A DNA stretch of 64,000 nt, from NCBI GenBank assembly GCA_001768325.1, contig MENQ01000025.1, forward strand, positions 79,519-143,518, in the 5' to 3' direction. This document shows, in pieces, positions 1 to 64,000 of the stretch. The DNA comes from Bacteroidetes bacterium GWC2_46_850 (GTDB lineage: Bacteria > Bacteroidota > Bacteroidia > Bacteroidales > Dysgonomonadaceae). The translations under genes and the position numbers were made by a program. Below the pieces are notes generated by a model. That model did no database searches. It was not told the origin of the DNA and worked only from the letters and a program-made list of their open reading frames with translations. Numbering within the stretch: position 1 is the first letter of the stretch; each line of letters starts with the position of its first letter.

Positions 1-1
1 G

Positions 2-1477
2 GCAAGTGAAAGGTGGCAGGCTGCACTTGATGCCAGCCTTGCAGCAGAAGCTGCAGCCAATGCCGCAGGATATGGTTCAAGCGTGAGTAATATAGATTCA
101 TGGGATAAAGCGTTCTATGCCTTTAATGGCATGCACAACCCGGAAGCGATCATAAAAATTCCGAAAAGCGATAACGTGATTCATGGAGCTTTCAATAAAT
201 GGGAAGGATATATTCGTCCAGGTGCTGTCATTTCGGGAACAGGAGCCGGAATGCCTGCCCCCGATGAGATTTTGTTTAAGTTCCCCATGAAAAGCGGAAA
301 GGCTCCGATAGCCGAAAACGGATACGACGACGAGAAATTCTATAAGAACAGGGATCCACGTTTCTACCGTACTTTTGCTTTTTCGGGTTGTGAATGGCCC
401 GGAACAAACACCCAAATCTGGCTCTACACCTACAAATACAGCACTTCAGCAAGTCAAATGTTCCGGTATACAGACGGTAGCAGGGGTGATGGAGGTGCCC
501 AGAAGAAAAGCAGGGCAATTGTATGGAAAATGTCAGACCCCAATGTACCAGTAGGTAGTGAATCTGTCAGCGGTACCGATATTCTGGAATACCGGTATGC
601 CGAGATCCTGTTAAATATAGCCGAAAGTTATGCAGCCAAAGGAGAAGTGAGCAGTGCTGTGAACTATCTGAGCAAAATAAGAAGTCGTGTAGGTATCGAT
701 GCAGCCAATAATTACGGACTGAATGATGTGACGGATAAATATTCTGCAATCCGGACAGTGCTGAATGAAAGGGCTGTGGAATTAGCCTACGAAGGAAAAC
801 GGTCATGGGATATGAGAAGATGGTTGCTGTATGAAGGAGGAGCCGGCTTTGATCCGAGACTTGCCGATTTTAATGATGCAACACGTGCCTACACTCCGGA
901 TCTTGCATGGGGTAAAGGATGGCGTATATTTGACGGAAAAGATGGTAGACCCAATTATACTAAAGAGGACAACGTATTAACCAAGCTCGGTATTTCCCGG
1001 TTTGCAGGTACGAAACATTCCAGCAAACTCTGGGCATATGATATCAATAATGTATATCCGGTCAATGAATGGGACACGGAAAATGCGGTAATAGATCATC
1101 CCTTGAAAACAAATGAACTTTTACTAGCTGTCCCCGCTATCAAAAGAGAGATGAGTGAGGCTCAAAGAAGTGCCGCTTTTGACAAATTAGATGCCCTCTA
1201 TGATGGAGTAAACATAGAAACTGTAGATCCGATTAAAGACAACAGAATGGGGCATAAATATGCCATGGACAGCGGAACAAATGTGACCGACCAAAACTTC
1301 CTGTTTGCTTGGCGCGGTTGGTACTATGTTTATCCGATCCATTATGATATGTATACTATTGGTAAAGGGAATGACTGGATTGAGCAAACTGCCGGATGGA
1401 TGATTGCCAATGCAAATCCCACCGGAATGGGACCTGAAGAGCAGGATGGTACATATTATTATTGCAAGCCTGAATAG
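2..1477 (+). CDS. RagB/SusD family outer-membrane nutrient-binding protein, N-terminus off the window
   Basis: Reading frame is open from base 2 (…ASERWQAALDASLAAEAAANAAGYGSS) into the listed ORF, so the start at 83 is artificial; SusD-like C-terminal motifs 'ILLNIAESYAAKGEVSSAVNYLSKIRSRVG' and 'ERAVELAYEGKRSWDMRRW'. Confidence 0.92.
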   Translation, partial: ASERWQAALDASLAAEAAANAAGYGSSVSNIDSWDKAFYAFNGMHNPEAIIKIPKSDNVIHGAFNKWEGYIRPGAVISGTGAGMPAPDEILFKFPMKSGKAPIAENGYDDEKFYKNRDPRFYRTFAFSGCEWPGTNTQIWLYTYKYSTSASQMFRYTDGSRGDGGAQKKSRAIVWKMSDPNVPVGSESVSGTDILEYRYAEILLNIAESYAAKGEVSSAVNYLSKIRSRVGIDAANNYGLNDVTDKYSAIRTVLNERAVELAYEGKRSWDMRRWLLYEGGAGFDPRLADFNDATRAYTPDLAWGKGWRIFDGKDGRPNYTKEDNVLTKLGISRFAGTKHSSKLWAYDINNVYPVNEWDTENAVIDHPLKTNELLLAVPAIKREMSEAQRSAAFDKLDALYDGVNIETVDPIKDNRMGHKYAMDSGTNVTDQNFLFAWRGWYYVYPIHYDMYTIGKGNDWIEQTAGWMIANANPTGMGPEEQDGTYYYCKPE

Positions 1478-1513
1478 TACCGTTTTTAACTTCGTGAAGA
1501 ATTAGTTCCAGAG

Positions 1514-1546
1514 AGGGCTGTTATGAGATTCGTAACGGCCCTTTTT
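1514..1546 (+). terminator. Rho-independent terminator after susD-like gene
   Basis: AGGGCTGTTA-TGAGATTCG-TAACGGCCCT followed by T-run. Confidence 0.75.
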
Positions 1547-1619
1547 GAACTTTCACCTTTATTATGATTACATAATCCGGTGAAAAATGTCTACTTTTAA
1601 ATAAAAACAGAATACGCAG

Positions 1620-3311
1620 ATGAATAAGAAAATCTTTTTATTGACTTTAATCCTCGTCTTACTGCCGGCTGCATACCTGGCAGCTCAATACCCACGCATA
1701 CCCAAAGAGGTACAGGAAGAATCAAACAAGTTAATGGAAGAGGCACGACGCCGTTCCGACCTGGCCTGGGAAAAAGCGCTTCCAATCATTGAAGCAGAAG
1801 CAAAAGCCGGTAAACCTTATATTCCCTGGGCTGCCCGTCCCTCCGATTTGCCACAGGCCACCATACCTGCATTTCCGGGTGCCGAGGGTGGTGGAGCCTT
1901 CAGCTTTGGAGGAAGGGGCGGAAAAGTGATTACCGTCACCAATCTCAACGACAGCGGTCCCGGTTCATTGAGGGAAGCTTGTGAGCAGGGAGGAGCCCGT
2001 ATTGTTGTATTCAATGTATCCGGGATCATCAAATTGAAATCTCCACTCATTGTAAGAGCTCCCTACATCACCATAGCCGGACAAACGGCGCCCGGTGACG
2101 GTATCTGCGTAGCAGGTGAATCGTTCTGGATCAATACCCACGATGTGGTAATACGGCATATGCGTTTTCGCAGGGGTGAAACGTGGGTCGGCCGTCGCGA
2201 TGATTCGATGGGAGGAAATCCAGTTGGAAATATCATGATGGACCATTTGTCCACCAGTTGGGGCCTGGATGAAAATATGTCCATCTATCGGCATATGTGG
2301 AACGACAGCACCGGTAAAAGCGATCTGAAACTGGGAACGGTGAACATCACCATACAGAATTCAATTTTCTCGGAAGCGCTCGACACCTGGAACCACTCAT
2401 TTGGTTCTACCCTGGGAGGTGAGAATTGCTCTTTTATGCGCAACCTCTGGGCAAACAATACCGGACGCAATCCTTCAATCGGATGGAATGGCGTATTCAA
2501 CTTTGTGAATAATGTGATTTTTAACTGGATGCACCGTTCGGTGGATGGTGGTGATTATTCAGCAAAGTACAACATTATCAACAACTATTATAAACCGGGA
2601 CCTGTGACACCGGTCGAGGGGCCTGTGAGCCATAGATTGCTGAAGCCTGAATCGGGACGTAGCCAACTATCCCGGAAGGTATACGGCATGGCCTTCGTCC
2701 ATGGGAATGTGGTAGAAGGAAATGAGATCGTAACCAATGATAACTGGAACGGAGGCATACAGATAGAGGATCTCCCCGATGCCGGGGATTACACAAACGA
2801 TATCAGATCGAAATCTCCTCTGGCAATGCCGGATATGACCATCATGGATGCCACCGAAGCATACGACTTTGTACTGGAAAACGCAGGAGCTACACTGCCA
2901 AAACGTGACCCGGTGGATGAAAGAATTACCAGAGTGGTGAAAACGGGCGTGATTGAGTATGCTGAGAATGTGAATCTCGATGGTATTCCAAAATTCGAGC
3001 ACCGTCGCCTGCCCGACGATTCCTACAAACTGGGGATCATCACAGATGTCAGTCAGGTTGGCGGCTACCCCGAGTACAACGGGACGCCTTACAAAGATTC
3101 CGACAAAGATGGCATGCCGGACTGGTGGGAAGAGAAATATGGGCTAAATCCAAATGACCCTTCAGATGCCCAGGGAGATATCAACGGCGACGGATATATG
3201 AATATCGAAAAGTTTATCAACGGAATAAATCCCGAAACTAAAATCGACTGGACCAATCCCATGTTTAATTACGATACGCTAAAAGCCAACGGAAATATTC
3301 ATAAGCAGTAA
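1620..3311 (+). CDS. Pectate lyase-like secreted polysaccharide lyase with C-terminal Ca-binding repeat
   Basis: Signal peptide; 'FPGAEGGGAFSFGGRGGKVITVTNLNDSGPGSLREACEQGGARIVVFNVSG', 'ITIAGQTAPGDGI', 'VIRHMRFRRG' pectate-lyase motifs; 'DSDKDGMPDWWEEKYGLNPNDPSDAQGDINGDGYMNIEKFING' tail. Confidence 0.88.
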   Translation: MNKKIFLLTLILVLLPAAYLAAQYPRIPKEVQEESNKLMEEARRRSDLAWEKALPIIEAEAKAGKPYIPWAARPSDLPQATIPAFPGAEGGGAFSFGGRGGKVITVTNLNDSGPGSLREACEQGGARIVVFNVSGIIKLKSPLIVRAPYITIAGQTAPGDGICVAGESFWINTHDVVIRHMRFRRGETWVGRRDDSMGGNPVGNIMMDHLSTSWGLDENMSIYRHMWNDSTGKSDLKLGTVNITIQNSIFSEALDTWNHSFGSTLGGENCSFMRNLWANNTGRNPSIGWNGVFNFVNNVIFNWMHRSVDGGDYSAKYNIINNYYKPGPVTPVEGPVSHRLLKPESGRSQLSRKVYGMAFVHGNVVEGNEIVTNDNWNGGIQIEDLPDAGDYTNDIRSKSPLAMPDMTIMDATEAYDFVLENAGATLPKRDPVDERITRVVKTGVIEYAENVNLDGIPKFEHRRLPDDSYKLGIITDVSQVGGYPEYNGTPYKDSDKDGMPDWWEEKYGLNPNDPSDAQGDINGDGYMNIEKFINGINPETKIDWTNPMFNYDTLKANGNIHKQ

Positions 3312-3325
3312 ATAAACCACGAAGC

Positions 3326-5029
3326 ATGATGAAAATTAATACAAAGAAGCTGTTCCTGCTTCTGTTTATATTGGCGCCGGCATACATACTGGCGCAATAC
3401 CCCTTAATTCCTGTTGAAGAGGAAGAGAAGGGTGCAGCTTTCATGAAAGAAGTAAAACGCCATTCCGATGAGGCCTGGGCAAAAGCATTGCCTATTGTGG
3501 AGAAAGAGGCCCGTGAGGGGCGGCCCTACATACCCTGGGCCGGCATTCCCAAAGCGTTGCCACAGGCAGAGATCCCGGCATTTCCAGGTGCCGAAGGAGG
3601 TGGCATGTTCACACTCGGCGGCAGAGGAGGAAAAGTATATGTGGTAACCAGTCTGGCCGACAGTGGACCGGGTACTTTCAGGGAGGCTTGTGAAGCAGGT
3701 GGAGCCCGTATGGTTGTGTTTAACGTGGCGGGTATGATCCGTCTGGAAACTCCTGTCTCAATTCGTGCACCATATATTACGATAGCCGGACAAACAGCTC
3801 CCGGTGATGGTGTGGTCATTGCAGGCGAGTCGGTAGACATAGACACACATGATGTAATCATCAGACACATGCGTTTCAGGAGAGGTGAAGTGAACGTTGC
3901 CAGACGCGACGATGCTGTCGGCGGCGATGCAATCGGTAATATCATCATAGACCATACCTCTGCGAGCTGGGGACTTGATGAGTCTTTATCGCTATACAGA
4001 AACATGTGGAGCCCGGAACCCAATCGTCACCCCGACAGGAGTCCGGAGAAACTGCCTACAGTCAACATCACCATTCAGAACAGCATCATTGCAGAAACGC
4101 TCGATTTATACAACCATGCTTTCGGAAGTACCTTCGGAGGGTTGAACAGCACCATGGCACGAAATCTTTTTGCCAACAACGTTGCCCGAAACCCATCGGT
4201 AGGCATGTGGGGTGATTTCTCGTTTGTGAACAATGTTCTCTTCAACTGGTGGAACAGAACCCTGGATGGGGGCGATTACCGGTCGATGTGGAACATCATC
4301 AACAACTATTATAAACCAGGTCCCATTACACCGGAAAACGATCCTGTCCGTTACCGTATTGCCAAATCTGAAAAAGGAAGCATCGACGCAACCATCTTTG
4401 CACGGATATATGCACATGGAAATAAAATTCACGATAACAAGCTGATTTCAGACGATAACTGGGCAGGGGGTATCCAGCTGGGTATGCCGCATGAGGAGGC
4501 AATGGAATATTTCGGCCAAGTCCGTATGAAAAGCCCCTTTCCGATGGCCGATGTAACAATCATGCCCGCACAGGAAGCGTTAGGATGGGTAATGGATCAT
4601 GCCGGTGCTACCATTCCCAAAAGAGATGCGGTGGACGAACGCATCGTGAAACAGGTGAGAACTGGGATTATTGCATACAAGGAAGGTCTCGATACAAAAG
4701 ACTCCAAATATGTAAAAAGAAGGTTACCGGCCGATTCATACAAAAAAGGAATCATTACCAATGTAAATCAGGTGGGTGGTTATCCCGAATATAAAGGAAC
4801 ACCTTACAATGATACGGACAGTGATGGCATGCCCGACTGGTGGGAAGAGAAACATGGTTTAAATCCCAATGATCCCGCCGATACCCATGGCGACATCAAC
4901 GGAGACGGTTATACCAACATCGAGAAGTTTATCAATGGCATAGATCCGGAAACAAAAGTCGACTGGCGTAACCTGCAATTTAATTTTGATACGCTGCGTG
5001 AAAAGGAGTATCTGCATCCCCAACAATAG
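3326..5029 (+). CDS. Pectate lyase-like secreted polysaccharide lyase, paralogue of upstream gene
   Basis: Same motif order and same Ca-binding tail as 1620..3311, 15 bp downstream. Confidence 0.88.
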   Translation: MMKINTKKLFLLLFILAPAYILAQYPLIPVEEEEKGAAFMKEVKRHSDEAWAKALPIVEKEAREGRPYIPWAGIPKALPQAEIPAFPGAEGGGMFTLGGRGGKVYVVTSLADSGPGTFREACEAGGARMVVFNVAGMIRLETPVSIRAPYITIAGQTAPGDGVVIAGESVDIDTHDVIIRHMRFRRGEVNVARRDDAVGGDAIGNIIIDHTSASWGLDESLSLYRNMWSPEPNRHPDRSPEKLPTVNITIQNSIIAETLDLYNHAFGSTFGGLNSTMARNLFANNVARNPSVGMWGDFSFVNNVLFNWWNRTLDGGDYRSMWNIINNYYKPGPITPENDPVRYRIAKSEKGSIDATIFARIYAHGNKIHDNKLISDDNWAGGIQLGMPHEEAMEYFGQVRMKSPFPMADVTIMPAQEALGWVMDHAGATIPKRDAVDERIVKQVRTGIIAYKEGLDTKDSKYVKRRLPADSYKKGIITNVNQVGGYPEYKGTPYNDTDSDGMPDWWEEKHGLNPNDPADTHGDINGDGYTNIEKFINGIDPETKVDWRNLQFNFDTLREKEYLHPQQ

Positions 5030-5065
5030 CCACGTCGGGATGATCAAACATAAAATAATAATAGG

Positions 5066-5734
5066 ATGAAAAGAAATGTAATTATAATCTGTTTCATGAC
5101 GCTCGGGGTATTCTCCTTAATGGCACAAAAAGCCGGGACTGCTGAAGAAAAACAGTATCTGGAGGTATTGAAAAACCGCTCCGAAAAAATACTGGATCAG
5201 TATGTCGAACTTCCGGAAGGTGAGACCAGGGAGAAGGTGATCGACCTGATGGTTAAGCAATACTGGGATATCAATAAGGTGCATGATGACAGAGACAACA
5301 AAATAAAGGAACTGAAAGAGAACGGCGTCACGGCTGACATACTGAAAGGAAAGAGAAACAAACTTGAAAAGAAGGCAAATAAAAAACTGTTGAAACTTCA
5401 GAAAAAATATCTCGGGAGCCTTTCCAGATTACTTGATAAACAGCAGATCGACGGCATAAAAGAAGGGATGACACTCGGAGCAATGACGCATAACTACAGG
5501 GGATTTACCGAGATGATCCCTACCCTCACCCCCGAAGAAAAGGAGCATATCAGAGACCAGTTGCTTGAAGCCCGGGATAAAGCCATGAACATGGGTTCCT
5601 CTGAAGACAAACAGGCCGTTTTCAGAGATTACAAAGGAAAAATCAATAATTATCTTTCAGGTAGGGGTTATGATCTGGAGAAAGAGGGTAAGCAATGGCA
5701 GGAACGAATCAAGTCATTGAAAAATAAACAATGA
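5066..5734 (+). CDS. DUF3826-like secreted protein of pectin PUL
   Basis: Signal peptide then helical 'RVIDLMVKQYWDINKVHDDRDNKIKELK'-type sequence; position directly after pectate lyases. Confidence 0.65.
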   Translation: MKRNVIIICFMTLGVFSLMAQKAGTAEEKQYLEVLKNRSEKILDQYVELPEGETREKVIDLMVKQYWDINKVHDDRDNKIKELKENGVTADILKGKRNKLEKKANKKLLKLQKKYLGSLSRLLDKQQIDGIKEGMTLGAMTHNYRGFTEMIPTLTPEEKEHIRDQLLEARDKAMNMGSSEDKQAVFRDYKGKINNYLSGRGYDLEKEGKQWQERIKSLKNKQ

Positions 5735-5786
5735 TCTCCAGGTGATGAGGATAGATAAACTCTATCTATGATTGGTCCGGAAAAAC

Positions 5787-5817
5787 TTTGAATTCACCTG
5801 TTTATTTTGTATATTTG
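5787..5817 (+). promoter_or_regulatory. Bacteroidota sigma-A promoter for dps
   Basis: TTTG (5787-5790) - 19 bp - TATATTTG (5810-5817), 30 bp before the dps start. Confidence 0.75.
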
Positions 5818-5846
5818 CTTTAAACAACTTTTAAAACAGATTAAAG

Positions 5847-6320
5847 ATGAAAACATTGGATTATTTAAAATTAGACCCCAAGAGTACGGAAAAAACAATT
5901 AACGGTTTGCAGGAACTGCTGGCAAATCTGCAGTTATATTATACCAACCTTCGCGGATTTCACTGGAATGTGAAGGGGCTGGAATTTTTTGGTCTGCATG
6001 CTAAATTGGAAGAATTTTATGATGACACCGCAGAAAAAGTGGATGAAGTGGCCGAACGTATTCTCATGCTGGGAGGCGTGCCTGAACATAATTTCAGCGA
6101 ATATCTTAAAAATGCAACCATCAAGGAAACAGCAGTTGTAAGCAATACAAAAGAGATTGTGAAGAATGTACTCGATTCGTTGAAAGTGCTGATCAGCCTG
6201 GAGCGTGAGGTACTTGAAACAGCTTCTGAGGGCAGCGATGAGGTCACCGTATCATTGTTAAGCGACTTCCTTGCCGGTCAGGAGAAAAACGTCTGGATGC
6301 TTACTGCCTTTCTCTCGTAA
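5847..6320 (+). CDS. dps: Dps-family ferritin-like DNA protection protein
   Basis: 'LQLYYTNLRGFHWNVKGLEFFGLHAKLEEFYDDTAEKVDEVAERILMLGG' Dps ferroxidase signature. Confidence 0.93.
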   Translation: MKTLDYLKLDPKSTEKTINGLQELLANLQLYYTNLRGFHWNVKGLEFFGLHAKLEEFYDDTAEKVDEVAERILMLGGVPEHNFSEYLKNATIKETAVVSNTKEIVKNVLDSLKVLISLEREVLETASEGSDEVTVSLLSDFLAGQEKNVWMLTAFLS

Positions 6321-6367
6321 GAAAGAAATATTCGGAATCTACAATTACTCTCCGCATTAATTTTATT

Positions 6368-6405
6368 AACCCCAAAAGTATCGGTCTTACTTTTGGGGTT
6401 TAATT
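6368..6405. terminator. Bidirectional terminator between dps and ars permease
   Basis: AACCCCAAAAGTA-tcggtct-TACTTTTGGGGTT with flanking T/A-rich tracts between convergent genes. Confidence 0.8.
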
Positions 6406-6430
6406 TTTCTGAATTATTGTGCGCGTTTAT

Positions 6431-7774
6431 TCAAAAGAATGAGCCATAGACCAACCCAGTAAAGGTAGCCATAATTACCACTAATAAAACGTAGACAATT
6501 GTCTTTTTTGTCCCCATCACCCCGCGGATCACCAGCATATTGGGTAGGGAGAGCGAAGGACCGGCAAGCAGCAGTGCCAGGGCAGGACCTTTGCCCATTC
6601 CACTGGACAACAGCCCCTGGATGATCGGCACCTCGGTGAGCGTGGCAAAATACATGAAAGCCCCGGTGAAGCTGGCGAAGAAATTGGAGAATAGCGAGTT
6701 TCCTCCTACTGCCCACTCTATCCACTCGTTGGGCACAACCCCTGGAATGGCTACATTATCGTGCGTTGATCCCAGCAGGAACCCGGCGGTCACAACACCG
6801 ATAGCCAGCAGCGGCATGATCTGCTTGGCAAAGCCCCAGGCGGAGAGTGTCCACTCCTTGTTCTCCTCATCATTCTTATCGAAGAGAGTCACAATGGAAA
6901 GAGCAGCGATACCCACTACCATGGGTACCAGGGGCACCATTTTGGGATTGGATATGAATTTGCTGGCAAGCACGGCCGACAGCGCTGTAGCGACTACCGC
7001 AATCAATACCCACTGCCATTTGATTTTAAGAATTTTGATCATTGACCAAGCCAGCATCAACCCCATGAAGCCCGTGATATACCACTTGTAGGTATAGAGA
7101 TGAAACCAGACACTCGAAGTATCGCCCGAAGCGGGTGCACCCCAGTTGGCAGCCACCAGAATCAGCACAAGTGTGAAGAAATGGAACATCGTCTGCGAGA
7201 TCGGCCGTTTGGCGGGTGGTGCCTCAAAATTCATCTGTTCCTCCTGTTTTGCTTTCTCTTCCTTGCGGTAAATAAAGGCCATCACCAGTCCGATCACGAC
7301 CGAGAAAAGAATTGCTCCTATCATACGGGCAATACCCATCTCTCTGCCCAGAATGCTCCAGGTGAGGATGATGGAGAGGATGCTGATGGCCGGTCCCGAG
7401 TAGAGGAAGGCAACTGCCGGCCCCAGTCCCGCACCCCGCTTGTAGATGCTGGTGAAGAGCGGGAGTATGGTGCAAGAACATACCGCAAGGATGGCTCCAG
7501 AAACAGATGCCACAATATAGGAAAGCCATTTGTTTGCATTCGCTCCAAAATAGCGAATCACCGAACCCTGGCTGATAAAGACTGCAATCACTCCGGCAAT
7601 GAAGAAAGCAGGCAGTAAGCAGAGAATTACATGTTCCTGGGCGTACCACTTAGAAAGGTCGAGAGTGGCATAGATGGCGGTTATAAATCGATCACTACCA
7701 ATGGGCAAAAAGAAAATCGCCCCAAAGACAAATACCATCCAACCCAGATATTTCAATTCTTTTTTTGTTTCCAT
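6431..7774 (-). CDS. ArsP/COG0701-type permease
   Basis: Polytopic; 'AVCSCTILPLFTSIYKRGAGLGPAVAFLYSGPAISI' with CSC motif and a duplicated second half 'GKGPALALLLAGPSLSLPNMLVIRGVMG'. Confidence 0.85.
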   Translation of the reverse strand: METKKELKYLGWMVFVFGAIFFLPIGSDRFITAIYATLDLSKWYAQEHVILCLLPAFFIAGVIAVFISQGSVIRYFGANANKWLSYIVASVSGAILAVCSCTILPLFTSIYKRGAGLGPAVAFLYSGPAISILSIILTWSILGREMGIARMIGAILFSVVIGLVMAFIYRKEEKAKQEEQMNFEAPPAKRPISQTMFHFFTLVLILVAANWGAPASGDTSSVWFHLYTYKWYITGFMGLMLAWSMIKILKIKWQWVLIAVVATALSAVLASKFISNPKMVPLVPMVVGIAALSIVTLFDKNDEENKEWTLSAWGFAKQIMPLLAIGVVTAGFLLGSTHDNVAIPGVVPNEWIEWAVGGNSLFSNFFASFTGAFMYFATLTEVPIIQGLLSSGMGKGPALALLLAGPSLSLPNMLVIRGVMGTKKTIVYVLLVVIMATFTGLVYGSFF

Positions 7775-7848
7775 TTTCTACTTTTTTAACAATACAATAT
7801 CTTCCCGCATCAGTGATACGGTTTACTTGATATCTTTTTATCTTACAC

Positions 7849-8082
7849 TTAAACTCCTAACAGTTGTTTTATTTGCGCTTCTGACGGAATGTGACCTTTC
7901 ACTTTTACTTCACCATCGATCACTACTGCCGGCGTCGTCATCACATTATACTTCATGATTTCCATGATGTCTTCCACCTTGCGGATCGTTACGTTAGCAC
8001 CAGTTTCCGCCACTACTTTCTGAATGGCGTTGTAGGTCAGCACACATTTTTTGCAACCAGGTCCCAATACCAAAATTTCCAT
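7849..8082 (-). CDS. Thioredoxin-like small redox protein (redox-active disulfide protein 2 type; ArsE-like position)
   Basis: 'MEILVLGPGCKKCVLTYNAIQKVVAETG…TTPAVVIDGEVKVKGHIPS', CxxC active site. Confidence 0.85.
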   Translation of the reverse strand: MEILVLGPGCKKCVLTYNAIQKVVAETGANVTIRKVEDIMEIMKYNVMTTPAVVIDGEVKVKGHIPSEAQIKQLLGV

Positions 8083-8126
8083 GATTTAATTTCTTATAAT
8101 TTGTTATCTGTTAATGTTATTACTTT

Positions 8127-8702
8127 TTATAGACTGATGACAATCACCGGAAGACCGGTCGCGATGGCGAATATCGGTGGCAGGAGTAATCCCGACGTAG
8201 AAGCAATCGTCAACGGGATCAATCCCCCGAAATAGAGCATCCCACTGTAGGGACAAAAGGCGAGTGCGAACATCAATCCCAGCAGAAATGCATCCCAGTA
8301 GCTTTTTTTACCATTTTTTCTGCTGAATTTTTCCGTCAGCGTCCCCACTCCGGGCAGGTTCAACTGTATGATGTCGAGCATAAAGATGCCAATTACCAAC
8401 AACGCTATTCCCAGCCAGATGCCTCCGATCCCTTGTAGCGCAGCTGCAATCTTGAACTGGTTTGCACCGAAAAAGAAGAGCATACCAAGTGCGGTATAGG
8501 TGAACATCCTCCCCAGTGTATAAAAAAGGCCATTAAACAACACCCGCTTTTTGACACCAACATCTTTACTCAGATAGGCGGTAGCCGTGATGTTTGTGGC
8601 CAAAGGACAGGGGCTGATAGCAGTCATCAGGCCAAGCAGGAATGCTGTCAGTAAAGGCCAGCTGGAGCCATCTGTGAGACTCTGCAAAAAACTCATCATC
8701 AT
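8127..8702 (-). CDS. ArsG-like aromatic-arsenical efflux permease / DsbD-like membrane protein, short C-terminus
   Basis: 'LTAFLLGLMTAISPCPLATNITATAYLSKDVG…NGLFYTLGRMFTYTALGM…CPYSGMLYFGGLIPL'; ORF ends abruptly at '…GLPVIVISL*'. Confidence 0.75.
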   Translation of the reverse strand: MMMSFLQSLTDGSSWPLLTAFLLGLMTAISPCPLATNITATAYLSKDVGVKKRVLFNGLFYTLGRMFTYTALGMLFFFGANQFKIAAALQGIGGIWLGIALLVIGIFMLDIIQLNLPGVGTLTEKFSRKNGKKSYWDAFLLGLMFALAFCPYSGMLYFGGLIPLTIASTSGLLLPPIFAIATGLPVIVISL

Positions 8703-8720
8703 TCAGGAATATTTTCTACT

Positions 8721-8932
8721 CTATAAAAGCCTCCGGTCTACTTCATTCTTCAGCAACTCACTCACACCCTCGGGGTTACCATAGATGGATCAGCGCTTGC
8801 AACAGAGGCAGCCTCTGTGGTGGTCCCAGAAGTCTCAGGCGAAACCTCTGTTGCATCTGTTTTTTTTCCGTTTCCGTTTCCGCATGCGGTCAAAGCTACT
8901 GCTACCAATAAAATAAAAATGACTTGTTTCAT
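8721..8932 (-). pseudogene. Decayed ArsF-like lipoprotein (internal deletion)
   Basis: 56-aa lipoprotein start MKQVIFILLVAVALTACGNGNGKK… (8762..8932), then out of frame a C-terminal-like remnant (S)IYGNPEGVSELLKNEVDRRLL* ending 8721, just before the ArsG-like start. Confidence 0.5.
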
Positions 8933-9012
8933 AAGTGTTATAAATTTAGTATGTATAATGATTTTTTGTGTCCTCCCTTTTTTTCAGGATAAAGATAAAT
9001 AATTGAAAGTTG

Positions 9013-9336
9013 TTAACAATAGTTCTTTACCTCTGAAATATTTTCAATGAATGAACCCAATAGATCTCTGGTATTCTCCCAATTTTCTCTGTTTATGCAG
9101 TATTTAACCATGGGGGGAGTAAACTCTCCCTGTATCAGCCCAGCTTCTTTCAGTTCGTTCAAATGTTGTGAAAGTGTACTTTTGGCCACCGGAATAATTT
9201 CAGACATATCACCGTGATAGCAACAACTTTGATTGGCTAAAAGCTGCAATATGGCTATCCTTACCGGATGCCCCAACGCTTTGGCAATACGTGAAAGCCT
9301 GATCTGTTCTTCTGTGAATTTTTTTTTTGACATCAT
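9013..9336 (-). CDS. arsR: ArsR/SmtB-family winged-helix metalloregulator
   Basis: 'RIAKALGHPVRIAILQLLANQSCCYHGDMSEIIPVAKSTLSQHLNELKEAGLIQGE'. Confidence 0.88.
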   Translation of the reverse strand: MMSKKKFTEEQIRLSRIAKALGHPVRIAILQLLANQSCCYHGDMSEIIPVAKSTLSQHLNELKEAGLIQGEFTPPMVKYCINRENWENTRDLLGSFIENISEVKNYC

Positions 9337-9369
9337 ATTTTTTTGGTGAAGGAATGCAGTATATTATAG

Positions 9370-9413
9370 TTCGCAAATACACGAACAATCTTTCAATTCG
9401 TAAAAATACGAAT
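9370..9413. promoter_or_regulatory. ArsR operator(s): two dyads upstream of arsR
   Basis: Perfect dyad ATTCGTA-AAAA-TACGAAT (9396-9413) and weaker TTCG-N8-CGAA (9370-9385). Confidence 0.65.
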
Positions 9414-9480
9414 AATTCAATTAGGTTTATTTAACAAATATATTACATCTTATGCCAATTAGGAACAAATAAGAGGGGGG

Positions 9481-10194
9481 TTATTTCCCTTCGATGATCG
9501 CTCTGAATTGTTTTCGATATGTTTCGCCAATCGGAATCTGCTTTTTGCCAATGATAATCCTGTTTTTGTTTATGCTGGTAATTTTGTTGCGGTGAATGAT
9601 GTAAGAACGATGAACACGCATAAAGCGGTCGGCTGGCAACTCTTCTTCCAGAAGTTTCAGGCTCATCAGTGACAAAATAGGCTTTGGCTCATTTTCGGTA
9701 TAGATCTTCACATAATCTTTCAGGCCTTCAATATAGATGATCTCCTCATAAAGCACATGCAGAAGCCGGTATTCCGATTTCACGAAAATACCTATATTTT
9801 CATGTACTGTCTCGGAAACAGGTCTCGATGCGGTCATTTCAAACCACTCCAAAGCTTTCCGGGCAGCCGCAAGAAACTCATCGAACGAAAAAGGCTTCAG
9901 CAGATAATCGAGTGCACTTACCTTATACCCTTCCAGGGCATATTCACTGAAGGCAGTGGTAAAGATAACCCGTGTGCGGTGACTGATAGTACGTGCAAAC
10001 TCCATTCCGTTGATTTCGGGCATTTGTATATCCAGAAAAAGCAGATCAACCTTTTCTTCGGCTATCTGCTTCATGGCTGACAACGCATTGCTGTATTTGC
10101 CTGTGAGCCGGAGAAAAGAGGTTTTTTGCACATACGATTCGAGGAGTGACAGAGCCAGCGGCTCATCGTCTACGATCCAGCAATTCAGTATCAT
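9481..10194 (-). CDS. LytTR-family response regulator
   Basis: Receiver 'DLLFLDIQMPEINGMEFA' plus LytTR 'FMRVHRSYIIHRNKITSINKNRIIIGKKQIPIGETYRKQF'. Confidence 0.92.
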   Translation of the reverse strand: MILNCWIVDDEPLALSLLESYVQKTSFLRLTGKYSNALSAMKQIAEEKVDLLFLDIQMPEINGMEFARTISHRTRVIFTTAFSEYALEGYKVSALDYLLKPFSFDEFLAAARKALEWFEMTASRPVSETVHENIGIFVKSEYRLLHVLYEEIIYIEGLKDYVKIYTENEPKPILSLMSLKLLEEELPADRFMRVHRSYIIHRNKITSINKNRIIIGKKQIPIGETYRKQFRAIIEGK

Positions 10195-11269
10195 CCTGTT
10201 GTTTTTTGGTGTCTATTACAAGCACAGTGGAATAGATATCACCTTCTATTGTTGTATGCCAGAGGTAACTGTCCGGATAAAGCAGTTCAAGCCTTCGCCT
10301 CACCAGATCCAGCCCTATTCCGCTACCGCTTTTATCCTGTTCCGTTTTCGGAAAATAACTGTTGTTCGATGTAAATTCTATTTTCCCCTCGGGATGTTCT
10401 TTCAGTGAAATATCGATAAAAGAGGGTTTATCACCACTTATACCGTGCTTAAACGCATTTTCGATCAAAGATATAAAAATGAGCGGTGATATCAATGTAT
10501 TTCCTGTTTTGGAATAGGAAAAATGAGTCGTAAGCTTTACATTATCAGCTAGACGGATGCGCATCAGCTCGATGTAGTTCCGCATAAACTCAGCTTCCTG
10601 GCGCAGTGGAACATAAGTCTGATTGTTGTCATACAACAGGTGTCTCAACATTTTGCTCAGGTCCATGACTGCCTGTTGCGCCTTTGGCGGATTAAATTCA
10701 ATCAGAGCATAAATATTGTTGAGGGTATTGAGCAGGAAATGGGGGTTGATCTGGTTCTTCAGATTCTGCAGTTCTGCCTCCGACTTGGCTTTTGCCAGCT
10801 CCTTGCGTTCATTGTCCACCTCAAACCACCGTACCGTCATCTTCAGGGCCACACTCAACCCCATAACCAGGAAGAGTGATGTGGAGTTGCGCACAATGAA
10901 AAGTAAAGGGAAAAAAGGATTGTGCTTCCCACGCCACCTCGGTCTCAGGTGGGGCATCAACTGTTCCAGCAACTCCCTTCCGTAATGCATCATAAAGGCT
11001 ACACCAAGAATCAATAGCACATTATAAATGATGAAACTTTTTGTTTTTCCCCGATAAAGGAACTTATCAATCAGGAAGAAATAGTTCAGGTAAAACACCA
11101 GCATGAAACCCAACATCTCGGGAATGGAGCGCAAAAAGGGACGCCAGGTAAACACACGTTCAGAATCCATGAAAAAGTAAGGGAGAATGAAAATCACTCC
11201 CCACAACAGGATATGGACAAATACATTGTTCCACCTGCTTTTCAGCTTTAATGTGACTAACTGACCCAT
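10163..11269 (-). CDS. LytS/YehU-type sensor histidine kinase
   Basis: 'LKNQINPHFLLNTLNNIYALI' H-box and 'LIENAFKHGISG…GSGIGLDLVRRRLELLYP' ATPase; overlaps the regulator by 32 bp. Confidence 0.9.
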   Translation of the reverse strand: MGQLVTLKLKSRWNNVFVHILLWGVIFILPYFFMDSERVFTWRPFLRSIPEMLGFMLVFYLNYFFLIDKFLYRGKTKSFIIYNVLLILGVAFMMHYGRELLEQLMPHLRPRWRGKHNPFFPLLFIVRNSTSLFLVMGLSVALKMTVRWFEVDNERKELAKAKSEAELQNLKNQINPHFLLNTLNNIYALIEFNPPKAQQAVMDLSKMLRHLLYDNNQTYVPLRQEAEFMRNYIELMRIRLADNVKLTTHFSYSKTGNTLISPLIFISLIENAFKHGISGDKPSFIDISLKEHPEGKIEFTSNNSYFPKTEQDKSGSGIGLDLVRRRLELLYPDSYLWHTTIEGDIYSTVLVIDTKKQQDDTELLDRRR

Positions 11270-11324
11270 CCGGTTATTTTTTAATATTCAGTAAAAATAG
11301 ACATTTTTTATGAATAAAGAAACT

Positions 11325-14123
11325 TTACATTCTGCCGCGCCCTCCGCCATGAGGTGGTCCGCCGAAACCGCGTCGTTCCTGCATCATATCACTTTGGGTG
11401 GCTCCTCCTTTGAAGATATTGAACCGATACACAAAATGTACCATAAAGTAGCTGGTGAGCGTGTTGGTAGTCGTATCACGGATATAGTTGGATGTTACGC
11501 TTCTGTTGATGTTGCTGCGTTGTTGCAGAATATCATATATTTTGAAACGGAGTGTACCGTTTTTTTGCTTGAACAAGGTCTTTTGCAACGATGCATTCCA
11601 CAACCATTCATTCTGCTCAAAACCGTCGGCATAACCTGAATTGGTTGAGTAATTGATATCGCTCTCCACTGTCAGATCCCAGGGCAGATAAACCGAGGTG
11701 GTGGCATTTCCCCCGTAATTGAAATATTGCTGATCGGTCTGTCCCTGAAGGCTGTTGGTCACATTATTAAAGTTTACATTTCCCCTGATACCGAAATCGA
11801 ACAGATCGGAACGATAATTCAGACCAAGCACTTCAGCCAATGTAGCTCTTTTGTTGACATTCTGTTCGTTATTCGAAAATCCGTTTGTGTGATTGTAGCT
11901 GGCAAATGACATGGAGAAAACTGAAAACTTGATATTTTTTAAGGGCACGTTGAACATCATGCGTCCATTAGCATTCCAGTTGCCGGCCACATTACGGAAG
12001 GTAGTTTCCTTACGGCCTGTGTTGATGTCGGTAAAGGTGGATGAAACAATGTCGTTGGTCAGATATCCGGCGTTGGCAAATGCATTGAAGGAACTTGCCT
12101 TTTCGGGATTGGATTTCTGATAGCGGATATCCAGACGATGCTGAAACGAAGGCTTCAGGTCGGGATTACCATAACTGATGTTTAACGGGTCCGACACGTC
12201 CACAACCGGAGAAAGTTGCGACACCGATGGCTGATCGGTATTGCCGTAATACCTGAGCCTGAGGTTGTGCGTGCGGCTCCAGCGATAATTGAGCTGCGCC
12301 ATGGGAGCATAGTTGATCACATCCTGCTTCCCGTCGTAGATCATATCTGATCCGATAAATGTTTTGCTGTGCGAGGACGAAGGTTGCATGGAGAAACCAA
12401 ACATATAGTCAAATTTTTCCCGTACCGATCTGAAATTCAATTCCAATTCCTGATTCACAAAATTATTTTCCAGACGCTTGCTGTAGAGTGAATCAAGCAC
12501 CGTATAATCTCCTGACCCATCTTTAGAACGGGTGTCCTTGTCCGACTCAGAGAGATTTTGCCTGTACTGGTATGCCAGTTGCAGAAAATTGTTCTCTCCT
12601 ATCGGCTCCACGTAAGAGACATATCCCCGCCATGACTGGTTGTTATTGGCATTTGTAAAACGCTGGTCTATGATATCGTTTGGCCGTGTTCCGTTATAAA
12701 AAGTGCCGGATTCACTTGTTCCGCTATTTTCGGAATCACCTTTTTCTGCACGCAGCTGAACACTCAGCACACGCCCTTTTTTACCCAATTCGCGGCTGGC
12801 ATCAAGACTGAGTTCAATATCTCTGCCGTTACCCTCTGAAAAGTAATCCGATTCTCCATGATTGATCGTATCGCCGGTTTGTTCGCTTATGGTGAGAAAA
12901 TTACCCGTCTCATTGCGATTGTTGTTGTAAAACGATATCTCCGGACGGAATATGATCTTCGTCAGTGAATCCGGATCCCACTCAAGCCGCAGATCCAGAT
13001 TAAAATTCTGACTTTTATTGTTTACCGTATTGTCCTCTTTTTCTAACGTATTGCCTTTACTCAGCAGGTTCTGTGTAAAAACATCAGACAAGATATGATT
13101 GTCTGTAAACCCATAACGGGTATTTCCACCAATTTTAAATTTAGGTGAAAACTGCTTACTGAAATTACCGCCAACATTGGCCGACGTTGCAATTCCATCC
13201 CGTCCTCCAAACATACGCCCACGACCACCACGACCGCCCATGCTCCCGAACATGGAGGAAGCAAGATCAGAAAAACCGGCATTGTTTGTGTTGTTGATCC
13301 CTCCGAGGAATGTATACTGATCCTTATTTTTCATGTAATTCACCATGGCATTCCCCTCGTAACGTTCCTGGCTGCCATATCCGGCAAAAGCATTGCCGAA
13401 AAGACCCTCTTTCATGCCGGGACGTACCATCAGGTTGATCACATTCTCTTCTTCTCCGTCGTCGAACCCGGTCATCTGTGCCATCTCGGTTCTTCTCTCG
13501 AGTACCTGCAGCTTTTCTACCATCTTTGCCGGCAGGTTTTTTGATGCCACCTTCGGGTCGTTGCTAAAAAACTCCTCCCCATCTACCAATATCTTCTTGA
13601 TTTCTTTCCCATTGACCGTAATCTTTCCTTCACCGTCTATTTCCACGCCGGGCATTTTCTTCAACAGATCTTCCACCACTGCACTCTCTGTCACTTTGTA
13701 GGAATCGGCATTGTACTCCAGTGTATCACCTTTCACAACTATCTCCGGCGCCTTGGCTGTGACCACGGTCTCCGACAGTAAAATATTGTCGTTACTCAGT
13801 ATGATGTCACCCAACTGCACATTCGGACGGGAAGAGGTGACCTGCACATCACGGTAAATATCGTTGTATCCAATAAAAGATATATGCAGGATATAAGATC
13901 CGTTTCTTACCGGAATTGTAAAGAGACCCTCGGCATTGGAAGCTTTGCCCGTCACGAACGCACTGTCTGCACGTTGTAAGACCCTGATATTTGCCAAGGG
14001 TACCGGCTCCTCTGAATCTTTATCCATCACCTTCCCCGATATGGAACTGCCTGATTGAGCCTGTGCCAGCATGGCGAAAGTTGCCGCAAAGATCGTTACC
14101 ACCAAAGAATATATTTTTTTCAT
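11325..14123 (-). CDS. Outer-membrane beta-barrel (TonB-receptor-like) protein with carboxypeptidase-regulatory-like N-domain
   Basis: Likely start MKKIYSLVVTIFAATFAMLAQAQSG; 'ISGKVMDKDSEEPVPLANIRVLQ', 'LLKKMPGVEIDGEGKITVNGKEIKKILVDGEEFFSNDPKVASKNLPAKMVEKLQV'; listed ORF extends upstream to 14162. Confidence 0.88.
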   Translation of the reverse strand: MKKIYSLVVTIFAATFAMLAQAQSGSSISGKVMDKDSEEPVPLANIRVLQRADSAFVTGKASNAEGLFTIPVRNGSYILHISFIGYNDIYRDVQVTSSRPNVQLGDIILSNDNILLSETVVTAKAPEIVVKGDTLEYNADSYKVTESAVVEDLLKKMPGVEIDGEGKITVNGKEIKKILVDGEEFFSNDPKVASKNLPAKMVEKLQVLERRTEMAQMTGFDDGEEENVINLMVRPGMKEGLFGNAFAGYGSQERYEGNAMVNYMKNKDQYTFLGGINNTNNAGFSDLASSMFGSMGGRGGRGRMFGGRDGIATSANVGGNFSKQFSPKFKIGGNTRYGFTDNHILSDVFTQNLLSKGNTLEKEDNTVNNKSQNFNLDLRLEWDPDSLTKIIFRPEISFYNNNRNETGNFLTISEQTGDTINHGESDYFSEGNGRDIELSLDASRELGKKGRVLSVQLRAEKGDSENSGTSESGTFYNGTRPNDIIDQRFTNANNNQSWRGYVSYVEPIGENNFLQLAYQYRQNLSESDKDTRSKDGSGDYTVLDSLYSKRLENNFVNQELELNFRSVREKFDYMFGFSMQPSSSHSKTFIGSDMIYDGKQDVINYAPMAQLNYRWSRTHNLRLRYYGNTDQPSVSQLSPVVDVSDPLNISYGNPDLKPSFQHRLDIRYQKSNPEKASSFNAFANAGYLTNDIVSSTFTDINTGRKETTFRNVAGNWNANGRMMFNVPLKNIKFSVFSMSFASYNHTNGFSNNEQNVNKRATLAEVLGLNYRSDLFDFGIRGNVNFNNVTNSLQGQTDQQYFNYGGNATTSVYLPWDLTVESDINYSTNSGYADGFEQNEWLWNASLQKTLFKQKNGTLRFKIYDILQQRSNINRSVTSNYIRDTTTNTLTSYFMVHFVYRFNIFKGGATQSDMMQERRGFGGPPHGGGRGRM

Positions 14124-14357
14124 AATGCTGTTATTATCCCACAAAAATAAGTCCATCGCCAAGCTTCGGCAAAATAAATAGACAAACTACGGGATTTCAT
14201 CGACCAATGAAGGCTTTCGGACAATCAAGCCGAGGACAGACGAGAATAAAAAGTTGCATTTTGCTTTTTTGTTGGCAAATTATATTTAATTTTGCACGCA
14301 TTTCAATTGTCTAATAAGAGTTCTGACATTCATTCTGAAAAATAAATCCATTATCTT

Positions 14358-15542
14358 ATGTTAAAATCGTTGAAAAGTGAAGATTGGGTAGCCACACTGA
14401 TTGGCGCCGTCATTCTTCTACTGGTGATTCTGATGCCGGTAATCATGAAGGACTATGTTTATATGTCTGTAGTAGTAGCTGTTCTGGCTTACCTCGGTTA
14501 TCTCTTCATGGGAAACAAAGACAATGGAAGATTTCTGCTTTCCTTTGCAGCAGTATATCTTTTGGCATGGCTGGCCACCTACATTGCCGGTCTTGCACCT
14601 GTCAAAACCATCGGATTGGAATCGGTATTTTTCGCCGTTATCATCGGATTACTGATACGCAATACCGTGGGATTACCCAAATGGCTGGCTCCCGCCGTGA
14701 AAAGTGAATATTACATCAAAGCAGGACTGGTGATCCTGGGAAGTTCCATTCTCTTCAATGAGATCATGAGAGCAGGTGCCCTGGGAATGGTACAGGCGGT
14801 CATTGTGGTTTTATCGGTATGGTATTTCAGTTTCTGGATCTCTAACAGGGCCTTTGGAATAGACAAGGAGATGTCTATCCTGCTCTCCAGTGCTGTCTCT
14901 ATTTGTGGGGTCTCTGCTGCGATTGCAACCAGTGGCGCCATCAAGGGGGATCCCAAAAAGCTTTCGTTTGTTATTTCCCTGGTGTTGATCGTGGCCATCC
15001 CCATGATGTACCTGCTGCCTTATCTGGCAATATGGATGGGCCTGAGTGAAGAAGTGGCCGGTGCATGGCTGGGAGGCACCATTGACACCACGGCCGCAGT
15101 GGTTGCTTCCGGTAAGTTCATCGGTGAGACGGCAGAACAATACAGTGTTATCATCAAATCCGCCCAGAATGTACTGCTGGGAGTGGCTGCCTTCGTGATT
15201 TCCATCTACTGGTCGTACAAGGGAACCAACAACGATATCCGCCCCTCCGGGAGTGTTTTGTGGGATCGCTTCCCGAAATTCGTAATTGGCTTTCTGGTTG
15301 CTTCGCTGGTTTTCAGTTTTGCCTTCGATGCTGAAACAGGAAAAGCACTGTCCGGTGTAGCCAACAAAGGTGCACGTGGTTTGCTGTTTTCATTGGCATT
15401 CGTTTGCATCGGACTGGAAACCGATTTTCGTTACATATTCAAAAAGGAGAATGCCAAATATATCTGGTCGTTCCTTACCGCACAGACTTTCAACATCCTG
15501 CTCACTTTGCTTATTGCCTGGTTGCTGTTCAGGACATTGTAA
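14358..15542 (+). CDS. YeiH-family putative sulfate exporter
   Basis: 'AVIIGLLIRNTVGLPKWLAPAVKSEYYIKAGLVILGSSILFNEI', 'GVSAAIATSGAIKGD', 'WLGGTIDTTAAVVASGKFIGE'. Confidence 0.88.
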   Translation: MLKSLKSEDWVATLIGAVILLLVILMPVIMKDYVYMSVVVAVLAYLGYLFMGNKDNGRFLLSFAAVYLLAWLATYIAGLAPVKTIGLESVFFAVIIGLLIRNTVGLPKWLAPAVKSEYYIKAGLVILGSSILFNEIMRAGALGMVQAVIVVLSVWYFSFWISNRAFGIDKEMSILLSSAVSICGVSAAIATSGAIKGDPKKLSFVISLVLIVAIPMMYLLPYLAIWMGLSEEVAGAWLGGTIDTTAAVVASGKFIGETAEQYSVIIKSAQNVLLGVAAFVISIYWSYKGTNNDIRPSGSVLWDRFPKFVIGFLVASLVFSFAFDAETGKALSGVANKGARGLLFSLAFVCIGLETDFRYIFKKENAKYIWSFLTAQTFNILLTLLIAWLLFRTL

Positions 15543-15566
15543 GTCGCAGTAACAAGACACTGCCCG

Positions 15567-16877
15567 ATGAAACAGTTTATTCGTGTTCTCACCAATATCG
15601 CAGTTGCCAATACAAGCACCTACCTACTCTGGAGCGCCTTTTCGTTCTGGATCTATCTCGAAACCCATTCGGTGCTGGTCCTTTCGGTACTTAGTGGTAC
15701 TTACATGCTGCTGGTCACACTCTCCAGCATGTTTTTCGGTACCATCGTAGACAAACACAAAAAGAAAAAGGTGATGATTGGTGCCTCCGTGGTGACCATG
15801 ATTCTCTTGTTGCTGGCAAGCACAGTCTTTCTTTTATCTGATACGGCTCATCTTGCCGATATGGCATCGCCAGCCTTTTGGCTTTTCTCCTTTCCTGTAT
15901 TGCTGAGTGCACTCACAGGCAACCTGCGGGGCATAGCACTTTCTACCACGGTGAGCATTCTTGTACCAAAACAGGACTATGGTCGTGCCAATGGACTGGT
16001 GGGAACCATACAGGGATTCGGGATGATTGCCAACACGGTATTCAGCGGATTGATCATCGGTTATCTGGGAATGGATTGGGCCATTTATATCACGTTGCTG
16101 CTGTCTGCCGGCACGTTGATTCACCTCTTTTTTCTCTCCATTCCAGAAGAGCATATCCTGCATGACCCACATCTGCAAAACAGTCAGATCGATTTCCAGG
16201 GAGCTTTCCGGGCGATACACATGGTACCGGGACTGATGGCCCTTATTTTCTTCACTACATTCAACAACTTTATCGGAGGCGCTTTTGCAGTATTGCTCGA
16301 TCCGTACGGACTGACACTTTTTTCGGTAGAACTGTGGGGTATCATCCTGGGCTTTACGGGCACGGGATTTATTTTGGGAGGACTGCTTATCGGTAAACTG
16401 GGGTTGGGAAAGAAGCCACTTCGATCCTTACTCCTGGGTTACGTTTTTATTAACCTCATCTGCATCGTCTTCACCCTGCGGGAAGGATCGGTTCTGTTTG
16501 TGGGGGGTATGTTTCTCTATATGCTCATAGCGCCGATTATTGAGGCAGGTGAGCAAACCATCATCCAGACTGTGGTACCCAAACCCAAACAGGGTCGCGT
16601 CTTTGGATTTGCACAGACCGTGGAGGCCGGCGTCACACCTGTTTCAATCTTCATTATCGGTCCCCTGGCACAATCTGTGATCATTCCATACATGGATAGC
16701 GAAGCGGGAAAACAAACTTTCGGATGGCTCCTGGGTGAAGGCAATACCCGCGGCATTGCACTCACCTTCGTGATAGCGGGCCTCTTCATGCTGCTGTTAT
16801 CTCTCCTCGCCTTCCGCACAAAAGCCTATCATATCCTGACGGCATCGTATAGGAGAAATATGGATAAAGAGGAATAA
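15567..16877 (+). CDS. MFS transporter
   Basis: 12-TM-like hydrophobic protein, 'FGTIVDKHKKKKVMIGASVVTMILL' MFS loop motif. Confidence 0.85.
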   Translation: MKQFIRVLTNIAVANTSTYLLWSAFSFWIYLETHSVLVLSVLSGTYMLLVTLSSMFFGTIVDKHKKKKVMIGASVVTMILLLLASTVFLLSDTAHLADMASPAFWLFSFPVLLSALTGNLRGIALSTTVSILVPKQDYGRANGLVGTIQGFGMIANTVFSGLIIGYLGMDWAIYITLLLSAGTLIHLFFLSIPEEHILHDPHLQNSQIDFQGAFRAIHMVPGLMALIFFTTFNNFIGGAFAVLLDPYGLTLFSVELWGIILGFTGTGFILGGLLIGKLGLGKKPLRSLLLGYVFINLICIVFTLREGSVLFVGGMFLYMLIAPIIEAGEQTIIQTVVPKPKQGRVFGFAQTVEAGVTPVSIFIIGPLAQSVIIPYMDSEAGKQTFGWLLGEGNTRGIALTFVIAGLFMLLLSLLAFRTKAYHILTASYRRNMDKEE

Positions 16878-16917
16878 TCCTCGAAATACCAGGGCACGAT
16901 GTCGCCAAAAAATATGT

Positions 16918-17406
16918 TTAAAGTTCTTTGGCCAGTTTCAGCCATCTGAAGTTGGCACGCTCCATCGAAATATCGACCCACGCATCCACATGAAACTCAA
17001 AACAGGCAGCGGAGGAAGTGGGTAGATTGTCGAGCCTTACTCCCAGGTCATTGATCAGATCGGTTATTCCCGGGTTATGTCCCACATAGAGACAGCTCTC
17101 CACCTTGTCGGGTAACTTGGAGAGGACATTCAATATCCATCTGGAAGGAGCAAAATAAAGGTTTTGATCTGTTTGAATCTTATCCTCCGGATAACCTATT
17201 TCCTGCGCAGCGAGAATGGCCGTTTCGTGGGCCCTTCTTGCAGATGAAGAAAGGATCAGGTCGGGAAGACCCGCTCTCTTCAGGATGTAACCTCCCATGG
17301 CTGTGGCATTTTTTCGACCACGTTCGGTCAACACACGATCATAATCGTCTTTCGCCATCGTGTCCTGCTCAGCTTTACCGTGACGGAGTATTATCAATTG
17401 CTTCAT
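16918..17406 (-). CDS. SixA-like histidine phosphatase
   Basis: '[35 protein letters not shown]', '[11 protein letters not shown]'. Confidence 0.88.
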
Positions 17407-18431
17407 ATGTCCCAGCTTAAAATTACTTTACCACATTGACCGCTCTCCATCACATCGAACCCCTGTTGGAAATCATCAATCCCTAGCCTGTGTGTGATGA
17501 CAGGCGTCAGATCGAGACCGGATATCAGCATCTGCTCCATCTGATACCAGGTTTCCCACATCTCACGCCCATAAATTCCTTTCAGAGTGAGTGCCTTGAA
17601 GATGATTTCGTTCCAGTCGACTGTCGTATGGTTGGGCAGAATGCCCAGTAATGATATTTTGGAACCATTGTACATGTTGTCGAGCATCTCCCGGAAGCCT
17701 GCCGGTGAACCGGACATCTCGAGTCCCACATCAAAGCCGCGCATGCCCAGTTTTTCCACTGCCTGCGCAATGGTCTCCCCTTTGGCGGGGTTCACGGTGA
17801 GCGTTGCACCCATTTTCCTGGCAATATCCAGCCGGTATTCACTTAAATCACTGACCACGATGTAACGGGCACCTGCAAAACGACAGATAGCGGTCGCCAT
17901 ACTGCCAATCAGACCGGCACCGGTGATCAGCACATCTTCGGCAATCAGCGGGAACGACAGGGCTGTATGTGTGGCATTGCCGAAGGGATCCATGATAGAA
18001 GCAATCTCATCGGGTATGCGGGAATCGAGTTTAACCACATTCGATGCCGGCAGGGAGAGATATTCGGCAAAAGCACCGTCGCGGTTTACTCCCACACCGA
18101 TGGTGTTCTCACATACATGCAGTTTGCCACGGCGACAGTTGCGACAGTGTCCGCAGGCAATATGGCCTTCACCCGTCACCCTGTCACCTATCTTCAGGTT
18201 CTCTACACCACTGCCCATATCCACAATCTCACCCACATACTCGTGTCCGATGGTCATGGGAGTCCTGATGGTCTTCTGCGACCAGTCGTCCCATTTGTAA
18301 ATATGCAGATCAGTTCCACAGATAGCGGTTTTTTTTATTTTAATCAGTACATCATTTACGCCGATGGAAGGAATGGGAACCTCTTCCATCCAGATGCCTT
18401 TCTCGGGCCGATGTTTTACCAATGCTTTCAT
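17403..18431 (-). CDS. tdh: L-threonine 3-dehydrogenase
   Basis: Zn-ADH motifs '[12 protein letters not shown]', '[32 protein letters not shown]'; next to kbl. Confidence 0.92.
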
Positions 18432-18442
18432 ATTTTAAGCTT

Positions 18443-18578
18443 TCAGCGGTCAGCCATCAGCTATCAGCTTTGCGTGCTGAAAGATGTAGCAGACGGCGGT
18501 TTTATTTTAATTGGTTTTCTGTCACCTGCGGTCAGTAATCAGCTTTCCGTGCTGAAAGATTCTGCCGACAACGGGTTC
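18443..18578. repeat. Heptad (TCAGNNN) tract and imperfect ~36-bp direct duplication between kbl and tdh
   Basis: TCAG at 18443, 18450, 18457, 18464 and at 18532, 18539 (period 7); TATCAGCTTTGCGTGCTGAAAGATG… recurs as AATCAGCTTTCCGTGCTGAAAGATT…. Confidence 0.75.
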
Positions 18579-18582
18579 GTTG

Positions 18583-19770
18583 TTATATGACTTCCTGTTT
18601 CTTCCCTACTTTAATAAAGGCAGCAATTGCCTTGTCGAGATGATCACGTGTATGTCCCGCCGAGAGCTGCACCCGAATGCGTGCCTGGTCTTTTGGAACC
18701 ACGGGATAATAAAATCCGGTTACGTAGATCCCCTCTTCCAGCAGTTCTGCTGCAAACTGTTGCGACAGCCTGGCATCATAGAGCATGACGGCACAAATGG
18801 CCGATTGTGTCGGCTTGATGTCGAATCCGGCCTCTAACATCCTGGTCACAAAATAATCCACATTCTCATGCAGTTTGTCCTGCAGTTGATTGGACTCCTG
18901 CAGCAGGTGAAAAGCTTCCACGCCCGATGCTGCCACCATGGGAGGGATGGAGTTGGAGAAGAGATAGGGACGAGAGCGCTGGCGCAGCATGTCGATTACT
19001 TCCCTGCGTCCCGTGGTGAAACCGCCGATGGCACCGCCGAAAGCTTTGCCCAGCGTGCCGGTGATGATATCCACCTCGCCCATGACGCCAAACTGCTCCG
19101 TAACACCTTTCCCTGTTTTCCCGACCACGCCGGCGGAGTGACTCTCATCGACCATCACCAGTGCGTCATATTTTGCAGCAAGCAGCATGATTTTATCGAG
19201 TGGTGCCACGTTGCCATCCATTGAAAACACACCGTCGGTGACAATGATGCGAAACCGTTCTGCCTGTGCCTCCTTCAGCTTCTCCTCCAGATCAGCCATA
19301 TCGGCATTGGCATAACGATAGCGTTTTGCCTTGCACAAACGAACTCCGTCAATGATGGAGGCATGATTCAATGCATCGGAAATGATGGCGTCTTCTTCCG
19401 TGAAAAGAGGTTCAAAGAGACCTCCGTTCGCGTCGAAGCAGGCAGCGTAGAGGATGGTATCGTCTGTTTTAAAAAAATTACTGATGGTTTTTTCCAGCTC
19501 CTTGTGGTAGTCCTGTGTGCCGCAGATAAACCGCACCGACGACATACCATAGCCACGATCATCCAATGCCCTTTTTGCTGCAGCAATCAGGCGCTGATGG
19601 TCTGATAGACCCAAGTAGTTGTTGGCACAGAAATTGAGTACCTGCTGCCCCGATTGGACCTTTATCTCTGCCCGCTGCGGCGTAACAATGATCCGTTCAT
19701 TTTTGTAGAGGCCTGCATCCTCAATGGCCTTCAATTCAACCTGCAGGTGTTGTTGCATTTTTCCGTACAT
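18583..19770 (-). CDS. kbl: Glycine C-acetyltransferase (2-amino-3-ketobutyrate CoA ligase)
   Basis: 'NFCANNYLGLSDHQRLI', 'MVDESHSAGVVGKTGKG', 'GTLGKAFGGAIGGFTTG'; start set to MYGKMQQHLQ rather than ORF start 19794. Confidence 0.92.
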   Translation of the reverse strand: MYGKMQQHLQVELKAIEDAGLYKNERIIVTPQRAEIKVQSGQQVLNFCANNYLGLSDHQRLIAAAKRALDDRGYGMSSVRFICGTQDYHKELEKTISNFFKTDDTILYAACFDANGGLFEPLFTEEDAIISDALNHASIIDGVRLCKAKRYRYANADMADLEEKLKEAQAERFRIIVTDGVFSMDGNVAPLDKIMLLAAKYDALVMVDESHSAGVVGKTGKGVTEQFGVMGEVDIITGTLGKAFGGAIGGFTTGRREVIDMLRQRSRPYLFSNSIPPMVAASGVEAFHLLQESNQLQDKLHENVDYFVTRMLEAGFDIKPTQSAICAVMLYDARLSQQFAAELLEEGIYVTGFYYPVVPKDQARIRVQLSAGHTRDHLDKAIAAFIKVGKKQEVI

Positions 19771-19783
19771 ATCATTATAGTTT

Positions 19784-19808
19784 TCAACAATCAACTTTCA
19801 ACAGTCAA
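19784..19808. repeat. Heptad (TCAANNN) tract at rmuC 3' end
   Basis: TCAA at 19784, 19791, 19798, 19805, exact period 7; includes the rmuC stop codon. Confidence 0.75.
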
Positions 19809-21215
19809 CTCTTTGGCGTTAATGCCAGGCTCTCTGCGTTCATTTTCTTCTTCCAAATCATTGAGCAATGACTGGGGAATTGATTTCTTGGATTTCAATC
19901 CCAGCTCACGCAGTTTTTCCGTTTGCCCAATGAGGTTTCCCCTACCCGATTTCAACTGCCGGTATGCATTGTCATAACTGCGTTTTGCTCTATCGAGATG
20001 AACTTCAATATCGGTGAGCGAATCCACAAAATTAACAAACTTGTCGTAAAGCGCGGCACCCCGTTCAGCAATCTCCTGTGCATTGCGGTTTTGGTACTCA
20101 CGCTTCCACAAATCTACAATTAATTTCAATGCAGCGATCAGGTTCGTGGGACTGATCAACAAAATTTTCTTGTCATAGGCATACTGCCAGAGACTCTCTT
20201 CATGACGCAAAGCCAGCATATAAGCCGGTTCATTGGGAATAAACATCATCACGAAATCGAGCGTGTCGGCGTAATCCTGATAGTTTTTCCGACTCAACTC
20301 ATCAATATGCTTCCGTATTGAACGCAGGTGTTCACCGATAAACTTTTTCTGTTCTGTCTGATCATCACTACCGGTATAGTTGGCATATGCCGTGAGCGAT
20401 ACCTTTGAATCGATGATTACCTTCCTGTTGTCAGGATAGGCGATGATCACATCCGGCTGCATCCGGGAACCGTGCTCACCAGTGTAATAATTGCCATCGG
20501 GATCCTTCAGGTATTCCTGCACGTAATATTCCCTTCCTTCTGTTAGTCCCGAACGCTCCAGGATGTTCTCCAGAATCATCTGTCCCCAGTCGCCCTGCAT
20601 CCGGGAGTTACCCCGCAAAGCTTGGGTCAGGTTATTGGCTTCGCTGCTGAGACGGTCGTTCAGCTCACGCAGGTTTTTCACTTCCTGCCCCAGAGAAAAG
20701 CGTTCTTTCGCTTCGGTGATATAGACCTCTTCCACTTTTTTTCGGAACAAATCAATATTCTCGCCCAACGGCTTCAGGATCATATCCAGGTTGTTCCTGT
20801 TCAGGTTTGTGAACTTTTCGGTTTTCTCTTCCAGTATCCTGGATGCGATCCGTTCAAACTCCAGGTTAAATTGTTTGTGTATCGCATCCATTTCATTTTT
20901 CTGTAGTTCCAGCTTCTCGGTCAGTGCTTTATTCTCAGCGGTAAATGTAGCCAGTAGCCTGTGGGTATCGTTCAGTTCATCGGTTATGGCTTTCAGATCG
21001 AGCTTATATTGAGCAATATCCTGCTCAGCATCCGTCGTCTTCTCTTTCCATACAGCAACCTGGGTATTAAGCCGATAATTCTCTTGTACAACAGTCTCAT
21101 GGTCTCTTTTCAAAACTGTTTTCGATTTCCAGTATAACGCAGCAATCACCCATGCCAGAATGCCACCCACCCCACATCCTGCCAGCACATAAAGGATCTC
21201 CGCGTAATCTTTCAC
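19791..21215 (-). CDS. rmuC: DNA recombination protein RmuC
   Basis: N-terminal TM, coiled coil, '[26 protein letters not shown]…[26 protein letters not shown]'. Confidence 0.92.
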
Positions 21216-21251
21216 GACAAACTGCTGTATTTAAGCGTTCTTTACCCTGTA

Positions 21252-22472
21252 CTATTTAATATTTTTCAGTACATGACCCATCCGCTTCTTTTTCGTTTCC
21301 ATGTAAAAATGGTTGTAGGTATTGGGGGTGATCTCCAGCGGCACATTTTCCACCACTTCCAGGCCATATGATTCCAGGCCGATTCTTTTTTTGGGATTGT
21401 TGGTCATCAACCGCATTTTTTTTACTTCCAGACTGCGTAGTATCTGGGCTCCCACGCCGTAATCCCTTTCATCGGCCTGATAGCCGAGGTGCAGGTTGGC
21501 ATCCACGGTATCGAGACCCTGTTCCTGCAGCTTGTAGGCCGCTGCCTTGGCCATGAGCCCGATGCCGCGTCCTTCCTGATTCAGATATACCAGCACCCCT
21601 TTCCCTTCCTGCTCAATCAGTTGCAGTGCCTTGTGAAGCTGCTCCCCACATTCACAGCGCATGGAACCGAAGATATCACCGGTCACACAGGAAGAGTGCA
21701 CCCTCACCAGAAGCGGTTCCTCATCGTGCCACTCCCCTTTGATCAGTGCGACATGTTCTTGTCCGGTAGCCTTCTGAAGGAAGGGAATCATCCTGAACTC
21801 ACCATATTCGGTTGGAAGCTGTACCGCCTCACCCCGTTCGATGAGCGACTCGGTCTGCAGCCTGTATTTGATTAAATCGGCTACAGAAACTATCTTCAGA
21901 TTGAATTTCCGGGCCATATCCATCAACTCGGGTAGTCGCGACATGGAGCCGTCTTCATTTTTAATCTCTGCAAGCGCTCCCGCGGGATATAACCCGGCGA
22001 GTCTGGCAAAGTCGATGGTTGCCTCTGTGTGTCCGGCCCTGCGAAGTACACCCTTCGACTGTGCACGGAGCGGAAAGATGTGTCCGGGACGTCCAAAGTC
22101 CTCCGGCGCCGTCTCCTCCCGGGTAAGCGCCAGGATGGTCTGTGCCCTGTCGTAAGCCGAGATGCCGGTTGTACACCCATGCGTAAGCAGATCGATGGAT
22201 ACGGTGAAGGGTGTGGCATGAATGGAGGTGTTGTGGGTGACCATCATCGGCAATTCCAGTTCTTCGGCACGTTCTTTGGTGATGGGAGCACAAATAAGGC
22301 CGCGTGCATGTGTTTCCAGAAAGTTAATCTTCTCGGGCGTGATGCACTCTGCCGCGATGATCAGGTCTCCTTCGTTCTCCCTGTCCTCATCATCGACCAC
22401 AATGATAAAGTTGCCTTTGCGTATCTCCTCAATGGCTTCCTCTATGGTGTCTAATTTTATTTGCTTTTGCAT
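21252..22472 (-). CDS. ribBA: Bifunctional 3,4-DHBP synthase / GTP cyclohydrolase II
   Basis: '[21 protein letters not shown]' and '[28 protein letters not shown]', '[10 protein letters not shown]'. Confidence 0.95.
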
Positions 22473-22486
22473 ATCTCTATTTTGTT

Positions 22487-24439
22487 TTATGCTATTACCC
22501 TGTTACCAGCAGCATGAACATTGCGGATGATTTCTGTTATCTCTCCACTCAGCCGCTGTATATCTTTCAAATCTTTTTTTATCCTTAATTCAAACGGAAC
22601 CGACATGATTCGCAACACGACTCCCACAGGGAAGAGATACATGCTGATCGTGGCCCAAATTGAACCGGCTTTGAATGGCCCGATCCGGGTGATAAGCACC
22701 GGAAATGACTCAGCCTTTGCTAGTTCCTCCAGATTTCTGGAGTTGGATAATTGACTGAGAATGATCTCCATGGAACTTTTGATGGTGAATAATTCTCTTT
22801 CGTAGGCATCATCTGTCCAAAAATCTTTGTACGTTATTCGGCTGTATTTCGAAAACCAGTAGTCTATCTTATCCGACAAAGCCGACAGTGAACGGACGAT
22901 TTCCTCATAATCAGGACTGTCGATGATCACACTTTTTATCGGATATTTTCTTTTTTCCCGAATGAAAAACAATCTTCTAAAGAATTGCACATAGGTGTCG
23001 GCATTCATGATCACCGAATCATTCATTGCCTTATAGGTCAGAAACACGCCGATGGGCAGCAGGATGAGCGAACTGAACCACATCCCGAACCAATGTTCCC
23101 ACACCCCGTCGCGCGTCATCTTGTAACCCACATTCTCCACAATATAATAAATGATGAAGAGAATGACCGATATGACGATGGGAGTGCCCAAACCTCCCTT
23201 TCTGACAATGGATCCCAGGGGAGCTCCAATGAAAAAGAAAATGAGGCAGGTAAAAGGAATGGTAAATTTCCGGTGCCATTCTATCCAGTGACGGTTGATG
23301 GTCTTCTGGGTTGTTGTTTTGTTGAGTGACCTGAAAAGAAATTCGTTGCTGTTGTTGTCGGCTTTGGAAAAGGCGGTTTGCAGGATGGCCGACTGTTCCT
23401 GTAGTTCTTTCGACTGCAACAGCGTATCAGGTCGGGGCACTTCCACGCCTGCATGGGTCGCGGCCGCAATAAGTGAATCTTTCTCGTGTGAAGGATAACT
23501 GTTGCGAAAGGTGAGATAGGAATAATTCTTCATCATATTTCGGTCCAGCCTGTTTACACTGTCCATGATTGTGGTCATGGAGTCGATGGAAACACCTAAT
23601 TGCGACAAGTTCTTGGAGACGTAATTGCTGGTGGAGCTTCCTTCAATCATCTCTTCACCCATGCGGTTGAAGTTGGCGTCATAAGAAATCATCATGGTCT
23701 TCACATCGAAGTTCTCCCTCGCGTAAGGGACAAAATCGGCCGTACTGCGGGACTCTGCTCCCTGCTTGAAGTTTTGAAACTGCTGTCCGCTGTACATGGT
23801 GAAGATGAGCATCGTCTTATCTTCTGTCATGCTCATCTTGGCCGAATCACAGATGATCACCGCCATGTTGTTGAAACCACTCGCCACATCGTAGATCAGT
23901 ACATCGTATAACATCCCGGTCTTTTGATCTTTCCTTTCCACATATAGGTTATAACCGTCAATTTCCTTATAAAAAACAGTTTCCGGCACATCCAGTTCTG
24001 GAGAAGCCTGACGGATGGAAATGAGCAGGGAATAAAACTTTGTTTGTATTTTGGGGATGGCATTATTCTGAAAAAAGAAAGCACCCACACTGATGAAAAG
24101 GATGAGAATGATGAGTGGTTTCATCATCTTGAGCAAGGGAATACCCGCCGACTTGATAGCCAACAGTTCCAGGTTTTCACCCATATTCCCGAATACCATC
24201 AGCGAAGCAAGCAGGATGGCCAGCGGAAGTGCCATGGGAATAAGGTTGAGGGCTGCATAAAAAAACATTTCCCCGATGACATCAACTCCAAGACCTTTGC
24301 CCACCATGTCCTCCACATACTTCCACAGAAACTGCATCAACACCAGAAACAGGCATATGGCAAAAGTCATCAGAAAAAGCGGGACAAAGGTTGTAAGCAT
24401 ATAACCATATAACCGCTTTATGTGGAAAAATTTTCTCAT
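22487..24439 (-). CDS. LptF/LptG-family (YjgP/YjgQ) permease
   Basis: '[54 protein letters not shown]'; '[38 protein letters not shown]'. Confidence 0.9.
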
Positions 24440-24562
24440 TGATTCCGAACAAAAGAAGACCCGTTTATATTGACGGCAAAGATAGTAAAATCAAACGGAC
24501 AATCGTGGTTTCGAAAATGTAAAGATGATTAATTGGTGCGGTATGACGATGATGTGACGGGC

Positions 24563-24952
24563 TTAGATACCCAGTCTTCTTTTCATCTCATCTACCTGTG
24601 ATTCCCACAGGGCGATGGCATCTCCCTTTTCACCGGATTCAGCGAAGTCGGTAATCTCCAGCGTCATGTCACCGGATAAATCCAGTTTGCGCAGCAGGAA
24701 CTCAAAATAACAAGTTTCTTCCTCCTCATCGACCCATTGATAACGGATGCCTGACAGTGGTTTCTGATTGACGATGATCGCCTGATTACTTGTTTTTCCC
24801 CAGTAGAATGTGTAAATTGTCTCGGTCTCATCCATCGACACTTCATCAGCAAACCATTCCGAGAGACCGTCAATCTGACTGACCATGCGCCATAAGCTAC
24901 TCGGGGTCGCGTTTCCCATCAGGAACTCGATATGAAATTTTTCTTTCGGCAT
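24563..24952 (-). CDS. START-like domain protein
   Basis: AHSA1/START-like fold sequence 'FHIEFLMGNATPSSLWRMVSQIDGLSEWFADEV'. Confidence 0.8.
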   Translation of the reverse strand: MPKEKFHIEFLMGNATPSSLWRMVSQIDGLSEWFADEVSMDETETIYTFYWGKTSNQAIIVNQKPLSGIRYQWVDEEEETCYFEFLLRKLDLSGDMTLEITDFAESGEKGDAIALWESQVDEMKRRLGI

Positions 24953-25068
24953 GTATATTTTGAAACTGGCTCACAATATACAACTTTTTTTTGTTTCTAT
25001 TACCAAAAGAATGTAAAAACTAAAGGAGCCGTCCTAAGACAGCTCCCCGTAGATAATTACGAACCGGA

Positions 25069-27054
25069 TTACTGCTGAGGAATATACTCCACAAAGGCTT
25101 CTATGGCTTCGTACGAGGCTAGTCCCAGCTTCCAGTAGGTGTCGGCCGTAGCACGGTTTCTCTCTTCCGATCGTTGCCAGAATAGCCGTTCATCATCGCC
25201 CAGGAAAGGAGCACTCTCCATCTGGGACTGATGCTTGAGGATGGCATTTCTTTTCTGACGCAGTTCTTCGGGAGAAAGTGGCACGGCCATTTCAATATGA
25301 TCTATCTCCCACTCCATCCATGCACCGCGATACATCCAGATGCGGCAATCGTCGAACCATTCATCCTCTTTGAGCATGTCAACCGCACCCAGGATGGCGT
25401 CGAGACAGACTTTGTGGGTGCCATGCGGATCTGCGAGGTCTCCGGCCACATAGATCTGATGGGGTTTGATGGTTTCAATGAAATCTTTGACAATGGTCAC
25501 GTCCTTTTCCGAAATAGGGTTCTTTTTCACCTTTCCTGTTTCATAGAAAGGGAGATCCAGAAAATGTACGTTTTCCTCAGAGAGGCCCACATATCTGTCT
25601 GCCGAGCGGGCTTCCTCACGACGTATTCTCCCCTTGATAAAAAGAATGTCGGGCGTATCAATATCTTCTTTCGTTTTTTCATGCAGGAGATAGTGACGTA
25701 TATTTTCATATTTCTCCAACAGATCGGTATTTCCGGGAGTGAATTTCTTGCGCATGCTGTTCAGTACCGAGATGTAACGGATTACCTCTTCGTCTCCCAC
25801 TGCAATGTTTCCGGATGTCTGATATGCCACATGTACCTCGTGGCCTTGATTGACAAGACGCTGAAACGTACCACCCATAGAGATCACATCATCGTCGGGG
25901 TGTGGACTGAAAATGATGACCCGCTTGGGATAGGGTTTTGCCCGCTCGGGACGGTAGGTGTCATCGGCATCAGGCTTTCCTCCCGGCCATCCGGTAATGG
26001 TGTGCTGCAGATCGTTGAATATCTTGATATTCACATTATAGGCCGATCCGTAGAGGGTGATCAACTCACTCAACCCATTGTCGTTGTAATCTTTATTTGT
26101 CAGCTTCAGGATGGGCTTGTTCACCACCTCGCAGAGCCAGACAATGGCCCGGCGGATGAGCTTGCTGGTCCATTCACAGTTTGTGACAAGCCAGGGGCGA
26201 CTGATGCGCGTAAGCTCCGACGCGGCTGCCAAATCTACAAAGACTTTTGTTTCGGGGTGTGTCTGCAGGATGGAGCCGGGAATCAGATCGGTCACCGTTC
26301 CTTCCACAATATCGCGTACACTAGTGGCTTTTTGTTCGCTCCAGGCGACAAGCGCAATTTTTTTGGCATCCATCATATCCGAGAGACCCATGGTAATTGC
26401 ACTGACAGGTACCTTGTCGAGTGATCCGAAGTTTCGGGCAATATCTTTGCGCGAGTCACCATCGAGCATGACAAGCCTTGTTTGTGAGTGAAGGCCGCTA
26501 CCTGGCATGTTGAAACCCACGTTTCCTTTGCTACCCAGTCCCAGCAACAGGTAATCGAGTCCGCCCAATTTTTTCAGATCCTGTTCAAAAGCTTCACAGT
26601 TCTCTGCAATCAGATCTTTTTCAATGGTTGCATCCGGAGAGAAGATGTTGGCAGGATCTATGTCGATTTGATTTAAAAAGACTTCTTTCAGCATCTGCAG
26701 ATTACCAAAAGAGAAATCAAGCACAGGATAGAACTCGTACGTATTAAAAATTACCAGATTTTTAAAGCTTACATTTTTTTCCTTGTGCTGTCTCACCAGT
26801 TCATCGTACACAGGCATGGGAGTGGCTCCTCCACTGATGCCAAGCACAAAAATCTCTCCTTTCTGTTGCTTTAACTGCATCTCTGCTACGATATCGGCGG
26901 CCACTTTCTTTGCTGCTTTTTTTGATTCCTCGTAGATGGCTACGGGCAGCTTCTCAAAGCGTGCCAGATTGTACTCTTCAAAGTCGTTCTCCGGGCGATA
27001 GTACTTCCTGGGAACCCTCTCAAGTGTTATGTGTGAACTCAGATCTAATCTCAT
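25069..27054 (-). CDS. nagB: NagB-like glucosamine-6-phosphate deaminase fused to PIG-L deacetylase domain
   Basis: N-terminal NagB-like 'LGISGGATPMPVYDELVRQHKE' and C-terminal PIG-L 'VIIFSPHPDDDVISMGGTFQRLVNQGHEVHVAYQTSGN', 'DPHGTHKVC'. Confidence 0.88.
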   Translation of the reverse strand: MRLDLSSHITLERVPRKYYRPENDFEEYNLARFEKLPVAIYEESKKAAKKVAADIVAEMQLKQQKGEIFVLGISGGATPMPVYDELVRQHKEKNVSFKNLVIFNTYEFYPVLDFSFGNLQMLKEVFLNQIDIDPANIFSPDATIEKDLIAENCEAFEQDLKKLGGLDYLLLGLGSKGNVGFNMPGSGLHSQTRLVMLDGDSRKDIARNFGSLDKVPVSAITMGLSDMMDAKKIALVAWSEQKATSVRDIVEGTVTDLIPGSILQTHPETKVFVDLAAASELTRISRPWLVTNCEWTSKLIRRAIVWLCEVVNKPILKLTNKDYNDNGLSELITLYGSAYNVNIKIFNDLQHTITGWPGGKPDADDTYRPERAKPYPKRVIIFSPHPDDDVISMGGTFQRLVNQGHEVHVAYQTSGNIAVGDEEVIRYISVLNSMRKKFTPGNTDLLEKYENIRHYLLHEKTKEDIDTPDILFIKGRIRREEARSADRYVGLSEENVHFLDLPFYETGKVKKNPISEKDVTIVKDFIETIKPHQIYVAGDLADPHGTHKVCLDAILGAVDMLKEDEWFDDCRIWMYRGAWMEWEIDHIEMAVPLSPEELRQKRNAILKHQSQMESAPFLGDDERLFWQRSEERNRATADTYWKLGLASYEAIEAFVEYIPQQ

Positions 27055-27086
27055 AATTTATACGATTATTTAATTTTTTACATTTT

Positions 27087-28460
27087 TTAAGCTGCCTTGT
27101 TGTCCATCTTACGGGTAATCCGTCCGTATATAAACAGGGCAACGGCAGAAATGGCACCAATAGCCACAAAAACATACCAGATATAGTGTGCATTTTGCGT
27201 GGCTGCAGCATACGCTACAGTGTCAATCACCCCGTTATCATCGGTGAAAAGCCGCGGGTCGGGTAAATACTTATCCAGCAGAAATCCCGACAGTCCAAAA
27301 GCAAACAGGAATGAAAAGAAGGAATGCAGATGGCTGAATCCCAAATACAAACCCTCCTCACCTTTTGGAGCCTGCAACGAAAAATATTCCAGGTAACGGG
27401 GCGAAATAAAACACTCTGCAATAGCTTGAAAAGCAATACCGATAATCATCATGAAAGCCACGGGATGTAATCCCAGAATGTAACTTTCCCCAATTTGCGT
27501 TCCCAAAGACATGACCAGCGCCGAGAGCGGAATAATGAACATCCCCACCATCATGGAGGTGATGGCACTCCGTTTTTTCATCAACGAGGTGACGAAGTTA
27601 ACACTTACAAACACAATCAATGGGTTCACATTTGCGTACCATCCGGGTGAGGCGCTTTCTCCGATCAGCCGGATTACATACTTGGGCATGGTGGCATACA
27701 TCTGGCTCTGAATAACCCAGAAACCGCTGACAATAAGAATCAGCAGCATCAACCGTCCGTTGAGCAACACTTTAGCCAGCGATTGTCCTATTTCGGCAAA
27801 ACTTTTCCCTTTGCCTTCCGTTTTAACTGATTTATAGAAGAAATAGACAGCGATAAGGGCAAGAAGGGTCATTGCAGCTGAAAAATAGTTCAGGTAAACC
27901 AGACCCTGGTCTCCCATGCTCCGGCGAAGGGGGTCGACCACCGTTTTGCCGGTAAAAGCACCGATGTTAACCATCATGTAAAAGATGGAATATCCCCTAG
28001 CCCTGTTTTCAGGCGTTGTTTCACGCGCGACAGTGCCGGAGATCACCGATTTGATGAAGGCACCACCAATCACGACCAATACAAGGGGTGCAACAATGGA
28101 CCATCTCAGATAACTCTCTTTCAATCCTGTGTAGGTTGTTGTCATCTCATAGTCTACCAGCCCTGCATTGGCAAGCATTGTGGGCAGAATACCCAGTCCG
28201 GCATATCCAATCGTAAGCAGCGTAAACGCAAGAATGATTGCCGACCGGAAACCTATTTTATCGGCATAGGCTCCTGCAAACATCGGCAGCAGGTAAAGGG
28301 AAGCCGAAAAGAGTCCTGCAATCACGCCCGCCTCAATATCGGAGAAGCCCCATACATTCGACAGATAAAGGGTGATAACTATAAAGACTGCATAGTATGC
28401 AAGTCGTTCAAGCAGTTCAACAAAGTTGGCTACCCAAAAGGGTTTCGAAAATTTTACCAT
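27087..28460 (-). CDS. MFS transporter
   Basis: 'LERLAYYAVFIVITLYLSNVWGFSDIEAGVIAGLFSASLYLLPMFAGAYADKIGFRSAI', 12 TM-like. Confidence 0.82.
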   Translation of the reverse strand: MVKFSKPFWVANFVELLERLAYYAVFIVITLYLSNVWGFSDIEAGVIAGLFSASLYLLPMFAGAYADKIGFRSAIILAFTLLTIGYAGLGILPTMLANAGLVDYEMTTTYTGLKESYLRWSIVAPLVLVVIGGAFIKSVISGTVARETTPENRARGYSIFYMMVNIGAFTGKTVVDPLRRSMGDQGLVYLNYFSAAMTLLALIAVYFFYKSVKTEGKGKSFAEIGQSLAKVLLNGRLMLLILIVSGFWVIQSQMYATMPKYVIRLIGESASPGWYANVNPLIVFVSVNFVTSLMKKRSAITSMMVGMFIIPLSALVMSLGTQIGESYILGLHPVAFMMIIGIAFQAIAECFISPRYLEYFSLQAPKGEEGLYLGFSHLHSFFSFLFAFGLSGFLLDKYLPDPRLFTDDNGVIDTVAYAAATQNAHYIWYVFVAIGAISAVALFIYGRITRKMDNKAA

Positions 28461-28529
28461 CTACGGAATCCTATGTTAATTTTGAAGCAATTTTTATATT
28501 GTGGGCAAAGATAAAAAAAAAATTGAATA

Positions 28530-30962
28530 TTATACCAGATCGATTACCGTAATTCCGGTTCCACCAAACTGTATATGTTCATCCTGAAAATGAGTAACAC
28601 CTCCCACGGTACCCAGATACTCCCGGATGATCTGGCGTAATGCACCGGTACCCGTTCCGTGCAAGATACGCACCCTTGAAACACCCAGCTGCAATGCGTC
28701 ATCGATAAAGTACATGACTGCCTGCAACGCCTCATCACCGCGCATACCGCGCACATCGATATCCTGTCTGAAGTTCAGTTTTCGTTCATGTAGCAGGTCG
28801 CGGGTATTGGAGGCCTTCTTTTCCTTTTTAAGCTGGTTGTTGCTCACCCGTTCCAGACTCTCGATGTTGACAGTGGTCTTGATCATCCCGAAGGCAACGG
28901 TTACTTTTTTACCGGAAACATCCATCACCTCACCCACCGAAGTCTGCCCTTTAATCCGCACAGCATCTCCTGCGGCCGGCTTTTCGTGGATTTCCTTTGG
29001 TGCAGAGGTCAGATTTTTTGTCTTCCCAAGAGGTTTCTTTGGCACCGTGGGTCCCTTCTCATCCGCTTTGGCTTCTGTCACCTGCTCTTTGAACCGATTC
29101 AGTGACGCGCGTACCTGTTTGGTCTTCTCTTTGTCGGCCTTAACCTCTCTGATCTCCCGAATGGTATTTTCAATGCGTGCATTGCTCTCGGCCAGCATTT
29201 GTTCAGCCTGCTGCCGTGCCTGACCGAGGATCTCCTTTTTTTGCTTGCTGATCTCCTCCAGGCTGGCCTCATATTTCGAGGCGTTCTCCTCCAGCCGGTT
29301 GCGTTCACGCCTTATCTCATCACGTTTTCGTTCCCAGTAGCGACGGTCGCGGGCTATATCCTGCAGGTATTTGTCCATGTTGATGTAATCACTCCCCACA
29401 ATCTCTGAGGCGTGTGCGATCACCTCTTCCGGTAATCCGATCTTGCGGGCGATCTCTACGGCGAAGGAGCTTCCCGGGTTGCCGATGGCGAGGCGAAAGA
29501 GGGGCTGCATTTCATGGCGATCATACAACATGGCGCCATTCACCACCCCCTCGTGTTCATTGGCAAAATGTTTCAGATTCTGGTAATGGGTGGTAATCAC
29601 GCCAAACGATTGTTGCCTGTTGAACCGGTCGAGGAGCGCCTCGGCAATGGCAGCGCCGATCTGCGGCTCGGTACCGCTCCCAAACTCGTCGATCAGCAGC
29701 AACGATCTTGCATTACAGTTTCGTTCGAAGAACTTCATGTTCATCAGATGGGAACTGTAGGTAGAGAGGTCGTTTTCAATGGATTGTTCATCACCGATAT
29801 CGATAAAGATATCTGCAAAGATGCCCACCTTTGAATTTTCTCTCAATGGAATCAGCAATCCGCATTGTACCATGTACTGAAGGAGGCCGACCGTCTTCAG
29901 ACAGACCGACTTTCCACCGGCGTTGGGTCCTGAGATGACCAGGATCCGGTTTGTTCCCCCGAGTGAGATGTCGAGCGGGACAATTTTTCGGTTTTGCTTT
30001 TTCAACGACAAGTAGAGCAGCGGGTGTACCGCCTCCACCCAGTCGATCAGCCTTTCATCCTCAAGGGAAGGCCTGATGGCTCCTATTTGCTGGGCAAATG
30101 CAGCCTTGGCCTGAATGAAGTCGATTTTTGCAAGAAACTCATACGACTCCATCAAGTCGGGCAGGAAGGGACGCAGATAGTCGGTAAAGTCGACCAGTAT
30201 GCGGATGATTTCGCGTCGTTCGTCGCTCTCCAGTTCCCGGATGCGGTTGTTGGCCTCCACCACTTCGGAAGGTTCAATAAAGACTGTCTTGCCCGATGCC
30301 GATTCGTCGTGCACGATCCCTTTGATCTTTCGCTTGAAGGAAGGATTCACTGGAATCACCAGCCGTCCGTCGCGCATGCTTGGCGCCACATCCTTTTCCA
30401 CAAACCCTTCGGCCTGTGCCTTGCGCAGGATCGCATTAAGGCTTCTGGAAATGCCATTGGCAGTAGAAGTCAGTTCGCGCCGTATCTCCGACAGGCGGGT
30501 GGAAGCGTTGTCCTTCATCTGTCCGAATCCATCCAGCAGGCTGTCTATCTTTTTGGTGATCTCCGGGAAGGTCACCACATGCCCCGCCAGCACAAGCAAA
30601 TGCGGATATCGGGGCGTTTTCTCTTCGTCGCGACGCAGGAACGACACAATGCCGTTGATGGTCTGCAGCGAACGTCGCAGTTCGAATAGTGCGCTCTGGT
30701 CTATCCATGAACCTGCCACACGCACGCGCCGCAACACCGGCCGCAAATCGTAGAAATGATCTGCCGGAAAAGCATCCTCTTCCTCCCTGATGCGGACAAA
30801 CTCCTCGGTCTGGAACAGCAACGTACGGATCTCATCAAAAGAAGCAGAAAAGTGCATCTCCTCCACCTTCTCCCGTCCCAGAGTACTCAGACACCGGTCG
30901 GAGATCAGTTGCCGCACTTTATTGAATTCTATTTTTTGTTCAAAATTATCGGGATAGATCAC
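28530..30962 (-). CDS. mutS2: MutS2 endonuclease/ATPase with Smr domain
   Basis: 'LVISGPNAGGKSVCLKTVGLLQYMVQCGLL', 'LLIDEFGSGTEP', C-terminal Smr 'DVRGMRGDEALQAVMYFIDDALQLGVSRVRILHGTGTGALR'. Confidence 0.94.
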   Translation of the reverse strand: MIYPDNFEQKIEFNKVRQLISDRCLSTLGREKVEEMHFSASFDEIRTLLFQTEEFVRIREEEDAFPADHFYDLRPVLRRVRVAGSWIDQSALFELRRSLQTINGIVSFLRRDEEKTPRYPHLLVLAGHVVTFPEITKKIDSLLDGFGQMKDNASTRLSEIRRELTSTANGISRSLNAILRKAQAEGFVEKDVAPSMRDGRLVIPVNPSFKRKIKGIVHDESASGKTVFIEPSEVVEANNRIRELESDERREIIRILVDFTDYLRPFLPDLMESYEFLAKIDFIQAKAAFAQQIGAIRPSLEDERLIDWVEAVHPLLYLSLKKQNRKIVPLDISLGGTNRILVISGPNAGGKSVCLKTVGLLQYMVQCGLLIPLRENSKVGIFADIFIDIGDEQSIENDLSTYSSHLMNMKFFERNCNARSLLLIDEFGSGTEPQIGAAIAEALLDRFNRQQSFGVITTHYQNLKHFANEHEGVVNGAMLYDRHEMQPLFRLAIGNPGSSFAVEIARKIGLPEEVIAHASEIVGSDYINMDKYLQDIARDRRYWERKRDEIRRERNRLEENASKYEASLEEISKQKKEILGQARQQAEQMLAESNARIENTIREIREVKADKEKTKQVRASLNRFKEQVTEAKADEKGPTVPKKPLGKTKNLTSAPKEIHEKPAAGDAVRIKGQTSVGEVMDVSGKKVTVAFGMIKTTVNIESLERVSNNQLKKEKKASNTRDLLHERKLNFRQDIDVRGMRGDEALQAVMYFIDDALQLGVSRVRILHGTGTGALRQIIREYLGTVGGVTHFQDEHIQFGGTGITVIDLV

Positions 30963-31136
30963 GTTATTCTATTTGTAAGTTACGGTATACGTATGTTTAT
31001 ACTGCAAAATTACAATTTTATGGCGACTAAAGCTAGTTAGCCGTGCAGATTCACTTTTATTTCCTCCCTATAAATTTGGTTTTCCGATTACCAGAATTAT
31101 CTTTCCTGATTTTTGCCACATTTTTGCTTTTTGTAG

Positions 31137-31167
31137 TTGCAGAATTCAAAAAGATATACTACTTTTG
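31137..31167 (+). promoter_or_regulatory. Promoter for tRNA-Met
   Basis: GTTG/TTG (31137-31139) - 20 bp - TACTTTTG (31160-31167), 48 bp before the tRNA. Confidence 0.5.
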
Positions 31168-31215
31168 CCCCTCGAATTTGGAAATAAACCTCCAATAAAA
31201 ACATATAATTTTAAT

Positions 31216-31289
31216 GGCGAGATAGCTCAGTTGGTTAGAGCGCATGATTCATAATCATGAGGTCGGGGGATCATGCCCCCCTCTCGCTA
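31216..31289 (+). tRNA. tRNA-Met (CAT), elongator-type, atypical T-loop
   Basis: GGCGAGA / GCTC-GAGC D-arm / CATGA-TTCATAA-TCATG anticodon arm / GGGGG-ATCATGC-CCCCC / TCTCGCT-A; no encoded CCA. Confidence 0.85.
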
Positions 31290-31300
31290 CTCAATGTCAC

Positions 31301-31335
31301 AAACGGTTTCAGTGAAATTCTGAAACCGTTTTCTA
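31301..31335. terminator. Terminator between tRNA-Met and convergent RND gene
   Basis: AAACGGTTTCAG-tgaaatt-CTGAAACCGTTT, perfect 12-bp stem, T-rich flank. Confidence 0.85.
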
Positions 31336-31338
31336 TTA

Positions 31339-34300
31339 TTATGTACCATCTGTCTTTTTATTCGTCACCAGGTACATTACCGGGATAATGAATCCATTGA
31401 GGAGCGTGGAGGTAAGCAAGCCACCCAGGATGACTTTTGCCATGGGACTTTGAATTTCATTACCGGGCAGTCCACCACCCACAGCCAGGGGTATGAGCGC
31501 GAGCGCCGTGGTGAGCGCAGTCATCAGAATTGGATTCAAACGATCCAAAGAGCCGTGCATCACACTTTCATACGGCGACAATCCTTCATCCTGCAAATCG
31601 TTGTAACGCGATATCAGCAACATGCCATTTCTTGTGGCAATCCCAAAAAGTGAAATAAAACCGATGGTGGCCGGAATACTGATATTTCCACTTGTAAAAA
31701 ACAGGATAAAGACGCCACCGATGAGCGCCAACGGCAGATTGAGCAGGATAACCACAGACTGTGTGACCTTTCGGAACTGATTAAACAATAACAGAAAAAT
31801 TACCAGAATTGAGAAAATGGAGGTGATAAACAACGTGCGCGAAGCCCTTTGCTCACTCTCAAACTGACCACCATACTCAATGTGATACCCTTCGGGCAGC
31901 TCAATTTCGCGGTCAATAATATGCCGGATCTCATTTACAACCCCACGCAGGTCACCTCCGGAGACATTTGCCGAAACGACGATCTTCCGGGATACATTTT
32001 CACGATTGATGGTATTGGGTCCTGTTACTGACGAGATATCAGCAATATTTCCAAGGGGAATTTTCTGTCCGTTGGCGTCGACAATCATGTTTCTGATGCG
32101 TTCGCCCGAAGCACGGCTATCGCCATTTACTTTCAGCGTAAGGTCGTACGACCGGTTTCCTTCATATACCTGCGAGACCACCTCGCCTGCGAGCAGAACA
32201 CCCACCATCTCAGAGAACTCGGGTAAAGAAATACCATACCTTGCCAGCAGTTCCCGTTTGGGTGTTATCTTCAGTTGCGGACGTTCCACCTGTTGCTCCA
32301 CGTTCAAATCCACCACACCTTCCACATCATGTATGGCAGCTTTAATCTGATTACCCAATCCGTACATCCTGTTCAGATCGGTTCCGAATAGTTTGATGGC
32401 AATATTGGAACGTGTACCCGAAAGGATGGCATCGAGCCGGTGTGAAATAGGTTGTCCTATTTCAATATTGACACCCGGTATCACCTTCATTTTTGCGCGG
32501 ATCTCTTTAAGTATCTCATCCTTTGATCGTTTGTCCAGGATGATGGGTGCCTCAATTTCCGACACGTTCACACCCAACGCATGCTCGTCCAGTTCGGCAC
32601 GACCCGTTTTGCGTCCCACCGTCTGCACTTCGGGAATGGAGAGCAGTATCTCTTCGGCCATGCGTCCTGTCTTGTCGGACTCTTCGAGTGAAATTCCGGG
32701 CAGGGTGCTGACGTTAATGGTGAAAGAACCCTCGTTGAAAGGAGGTAGAAAACTTCTTCCAAGCGAAAAAAACATGATAAGCGACACAACCAGCATTACC
32801 ATGGTACCTCCCAGTACCCATCTTTTGTTTTGTAGCGTCACAGACAGTGCTTTTTCGTAATGCTTCTTCAGAAACCTGACAACAACCGGTTCGCGCTCTT
32901 TCTTGCCATTCTTGACCTTTTCTTTACCAAGAAGATAGCTACTCAACACCGGTGTGAGCGTCAGCGCTACAATTGTAGATGCAATCAGTGCCACGATAAA
33001 AGCAATTCCGAGGGGAGCCAGCATGCGGCCCTCCATCCCCGTCAGAAAGAAAAGAGGAACAAAACTTACGATGATAATCAAGGTGGAATTGAGAATGGGT
33101 AGCCGTACTTCTTTGGAGGCATGATACACCACCTCTATCACCGTTTGTCGTTCCTCTTCGGGCTTCTGCCTGTTCTCGCGCAACCGCTTAAATACATTTT
33201 CCACATCCACAATGGCGTCGTCTACCAGCGAGCCGATAGCTATTGCCATACCCCCCAGGCTCATCGTGTTGATCGTCAAGCCCATCAGTTTTAGTACGAG
33301 CATGGCCACCACGAGCGATATGGGAATCGTGACAAGGGATATAATGGTTGTTCGTGTATTCATCAGAAAGACAAAAAGCACGATGATCACGAAAACAGCA
33401 CCTTCCAACAACGATTCTTGTATGTTGTGAATGGAACTTTCAATGAAACGGGACTGGCGGAAAATGTCGGTCGACAATTTCACATCCGACGGCATGCCCG
33501 CCTGAAGTCCGGCAATAGACTCGTCCAGGTTATCGGTCAGCACCATCGTGCTGGTTGCAGGCTGCTTGGTCACAGTCAAAAGTACCGCCGGTTTGCCCCG
33601 CTCTGAAGCTGTCCCTAATTTGGGTGTTTTGTCGCCTACCGTCACCTCAGCAATACTTTCGAGGAGCACGGGGCTGTCCCGTACGATTTTAACGACTGAC
33701 TTTTTTAATTCGGACAGATTGTTGGTGGAGAGCATCCCGCGAATAATATACTCGTTCCCGTATTCATTGAGGACTCCACCGGACGCGTTCTGATTCATTC
33801 CCCTCACCGTGCTGAGGACTTCATCGAGTTGTACACCGTAATGTCTCATTTTTTCCGGATGAAGCAAAATCTGGTATTCTTTTATCTCGCCTCCAAGCAC
33901 GGTTACCTGTGCCACACCTCCAGTGGAGAGTAGTCGGGGACGGATTATCCAGTCGGCGATCGTTCTCAACTCCCGCATCGATGTCGTATCAGCCGTGAGT
34001 CCGATAATCATCACTTCGCCCATGATGGAGGATTGCGGTCCCAGGGTGGGATTTCCCACATTGGATGGCAGAGCGTCTTTCACGACTGATAGTTTCTCCG
34101 ATACGATCTGCCTGGCCAGATAAATATCGGTACGCCAGTCGAATTCGACCCAGACAACCGAAAAACCGGTGGTGGACGAGGAACGGACACGTCTTACATC
34201 CGTCGCCCCATTCAGGGCGGTTTCCACAGGAAAGGTGACCAGTCGCTCCACTTCTTCGGGTGCCATACCCTGTGCTTCGGTCATCACGACCACGGTGGGC

Positions 34301-34455
34301 GCATTTAAATCGGGAAAGACATCCACTTCCATATTGGCGGCAGTGTAAATCCCTCCCAGCATCAACAACAGGGATAGCACCAGAATAAGCAGCCGGTTAT
34401 GCAAAGAAAATTGAATGATTTTATTCAGCATGGTTTTATCTTCATCTTTTATCAA
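31339..34455 (-). CDS. CusA/CzcA-family heavy-metal efflux RND permease
   Basis: ~1038 aa RND; 'LSLGGMAIAIGSLVDDAIVDVENVFKRLRENRQ', 'NISIPATIGFISLFGIATRNGMLLISRY'. Confidence 0.92.
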   Translation of the reverse strand: MIKDEDKTMLNKIIQFSLHNRLLILVLSLLLMLGGIYTAANMEVDVFPDLNAPTVVVMTEAQGMAPEEVERLVTFPVETALNGATDVRRVRSSSTTGFSVVWVEFDWRTDIYLARQIVSEKLSVVKDALPSNVGNPTLGPQSSIMGEVMIIGLTADTTSMRELRTIADWIIRPRLLSTGGVAQVTVLGGEIKEYQILLHPEKMRHYGVQLDEVLSTVRGMNQNASGGVLNEYGNEYIIRGMLSTNNLSELKKSVVKIVRDSPVLLESIAEVTVGDKTPKLGTASERGKPAVLLTVTKQPATSTMVLTDNLDESIAGLQAGMPSDVKLSTDIFRQSRFIESSIHNIQESLLEGAVFVIIVLFVFLMNTRTTIISLVTIPISLVVAMLVLKLMGLTINTMSLGGMAIAIGSLVDDAIVDVENVFKRLRENRQKPEEERQTVIEVVYHASKEVRLPILNSTLIIIVSFVPLFFLTGMEGRMLAPLGIAFIVALIASTIVALTLTPVLSSYLLGKEKVKNGKKEREPVVVRFLKKHYEKALSVTLQNKRWVLGGTMVMLVVSLIMFFSLGRSFLPPFNEGSFTINVSTLPGISLEESDKTGRMAEEILLSIPEVQTVGRKTGRAELDEHALGVNVSEIEAPIILDKRSKDEILKEIRAKMKVIPGVNIEIGQPISHRLDAILSGTRSNIAIKLFGTDLNRMYGLGNQIKAAIHDVEGVVDLNVEQQVERPQLKITPKRELLARYGISLPEFSEMVGVLLAGEVVSQVYEGNRSYDLTLKVNGDSRASGERIRNMIVDANGQKIPLGNIADISSVTGPNTINRENVSRKIVVSANVSGGDLRGVVNEIRHIIDREIELPEGYHIEYGGQFESEQRASRTLFITSIFSILVIFLLLFNQFRKVTQSVVILLNLPLALIGGVFILFFTSGNISIPATIGFISLFGIATRNGMLLISRYNDLQDEGLSPYESVMHGSLDRLNPILMTALTTALALIPLAVGGGLPGNEIQSPMAKVILGGLLTSTLLNGFIIPVMYLVTNKKTDGT

Positions 34456-35621
34456 TGCACATGTCCTTCGGGAATGACTGATGAGGTTGCTGCCAGCTTC
34501 ACCTGGTACACGCCGTGGGTAACGACTTTGTCGCCCTGTCTCAAACCGGTAAGCACCTGCACCCGAGCCCCGTCACTTTCTCCAAATGTAATCTCCTGTT
34601 TTTTGTACCCCTCTTCATCGAGCTGAACATATACATAATAAAGTCCCTGCTCTTCGGTAATTGCCGACAGGGGCACTGAAATAACATTTTCCAGGAGAGA
34701 GGAAAGTAAGAATACCTCGATATACGAGCCGGGTATGATACCGTCCGTGTTATCAAATTCAAATGTGACAGGGATAAAGAAGGAGTTCTCATCCAATGCT
34801 TTTCCGAACGAAAGTAACCGTCCGTTCAGGCTGGAAAGTTCGTACAGCCTATCGTCATATGCCATTTTAAAATTGGCGCTCCGGATGGCCGGGATGGTTT
34901 TGTAACGCGTCTCGGGTACCTCGGCGCGAAGCTGCAGCCTCCTGTTTTGGGATACCGTGGCAATGGGTTGTCCCACCGAAACATAATCGCCCTGGCTTAC
35001 GAAAAGATTTTTTACAAACCCACCCATGGGTGAGGTCACACTCACACTGCCGGCGCTGTAGCTTGTAGCCTGCGATTCGTAGGTCGTTTTGGCAATTTCA
35101 TAACGTAAACGGGCTTCTTCAAAATCTTTCTCTGAGATAATCTGCTCTTTCACCAGATTCTGGGCACGCTGAAATGCTTTCTGCGCCGTTTCGTATGCTA
35201 TTTTTGCCTTTGCCACAGGATCTCCTTCGGGAAGCTTTTGTACCGAGACGGTGATCATTTTTTCGCCTGCACGAACCATTGCGCCCGGTGCAATGGAACC
35301 ATTTGCGAACGACACCACGCCGTTGGCAGTGGAGGCGATGGTGGTTTCGTCACCTTGTGAAGAAAGAATTTGTCCGCTTGTTTTGATGACCTGCCGGAAG
35401 ATACCGGCAGAAACCGTTTCCAAATTCAGCCCCACAGCTTCGGCCTGGGTTTTGGAAAAGTGTATTTCGTCGGCATGCACCGCTGCTGTTGAATGATCAG
35501 CCAACTCACCTTCGACGTGTTCGGGTGCATCATGGGTGGCTGTTTTTTTATGATTTTTATTCCCACAGCCCATTGATAATAAGGCCATAGTGGCAAATAA
35601 AGAAACTAGAACTGTTCTCAT
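34452..35621 (-). CDS. RND efflux periplasmic adaptor (CusB/CzcB-type), lipoprotein
   Basis: 'SMGCGNKNHKKTATHD' lipobox; 'VTSPMGGFVKNLFVSQGDYVSVGQPIATVSQNRRLQLRAEVPE'. Confidence 0.9.
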   Translation of the reverse strand: MRTVLVSLFATMALLSMGCGNKNHKKTATHDAPEHVEGELADHSTAAVHADEIHFSKTQAEAVGLNLETVSAGIFRQVIKTSGQILSSQGDETTIASTANGVVSFANGSIAPGAMVRAGEKMITVSVQKLPEGDPVAKAKIAYETAQKAFQRAQNLVKEQIISEKDFEEARLRYEIAKTTYESQATSYSAGSVSVTSPMGGFVKNLFVSQGDYVSVGQPIATVSQNRRLQLRAEVPETRYKTIPAIRSANFKMAYDDRLYELSSLNGRLLSFGKALDENSFFIPVTFEFDNTDGIIPGSYIEVFLLSSLLENVISVPLSAITEEQGLYYVYVQLDEEGYKKQEITFGESDGARVQVLTGLRQGDKVVTHGVYQVKLAATSSVIPEGHVH

Positions 35622-35731
35622 AAATGGTTGAATAAAAGATAAACGAAAGAAAAATGAATGACCGGATTGTCTGCTTTTGAATACGATTTATCAAAAGCCG
35701 ACAATCCACCTTGTGATTATTGGGGAATAAT

Positions 35732-36166
35732 CTAAGAAATGGAAAAAGGGGGAGCACGCAACCCGATCGGGTTGGGTCTTTCGGTATCAGGAACAAAGAA
35801 GATTAATTCACCATAATCCGTTTTTTCATCCGGAAGTGAGATACAGAAGTCCGCCAAAACAGAGAAAAACAAGCCGGGATAAGATGGATGATCATCAGCT
35901 TGAGCAGGCGAGAATGATTTGAGACGATTTCCGGAATCTGCTTGTTGGGCAATGAAGTTAGCATGCACAAAGCAGTTTGAATTTTCAGTACTGGTATCCG
36001 GTGCAGGATTATGATGATCTGCGTGTTGTTGACCACAATCATGCTCTACCTGATCGGTCTGAAAGCAGGGCATCCCATCGTTGTGATGATGATGGGGAAT
36101 GGCAGAGAGGGCCAGCATCAATATGCTCGCGAAAGCAACAACAGATATGTTTGCAATGCGTTTCAA
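35732..36166 (-). CDS. His/Cys-rich small secreted protein (DUF6769-like)
   Basis: 'PHHHHNDGMPCFQTDQVEHDCGQQHADHHNPAPD'; upstream of the RND pair, same strand. Confidence 0.7.
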   Translation of the reverse strand: MKRIANISVVAFASILMLALSAIPHHHHNDGMPCFQTDQVEHDCGQQHADHHNPAPDTSTENSNCFVHANFIAQQADSGNRLKSFSPAQADDHPSYPGLFFSVLADFCISLPDEKTDYGELIFFVPDTERPNPIGLRAPPFSIS

Positions 36167-36330
36167 ATATTTTTTCGGCTATCTGTCGACAAAGATAAAA
36201 CAAAAATACGTCAACCGGACTGAAAAAGCAACCTGCAGATCCAAAATTGGCAGAAATGAATCCTTTTTATTCAGCGAAAAAACATACATTTGTAGCAGAA
36301 CAAGGAATAAGCATCTGATATACCGGAAAA

Positions 36331-39300
36331 ATGTTAGACAAAATCATCCATTTTAGTGTATCACATAAGCTCGTCATCATCCTTTTTGTACTTACAGTGA
36401 TTATTTTCGGGCTTTTCTCTGTATCCCGCCTCTCTGTGGGTGCCGTTCCCGATATCACCAACAATCAGGTGCAGGTAATCACCACATCCACCAACCTCTC
36501 CACACAGGATGTTGAACAATACATCACCATGCCCGTTGAGCTGGTCATGGCCAATCTGCCTGGTGTACAGGAGATCAGGTCCGTCTCAAAGTTCGGACTC
36601 TCCGTGGTGACCATCGTTTTCGACGAATCACTTGGTACCTACCTGCCTCGTCAACTAATTGCCGAGAAAATTACAGAGGCATCTGAAAATATTCCGGAAG
36701 GTTTTGGCAAACCTTTCATGGGACCGGTGACTACCGGTTTGGGAGAAATTTATCAGTATATTCTCGATGTGAAACCGGAGCAGAAAGATCGCTACACAAT
36801 TGCGGAACTCCGTACCATGCAGGACTGGATCGTTAAACGGCAGCTCTCCGGCATTACCGGCGTGGTGGAGGTAAACACCTGGGGAGGCTATCTGAAGCAG
36901 TATGAAGTAGCCATCAATCCGGAAATACTGCACAGCCTTGACATCACCCTGCTCGAGGTGTTTGAAGCATTAAAGAACAACAACGACATATCCGGGGGAT
37001 CCTATATTGAGAAGGACAACCAAAGTTATTTTATCAGAGGGGACGGATCCATCCAATCGTTGGACGACATCCGCAATGTAGTCATAAAAACACGAAACGG
37101 CTCACCGGTGCTCATCCGCGACATTGCCACCGTGCAGTTTGGACATGCGACCCGGTTTGGAGCAATCACCGCCAATGGCGAAGGTGAGAAGGTGATGGGA
37201 CAGGTAATGATGTTGAAAGATGCCGATTCACAATCGGTCATCAGAGCGGTGAAAGCTCGTGTAGAAGCAGTGCAGCAATCACTGCCGGAAGGCGTTTTCA
37301 TTAATCCCATCGTCGACCGGAGCGAACTGATCGGACGGACTACATTTACCATCCTCGAAAACCTGCTGATCGGCATTCTGATCGTCATCCTCATCGTGGT
37401 GCTTATTCTCGGGAATATGCGCACGGCACTGATCATCGCCTCAATCATACCACTTTCGCTGCTGTTCACACTCTCCATGATGTATCTCTTCAGGATTGAT
37501 GCAAACCTGATGAGCCTGGGTGCCCTGGACTTTGGCATTATCATCGACGGCGGCGTGATCGTCGCCGAGTTTGTGGCACTTCAGCTGAACAGAAATTATG
37601 GCATGCTCAGACAGTTGCCGGCCGGGCAAAGATATCCCTTCATCAACAAAATCACGATGGATGCCACATCCAAAATGATGAACTCCGCCATCTTCGGACA
37701 GCTGATCATCCTGATTGTTTTCCTGCCTATTTTGACGCTATCGGGCGTGGAGGGAAAAATGTTCCGTCCCATGGCATTGACATTCGGTTTTGCTGTGATA
37801 GGAGCTTCCATCTTTGGCATGACCTGGCTTCCGGTAGCTTCGGCGCTCTTCATGAAGCCGAAAGAGGAGAACCGGAACAATCAGTCGAGGTTGATGAAAC
37901 TTGCCTACAAAACCTACCATCCATCTATTCAGTGGGCCTGCCAACATAAAAAAGCAATCCTGATCCTGTCTGTCACCCTGCTTGCATCGGCAGTGATCAT
38001 CTTTCCCAGGCTGGGAGCCGAATTCACTCCTACACTCGATGAAGGTGACTTTGTAATACAACCCGTATTGAAAACGGGTACATCATTGGAGAAAACCATC
38101 GAAATGACGACCCGGATGGAACGCATTTTGAAAGAGAATTTTGTGGAAGTGAACCAGATCGTAAGCCGCATCGGTGCTGCAGAGGTACCAACAGACCCCA
38201 TGTCGATGGAAGAAATAGACATGATCATCCGTTTGCATCCGAGAAAGAAATGGGTCAATGCCAAAAATAAGGAAGAACTGGCCGATCAATTCAAAGAGGC
38301 ACTTTCCGTTTTTCCGGGCATTGAGTATGAGTTCACCCAACCCATTGAAATGCGTTTTAATGAACTGGTTACGGGCGTTCGTTCGGATATTGCCATCAAG
38401 GTATTTGGCGAGGATCTCGATTATCTGGCCGACAAAGCAGTTGAGATAGGTCGTCTAGCTGAGACTATTCCCGGGGCTGCCGATGTGATCGTGGAGAAAA
38501 CGGCAGGCCTTCCGCAGATGCGGGTATCCTACAAACGGGATAAACTGGCCTACTATGGCGTTTCCATCGCCACACTGAATCAATATTTGCGGATGGCCTT
38601 CGGCGGTGAGGCAACCGGAACCATTTTTGAACAGGAACGTCGCTTCGATCTTGTTGTGCGCTTCAGGGATGATTTCAGACAGGATATCGAGAACATCCGG
38701 CAGATGTTTGTAAAACTGCCCGACGGGAACCAGACCAGATTGAGTGAACTGGCCGATATTACATACAGTACCGGCCCGGCAAAGATATCACGCGACAATA
38801 CCCGCCGACGCGTAGTGGTAAGCGTAAACGTGCGTAACAGAGACCTGCAGTCGGTGGTGAAAGATATTCAACAGACCGTGGAAGAAAAAGTAAGCCTTCA
38901 GTCGGGATATTATCTGGAATACGGGGGCCAGTATCAAAACCTGACCAACGCAGCGTCACGGCTTATCGTCGTGATCCCCATTGCGCTGGCACTCATATTC
39001 CTCTTACTGAACTTTGCGTTCAGCTCCATCAAAGAGTCACTGATCATTTTTTCAGCCATCCCGCTCTCCGTCGTGGGAGGTGTACTCGCCCTCTGGATAC
39101 GGGGAATGCCGTTTAGCATCTCTGCCGGTGTTGGGTTTATCGCTCTCTTCGGCGTGGCGGTGCTCAATGGCATTGTGTTGATTGAACATTTTAAGGAGTT
39201 GCACGAATCACATCCCAACATGAAGATGCACGACCTGATCATCCAGGGCTCCATGGGGCGGCTACGTCCCGTTATACTAACCGCATCGGCAGCTGCGCTT

Positions 39301-39471
39301 GGATTTCTTCCCATGGCGGTGTCAACCTCTGCCGGAGCCGAGGTACAACGTCCTTTGGCAACAGTCGTAATTGGCGGCCTGATCACATCTACCTTCCTTA
39401 CAATGATTGTGTTGCCATTGTTATATGGCTACTTTATGGACGATAAACGCAATAAAAAATATCTGTTCTGA
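36331..39471 (+). CDS. CusA/CzcA-family heavy-metal efflux RND permease (second copy, divergent)
   Basis: 'MSLGALDFGIIIDGGVIVAEFVALQLNR', 'FSISAGVGFIALFGVAVLNGIVLIEHFKEL'. Confidence 0.92.
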   Translation: MLDKIIHFSVSHKLVIILFVLTVIIFGLFSVSRLSVGAVPDITNNQVQVITTSTNLSTQDVEQYITMPVELVMANLPGVQEIRSVSKFGLSVVTIVFDESLGTYLPRQLIAEKITEASENIPEGFGKPFMGPVTTGLGEIYQYILDVKPEQKDRYTIAELRTMQDWIVKRQLSGITGVVEVNTWGGYLKQYEVAINPEILHSLDITLLEVFEALKNNNDISGGSYIEKDNQSYFIRGDGSIQSLDDIRNVVIKTRNGSPVLIRDIATVQFGHATRFGAITANGEGEKVMGQVMMLKDADSQSVIRAVKARVEAVQQSLPEGVFINPIVDRSELIGRTTFTILENLLIGILIVILIVVLILGNMRTALIIASIIPLSLLFTLSMMYLFRIDANLMSLGALDFGIIIDGGVIVAEFVALQLNRNYGMLRQLPAGQRYPFINKITMDATSKMMNSAIFGQLIILIVFLPILTLSGVEGKMFRPMALTFGFAVIGASIFGMTWLPVASALFMKPKEENRNNQSRLMKLAYKTYHPSIQWACQHKKAILILSVTLLASAVIIFPRLGAEFTPTLDEGDFVIQPVLKTGTSLEKTIEMTTRMERILKENFVEVNQIVSRIGAAEVPTDPMSMEEIDMIIRLHPRKKWVNAKNKEELADQFKEALSVFPGIEYEFTQPIEMRFNELVTGVRSDIAIKVFGEDLDYLADKAVEIGRLAETIPGAADVIVEKTAGLPQMRVSYKRDKLAYYGVSIATLNQYLRMAFGGEATGTIFEQERRFDLVVRFRDDFRQDIENIRQMFVKLPDGNQTRLSELADITYSTGPAKISRDNTRRRVVVSVNVRNRDLQSVVKDIQQTVEEKVSLQSGYYLEYGGQYQNLTNAASRLIVVIPIALALIFLLLNFAFSSIKESLIIFSAIPLSVVGGVLALWIRGMPFSISAGVGFIALFGVAVLNGIVLIEHFKELHESHPNMKMHDLIIQGSMGRLRPVILTASAAALGFLPMAVSTSAGAEVQRPLATVVIGGLITSTFLTMIVLPLLYGYFMDDKRNKKYLF

Positions 39472-40634
39472 TGAGAAAAAAATACGAGCACGTAATCCCC
39501 TCCCTGTGTATCGTGATGCTGCTTACCGCTTGCGGAGGCGGATCATCGCAGAGAGACGGCACACAGCCGGCTACAAAAAACGATTCTGCATGGATTCATG
39601 TCACAGGTGTACAGTTTGAAGCAATGGGTATGCAACTGGGCACCCTCCGGAATCTCTCTTTCTCGGGAAGATTGAGGGTGAACGGGCGAATCATCTCTTC
39701 GGTAAACGGACAGGCGCAAATTGGCAGTCGGCTTTCAGGAACGATCCGCCATATTTCCCGCGAACCGGGAGATTTTACAACTGCAGGCAGTCTGCTCTGT
39801 ACCGTGGAGAGCAACGAATTTTTGGAGTTTCAACAGGACTTTATCGATATAAGTGCCAGACACGGAGAAGCCAGATTGGCATACGAACGCCTGAAAACTC
39901 TTTACGCCGACACCATCACATCCAAAAGGGAACTGGTAGCAGCCGAAAGTGCTTATCAGGGTCTTTCTGCCAGGTATCAGGGAATGAAGCAACGGCTGGT
40001 CCTTTTGGGCGTGAACCCGGATAATGTTGAAAAAGGGAAGCTTCAGCCACTGCTGAACATCACTGCGCCAATCAGTGGACACGTCACCCGGATAGATTGT
40101 ATGCCGGGAGAGTATGTCACACCCGATAAAAGCCTGATGAGGATGGTTGATCAGAACAGTCTGCATCTGCAGCTTGATCTGTATGAAAAGGATATACCCA
40201 GATTGACTACGGGACAGCCGGTTGAATTTTATCATCCCGACAATCCGACAAAAAAATACCGTGCACATCTTACACAGATAGGGAAGGCAACCGACCCTGA
40301 CAAGAAAACCATCACCTGCATTGCCAATTTTGAACAGCATGACGGAGCATTTATTCACAACCTGTACGTCGTAGCCGATGTGATCCTGACTGAACAAAAC
40401 GGAAAAGGGATACCGGAACATGCACTGGAGACCTCCGGTGAAACGGAACGAATTTATTTGCTGGCCAAGAGGGAGGGTGACGACTACTATTTCAAACCTC
40501 TTGTGGTGATTACTGGAATGCGGTCGGAAAATTATGTGGAGATACTGAGTGATGTACCCGATCGGGAGATCCTGATTGAGGGTGCTTACCACCTTCCCGC
40601 AGCTCCCGGATCTGATATCGATAAAGAGCGTTGA
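39471..40634 (+). CDS. RND efflux periplasmic adaptor, lipoprotein
   Basis: 'LLTACGGGSSQRDG' lipobox; 'LNITAPISGHVTRIDCMPGEYVTPDKSLMRMVDQNSLHLQLDLYEKDI'; start overlaps RND stop. Confidence 0.9.
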   Translation: MRKKYEHVIPSLCIVMLLTACGGGSSQRDGTQPATKNDSAWIHVTGVQFEAMGMQLGTLRNLSFSGRLRVNGRIISSVNGQAQIGSRLSGTIRHISREPGDFTTAGSLLCTVESNEFLEFQQDFIDISARHGEARLAYERLKTLYADTITSKRELVAAESAYQGLSARYQGMKQRLVLLGVNPDNVEKGKLQPLLNITAPISGHVTRIDCMPGEYVTPDKSLMRMVDQNSLHLQLDLYEKDIPRLTTGQPVEFYHPDNPTKKYRAHLTQIGKATDPDKKTITCIANFEQHDGAFIHNLYVVADVILTEQNGKGIPEHALETSGETERIYLLAKREGDDYYFKPLVVITGMRSENYVEILSDVPDREILIEGAYHLPAAPGSDIDKER

Positions 40635-40705
40635 GCCTCTTCGCTCTATACTTTTTTCTCATTTTTGCATATTTATGATTACTTTTGTATCATAAAGTGA
40701 AATCG

Positions 40706-41230
40706 ATGAAAGAAGACAAGAGTCAGCTGTTGAATTATGCAATGTATGCCGGCATTTTTCTCGGGCTTTTTTGGGTATTTAAGTACCTTTTCGTGGTGAT
40801 TGGAGTAAAATATCCGGCAGTGAATTTTTTGGGGACGTTACTTAGCGTAGGTACACCCATCCTGCTATTTGTATTTCTGGTAAGATACAATAAGGGATTG
40901 TCTGACGGGAAGATGAGTTACTGGCATGGCGTTCAATTTTCCATTCTACTCTTCTTTTTTGCTTCCATCCTCGAATCGATGGTCGTTTTTATCCATGTAC
41001 AATGGATTGATCCAACCTTCATTGCCAATCTGTTCGAAAGCATGACCGAACTGGCAGAAACCATCGACATCAGTGACTCACTTGTCGCCCAGCTGAACGA
41101 ACAACCTCTCCCCTCCCCATTCGACTATGTATTTAGCAACGTAATCATGGCTGACGTCTTTCTGGGGTTATTTCTTTCGTTGTTTATCGTTCCGCTGGCC
41201 ATACGCTACAAACAGCAAAAAAACATATAA
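40706..41230 (+). CDS. DUF4199-like membrane protein
   Basis: Four-TM-like; precedes GT2, a common Bacteroidota pairing; start chosen at MKEDKSQ. Confidence 0.75.
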   Translation: MKEDKSQLLNYAMYAGIFLGLFWVFKYLFVVIGVKYPAVNFLGTLLSVGTPILLFVFLVRYNKGLSDGKMSYWHGVQFSILLFFFASILESMVVFIHVQWIDPTFIANLFESMTELAETIDISDSLVAQLNEQPLPSPFDYVFSNVIMADVFLGLFLSLFIVPLAIRYKQQKNI

Positions 41231-41237
41231 TTATTGA

Positions 41238-42191
41238 TTGATGGATATATCTGTTGTCATACCGTTGTACAATGAGGAAGAGTCGCTGAAGGAATTATAC
41301 AACTGGATTCAGCGTGTCATGCAGGAAAATGGTTACTCTTACGAGATCATTTTCGTGGATGATGGAAGCAGCGATCGCTCCTGGGAGATCATCAAAGAAC
41401 TCAGCGTGGAATCTGACAGGGTGAAAGCCATTAAATTCCGCCGCAATTACGGCAAGTCGCCCGCCTTACATTGTGCCTTTCAAAAGACCCAGGGGAATGT
41501 GATCATCACCATGGATGCCGACCTGCAGGACAGTCCCGATGAAATTCCGGAACTCTACCGCATGATCTTGGAAGAGGGTTATGACCTTGTATCGGGATGG
41601 AAAAAGAAAAGATACGATGACAGGCTGACCAAGAACCTTCCTTCAAAGCTCTTCAACGCCACTGCTCGCAAGGTTTCAGGAATAAAGATACACGACTTTA
41701 ACTGTGGCCTGAAAGCTTACAGTAAATCGCTGGCTAAAAGTATCGAAATCTATAATGATATGCACCGGTATATTCCCGTGTTGGCAAAGAATGCGGGATT
41801 CTCCAAAATCGGCGAGAAGGTGGTGCATCATCAGGCAAGGAAATATGGAAAGAGCAAGTTTGGTGCCAACCGTTTTATCAACGGCTATCTCGATCTGATG
41901 ACACTCTGGTTTCTGAACAGGTTTGGAAAAAAGCCGATGCATTTCTTCGGACTTTGGGGCAGCGTGATGTTCTTGTGTGGTCTTGCTGCCATCATTGTGG
42001 TCGGTGCGATGAAGCTGTACGATATGCATCACGGCAACCCATACCGTTTGGTAACGGAGTCTCCTTATTTTTATATCGCACTCACCACAATGATCCTGGG
42101 TACATTGCTTTTCCTTGCCGGTTTTTTGGGTGAACTGATTTCCAGAAATTCTTCCGAACGGAACTTTTACCGGATTGAAGAAGATATCTGA
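41238..42191 (+). CDS. GT2 glycosyltransferase (DPM1/GtrB-like)
   Basis: 'DISVVIPLYNEEESLKELYNWI', 'EIIFVDDGSSDRSWEII', 'TMDADLQDSPDEIPEL', two C-terminal TMs. Confidence 0.92.
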   Translation: MMDISVVIPLYNEEESLKELYNWIQRVMQENGYSYEIIFVDDGSSDRSWEIIKELSVESDRVKAIKFRRNYGKSPALHCAFQKTQGNVIITMDADLQDSPDEIPELYRMILEEGYDLVSGWKKKRYDDRLTKNLPSKLFNATARKVSGIKIHDFNCGLKAYSKSLAKSIEIYNDMHRYIPVLAKNAGFSKIGEKVVHHQARKYGKSKFGANRFINGYLDLMTLWFLNRFGKKPMHFFGLWGSVMFLCGLAAIIVVGAMKLYDMHHGNPYRLVTESPYFYIALTTMILGTLLFLAGFLGELISRNSSERNFYRIEEDI

Positions 42192-42249
42192 CCAATCCAA
42201 TATAGAGAATGGTGACATCTCTTTATTTTAGAATAAATTGTATTTTCAC

Positions 42250-43263
42250 ATGAGAACAAACAACGTTCATGCATCGTTTCTGACCTTCTTGATTACATTG
42301 CTTGTATCCTGCGGCCCCAGCAAAAAAGAATATACTTACCATCAGGACCAGGGAGAAATATTTACCACCGGGTATCACATCAAATACGCCTTCTCCAGGT
42401 CGCTGAAAGAGGAAATTGTAGCCGAATTTGACCGGTTTAATCTGTCACTGAATCCCTTCATGGACAACTCCATCATCTCAAAGATCAACCGCAATGAACC
42501 GGTCAAGCCGGACTCGTTGTTTATCAAAGTATTCCGGAAATCGATGGAGGTATCCCGTCGATCGGGTGGCAAATTTGATATCACCGCCTCCCCGTTGATC
42601 AACGCCTGGGGATTCGGATTTCAAAATATGGACAGCATCACCCCGGAAATTATCGACAGCCTGAAGATGTTTGTAGGATTTGATAAAATTTCGATGAATG
42701 AGGATGGAGAGATCATCAAAACCGATCCGCGGGTGACCCTGAACACATCAGCCATAGCCAAAGGCTACGCCTGTGATGTGATTGCCGATCTGCTGGAGCG
42801 GCATGGCATAGAAAATTACATGGTGGAAATCGGCGGTGAGATCACTGCCAGCGGGGTGAATGATAAAGGAGAGTGCTGGCGCATCGGTGTGGATAAACCC
42901 ATTGACGATCCCCTCGGTATGCAACATGAACTGCAAGTGATACTTTCACTCTGTAACAAGGCGATGGCAACCTCTGGCAACTACCGTAATTATTATGTAA
43001 AAGATGGTAAAAAGTATGCCCACACCATCGATCCGCACACCGGTTACCCATCTCAGCAGGATATCCTGGGAGCAACGGTGATTGCCGATGACTGCATGAC
43101 GGCCGATGCCTATGCGACAGCATTCATGGCCATGGGTATGCAACGGTCGAAAGAGGTTTCAAAAGAGCTCCCCGGCTTATACTACTATTTTATCTATGAG
43201 AAACCCGACAGCACCCTCGGCATTGAATATTCCGACAACTTTGAACAGTTTTTCACCCATTGA
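42250..43263 (+). CDS. apbE: FAD:protein FMN transferase, lipoprotein
   Basis: 'GGKFDITASPLINAWGFG', 'INTSAIAKGYACDVIADLLERHGIENYMVEIGGEI', 'YAHTIDPHTGYPS'. Confidence 0.93.
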   Translation: MRTNNVHASFLTFLITLLVSCGPSKKEYTYHQDQGEIFTTGYHIKYAFSRSLKEEIVAEFDRFNLSLNPFMDNSIISKINRNEPVKPDSLFIKVFRKSMEVSRRSGGKFDITASPLINAWGFGFQNMDSITPEIIDSLKMFVGFDKISMNEDGEIIKTDPRVTLNTSAIAKGYACDVIADLLERHGIENYMVEIGGEITASGVNDKGECWRIGVDKPIDDPLGMQHELQVILSLCNKAMATSGNYRNYYVKDGKKYAHTIDPHTGYPSQQDILGATVIADDCMTADAYATAFMAMGMQRSKEVSKELPGLYYYFIYEKPDSTLGIEYSDNFEQFFTH

Positions 43264-43320
43264 TCGTTGCACACTCAACCCGAATTGATTTATTTAATAC
43301 AACTTTTACTTTACAAGACT

Positions 43321-44331
43321 ATGCGAACGTTACATTTATGGTCATTTCTTTCTCTTTTATCTGTTTGCTCATTTTCATTATCCGCGCAGGACACCGACAG
43401 TGTGAACTACCCGAATTTCAAGGTCGACGGCACCTTGAAAAATAAGTTTGAGCGCGCCACCGACACCGGCATGTCGCGTTTCTCCGTGCGCAACTCGCGC
43501 GTGGGTGTTCGGGGTAATATCAACACCTATTCCTCTTACCGGGTACAGGTAGAACTAAGCAACGAAGGGAAATTCAGTGTCCTGGATCTGAGTGGTACCT
43601 TGAAACCCGTGGACGGACTCTCCCTGACATTGGGACAAACCAGCATCCCGCTGTTCAACTCCTACATCGTGAGCCCTTCTGAAATGATGTTTGCCAATCG
43701 CGCCTTTCTCGGAAAATATTTTTTGAGTACACGCGATCTGGGTGTACATGGAAAATATGCATTCGACGCCGGCATGATACCTGTTACAATTGAGGCAGGA
43801 CTGTTTAATGGCAACACCATCAATAATCCTGTGTGGAAGAATAGTCTGTCTTCCGGTGGTCGCCTGGAGTTGGGAAGCATGAAAGGTCTTCGCTTTACGG
43901 CCAAAGTATATGATTACCCCAATAACGACACGACGCACTTTGTTCTTTATGGGGCAGACCTGCGTTACAAGGCTGAAAACTGGAGGGTGGAGGCAGAAAT
44001 TATGAAGAAAAAGAGCAAGACAATTCATCACAATGATATGCTCTCCTGGTATTTGCAGTATGCCCTTGACGTACCCATTCAGAGCAGGATGTTTGAATTT
44101 ATCAGGCCCGCCGTTCGCTGGGACGCCATTGATGAACGGAAGGATGAAGCTGGTTTCGATGTCAACCGTCTTACAGCTGGAATTGGTTTCGGGTTCAACC
44201 AAAAGCAATTTTCTTCCATCCTCCGGTTCGATTATGAATGGTACTTTGTAGATCATGAAATGCAGATTTTTTCAGCAAATGAGGAGATGGATGCTGATAA
44301 ATTTACCGTAGAACTACTATTTACATTTTAA
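43321..44331 (+). CDS. Porin (phosphate-selective porin O/P-like)
   Basis: Signal peptide 'MRTLHLWSFLSLLSVCSFSLSAQ'; 'RFSVRNSRVGVRGNINTYSSYRVQVEL…LTLGQTSIPLF'; C-terminal aromatic strand 'FTVELLFTF'. Confidence 0.8.
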   Translation: MRTLHLWSFLSLLSVCSFSLSAQDTDSVNYPNFKVDGTLKNKFERATDTGMSRFSVRNSRVGVRGNINTYSSYRVQVELSNEGKFSVLDLSGTLKPVDGLSLTLGQTSIPLFNSYIVSPSEMMFANRAFLGKYFLSTRDLGVHGKYAFDAGMIPVTIEAGLFNGNTINNPVWKNSLSSGGRLELGSMKGLRFTAKVYDYPNNDTTHFVLYGADLRYKAENWRVEAEIMKKKSKTIHHNDMLSWYLQYALDVPIQSRMFEFIRPAVRWDAIDERKDEAGFDVNRLTAGIGFGFNQKQFSSILRFDYEWYFVDHEMQIFSANEEMDADKFTVELLFTF

Positions 44332-44348
44332 TAACGATAGAGAAAATC

Positions 44349-45734
44349 ATGAAAAAGATGCTGCTACACATGCTATTCCTCATGTTGATCGTGACAGGAA
44401 TGGAATCGTGCTCGGACAATCAATCGCCCCGTTCTCTCTTTCAGGGAAAAGACAGTGACCAATGGACAAGCCGGGGCAATGTAACCCTCGATAATCAGCT
44501 TCTCGTGCTGAACGATGAAGCATCCATCACCCTAAAAAAAGGAAACTTTGAAAATTTTGAACTCAATGTCACCGCCCGCACTGTCGACAAGGGAAAAGGA
44601 TCCATAGCCTTCCATACCGATCAGGAAGGAGCGAAAGGTTATCAGGTATCAATCAATAACGACAACGAAAGTCCAGTATGGTGGACAAAAACCGGAAGTC
44701 TGCTGGCAGTCCGCAATCTTACCAAATCTATTGTAAAAACCAATGAATGGTTCGACCTGCAAATCCGTGTTAACGGAAAAAAAATCACGGTATTCCTGAA
44801 CGGATTTCCGGTGGTGGAGTATACGGAACCCGCACAACCCTACCGCACGGCTCATAATGCAGCACAGTTGCTTTCTGCCGGCACCTTTGTGATACGAAGT
44901 AGCGAAGGCACCATCGAAATAAAATCGATCTCTGTGACTCCCTTGAACGACAACGATGAGATTACAAAACAGTTGGAAGCAGCCATAGACGAGACAACAG
45001 ATCCGGTCATCAGACTGCATCAGGAAAATTTTCCGGTACTCGATTACCACGTTCACCTCAAAGGAATAACAGCCGATCAGGTAGCAACCCGCTCGAGGCA
45101 ACTGGGTATAAACTACGCACTTGCTCCTAATTGTGGTATAGGTTTCCCCATTACCAATGATGCAGAAGTGCTGGAATACCTGGACGCAATGAAGGGACAG
45201 CCGTTTATCCAGGCAATGCAGGGCGAAGGCAGGGAATGGCCCTCAACTTTTTCAAAAGAGGTACGTGACCGGTTCGATTATGTTTTTACCGATGCAATGA
45301 CATTTACCGATACCAAAGGACGCCGTACAAGGCTCTGGATTCCCAAGGAAGTGTTTGTAGAAGACGAGCAGGCCTACATGGATCTGATTGTACAAAAGAT
45401 CGTGGATGTGATGCAGGAGCCAATGGATGTGTATGTGAACCCCACCTTTCTGCCGGAGGTGATGAGTGACCGTTATGATTCATTCTGGACGGAAGCACGC
45501 ATGGATAAGGTGATTGCAGCCATGGTATCGACAGGAAAAGTACTGGAGATCAACAACAGGTATAAGATCCCCAATCAGGCCTTTATTCAAAAAGCGAAAG
45601 ATGCGGGATTAAAATTCACTTTCGGCACAAACAATGCCGATGGAGATTTTGGTAAGCTGGAATACTGCATTAAAATGAAAGAGCTTTGTGGTCTCACCGC
45701 AGCAGACATGTATAAACCAATTATCAAAGATTAG
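44349..45734 (+). CDS. DUF1080/laminin-G-like domain fused to PHP/amidohydrolase-like metal hydrolase
   Basis: 'LFQGKDSDQWTSRGNVTLDNQLLVL…KGSIAFHTDQEGAKGYQVSIN…VNGKKITVFLNGFPVVEY' then 'FPVLDYHVHLKGITADQVATRSRQLGINYALAPN'. Confidence 0.7.
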   Translation: MKKMLLHMLFLMLIVTGMESCSDNQSPRSLFQGKDSDQWTSRGNVTLDNQLLVLNDEASITLKKGNFENFELNVTARTVDKGKGSIAFHTDQEGAKGYQVSINNDNESPVWWTKTGSLLAVRNLTKSIVKTNEWFDLQIRVNGKKITVFLNGFPVVEYTEPAQPYRTAHNAAQLLSAGTFVIRSSEGTIEIKSISVTPLNDNDEITKQLEAAIDETTDPVIRLHQENFPVLDYHVHLKGITADQVATRSRQLGINYALAPNCGIGFPITNDAEVLEYLDAMKGQPFIQAMQGEGREWPSTFSKEVRDRFDYVFTDAMTFTDTKGRRTRLWIPKEVFVEDEQAYMDLIVQKIVDVMQEPMDVYVNPTFLPEVMSDRYDSFWTEARMDKVIAAMVSTGKVLEINNRYKIPNQAFIQKAKDAGLKFTFGTNNADGDFGKLEYCIKMKELCGLTAADMYKPIIKD

Positions 45735-45779
45735 ATCTGATGTGTACAAATTGGCTGCTCGGGTAGTACCAAAGAAAAA

Positions 45780-45810
45780 GCCATCTCAACATGAGATGGC
45801 CTTTTCTTTT
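45780..45810. terminator. Terminator between DUF1080-hydrolase gene and rpsP
   Basis: GCCATCTCA-aca-TGAGATGGC with CTTTTCTTTT. Confidence 0.85.
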
Positions 45811-45829
45811 AGTAGTATGTTGTCATTTT

Positions 45830-46489
45830 CTATTCAGCATCTTCCTTCTTTACATCCTCAGCAGGTGCTTCTTCAACGGGTGTTTCAGCCTTTACTTCTT
45901 CTGCGGGTGTTTCTTCAACCGGAGCCTCGGCTTTTTCTGCCGCTACAGGTGCTTCTTCAACAGTTACTTCTTCTACAGGAGCCTCAACAGCTTCTTCCAC
46001 TTCAGCAGCGGGAGCATTGGCAGCCTGTTCTTCGGCCTTCTTCTTAGCCAAAGCCTCTGCACGAGTTTTGTTTACCTCCTTTTCAGCATCCAGTCTTGCT
46101 TTCTCTTCAGCGCGTTGCTTTTCAGCATCTTTGCTCTTGAGCGATTGTGTGGCCTGTTGTTTGTTGTTTTTCCAGGCTTCAAATCTTTTTTCAGCTTCCG
46201 CTTCGTCGAAAGCGCCTTTTGTGACACCGCCAAGCAGGTGCTTCTTCATCAGGACCCCTTCGTCCGATAAAATATTGCGAACGGTGTCTGAGGGCTGCGC
46301 CCCCGTTTGCAGCCAATACAAAGCTCTGTCGAAATCTAAAGTGATCGTAGCAGGATTCGTGTTCGGGTTGTATGAACCAATCCTTTCAATATACTTTCCA
46401 TCTCGTGGAGCTCTGCTATCTGCAACAATGATCTGGTAGAAAGGATAATTTTTGCGTCCCCTTCTTTGTAAACGTAATTTTGTTGCCAT
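45830..46489 (-). CDS. rpsP: 30S ribosomal protein S16 with long Ala/Glu-rich C-terminal extension
   Basis: '[42 protein letters not shown]' followed by ~100-aa charged tail. Confidence 0.95.
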
Positions 46490-46529
46490 TTAGTAGTTCT
46501 TTTAATGAGTAATTTTGTATTTGCGGATG

Positions 46530-46560
46530 CAAAGGTACCATTTTTTCCCTGTCTCACAAA
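46530..46560 (-). promoter_or_regulatory. Promoter for rpsP
   Basis: Minus strand TTTG (46560-46557) - 19 bp - TACCTTTG (46537-46530). Confidence 0.75.
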
Positions 46561-46705
46561 TTAAACGACATAAAATTTTTCATTATAAAAACACAAACAA
46601 TGGCGGATTTTTTCATATATTAGTAAAATTTTCAGAAGTTGTTCCCGACAAGCAGGGTGTGTAGCAAACGGATTTTCATAACCATCTCTTAACTAATATT
46701 ATACA

Positions 46706-47434
46706 ATGAGTATTCAATTGTATCTTTTTTTTGCCATCGGAGCATTCTGGTCATCATTTGTACTGTCCTTACTATTTCTTTTCACTACTGTCTCCAAGAT
46801 CCAACAACTGGAAAACTACAAATCAGCAAAACGAATGATGGCTTTTGCCTATTTACTGTTTTGTATCATTAGCCTCTATGAGATAATCATTAGACTAAGA
46901 GGAATAAATTTGCCCACCTTTAGAACATCTATTCTTATTTTTGCAACCTTCCAGCTTTATCTGTTTGCGCACGTCAACACCTCACTGATCGACTTACGGT
47001 ATCTTTCAACCAAAAAGTTACTCTATCATTTAATACCGGTAGCAATTTTATCGCTTTTGAATCTGGGATCTTACGGGGGACATTGGAAGGGCAATTACTC
47101 CAATATATTGTATTATAGCTTATTATTATTTTATACCATTTCTATTATATTTACTGTCATCATTTTTTTCAAGCATTATTGGAGTTACAAAAAGAAATTT
47201 AATAATTATTTTTCCGGAAATAATAGGGATCATTTACGGTGGGTTTATCATGCCAATATTTGCATATTAATGGCAAGCATTGCTGTGATTCTGTTTTGTA
47301 TATTTTCTGAAGAAGTAAACGTCATATTCCCTTCATTGGCCATTCCATTTTATACGTTTTATGCCATTCATTTTTTTAAATTATTCAAACATTTTCAAAT
47401 ACGTACAACCCATCGTCGCGGAAGCAACAAATAA
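46706..47434 (+). CDS. Membrane-sensor part of a 7TM-AraC family regulator (5' part, frame broken at T7)
   Basis: Multiple TM segments; coherent up to 'FYTFYAIHF', then junk tail 'KLFKHFQIRTTHRRGSNK'. Confidence 0.7.
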   Translation: MSIQLYLFFAIGAFWSSFVLSLLFLFTTVSKIQQLENYKSAKRMMAFAYLLFCIISLYEIIIRLRGINLPTFRTSILIFATFQLYLFAHVNTSLIDLRYLSTKKLLYHLIPVAILSLLNLGSYGGHWKGNYSNILYYSLLLFYTISIIFTVIIFFKHYWSYKKKFNNYFSGNNRDHLRWVYHANICILMASIAVILFCIFSEEVNVIFPSLAIPFYTFYAIHFFKLFKHFQIRTTHRRGSNK

Positions 47435-47783
47435 AAGTATAAGAGCCTCATCAATAACATTTTCACAAATAGAAAAATCCATCGGAGAATGGGAAAAAAA
47501 GAAGTTATATTTGAACCCCGACCTGACCATTGCGATTGTTGCATCGCAGATATCCACAAACAGGACGTATCTTTCCAGCTATCTGAATACATACCGACAA
47601 ATGACTTTCAATGAATGGATAAACAGACTACGCATTGAAGAAGCAAAAAATATCATCACAGCCAACAAACATGTAACATTGGATGATATTTGTGAAGAAA
47701 TAGGTTATGCTGACAAAAGTTATTTCAGCAAGTGTTTTCAACGATATACCGGAATGACCGTGAAGCAATGGAAGAGTATATGA
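47361..47783 (+). CDS. AraC-type HTH part of the same regulator (3' part)
   Basis: 'DLTIAIVASQISTNRTYLSSYLNTYRQMTFNEWINRLRIEEAKNII…ICEEIGYADKSYFSKCFQRYTGMTVKQWK'. Confidence 0.85.
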   Translation: MPFIFLNYSNIFKYVQPIVAEATNKSIRASSITFSQIEKSIGEWEKKKLYLNPDLTIAIVASQISTNRTYLSSYLNTYRQMTFNEWINRLRIEEAKNIITANKHVTLDDICEEIGYADKSYFSKCFQRYTGMTVKQWKSI

Positions 47784-47809
47784 TTATAAGTTAAATTATT
47801 ATTTTGTGG

Positions 47810-47840
47810 TAAAATCAACCATAAGAATTTGTTGATTTTA
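47810..47840 (+). terminator. Candidate hairpin/terminator after AraC-type regulator
   Basis: TAAAATCAAC-N11-GTTGATTTTA, followed by T-rich CTATTTTATTTTTATAC. Confidence 0.45.
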
Positions 47841-48031
47841 CTACCCACTATTTTATTTTTATACTATTTTTACAAATATATTTATTAAAAATATCTGACA
47901 TTAATTGCCAAAATCCGCTGTTAATCAGATGTAGCAGAAATGGCACCAATGTCCATTTTTAATAAGCCAAAGTCTTTTTTTCGTTAATCTTTACTACTGA
48001 ATATGTAACCAAAACCAAAATGTAGTAATTT

Positions 48032-49873
48032 ATGCGAATAAAGAAGCGGATATATTTTATAGACTACTTGAAATATCTGTTTTTTGCAGCAAGTCTCATT
48101 ATGATGGCGTGTCACCCGCATCATCCGAAGAAAGTATTGCAATCGCCCTTCCATCCGGAAAATTATTATGCTACCATTGACTCACTCGTAAAAAGTATTT
48201 CAGCAGATACGGTTGCTCTCGCGAATTATCTGGCACTGTCGGTTTCAACGGGTGATAAATATGCTGAAATGTGCGTTTATGACAAACTCGGCAGTTATTT
48301 CTTACGTACTTATTTATATCATAGAGCCATCGGGTATCATAAAGCTTATTTGGAAACGGCAGAATCATTAGGAAATATACTTTACCAAATCAGGGCATTG
48401 AATTGTCTGGCTTATGACTTCTCACAAATCAGAGCATATGACATCACTGCCGAGTACTTTTTCAAGGCGTTGGCACGAACAAATAAATGCGAAATCGAGA
48501 CACAAATAGAGTTAGAAAGAGAAAAAGTTAAAACACTGAATGGAATTGGAGAGATTTATTTATCTATAAACCAACCCAATGAGGCTAATATTTTTTTCCA
48601 GGATGCATTACAACTGGCGGTGGACGTTCGTAATCCTGAAGATATGGCCCAAACCCTGAAAAATATGGGAACAGTCTATGAATTGAATAAGCAGTATGAC
48701 TCAGCACATGCTTTATATCAGAAATCTTTGGAATATCATATTAAATCAAATTCAGTTTCAGGCTTAAACAATTGCTTTTGGCATATCGGCAATTTGTATA
48801 TGATTGAAGGTGATTATGAGAATGCTTTGGTATATCTTGAAAGTGCTCACGTTTCTCTTTTGCATACTTCAGATCGACTGAATAGGTTAAATGTAACAAT
48901 CTCACTGGGAGAGGTAAACATAAAAAAAGGGAACTATGCTCAAGCTGAAGTTTATTTACAAAATGCCCTCCGGGTTTCGAGTGATTTTTCCTTGTCCGAT
49001 TATTCGGAAAAAATCTATTTCCATTTATCCGACCTACACATGATGGAGGGGAAGCATGCATTGGCATTAAAAGAAAGGTCGCTCGGTGATGCATATGCAG
49101 TGATTTTCAATAACGAAATGAATTTGAGCAGAATCACAATGCACAGATTAAATTATGAAAAAGAAATGAAGGTAGATGAAATGAACATGCTGACCAGACA
49201 ATATCAAATAAAAGAAGAAAAAACACGAAAAGCACTTACTATCACGGTCATTTTTATCCTTATTCTTATTTTAGTTATTTATATCCTTATCCAGTACTTC
49301 GGACTCAAAAAGGGAAAAAACCAAAAAAACTTACAATTGGAGAAAACGAAATTCGAATTTTACACAAAAATTTCTCAGGAATTCATTATTCCTGTCAGTA
49401 TTCTTATCGGATTGTCGGAAAGATTGAAAAAAAATCTGCAGGATAACAACGCGGATCACGCGATTGAAATGGAGATGATATCCCGCCAGTCAGAGACTAT
49501 CTTCTCACTGATTAATGAAATGACCACCTTGAATAATTTACAGCAGAACAAGAAAGTGATCAATGCCAATATTATTTCTTATCTCAGAAATCTATATGAA
49601 TGTTTTGTTCCCATGGTAGAAACAAAACAAATTGATTATATTTTCAGTAGTAACGTGTCTGAAATCTATCTGGATTACATACCGGAATATATACGCGTGA
49701 TTATGCACAACTTATTAAATCATGCCGTCACATATTGCAAGGAATACACCAACATCACAGTCTCGATACATTGTGACAGGAAAAAAAACGTTACGCCATT
49801 GAAGTTATATACAACGGAACTAGCATCAATCAGGAAGGTCTTCTACATGTTTTTGATTTCGACTTTCTTATAA
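48032..49873 (+). CDS. TPR sensor with degenerate histidine-kinase domain (5' part of hybrid two-component regulator, frame broken at A8)
   Basis: TPR repeats, TM 'ALTITVIFILILILVIYILIQYFG', 'KFEFYTKISQEFIIPVSILIGLSERL' (H-box with Q); C-terminus after 'DRKKN' out of frame. Confidence 0.8.
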   Translation: MRIKKRIYFIDYLKYLFFAASLIMMACHPHHPKKVLQSPFHPENYYATIDSLVKSISADTVALANYLALSVSTGDKYAEMCVYDKLGSYFLRTYLYHRAIGYHKAYLETAESLGNILYQIRALNCLAYDFSQIRAYDITAEYFFKALARTNKCEIETQIELEREKVKTLNGIGEIYLSINQPNEANIFFQDALQLAVDVRNPEDMAQTLKNMGTVYELNKQYDSAHALYQKSLEYHIKSNSVSGLNNCFWHIGNLYMIEGDYENALVYLESAHVSLLHTSDRLNRLNVTISLGEVNIKKGNYAQAEVYLQNALRVSSDFSLSDYSEKIYFHLSDLHMMEGKHALALKERSLGDAYAVIFNNEMNLSRITMHRLNYEKEMKVDEMNMLTRQYQIKEEKTRKALTITVIFILILILVIYILIQYFGLKKGKNQKNLQLEKTKFEFYTKISQEFIIPVSILIGLSERLKKNLQDNNADHAIEMEMISRQSETIFSLINEMTTLNNLQQNKKVINANIISYLRNLYECFVPMVETKQIDYIFSSNVSEIYLDYIPEYIRVIMHNLLNHAVTYCKEYTNITVSIHCDRKKNVTPLKLYTTELASIRKVFYMFLISTFL

Positions 49874-49905
49874 AAAACAAAAAGTCGATTGAAAACGACT
49901 CGGAG

Positions 49906-50919
49906 GTGGGACTCATCATCACCAAACAACTAATAGAAAAAATGAACGGAACAATTGTTGTCAACAGTGATGGAATGAACAATACGGTTTTTACCGTGAG
50001 CCTCCCAATACGCCATGATAGCCATCCAGAAAGCCAGGAACCCATTTCAATAAGTAAACAAATAACCGGAAACCATTCACTTATCTCCAATAATTATCAA
50101 ATTGAAAACAGTGAAAAACCGGTTGTCCTGATTGTCGAAAAAAACAGAGACTTGTGTTGTTATCTCATCTCAATACTGAAAGACAAATATGCTCTTTTGA
50201 CGGAAATAAACGGCGAAAATGCGATTAAAACTGCCCAGGAAAAAATTCCTGACGTAATTATTTCTGACGTTACACTGCCCCTCCTGGATGGTTTTCAACT
50301 TTGTGAGAAATTAAAAAGCTCACTGGCAACAAATCACATACCAATCATTCTGCTTACATTGATGCATTCTAAAGAAGATCGGATCAAAGGAATTAAAAAT
50401 GGAGCTGATGCCTTTCTATCAAAACCAGTGTATGAAGAGGAGGTATTGGCTTTGATGGATCAGTTGCTCTCCACAAGAAAACAACTAAGAGAGAAATACA
50501 ATCCATTTATACGCACGAGTACCCATCGCGAAGAAAAAGACATCGATGGAAACAGTGCAAATATGGAATTCTTACAACGTGTTACAAATCTTATCTACAA
50601 AGAACTAACCAATACAGAAAACATCATTGAAAAGATATCCTCGGAGATTTGTCTCAGTTCTTCACAATTAAACCGAAAAATGAAAGCGATATCCGGTCTG
50701 ACCACGACAAATTATATTTTAAAAACAAGGCTGAATCAAGCGCAGAAACTTCTTATCCATACACATAAGCCTATCGGTGATATTGCAATGGAAAGTGGCT
50801 TTAATGACTTCGCCTATTTCTCACGCTCATTCAAGAAAGAGTTTGGAATGACTCCCACTACTTTCCAACGTATTCCCACTCGCAACAAATTAACAGACAC
50901 ATCTCAAAAATTTAATTGA
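49906..50919 (+). CDS. Rest of HATPase, receiver and AraC HTH (3' part of hybrid two-component regulator)
   Basis: 'GLIITKQLIEKMNGTIVV', receiver 'PDVIISDVTLPLLDGFQLCEKLK…LSKP', AraC 'IGDIAMESGFNDFAYFSRSFKKEFGMTPTTFQR'. Confidence 0.85.
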   Translation: MGLIITKQLIEKMNGTIVVNSDGMNNTVFTVSLPIRHDSHPESQEPISISKQITGNHSLISNNYQIENSEKPVVLIVEKNRDLCCYLISILKDKYALLTEINGENAIKTAQEKIPDVIISDVTLPLLDGFQLCEKLKSSLATNHIPIILLTLMHSKEDRIKGIKNGADAFLSKPVYEEEVLALMDQLLSTRKQLREKYNPFIRTSTHREEKDIDGNSANMEFLQRVTNLIYKELTNTENIIEKISSEICLSSSQLNRKMKAISGLTTTNYILKTRLNQAQKLLIHTHKPIGDIAMESGFNDFAYFSRSFKKEFGMTPTTFQRIPTRNKLTDTSQKFN

Positions 50920-50975
50920 AGTCCCTTTTCGTGAAACCACATTTTATTAGAAAAACGACAATTCACGTCCTTACC

Positions 50976-51031
50976 AGGTTATTTATTTTTAATATTATTG
51001 TCCTTTTTATCAAATTAAAGGTTATTTATTT
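50976..51031 (+). promoter_or_regulatory. Direct repeat AGGTTATTTATTT upstream of pilus operon
   Basis: Identical 13-mers at 50976-50988 and 51019-51031, 43 bp apart. Confidence 0.45.
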
Positions 51032-51202
51032 ATAAAATAATTTGACTAAATAATAGGTTCATAATCAATAAATACGACCTTCACCTTGCTTATTAAATTA
51101 TAATTTAACCTTAGTTAAAGCCGTTTGAATGCAAAAAGTCGCATTTTCAGAACAAACCATGTGCGCTGCATCGTCCTAATTTTACAACAAAAAAAATATA
51201 CT

Positions 51203-51775
51203 ATGAAACAAATGTGGATGTTTTTTGGCTATTTTTTTTTCCTGGTATGTATGACCGCCAATTCACAGACTTTTGGAATAAAAACAAACATTCCTTACTG
51301 GGGTACATTAACCCCAAATATTGGAATAGAGGTTGCGCTAGGTAAAAAAACAACATTTGAGGTTATCGGCGGAATTAATCCATTCAACCTATCCGATAAC
51401 AAATATTTAAAACATTGGTTGATTCATACCGAATACCGATACTGGACGTGTGAAAAGTTCAACGGACATTTTTTCGGACTACATGGTCTGGCCGCACAAT
51501 ATAATGTAGGAGGATGGGATATTCCTTTCTGGCATTTAAAGAATCTGAAAGAGAATCGCTATCAGGGATATGCCTATGGGGGAGGTATCAGTTACGGCCA
51601 TCAGTGGCTCCTGAACAACCGATGGAATCTCGAATTGACATTGGGAGGCGGCTATGTGCGTTTCCAATATGAAAAGTTCCCATGTACCAAATGTGGCAGC
51701 TCACAGGGAAAGGGTGATAAAGATTACTTTGGTCCCACAAAAGGTGCTATTTCAATTATTTACATATTAAAATAA
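51203..51775 (+). CDS. DUF3575-like pilus-locus protein
   Basis: Signal peptide MKQMWMFFGYFFFLVCMTANSQ; 'FGIKTNIPYWGTLTPNIGIEVALGKKTTFEVIGGINPF'. Confidence 0.82.
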   Translation: MKQMWMFFGYFFFLVCMTANSQTFGIKTNIPYWGTLTPNIGIEVALGKKTTFEVIGGINPFNLSDNKYLKHWLIHTEYRYWTCEKFNGHFFGLHGLAAQYNVGGWDIPFWHLKNLKENRYQGYAYGGGISYGHQWLLNNRWNLELTLGGGYVRFQYEKFPCTKCGSSQGKGDKDYFGPTKGAISIIYILK

Positions 51776-51783
51776 AAAAAGCC

Positions 51784-53268
51784 ATGTCAACAAAAAGATT
51801 AAACCCTAAAATTATGGTGACTTCCTTCTTACTGGGTGTGGTCTACTGCACGCTACTGGTGGCTCAATCGCGGATTGCCGATGAGTCCATCGTGAAGCAG
51901 TCACAGATCAGCAAAAAAGGTGATCTCGTCTCTTTTGATATGGATTTAAATCTTCACCTCATAGAAATAGGTAAAAATGAGACCCTGATTATCACGCCAC
52001 TGCTACAGTCAAACTCAGAAATCGCTGTGATTGACAGTTTTCCTCCCTTAATTATAAACGGATCCATCAGGGACAAAGTGATGAATCGGCAAAATGCCCT
52101 AAACATACAAAACCATACAACCAATCTGGGTCCCCTAGAAACAATAAAAAAAGATCGTTATACACCACAAATATACAGTTATCATGCTACGCTTCCTTTC
52201 AAACAATGGATGCAGGATGCTTCACTCGTGCTGGTCAATGAGACAAGGGGGTGTGCCGATTGTGATATGGGAAGTGAAAGCAAGGTACTTTTCACACGTG
52301 TTTTTCACGAAAAGAAAATACCTCAATTTCAGTTAACTTACATTGAGCCAGAGCCAGAACCTGTGAAAGCGAGAAGTGAAAGGCACAGTGCCTCCTTCAA
52401 CTATCAGTTCGACCGGTATAATCTGGTGCGTGAATACAAAAATAATGCTGCAGAGTTAGACAAAGTGGCAAGAGTGGTCAGCGAGGTACAGGGCAACAAA
52501 GACCTTACCATCACCGAGCTGATCATAGAGGGATTTGCATCTCCCGAAGGCGGTTTTGAATACAACCACAATCTATCGGACAAAAGAGCCAATTCCTTTG
52601 CCGATTATCTGGCGGCAAAACATCGGGTCGATCGCAGGCAGATGAAACATATTTCTGGTGTGGGCGAAGACTGGATTGGTTTACGAAAGGCAGTGGAGAA
52701 CTCTCAAATAACACACAAACAGAAGATTATACAGATCATAGATTCCGTCTTTCCTCCTGACGCACGCGATGCAGAACTGATGAAACTATCGGGCGGGGAG
52801 ACCTATCAGCAGCTGCTGACCAGATTCTATCCTCCGCTGCGACGTACCGACTACATCATCGCCTACAGCGTGAGGGCTTTCTCTGTGGAAGAGGCCAAAG
52901 CGATATTGAAGAGCAACCCCCGGCTGTTGAGCCTTAACGAGATGTATCTGGTGGCAGAAACTTACCCGAAAGAGAGCAAAGAGTTCAAAGAGGTATTCGA
53001 TATTGCAGCAAGACTCTATCCCGATGATCCTATTGCCATCATCAACAGTGCAGCGACCAAGCTCGAAACCGGAAATTTTTCAGAGGCGCTTAAACAACTG
53101 GAAAAGGTGAAAGAGGATCCCAGGGCATGGAACAACATGGGTGTGGCCCATGCCAAGGAGGGCGATCTCAGGAAGGCAACAGAATTTTTTAAAAAAGCAG
53201 TAGATAAAGGCGATCTCACGGCAGCAGCCAACATAGATGAACTGAAAAAAGCAACAACGAATCAATAG
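51784..53268 (+). CDS. DUF3868/OmpA-like pilus-locus protein
   Basis: 'ELIIEGFASPEGGFEYNHNLSDKRANSFADYLAAKHRVDRRQMKHISGVGEDW' OmpA-like; C-terminal TPR. Confidence 0.82.
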   Translation: MSTKRLNPKIMVTSFLLGVVYCTLLVAQSRIADESIVKQSQISKKGDLVSFDMDLNLHLIEIGKNETLIITPLLQSNSEIAVIDSFPPLIINGSIRDKVMNRQNALNIQNHTTNLGPLETIKKDRYTPQIYSYHATLPFKQWMQDASLVLVNETRGCADCDMGSESKVLFTRVFHEKKIPQFQLTYIEPEPEPVKARSERHSASFNYQFDRYNLVREYKNNAAELDKVARVVSEVQGNKDLTITELIIEGFASPEGGFEYNHNLSDKRANSFADYLAAKHRVDRRQMKHISGVGEDWIGLRKAVENSQITHKQKIIQIIDSVFPPDARDAELMKLSGGETYQQLLTRFYPPLRRTDYIIAYSVRAFSVEEAKAILKSNPRLLSLNEMYLVAETYPKESKEFKEVFDIAARLYPDDPIAIINSAATKLETGNFSEALKQLEKVKEDPRAWNNMGVAHAKEGDLRKATEFFKKAVDKGDLTAAANIDELKKATTNQ

Positions 53269-53307
53269 CAATCATAAAACAAATCACCTTTTTAAATTTA
53301 TCGACCT

Positions 53308-54807
53308 ATGAAAATTTACAAATTGTTCTTTTTCGCAGCCATAGCCCTCGGCTTTATGGCTTGTAATGCTGACGATCAGCCAGCAGTGCCCCTGCATGAG
53401 ACTGACTCCTATGCCAGTATCACCGTGAAGTTCCCCGGAAAAGCTTCTACCAGGGCCTTGCCCGGCGACTACAATCAAAACGGTGTATGGACCGGCCGTG
53501 ATACGTTGGAAACAGTATCTGTTTTTTTGGTGAATACTTCAAAAGGAGTTGTCGACTACAACTCATTCACCAAAAGTGCATTCCAGGAAATTGATGTGAA
53601 CGGAATTCTCCATCCCAATCTGGCTCTGAAAGCAACTGCGGGCGAAGCAGTCAGGGCTTATGTGGTAATCAACGGGGAAGCTGGCATTCTCAATACCCTG
53701 AAGGCAACCTCCGCAGCCAATTTTCAGGCAGCATTCGCCGCAGTAGCACAAAAGATTGCTTCACAGGTAGCATGGCTGAACGCCAACGGAAAGGAAACCA
53801 TCATGATGACCAATGATGCCGACAGTTATCTGATCAATGTAACTTCAGGAGTGACCGAGGAGGAGGCGATGGCCGGAACGGGAAATCATGTACAGGTGCA
53901 AGTGGAACGGGTGGTATCACGTGCCTTTATGACAGTAACCCCCGAAGCTGCCAGCGGTGCTGGATGGCCGGTGAATGCAATAGTGGGCGGTGCAGAAACA
54001 CAGATTGCCAAGGTTACCGGTATTACCTACGCCGTGGGACAAAGCAACAAGGAGTTCTACATCATGAAGAAAACCAATTATGAAGTACCGGGAAATGTAT
54101 ACATGTTCCTGCCAACGAGTTATACCTACTGGACTACTTACAATGCGATGTTCGATTATACAGGGCTTGCTTCATTTACCCCTGTAACATCCTGGACTTA
54201 CGACATCGCCAATGTGGCTACCCAGCTCGCAGCCGAAACAACCAGTAAGTTTGTCCTTCCGGTAAACCATGTGGTGGGTGAAACCGATCTCGATGTAGCA
54301 AGAGATTTCTATAAAAAGGGCAATACCACCTATTTCGAGATACGTGCCACCTTTATGCCGCTACAGGTAGACGGAACAACTCCTACATTTACCACACCGA
54401 CCACAGTATTCTGGGGTGAGAACGACAAGAAATTCTACAGCACCCGTGCACTGGCAGTAGCTCAGGGACAGAAAGCCACTGAATTTACCAACGGAGTAAT
54501 GAAATATGTGCTCTGGCTGAATCCAAACAGCATGACTTCTACCGGAACTGATCCTAATCCAAAAATCTCTCCCACTGTACGCAACCAGGTCTATCATGCC
54601 CATATCGATGCCTTCCTGCGTATGGGATTGCCCAACAACCCACTGAATCCGGCTGATCCGGACAACGTAGACAATCCGGACAATCCGATCAACGTGGAAG
54701 ATCCGCTAAAAACCGATTTCACCTATCTTTCCGTGTCTGTGAAGGTATTGCCTTGGACCATACACAGCTACAGATATTCATTGACCGAACCGGGTACAAT
54801 GTATTGA
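53308..54807 (+). CDS. Mfa1/FimA-family major fimbrial subunit (type V pilin), lipoprotein
   Basis: 'AALALGFMAC'-type lipobox (MKIYKLFFFAAIALGFMACNADDQ), 'SYASITVKFPGKASTRALPGDYN', operon context. Confidence 0.82.
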   Translation: MKIYKLFFFAAIALGFMACNADDQPAVPLHETDSYASITVKFPGKASTRALPGDYNQNGVWTGRDTLETVSVFLVNTSKGVVDYNSFTKSAFQEIDVNGILHPNLALKATAGEAVRAYVVINGEAGILNTLKATSAANFQAAFAAVAQKIASQVAWLNANGKETIMMTNDADSYLINVTSGVTEEEAMAGTGNHVQVQVERVVSRAFMTVTPEAASGAGWPVNAIVGGAETQIAKVTGITYAVGQSNKEFYIMKKTNYEVPGNVYMFLPTSYTYWTTYNAMFDYTGLASFTPVTSWTYDIANVATQLAAETTSKFVLPVNHVVGETDLDVARDFYKKGNTTYFEIRATFMPLQVDGTTPTFTTPTTVFWGENDKKFYSTRALAVAQGQKATEFTNGVMKYVLWLNPNSMTSTGTDPNPKISPTVRNQVYHAHIDAFLRMGLPNNPLNPADPDNVDNPDNPINVEDPLKTDFTYLSVSVKVLPWTIHSYRYSLTEPGTMY

Positions 54808-54864
54808 TGAATAATTGGAAAGCAGTGGCTTACAATGCACTACACTGACACACGTACACCCGAC

Positions 54865-54945
54865 TGCTGTCTGAGTAAATTCCCTTGATTCGGCGCTCCG
54901 ACAGCAGGGACAAAGCGGAGAGGAGATTTGGTTTTCCTCTTCGCA
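54865..54945 (+). promoter_or_regulatory. Two tandem RNA hairpins between major pilin and Mfa2-type anchor
   Basis: CTGCTGTC (54865-54872)/GACAGCAG (54901-54908) and GCGGAGAGGA (54916-54925)/TCCTCTTCGC (54936-54945). Confidence 0.6.
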
Positions 54946-54976
54946 CAAAGAACAAAAACTGATAAAATTGACAAAT

Positions 54977-55933
54977 ATGAAGAGAAATCTGCACAGCAGG
55001 ATAGTCGCCACACTTGTATCCGTCATCGGGGCATTCTTATTGGGTGGAGGTTGCGACTCAATGATATATGATGAAATGCTGGATTGCCCGCAAGGGGTTT
55101 ATCTCAAATTTTATACCAAAACTCCTTGCGATGTAGACACACTCTATCCGGCCGATATCAAAGATGCAAATATCTATGTATTTGATTCGGAAAATAAGTT
55201 TGTGGCGGAATACAAAGCGTCCAATGTAACTCTCTCGTCGGACTATGAGTTCCTTATTCCCATCTATCCTCATGGGACTTACTCTTTTGTGGCCTGGGCG
55301 GGCATTAACGAACATTATGGCCTGCAGAACCTGAAACAGGGATTAACCACAAAAGAGGAACTGCTTCTCAGTCTGAAACAAACTGACGGCATCGCTGACA
55401 ACCTGAATGGTACCACGCTCTATGTCGGCAACAGTGTGGATGTTTCACTGCCTGATCCGGAAAGCGTGCTGGGTGCCTACTATGCACATATTCCCCTTGG
55501 AATGACACGCTATACCAACCGCATAGAGGTGATTGTGGAAGGAATTGCCATACCTCAGAATTATCATGTGAATATAAACATGCGTAACGGCGATTATTCA
55601 ATGAAAGGAAATATCCTGTCTACAGGAGAATTATTGCAGTATCCAGCTGAATACACCTATGGCAATCGTGTTTTATCGGCCAAATTCACCACACTCAAGC
55701 TGGAAAACGGATATGATGACCGGATAATTCTCATGGGAAAGGATAATAAGATTATATATGACGAGGAATTGCTGGCAACACTGCTGCTGCAGGTCCCTGA
55801 TGTGAACCTGAATTGTGATCACGATTTTGTAATCCGGTTCAAGGTGCAAGAACAAACCTACGCGGTCACCGAAGTGTGGGTGAACGACTGGTTGATACAT
55901 AGCTATGACACGGGTGTCGAGTCGGATTATTAA
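54977..55933 (+). CDS. FimB/Mfa2-family fimbrial anchor subunit
   Basis: 'GGGCDSMIYDEMLDCPQGVYLKFYTKTPCDVDTLYPADIKDANIYVFDSENKFVAEY' typical Mfa2 N-terminus; start taken at MKRNLHSR. Confidence 0.88.
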   Translation: MKRNLHSRIVATLVSVIGAFLLGGGCDSMIYDEMLDCPQGVYLKFYTKTPCDVDTLYPADIKDANIYVFDSENKFVAEYKASNVTLSSDYEFLIPIYPHGTYSFVAWAGINEHYGLQNLKQGLTTKEELLLSLKQTDGIADNLNGTTLYVGNSVDVSLPDPESVLGAYYAHIPLGMTRYTNRIEVIVEGIAIPQNYHVNINMRNGDYSMKGNILSTGELLQYPAEYTYGNRVLSAKFTTLKLENGYDDRIILMGKDNKIIYDEELLATLLLQVPDVNLNCDHDFVIRFKVQEQTYAVTEVWVNDWLIHSYDTGVESDY

Positions 55934-55956
55934 ATAACCTGCCTGCATGGCATAAA

Positions 55957-57831
55957 ATGGATAATCGTATGAAACATTATGCAATATTGCTGATCTTTTT
56001 AATACAGATATGTACGGGTTGTATCAACGACATTCCCACGAATTGTGAGGAAACAGACCCCAATGCCACGTTTATGAGTTTCCGGTCATCACAAATCACA
56101 TTGCCCTCAAATTCAACAGAAGTAGAATCAATCACCATAGAATCGATACGCATCATGGTCTTCTCAAAAACAACCGGACTGATTGTTACCAACCAGTCAT
56201 TTTCGGTAGGAGATCTTTCTCAGGCTACGTATGATTCAAGTACAGAAGAGTGGAGCATAGACTTCTCCAGCATCGTTGTGGAAACCAAACCGGGTGAAAG
56301 TGTTGTCTATGTCGTGTTAAATGAAAACATCATGAGCGTGAGCGGACAGACACTGAACGGTGCCCTCAACATGATTGATAACCTGGCTGAAATGCAAACG
56401 CTGGCAAAAACCCCCCTTACTTATACCGTGCCATTGAAAGTAGTGTATGGTAACAATGGAAAACCCGTTGAACCTCCTTTCATTATGTCTACCTTCGATG
56501 AGTTTGACATCCCGGCGGGATATACGTACGATTCGCCCTGGCATGCCGACTTGCGAGGTCCCTCTGAGTCACAGAAAGGGTTTGAACTGGATCGTACCAT
56601 GGCGAAGGTAACCATCGATTCAATTTCCAGTTTTCCCATCTCAGGAGGTCCGCTTACAAATGACAGTCTCACCAGTTACATTTTTATCCTGAAAGTGGGA
56701 CTTGCCAATGTACCCACGCAGTACCTCTGGTCACCCAACCGTTTACAGACAACTCCTCCAACTCCCAATCCATACACGGTGCCGGTGCCTCCTTACACGG
56801 GTAGTTATCAGTATATCGATTTTGAGCTGGAAGATACGACCTTGGGTTATTACGACCGGAACTGGAACGGCAGCATACAAATGAAGATCGATGCGCAGGC
56901 GTATGAAGTACAGGAATTGAAAAATTCGCGGATATGGTATACTGGTCTTGGTAGTGGAGCAGGCTCCTATACATTGGATAAATTCAATCTAGATGCCAAT
57001 ATAGCCAGTAATTACAACAATGTAAGCAAATGGTGCTTTCTGAGTTCTTATCCCGATACAAACAACGATGGCATTGGCGATCCCTATCCCATTGACCTGA
57101 ATGCAGGAAATTTTCTCGCAATGGTCCAGTCAATGTATACCAATCCCGATCCAAATGACTATCTGCCTACCTGGTATGAGTTGATTGAACCGTATACCAT
57201 TGTTCCAAAAATGACAGCTGCCTACTGGTCGATCAAAGAAAAAAATATTTCCTATTACATACCGGAACACATACTGACAAATAAAACAGATCCGGCTCAA
57301 GCTACCAGGCTACATGTAAAAGCAGCCAAAGCATTCATTCCTGACACCATCTCCAAAGAGCAAAGCACACACATTACCTGGGAGAATGCCACCTGGGGTA
57401 ATTGGGTTTATGCCCTCACGCCGGGAGGGACTGAATTTTCCCTGGTAGGGGATGCCTTTAAAATCATGATGCGAACTATCTGGGATTATGAGCTGGATAC
57501 AATCCAGGTCAACAACATACCCACAGTCATTGTGCGTCATTACTGGCGCGGAGGTATTCGCTATCGTTATGGCGATGTAAAGGGCACACTCACAGGCTCC
57601 CAATTTCTAAATATTTTAAACAGCACAGATATCAAGGATTTTTATCTTCCATTACGCAATACCCCCGCAAATCCCGTAGATTACAATGTATACCGGAACC
57701 ACGAATACAAATTTTCGGTACATGCACTCGAACAGTGGATTCCCGTTGTACCATCCGGAACCTCCGGGACAAGAAATGCAACAGACAATGCAGAAGGAAG
57801 CAGCTTCATACTATGGTTAAACGACAGATAA
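55957..57831 (+). CDS. Mfa-type accessory/tip fimbrial lipoprotein
   Basis: 'LIQICTGCINDIPTNCEETDPNATFMSFRSSQITLPSNSTEVESITIESIRIMVFSKTTG' FimA/Mfa-like N-terminus; 624 aa; follows Mfa2. Confidence 0.75.
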   Translation: MDNRMKHYAILLIFLIQICTGCINDIPTNCEETDPNATFMSFRSSQITLPSNSTEVESITIESIRIMVFSKTTGLIVTNQSFSVGDLSQATYDSSTEEWSIDFSSIVVETKPGESVVYVVLNENIMSVSGQTLNGALNMIDNLAEMQTLAKTPLTYTVPLKVVYGNNGKPVEPPFIMSTFDEFDIPAGYTYDSPWHADLRGPSESQKGFELDRTMAKVTIDSISSFPISGGPLTNDSLTSYIFILKVGLANVPTQYLWSPNRLQTTPPTPNPYTVPVPPYTGSYQYIDFELEDTTLGYYDRNWNGSIQMKIDAQAYEVQELKNSRIWYTGLGSGAGSYTLDKFNLDANIASNYNNVSKWCFLSSYPDTNNDGIGDPYPIDLNAGNFLAMVQSMYTNPDPNDYLPTWYELIEPYTIVPKMTAAYWSIKEKNISYYIPEHILTNKTDPAQATRLHVKAAKAFIPDTISKEQSTHITWENATWGNWVYALTPGGTEFSLVGDAFKIMMRTIWDYELDTIQVNNIPTVIVRHYWRGGIRYRYGDVKGTLTGSQFLNILNSTDIKDFYLPLRNTPANPVDYNVYRNHEYKFSVHALEQWIPVVPSGTSGTRNATDNAEGSSFILWLNDR

Positions 57832-57841
57832 AGGATTTTGT

Positions 57842-58345
57842 ATGTATAAATCAGAATTTAATCACAGGATATCTTACCGATCCGGTATCCAAAGCGAATC
57901 GGGAATTTACGGAAATGTGAGGGAGTGTATTTTACTCTTCAAAAATGGTACACAAAAGGTTATTTCGAATGAGAACGAGAATGGAACGCTGACTGTAAAT
58001 ATTCTATGCCATCTGGCAAAAGAGAATAATTTCGTGGAGTCAGTCATAAATAACTATGATTATACGGATAGATTAGACGATCTTTCAGAAAAATGCGGAT
58101 TTAATTCAATAAAAACATTTACACGTCATTTTAAAAAGAATTTTAATGAAACACCCAAACAATGGATGCTGTCCATAAAAAAAGAAGCGTTGCTGGATTA
58201 TCTCAGAAACACCGACTATCCGTTAAAACAAATAGCAGCAGACCTGGGATTTTCCAATCTCTCACACCTGTCTGATTTCTGTTTGCAAAAAACAGGAAAG
58301 CGTCCCGATGAGCTTAGAAAAAAAATCATTGACAGAAGCGGTTAA
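57842..58345 (+). CDS. AraC-type HTH protein at end of pilus operon
   Basis: 'DRLDDLSEKCGFNSIKTFTRHFKKNFNETPKQWML…PLKQIAADLGFSNLSHLSDFCLQKTGKRPDELRK'. Confidence 0.82.
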   Translation: MYKSEFNHRISYRSGIQSESGIYGNVRECILLFKNGTQKVISNENENGTLTVNILCHLAKENNFVESVINNYDYTDRLDDLSEKCGFNSIKTFTRHFKKNFNETPKQWMLSIKKEALLDYLRNTDYPLKQIAADLGFSNLSHLSDFCLQKTGKRPDELRKKIIDRSG

Positions 58346-58405
58346 AAACATTTCCGTAACCCACTTTCAAGACGTATCTTTGCAGCCTTAAATAAAATTA
58401 CAGAT

Positions 58406-60040
58406 ATGGTATTGGTTGACGGATTAACCGTTGAGTTCGGTGGCACCACATTGTTTTCGGATATTTCTTTTGTCATAAACCCCAAAGATCGTATAGCCCT
58501 GATGGGTAAGAACGGTGCCGGGAAATCTACCTTGTTAAAGATTCTGGCCGGAGTACGGGAACCGACACGGGGAAGGGTTTCCAAACCCAGGGATTTCACC
58601 GTGGCATACCTGCCGCAACATCTGATGACTGAAGATGAACGAACCGTCTTCGAAGAAACAACTCAGGCTTTCTCACACATCCACCAGCTGGAAGAGGAGA
58701 TTGAACGTATCAACAATGAACTGACGCTACGTACCGACTATGAGTCGGACGCCTACATGCAACTCATTGAACAGGTAGCTGCATTGAGTGAAAAATTTTA
58801 CGGTATTGAAGAGATCAACTACGATGCCGCGGTAGAAAAGACGCTGCTGGGGTTAGGCTTTCAGCGGATCGACTTCAACCGGCCAACCGCTGAATTTAGC
58901 GGCGGCTGGCGCATGCGCATCGAACTGGCAAAAATCCTTCTGCAGGATCCCGATCTGATTTTGCTGGATGAGCCCACCAATCACCTCGATATCGACTCGG
59001 TGGAATGGTTTGAAGATTTTCTCATCAACAGTGCCAAAGCAGTCGTCGTTATTTCTCACGACCGGGCTTTTGTGGACAACATCACCAACCGCACCATTGA
59101 GGTGACCATGGGGCGCATTTATGACTACAAGGCCACCTACTCACACTATCTGACGTTGCGTGAAGAGCGCCGCGAGCAACAACAAAAGCAGTACGACGAC
59201 CAGCAGAAGATGATCACCGAGACCAGGGAGTTTATCGAACGGTTTAAAGGTACCTACTCGAAGACGCTACAGGTGCAGTCGCGGGTAAAAATGCTGGAGA
59301 AACTGGAACTGGTGGAGGTAGATGAGGTAGACCGGTCGGCATTGAAACTCCGATTTCCACCGGCCCCCCGTTCGGGCAGCTACCCCGTAATAGCCGAAGA
59401 TGTAAGCAAATCGTATGAAGAAAAACTGGTTTTCAATAATGTAAGTTTCACCATCGAACGGGGTGAGAAGGTGGCCTTTGTCGGCCGCAACGGCGAGGGG
59501 AAATCCACGCTGGTAAAATGTATTCTGGGCGAAACGGGCTTCGGCGGTGCCCTGCAGCTGGGTCACAATGTTCAGATCGGATATTTTGCACAAAACCAGG
59601 CATCGCTGCTCGATGAAGAGCTGACCGTTTTTCAAACCATCGACGACATCGCCGTGGGCGATATCCGCACGAAGATCCGTGACATCCTGGGTGCGTTCAT
59701 GTTTGGCCGGGAAGAGATCGACAAGAAGGTGAAAGTCCTTTCGGGAGGTGAACGCACACGGCTGGCCATGATCAAGCTGCTGCTCGAGCCGGTAAACCTG
59801 CTTATTCTGGATGAGCCGACAAACCACCTCGATCTGAAAACCAAGGATATCCTGAAACAGGCAATGATCGATTTCGACGGAACACTCATCGTGGTGTCAC
59901 ACGACCGTGATTTTCTAAATGGCCTGACAGAGAAAGTGTATGAATTCGGTAACCAGAAAGTGACCGAACACCTCGAAGACATCTACGGCTTCCTGGCCAG
60001 AAAGAAAATGGAAAACCTGCGAGAGATAGAACGGAAATAA
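58406..60040 (+). CDS. ABC-F family ATPase
   Basis: Two ABC domains 'GKNGAGKSTLLKILAG' and 'GRNGEGKSTLVKCILG', linker, no TM; promoter-like TATCTTTG at 58375. Confidence 0.93.
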   Translation: MVLVDGLTVEFGGTTLFSDISFVINPKDRIALMGKNGAGKSTLLKILAGVREPTRGRVSKPRDFTVAYLPQHLMTEDERTVFEETTQAFSHIHQLEEEIERINNELTLRTDYESDAYMQLIEQVAALSEKFYGIEEINYDAAVEKTLLGLGFQRIDFNRPTAEFSGGWRMRIELAKILLQDPDLILLDEPTNHLDIDSVEWFEDFLINSAKAVVVISHDRAFVDNITNRTIEVTMGRIYDYKATYSHYLTLREERREQQQKQYDDQQKMITETREFIERFKGTYSKTLQVQSRVKMLEKLELVEVDEVDRSALKLRFPPAPRSGSYPVIAEDVSKSYEEKLVFNNVSFTIERGEKVAFVGRNGEGKSTLVKCILGETGFGGALQLGHNVQIGYFAQNQASLLDEELTVFQTIDDIAVGDIRTKIRDILGAFMFGREEIDKKVKVLSGGERTRLAMIKLLLEPVNLLILDEPTNHLDLKTKDILKQAMIDFDGTLIVVSHDRDFLNGLTEKVYEFGNQKVTEHLEDIYGFLARKKMENLREIERK

Positions 60041-60047
60041 CCCAATA

Positions 60048-60077
60048 AAAAAACCGCATTCCTGCGGTTTTTTTTTG
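60048..60077. terminator. Bidirectional terminator between ABC-F gene and tRNA-Lys
   Basis: AAAAAACCGCA-ttcc-TGCGGTTTTTTTTT. Confidence 0.85.
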
Positions 60078-60150
60078 TGATCCGCCTGGGGCTCGAACCC
60101 AGGACCCCATCCTTAAAAGGGATGTGCTCTACCTGCTGAGCTAGCGAATC
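60078..60150 (-). tRNA. tRNA-Lys (TTT)
   Basis: Minus strand GATTCGC-TA-GCTCAGCAGGTAGAGC-A-CATCC-CTTTTAA-GGATG-GGGTC-CTGGG-TTCGAGC-CCCAG-GCGGATC-A. Confidence 0.92.
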
Positions 60151-60180
60151 AGCCTAAATGCTTTCTTGCAAAAGCGAGTG

Positions 60181-60211
60181 CAAAGATAAAACCTTTATTT
60201 TATTTTTCCAA
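60181..60211 (-). promoter_or_regulatory. Promoter for tRNA-Lys
   Basis: Minus strand TTGG (60211-60208) - 19 bp - TATCTTTG (60188-60181). Confidence 0.65.
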
Positions 60212-60364
60212 CTGATCATGCGACAAAAAACCACTTTTTTTACTCTTTAAAGATAATTATTTCGGAATCAACTTCTTACTGCTATCCTTCTCAATCTCTT
60301 ACCTAAAAAAGCTTAACGCTAATATTCCAGACCGCTGTCCTTCAAACCAATCCCACTATCCAAG

Positions 60365-60438
60365 CTGAAATCTAAATCCTGAAACCTGAAACCTGAATCC
60401 TGACAGCTGATCGCTGAGTGCTGACTGCTGACACCTAA
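60365..60438. repeat. Heptad (CTGANNN) repeat tract 3' of ahcY
   Basis: CTGA/CTAA at 60365, 60372, 60379, 60386, 60393, 60400, 60407, 60414, 60421, 60428, 60435 (11 units, exact period 7). Confidence 0.9.
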
Positions 60439-60454
60439 TTTTCCCTGATCCCTC

Positions 60455-61873
60455 TCAATACCTGTAATGCTCCGGCTTGTAGGGCCCATCCACCGGTACA
60501 CCGATATAATCGGCCTGATTCCGTGTAAGGGTTGTCAGTTTCACACCTATCTGTTCCAGATGCAACCGGGCCACTTCTTCATCCAGCTGCTTCGGCAGGC
60601 GATACACGCCAACCTCATAATCATGTTGCCAAAGGTCGATTTGCGCCAGTGTCTGGTTGGAGAAAGAGTTGCTCATCACAAAGGAGGGGTGCCCCGTGGC
60701 ACATCCAAGGTTCACCAGGCGTCCTTCGGCGAGGAGGAATAGAGAATTGCCGGCAGGAAAAGTATACTTGTCCACCTGTGGTTTGATATTCAGATGAGTG
60801 ATTCCAGGGAAATTTACCAGTTTATCCACCTGTATCTCGTTGTCGAAATGACCGATGTTGCAGACGATGGCCTGATCCTTCATCTGCTGCAAATGTTCAA
60901 TGGTCACCACATCGCGGTTTCCGGTTGTGGTCACAAAGATATTGCCCTCTTTCACCGCTTCCTCCATGGTGGTCACCTGAAATCCTTCCATCGCAGCCTG
61001 CAGGGCGCAAATGGGATCGATTTCCGTCACGATCACCCGAGCGCCATAGGAGCGCATCGATTTGGCACAACCCTTGCCCACGTCGCCGTAACCAAGCACC
61101 ACGACCACCTTGCCTGCAATCATCACATCGGTGGCCCTTTTGATGCCATCGGCGAGTGATTCACGGCAGCCGTAGAGGTTATCGAATTTCGACTTGGTGA
61201 CCGAGTCGTTTACATTGATCGCCGGTACAAGCAACTCACCCCGCTCCATCATCTGGTAGAGACGGTGAACACCTGTGGTAGTCTCCTCAGAGATACCCTT
61301 CATCTCAGCAATGGTTCTGTGCCAACGTTGTCCGTCCTCTTTCAGGATACGATGCAGTGTATCAAGGATCACCTGTTCCTCGTGGTTCGATCCCTTCCTG
61401 TCTATCGTAGAAGCATCGTTTTCGGCCATATAACCCATATGCACAAGCAGGGAGGCATCGCCTCCATCATCCACAATGAGGTTGGGTCCCTTACCGCCGG
61501 GAAAACGGAGCGCCATCTCGGTGCACCACCAATACTCCTCCAGCGACTCACCCTTCCAGGCGTACACAGGTACGCCGGCAGCAGCGATGGCGGCGGCAGC
61601 ATGATCCTGTGTGGAGAAAATGTTACAGCTGGCCCAGCGCACGTCGGCACCCAGCTCCACCAGAGTCTCTATCAGCACAGCCGTCTGAATGGTCATGTGG
61701 AGTGAGCCCATCACCCGGGCACCTTTCAGCGGTTTCTCCGTGGCATACTTTTTCCGTATGGCCATCAATCCGGGCATCTCATGCTCGGCAATGTCGATCT
61801 CTTTTCTTCCAAAACTGGCCAGACTGATGTCAGCCACCTTATACGGAAGATCGGAGGGAAAATTATTGTTCAT
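60455..61873 (-). CDS. ahcY: Adenosylhomocysteinase
   Basis: '[32 protein letters not shown]', '[21 protein letters not shown]', C-terminal 'KPEHYRY'. Confidence 0.96.
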
Positions 61874-61979
61874 ATTGGTTCCTTTTTGATTTATCGATTT
61901 TTAAGTGTGTAAAGTTACAAAATTTACAGAATGTTTCTACCTTTGGTTTAATGAAAGGTTCAAAAAAGATATTCAGTGA

Positions 61980-62186
61980 ATGCTGGATCGTCAGATGCTG
62001 GAGCTGCTGGTTATCGGTTTTTACCTCTGGTATCTGATAGAATGGAGTATCCTTCTGATTCGTTACCGGGACTGCTTTAAGGCATATCGGCACATAGGTT
62101 TCGAGAAGGAAGCTTACGACAACGAAGGAGATCTGCAGTATCTGAAACGACGAAAAAGGTATGCTTTTAAAAAATATCTTGTATGA
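61980..62186 (+). CDS. Small membrane protein translationally coupled to msrBA
   Basis: 68 aa with one hydrophobic segment; stop overlaps msr start (TATGAG). Confidence 0.6.
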   Translation: MLDRQMLELLVIGFYLWYLIEWSILLIRYRDCFKAYRHIGFEKEAYDNEGDLQYLKRRKRYAFKKYLV

Positions 62187-63130
62187 GAAGAACTTATCTG
62201 TTACTTATTTTTGCCACCTTGTTTTTAAATATGTGTGCGCAGGGAAATCAAAATAATACAACCCAAATAAAACCAAATATAATGGAATACAATGCATTGA
62301 CTCCCGACGAGGAGCGGGTAATCCTGCACAAGGGAACAGAACGTCCCTTCACCGGAGAATACCTGAATAACAGAGAGGCTGGCACCTATCTCTGCAAGCG
62401 GTGTAACGCCCCACTCTACCGCTCGGTGGATAAATTTGAATCGGACTGCGGATGGCCTTCCTTCGATGATGAGATTGAAGGCGCCGTGAAACGGGTGCGC
62501 GATGCCGACGGCCGACGCACCGAGATTATCTGCAACAACTGCGGGGCACACCTGGGACATGTCTTTTTGGGTGAAGGATTTACCGAAAAGCAGACACGGC
62601 ATTGTGTGAATTCCATCTCCATGAAATTCCTGCCAGCAAAACAGGATGGTCAGGCAACGGGTTACTTTGCATCGGGCTGCTTCTGGGGAACTGAATATTT
62701 CTTTATGAAAGCATCAGGGGTGAAACAAACCAATGTGGGCTTCATGGGAGGCCACGTGAATAATCCCACCTATGAACAGGTATGTCAAAAAAATACAGGA
62801 CATCTGGAGACCACTGAAGTGATTTTTGATCCGGAGAAAACCAGCTACGAGGAGATGGTAAAACTCTTCTTCGAAACACACGATTTCACACAAACAGACG
62901 GACAGGGACCTGATATCGGACCACAATACCGTTCCTGCATCTTCTATGTCGATGAATCACAAAAAGCAATTGCTGAAAAGTATTTCGACATACTCCGTGG
63001 AAAGGGATATCGTGTGGCTACCATGCTTAAACCTGCCACTACCTTCTGGAAAGCAGAAGATTATCATCAGCAGTATTACGAACACAAAGGCTCCACGCCT
63101 TATTGTCATAAATACACGAAAATTTTTTAA
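62183..63130 (+). CDS. msrBA: Bifunctional peptide-methionine sulfoxide reductase MsrB-MsrA, secreted
   Basis: MsrB 'CKRCNAPLY…CGWPSF…CNNCGAHLGHVF…RHCVNSISM' and MsrA 'GYFASGCFWGTEYFF', signal/lipobox-like N-terminus. Confidence 0.92.
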   Translation: MRRTYLLLIFATLFLNMCAQGNQNNTTQIKPNIMEYNALTPDEERVILHKGTERPFTGEYLNNREAGTYLCKRCNAPLYRSVDKFESDCGWPSFDDEIEGAVKRVRDADGRRTEIICNNCGAHLGHVFLGEGFTEKQTRHCVNSISMKFLPAKQDGQATGYFASGCFWGTEYFFMKASGVKQTNVGFMGGHVNNPTYEQVCQKNTGHLETTEVIFDPEKTSYEEMVKLFFETHDFTQTDGQGPDIGPQYRSCIFYVDESQKAIAEKYFDILRGKGYRVATMLKPATTFWKAEDYHQQYYEHKGSTPYCHKYTKIF

Positions 63131-63247
63131 AATAAAAATTGATTTCTAAAAATAAAGTTCATTCCGAAAACAATTCAATAGATGAGACGTTTTATCAGTG
63201 TCGTTTAGAGATAAAGTATTTTATGTTTAATTAAAAAAGAAAAAGTT

Positions 63248-63733
63248 ATGAAATTATTTCGTTCTTTATCAATGGCTTTATTGGTACTCGCACTGGGTAT
63301 CGGAGCAACGTCATGTAACAACGTGAGTGATGCAGAAGTACAAAGCAATGCACAGCAGCTTCTCGCTTCCAACCCTGAATTGGACAACGTCCTGGTAACA
63401 GTAGAAAACCAGGTCGCTACCCTGACAGGAACTGTGGCAGACGATGCAACGAAGAGTTATGCCGAGAGCACCGTGGCAGGAGTGGAAAATGTGAAATCTG
63501 TTGTCAATCAGATTGAGGTTGTTCCTGCTGCTCCCGACTATACTTCACTCGATGAGTCGATTAATGCAGCCCTTGCTGATCTGCTTAAGGAATATAATAA
63601 GGTTACCGCTACCGTAAAGGATGGGGTAATTCAACTGAAGGGAGAGATCAAAAAAAGTGAACAGTCCGGTTTACTGGAAAAACTGAATGCATTGAATCCG
63701 ATCCAGATTGTGGACAGCACGACCGTAAAATAG
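63248..63733 (+). CDS. BON-domain lipoprotein
   Basis: 'LALGIGATSCNN' lipobox; two BON-like repeats 'VENQVATLTGTVADDATKSYAESTVAGVENVKSVVNQIEV' and 'VKDGVIQLKGEIKKSE'. Confidence 0.85.
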   Translation: MKLFRSLSMALLVLALGIGATSCNNVSDAEVQSNAQQLLASNPELDNVLVTVENQVATLTGTVADDATKSYAESTVAGVENVKSVVNQIEVVPAAPDYTSLDESINAALADLLKEYNKVTATVKDGVIQLKGEIKKSEQSGLLEKLNALNPIQIVDSTTVK

Positions 63734-63832
63734 GCCATTGTAGCACCCGGCATGCCAATCAATAAAACTATCACTCTTTGGATGGAATTATTGAAGTAAA
63801 CTGATTATCTGCCGGGAAGTGATAAAAAGAAA

Positions 63833-63867
63833 AAAGTTGTCGGGAAAACTCCGGCAACTTTTTTTGT
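63833..63867 (+). terminator. Terminator after BON-domain gene
   Basis: AAAGTTGTCGG-gaaaact-CCGGCAACTTTTTTT. Confidence 0.8.
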
Positions 63868-63905
63868 ACCCTATCTGATGAAAAAATCGGCGTGGATATA
63901 CTCCA

Positions 63906-63939
63906 TGAAAAAGCCCCCAGAATTACTCCTGAGGGCTTT
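63906..63939 (-). terminator. rRNA operon terminator
   Basis: Minus RNA AAAGCCCUCAG…CUGGGGGCUUUUU; the mismatch position is a G-U pair only on the minus strand. Confidence 0.75.
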
Positions 63940-63944
63940 GTAAA

Positions 63945-64000
63945 GGACGGCGGCTACCTACTCTCCCACGTGATGCAGTACCATCGGCGCCATTGGGCTT
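63945..64000 (-). rRNA. 5S rRNA, 3' end only (runs off window)
   Basis: Minus strand …AAGCCCAATGGCGCCGATGGTACTGCATCACGTGGGAGAGTAGGTAGCCGCCGTCC, typical Bacteroidota 5S 3' half. Confidence 0.88.

Follow-up and report, generated by a model that had tools for sequence, protein, structure and literature searches.

A TPR/pseudokinase/receiver/AraC regulator gene upstream of an Mfa1-type fimbrial operon, probably broken by a recent one-base change in a run of adenines

The gene of a TPR/pseudokinase/receiver/AraC regulator, located upstream of an Mfa1-type fimbrial operon, is split between two reading frames at a tract of eight adenines (A8), and a recent one-base insertion or deletion in this run is the probable cause. 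The split was analysed in a window (the whole stretch of 64,000 nucleotides of contig MENQ01000025.1, in which positions are given unless a relative's locus is named). The genome comprises 3.75 Mb in 32 contigs and belongs to a genus that includes Proteiniphilum acetatigenes DSM 18083 and MAGs named Proteiniphilum or Fermentimonas. The gene has the features of a recent pseudogene: the frame is intact in relatives, there is a single lesion and the remainder is coding.

The 5′ piece of the broken regulator (48032–49873, + strand) starts at ATG 48032 and is terminated by TAA at 49871–49873. Its 613 aa product consists of an N-terminal hydrophobic segment, TPRs, a transmembrane helix, a degenerate DHp and the start of a HATPase, followed by 28 off-frame codons past the A-run. 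The A8 tract, the site of frame loss, occupies 49781–49788 (+ strand), and the DNA around the junction reads GACAGG-AAAAAAAA-CGTTACGCC. Together with C49789 the tract reads AAA AAA AAC (49781–49789) in the frame of the ATG, so that the heptamer A_AAA_AAC stands in the zero frame, just as the preliminary description of this DNA had stated. The shifted frame is uninterrupted from 49777 to 50919 (+ strand; 380 codons, no stop), includes RYAIEVIYNGTSINQEG... and encodes the remainder of the HATPase-like domain, the receiver and the AraC-type HTH. Since both frames are open over only 97 nt, the break must sit inside that overlap, in which A8 is the longest run. Another in-frame A8 of the same gene (49427–49434) is unbroken.

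Joined, the two pieces form a 962 aa protein with TPRs, a transmembrane helix, a HATPase-like domain, a receiver and an AraC HTH. A Pfam search of the joined protein yields Response_reg (2.5e-19), HTH_18 (3.9e-21) and HATPase_c (E = 3e-13), the last at residues 554–661, across the junction; Pfam finds HATPase_c in neither piece alone. The TPR, kinase-like, receiver and AraC architecture proposed earlier is thus right, and the missing HATPase segment is indeed encoded in the shifted frame. The 48032 ORF and the shifted frame had also been proposed to constitute one gene, and single-frame relatives of 957–1001 codons align across the junction. Alignment to full-length homologues, suggested in the preliminary description as a check, shows one frame through the junction, so two natural genes meeting there are ruled out. 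A putative separate receiver–AraC protein could be initiated at an internal ATG (49942–50919, + strand), which has a good A-rich start context; the sequence ahead of it outscores 64% of the training starts and 99% of all ATGs. For the GTG listed as a start at 49906 the score is poor.

The loci of relatives were found by a profile scan of contigs using an alignment of the 3′ piece; a contig scan using the 5′ piece gave no matches. The nearest genes are about 43–47% identical over the protein and have one open frame. Single-frame relatives include those in genomes G018 (968 codons), G008 (962) and G013 (994); in G036 and G011 the gene is truncated by contig ends. At the junction site the aligned single-frame relatives have neither an A-run of this kind nor a split; their codons there are, for example, GAG GAC AGA, AAT AAA AAA or GAT GAG AAG. 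In a tree built from the receiver and HTH, the window gene groups with those of G008 and G004 (support 99/97) inside a supported clade of 17 rows, and the rows with named families are Dysgonomonadaceae or Porphyromonadaceae. Identity to the compared relatives is 71–78% in the HTH, and the 3′ part is 48–54% identical to HTCS-type relatives. In the measurable pairs dN/dS is lowest in the receiver and HTH, a rough estimate because most dS values are high; for the window gene and its nearest relative it is saturated. In the relative-rate comparison past the break, the window gene and its sister do not differ significantly in the number of changes private to each; before the break, chi2 is 4.65 with one of the three outgroups, the window gene having the larger number. 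The downstream piece is without signs of long decay. Two other split genes proved not to share the break: that of G007 (L034) has a different frameshift further downstream, and that of G030 (L036) is split at assembly Ns. Separately, the relatives at L075:397–2754 and L076:80–2476 have a TPR region shorter by about 200 residues and Asn in place of the phospho-acceptor His.

The kinase core is, judging from its motifs, already degenerate before the frame break. In the H-box (ISQEF), Gln replaces the phospho-acceptor His, and the sister gene of G008 has Gln too; the state of this position has changed at least four times on the tree. In the N-box (NLLNHA), His replaces Asn. The G1 box (YNGTS) lacks the G1 Asp of DxGxG, and the G2 region is SEVGL, not GxG. 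The receiver retains its phospho-Asp (IISDV) and the conserved Lys (FLSKPV). In the genes of G015 (L032:2813–5251) and G022 (L033:2400–4838), each of 813 codons, the HATPase has been lost in frame with the receiver and HTH retained. Given the degenerate motifs and these in-frame losses in the clade, the break falls in a poorly constrained region of the protein. The regulator may work without phosphotransfer; in P. gingivalis, phosphorylation does not significantly alter how FimR binds the mfa1 promoter (PMC1974823).

The neighbouring gene upstream, encoding a seven-helix membrane (7TM) AraC regulator, is also broken. Its 5′ piece (46706–47434, + strand) and its 3′ piece with the AraC HTH (47361–47783, + strand) meet at a T7 tract (47371–47377, + strand), the site of frame loss; relatives are uninterrupted. 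In four relatives the gene is in a single frame, which reads YAIHFLDY or YAVHFLNY and then xNIF at the junction. In the window, YAIHF stands in one frame and FLNYSNIF in another, and the two meet at T7. The T7 break is independent of the A8 break and opposite in sign.

Downstream of the split regulator, the structural genes of the fimbrial operon are intact. The operon (all genes on the + strand) begins with an intact DUF3575 gene (51125–51775), followed by an intact DUF3868/OmpA-like/TPR gene (51784–53268). Next are the intact gene of an Mfa1-family major fimbrillin (53308–54807; NF038041, 311 bits against a cut-off of 130) and that of an Mfa2-family anchor protein, likewise intact (54968–55933; Pfam Mfa2, 4.1e-39). 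A FimA-like minor fimbrillin (55957–57831) is assigned on a weak Pfam match slightly below the cut-off. At the operon end is an intact gene for a small AraC-HTH protein (57842–58345), and genes of similar size are found at the same place in relatives. An Mfa1-family shaft gene followed by an Mfa2-type anchor gene defines a locus of the Mfa1 type, and this arrangement is present here. The gene order is thus 7TM-AraC, split regulator, DUF3575, DUF3868/OmpA-like, Mfa1 fimbrillin, Mfa2 anchor, FimA-like and small AraC. Short AraC proteins with a hydrophobic N-terminus, without the TPR and kinase parts and with an HTH 57–72% identical to that of the split regulator, are encoded at L094:5510–6325 and L096:4668–5339.

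The split regulator is situated between rpsP (45830–46489) and ahcY (60455–61873). Both flanks are common to G008, and the ahcY side is also found in G018, G015 and G011, as read from N-terminal sequences. The content of the site varies: G008 (L038:1650–8446) has two regulators at the rpsP–ahcY site and no fimbrial operon there, only a DUF3575 remnant of the operon is left at the site in G015, and G018 has an extra TPR-AraC regulator ahead of the locus. No TPR-AraC regulator is present between rpsP and 46706 in the window. A gene for an ABC-F ribosomal-protection-like ATPase (58406–60040) lies between the fimbrial operon and ahcY and is absent from this place in G018. The rpsP product, ribosomal protein S16 (219 aa), has a long Ala/Glu/Val-rich C-terminal extension; its Pfam domain covers residues 9–67.

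Other genes of the 17-row clade carry lesions of their own. In L088, a close relative of L091, a deletion with a frameshift lies in the receiver. In Petrimonas sp. IBARAKI (L091:5777–8253), about 2.5 kb of inserted DNA carrying two ORFs separates the receiver from the HTH; we take its layout to be IS21-like from the sizes and sequence of these ORFs. Fimbrial regulators appear to be lost repeatedly.

The preliminary description had listed five explanations of the split without ranking them and had stressed the heptamer. A genuine indel is the best supported of these, because the adjacent regulator has lost its frame in a homopolymer of its own and related genes show other kinds of breakage or shortening. 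If A8, T7 or both had been misread or misassembled and both genes were intact in the living cell, the picture would be the same: a singleton lesion in a homopolymer, homology throughout and a well-preserved 3′ piece. According to a genome-wide survey, singleton frame transitions with good homologues are expected to be mostly sequencing errors (PMC3711429), which counts against a genuine indel, and for this reason error, although unlikely, retains a small part of the probability. However, all 56 SusC-family genes of the genome are full length (56/56, about 170 kb of coding DNA), and no frameshift comparable to the A8 and T7 breaks was detected by paralogue-based and geometric scans at 296 A/T tracts of at least 7 in 400 kb, so that two errors within 2.5 kb would be a coincidence. 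This sample is one contig, and the paralogue scan detects only genes with relatives in the sample; it limits the error explanation but does not abolish it. Contingency (phase) switching, in which replication slippage frequently alters the length of A8 and T7 and both fimbrial regulators are switched off in the sequenced clone, is also unlikely. Both breaks are in homopolymers, the two adjoining regulators belong to a surface structure, as genes subject to switching typically do, and the 3′ pieces are undecayed, but runs of 7–8 nt are short for phase variation and the A-run is missing at the site in the aligned relatives. Moreover, the long ORFs of the sample (372 kb of the 400 kb) contain 41 A-runs and 17 T-runs of at least 8, and the 41 A-runs show no apparent switching. 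It is doubtful that the proportion of full-length regulator to membrane stub and free receiver–AraC protein is governed by length changes of A8 and T7, or by slippage on them, as a two-switch control of the fimbriae.

Through transcriptional slippage on A8, some mRNA could acquire a different number of adenines and give a little full-length protein, so that the broken gene would be leakily rescued. Cases with A8–A9 have been reported or suggested in some bacteria (PMC1088944), and an A11 run in tssM1 of Citrobacter rodentium gives about 20% rescue of that gene (PMC4256274). Nevertheless, A8 is near the lower limit of run length and the run is not conserved in relatives; at the further in-frame A8 of the same gene, slippage could only lose product. 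This explanation is quite improbable. Most improbable is programmed −1 ribosomal frameshifting at A_AAA_AAC, which would yield the short and the fused product on purpose. An in-frame heptamer is present, the −1 frame runs into the homologous domain, and one insertion-sequence cluster has been proven to shift at A_AAA_AAC without an established stimulator (PMC4066793). In the relatives, however, the fused protein is made without a shift site. Among folds free of pseudoknots, no notable RNA structure is predicted 3′ of the A-run (z = −0.65 and +0.56), which accords with the earlier remark that no strong stem-loop lies just downstream. The heptamer stands in frame at four places in the regulator gene (49315, 49324, 49783 and 50139), and 372 kb of ORFs elsewhere in the genome hold 35 copies; it is no commoner than expected by chance. 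Programmed frameshifting was rejected on these three grounds, the lack of conservation, the lack of structure and the heptamer frequency.

Under the preferred explanation, a genuine indel, the regulator has presumably lost its function and the break is presumably recent, although, with its undamaged 3′ reading, the allele could also be one that is even now subject to rescue or switching. Translation of the A8 allele would give a 613-residue membrane stub without the receiver and the DNA-binding domain, which is probably unable to act on DNA, and a free receiver–AraC protein may be initiated at ATG 49942. The position of the regulator and the analogy with FimS/FimR of Porphyromonas gingivalis suggest that it acts on the adjoining fimbrial operon. 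The signal input would then be cut off from the fimbrial promoter, and the operon without its normal input might be silent, constitutive or under the small AraC protein at its end. The local regulatory cassette would be decaying next to an intact structural operon.

The frameshift as such is of little general interest. The locus provides a probable natural example of a fimbrial regulator broken by a homopolymer indel, and the adjacent regulator has been hit as well. Attention is further drawn to TPR-type hybrid regulators of one clade, whose kinase core has repeatedly lost catalytic residues or the entire ATPase domain and whose receiver and DNA-binding parts are conserved. Phosphorylation-independent control of Bacteroidales fimbriae thereby becomes testable.

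As in programmed −1 cassettes (insertion sequences, dnaX), an X_XXY_YYZ heptamer is in frame; unlike them, the regulator gene has no stimulator that could be found and no conservation of the site, and it is not a mobile element. The tssM1 gene of Citrobacter rodentium is likewise a broken gene with an A-run shortly ahead of the premature stop. It differs in having A11 and a measured rescue of about 20% (PMC4256274), whereas the regulator has only A8. Bacteroidales HTCS proteins combine a sensor region, a transmembrane helix, an HK-like core, a receiver and an AraC HTH in one chain, as do the relatives of the window gene. In the window this chain is split by the frameshift, so the single polypeptide found in relatives is lacking; the sensor here consists of TPR repeats. 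Of the catalytic features of HTCS, the H-box His, the N-box Asn, the G1 Asp and an intact G2 are absent, and the receiver Asp and Lys and the AraC HTH are present.

A further counterpart is FimS of Porphyromonas gingivalis, likewise a TPR-sensor kinase associated with fimbrial genes. Among NCBIfam models the 5′ piece matches FimS (NF053520) best, with 59.3 bits over residues 79–586, well below the cut-off of 600 bits. FimR, in contrast to the receiver–AraC part of the regulator gene, is a separate response regulator. In P. gingivalis W83, the FimS kinase domain is defective and no FimA is made (PMC5706477). That lesion affects the G3 box, with no A-run change described, and in this it differs from the A8 break; as a natural defect of a fimbrial regulator it is nonetheless a parallel case (PMC5706477).
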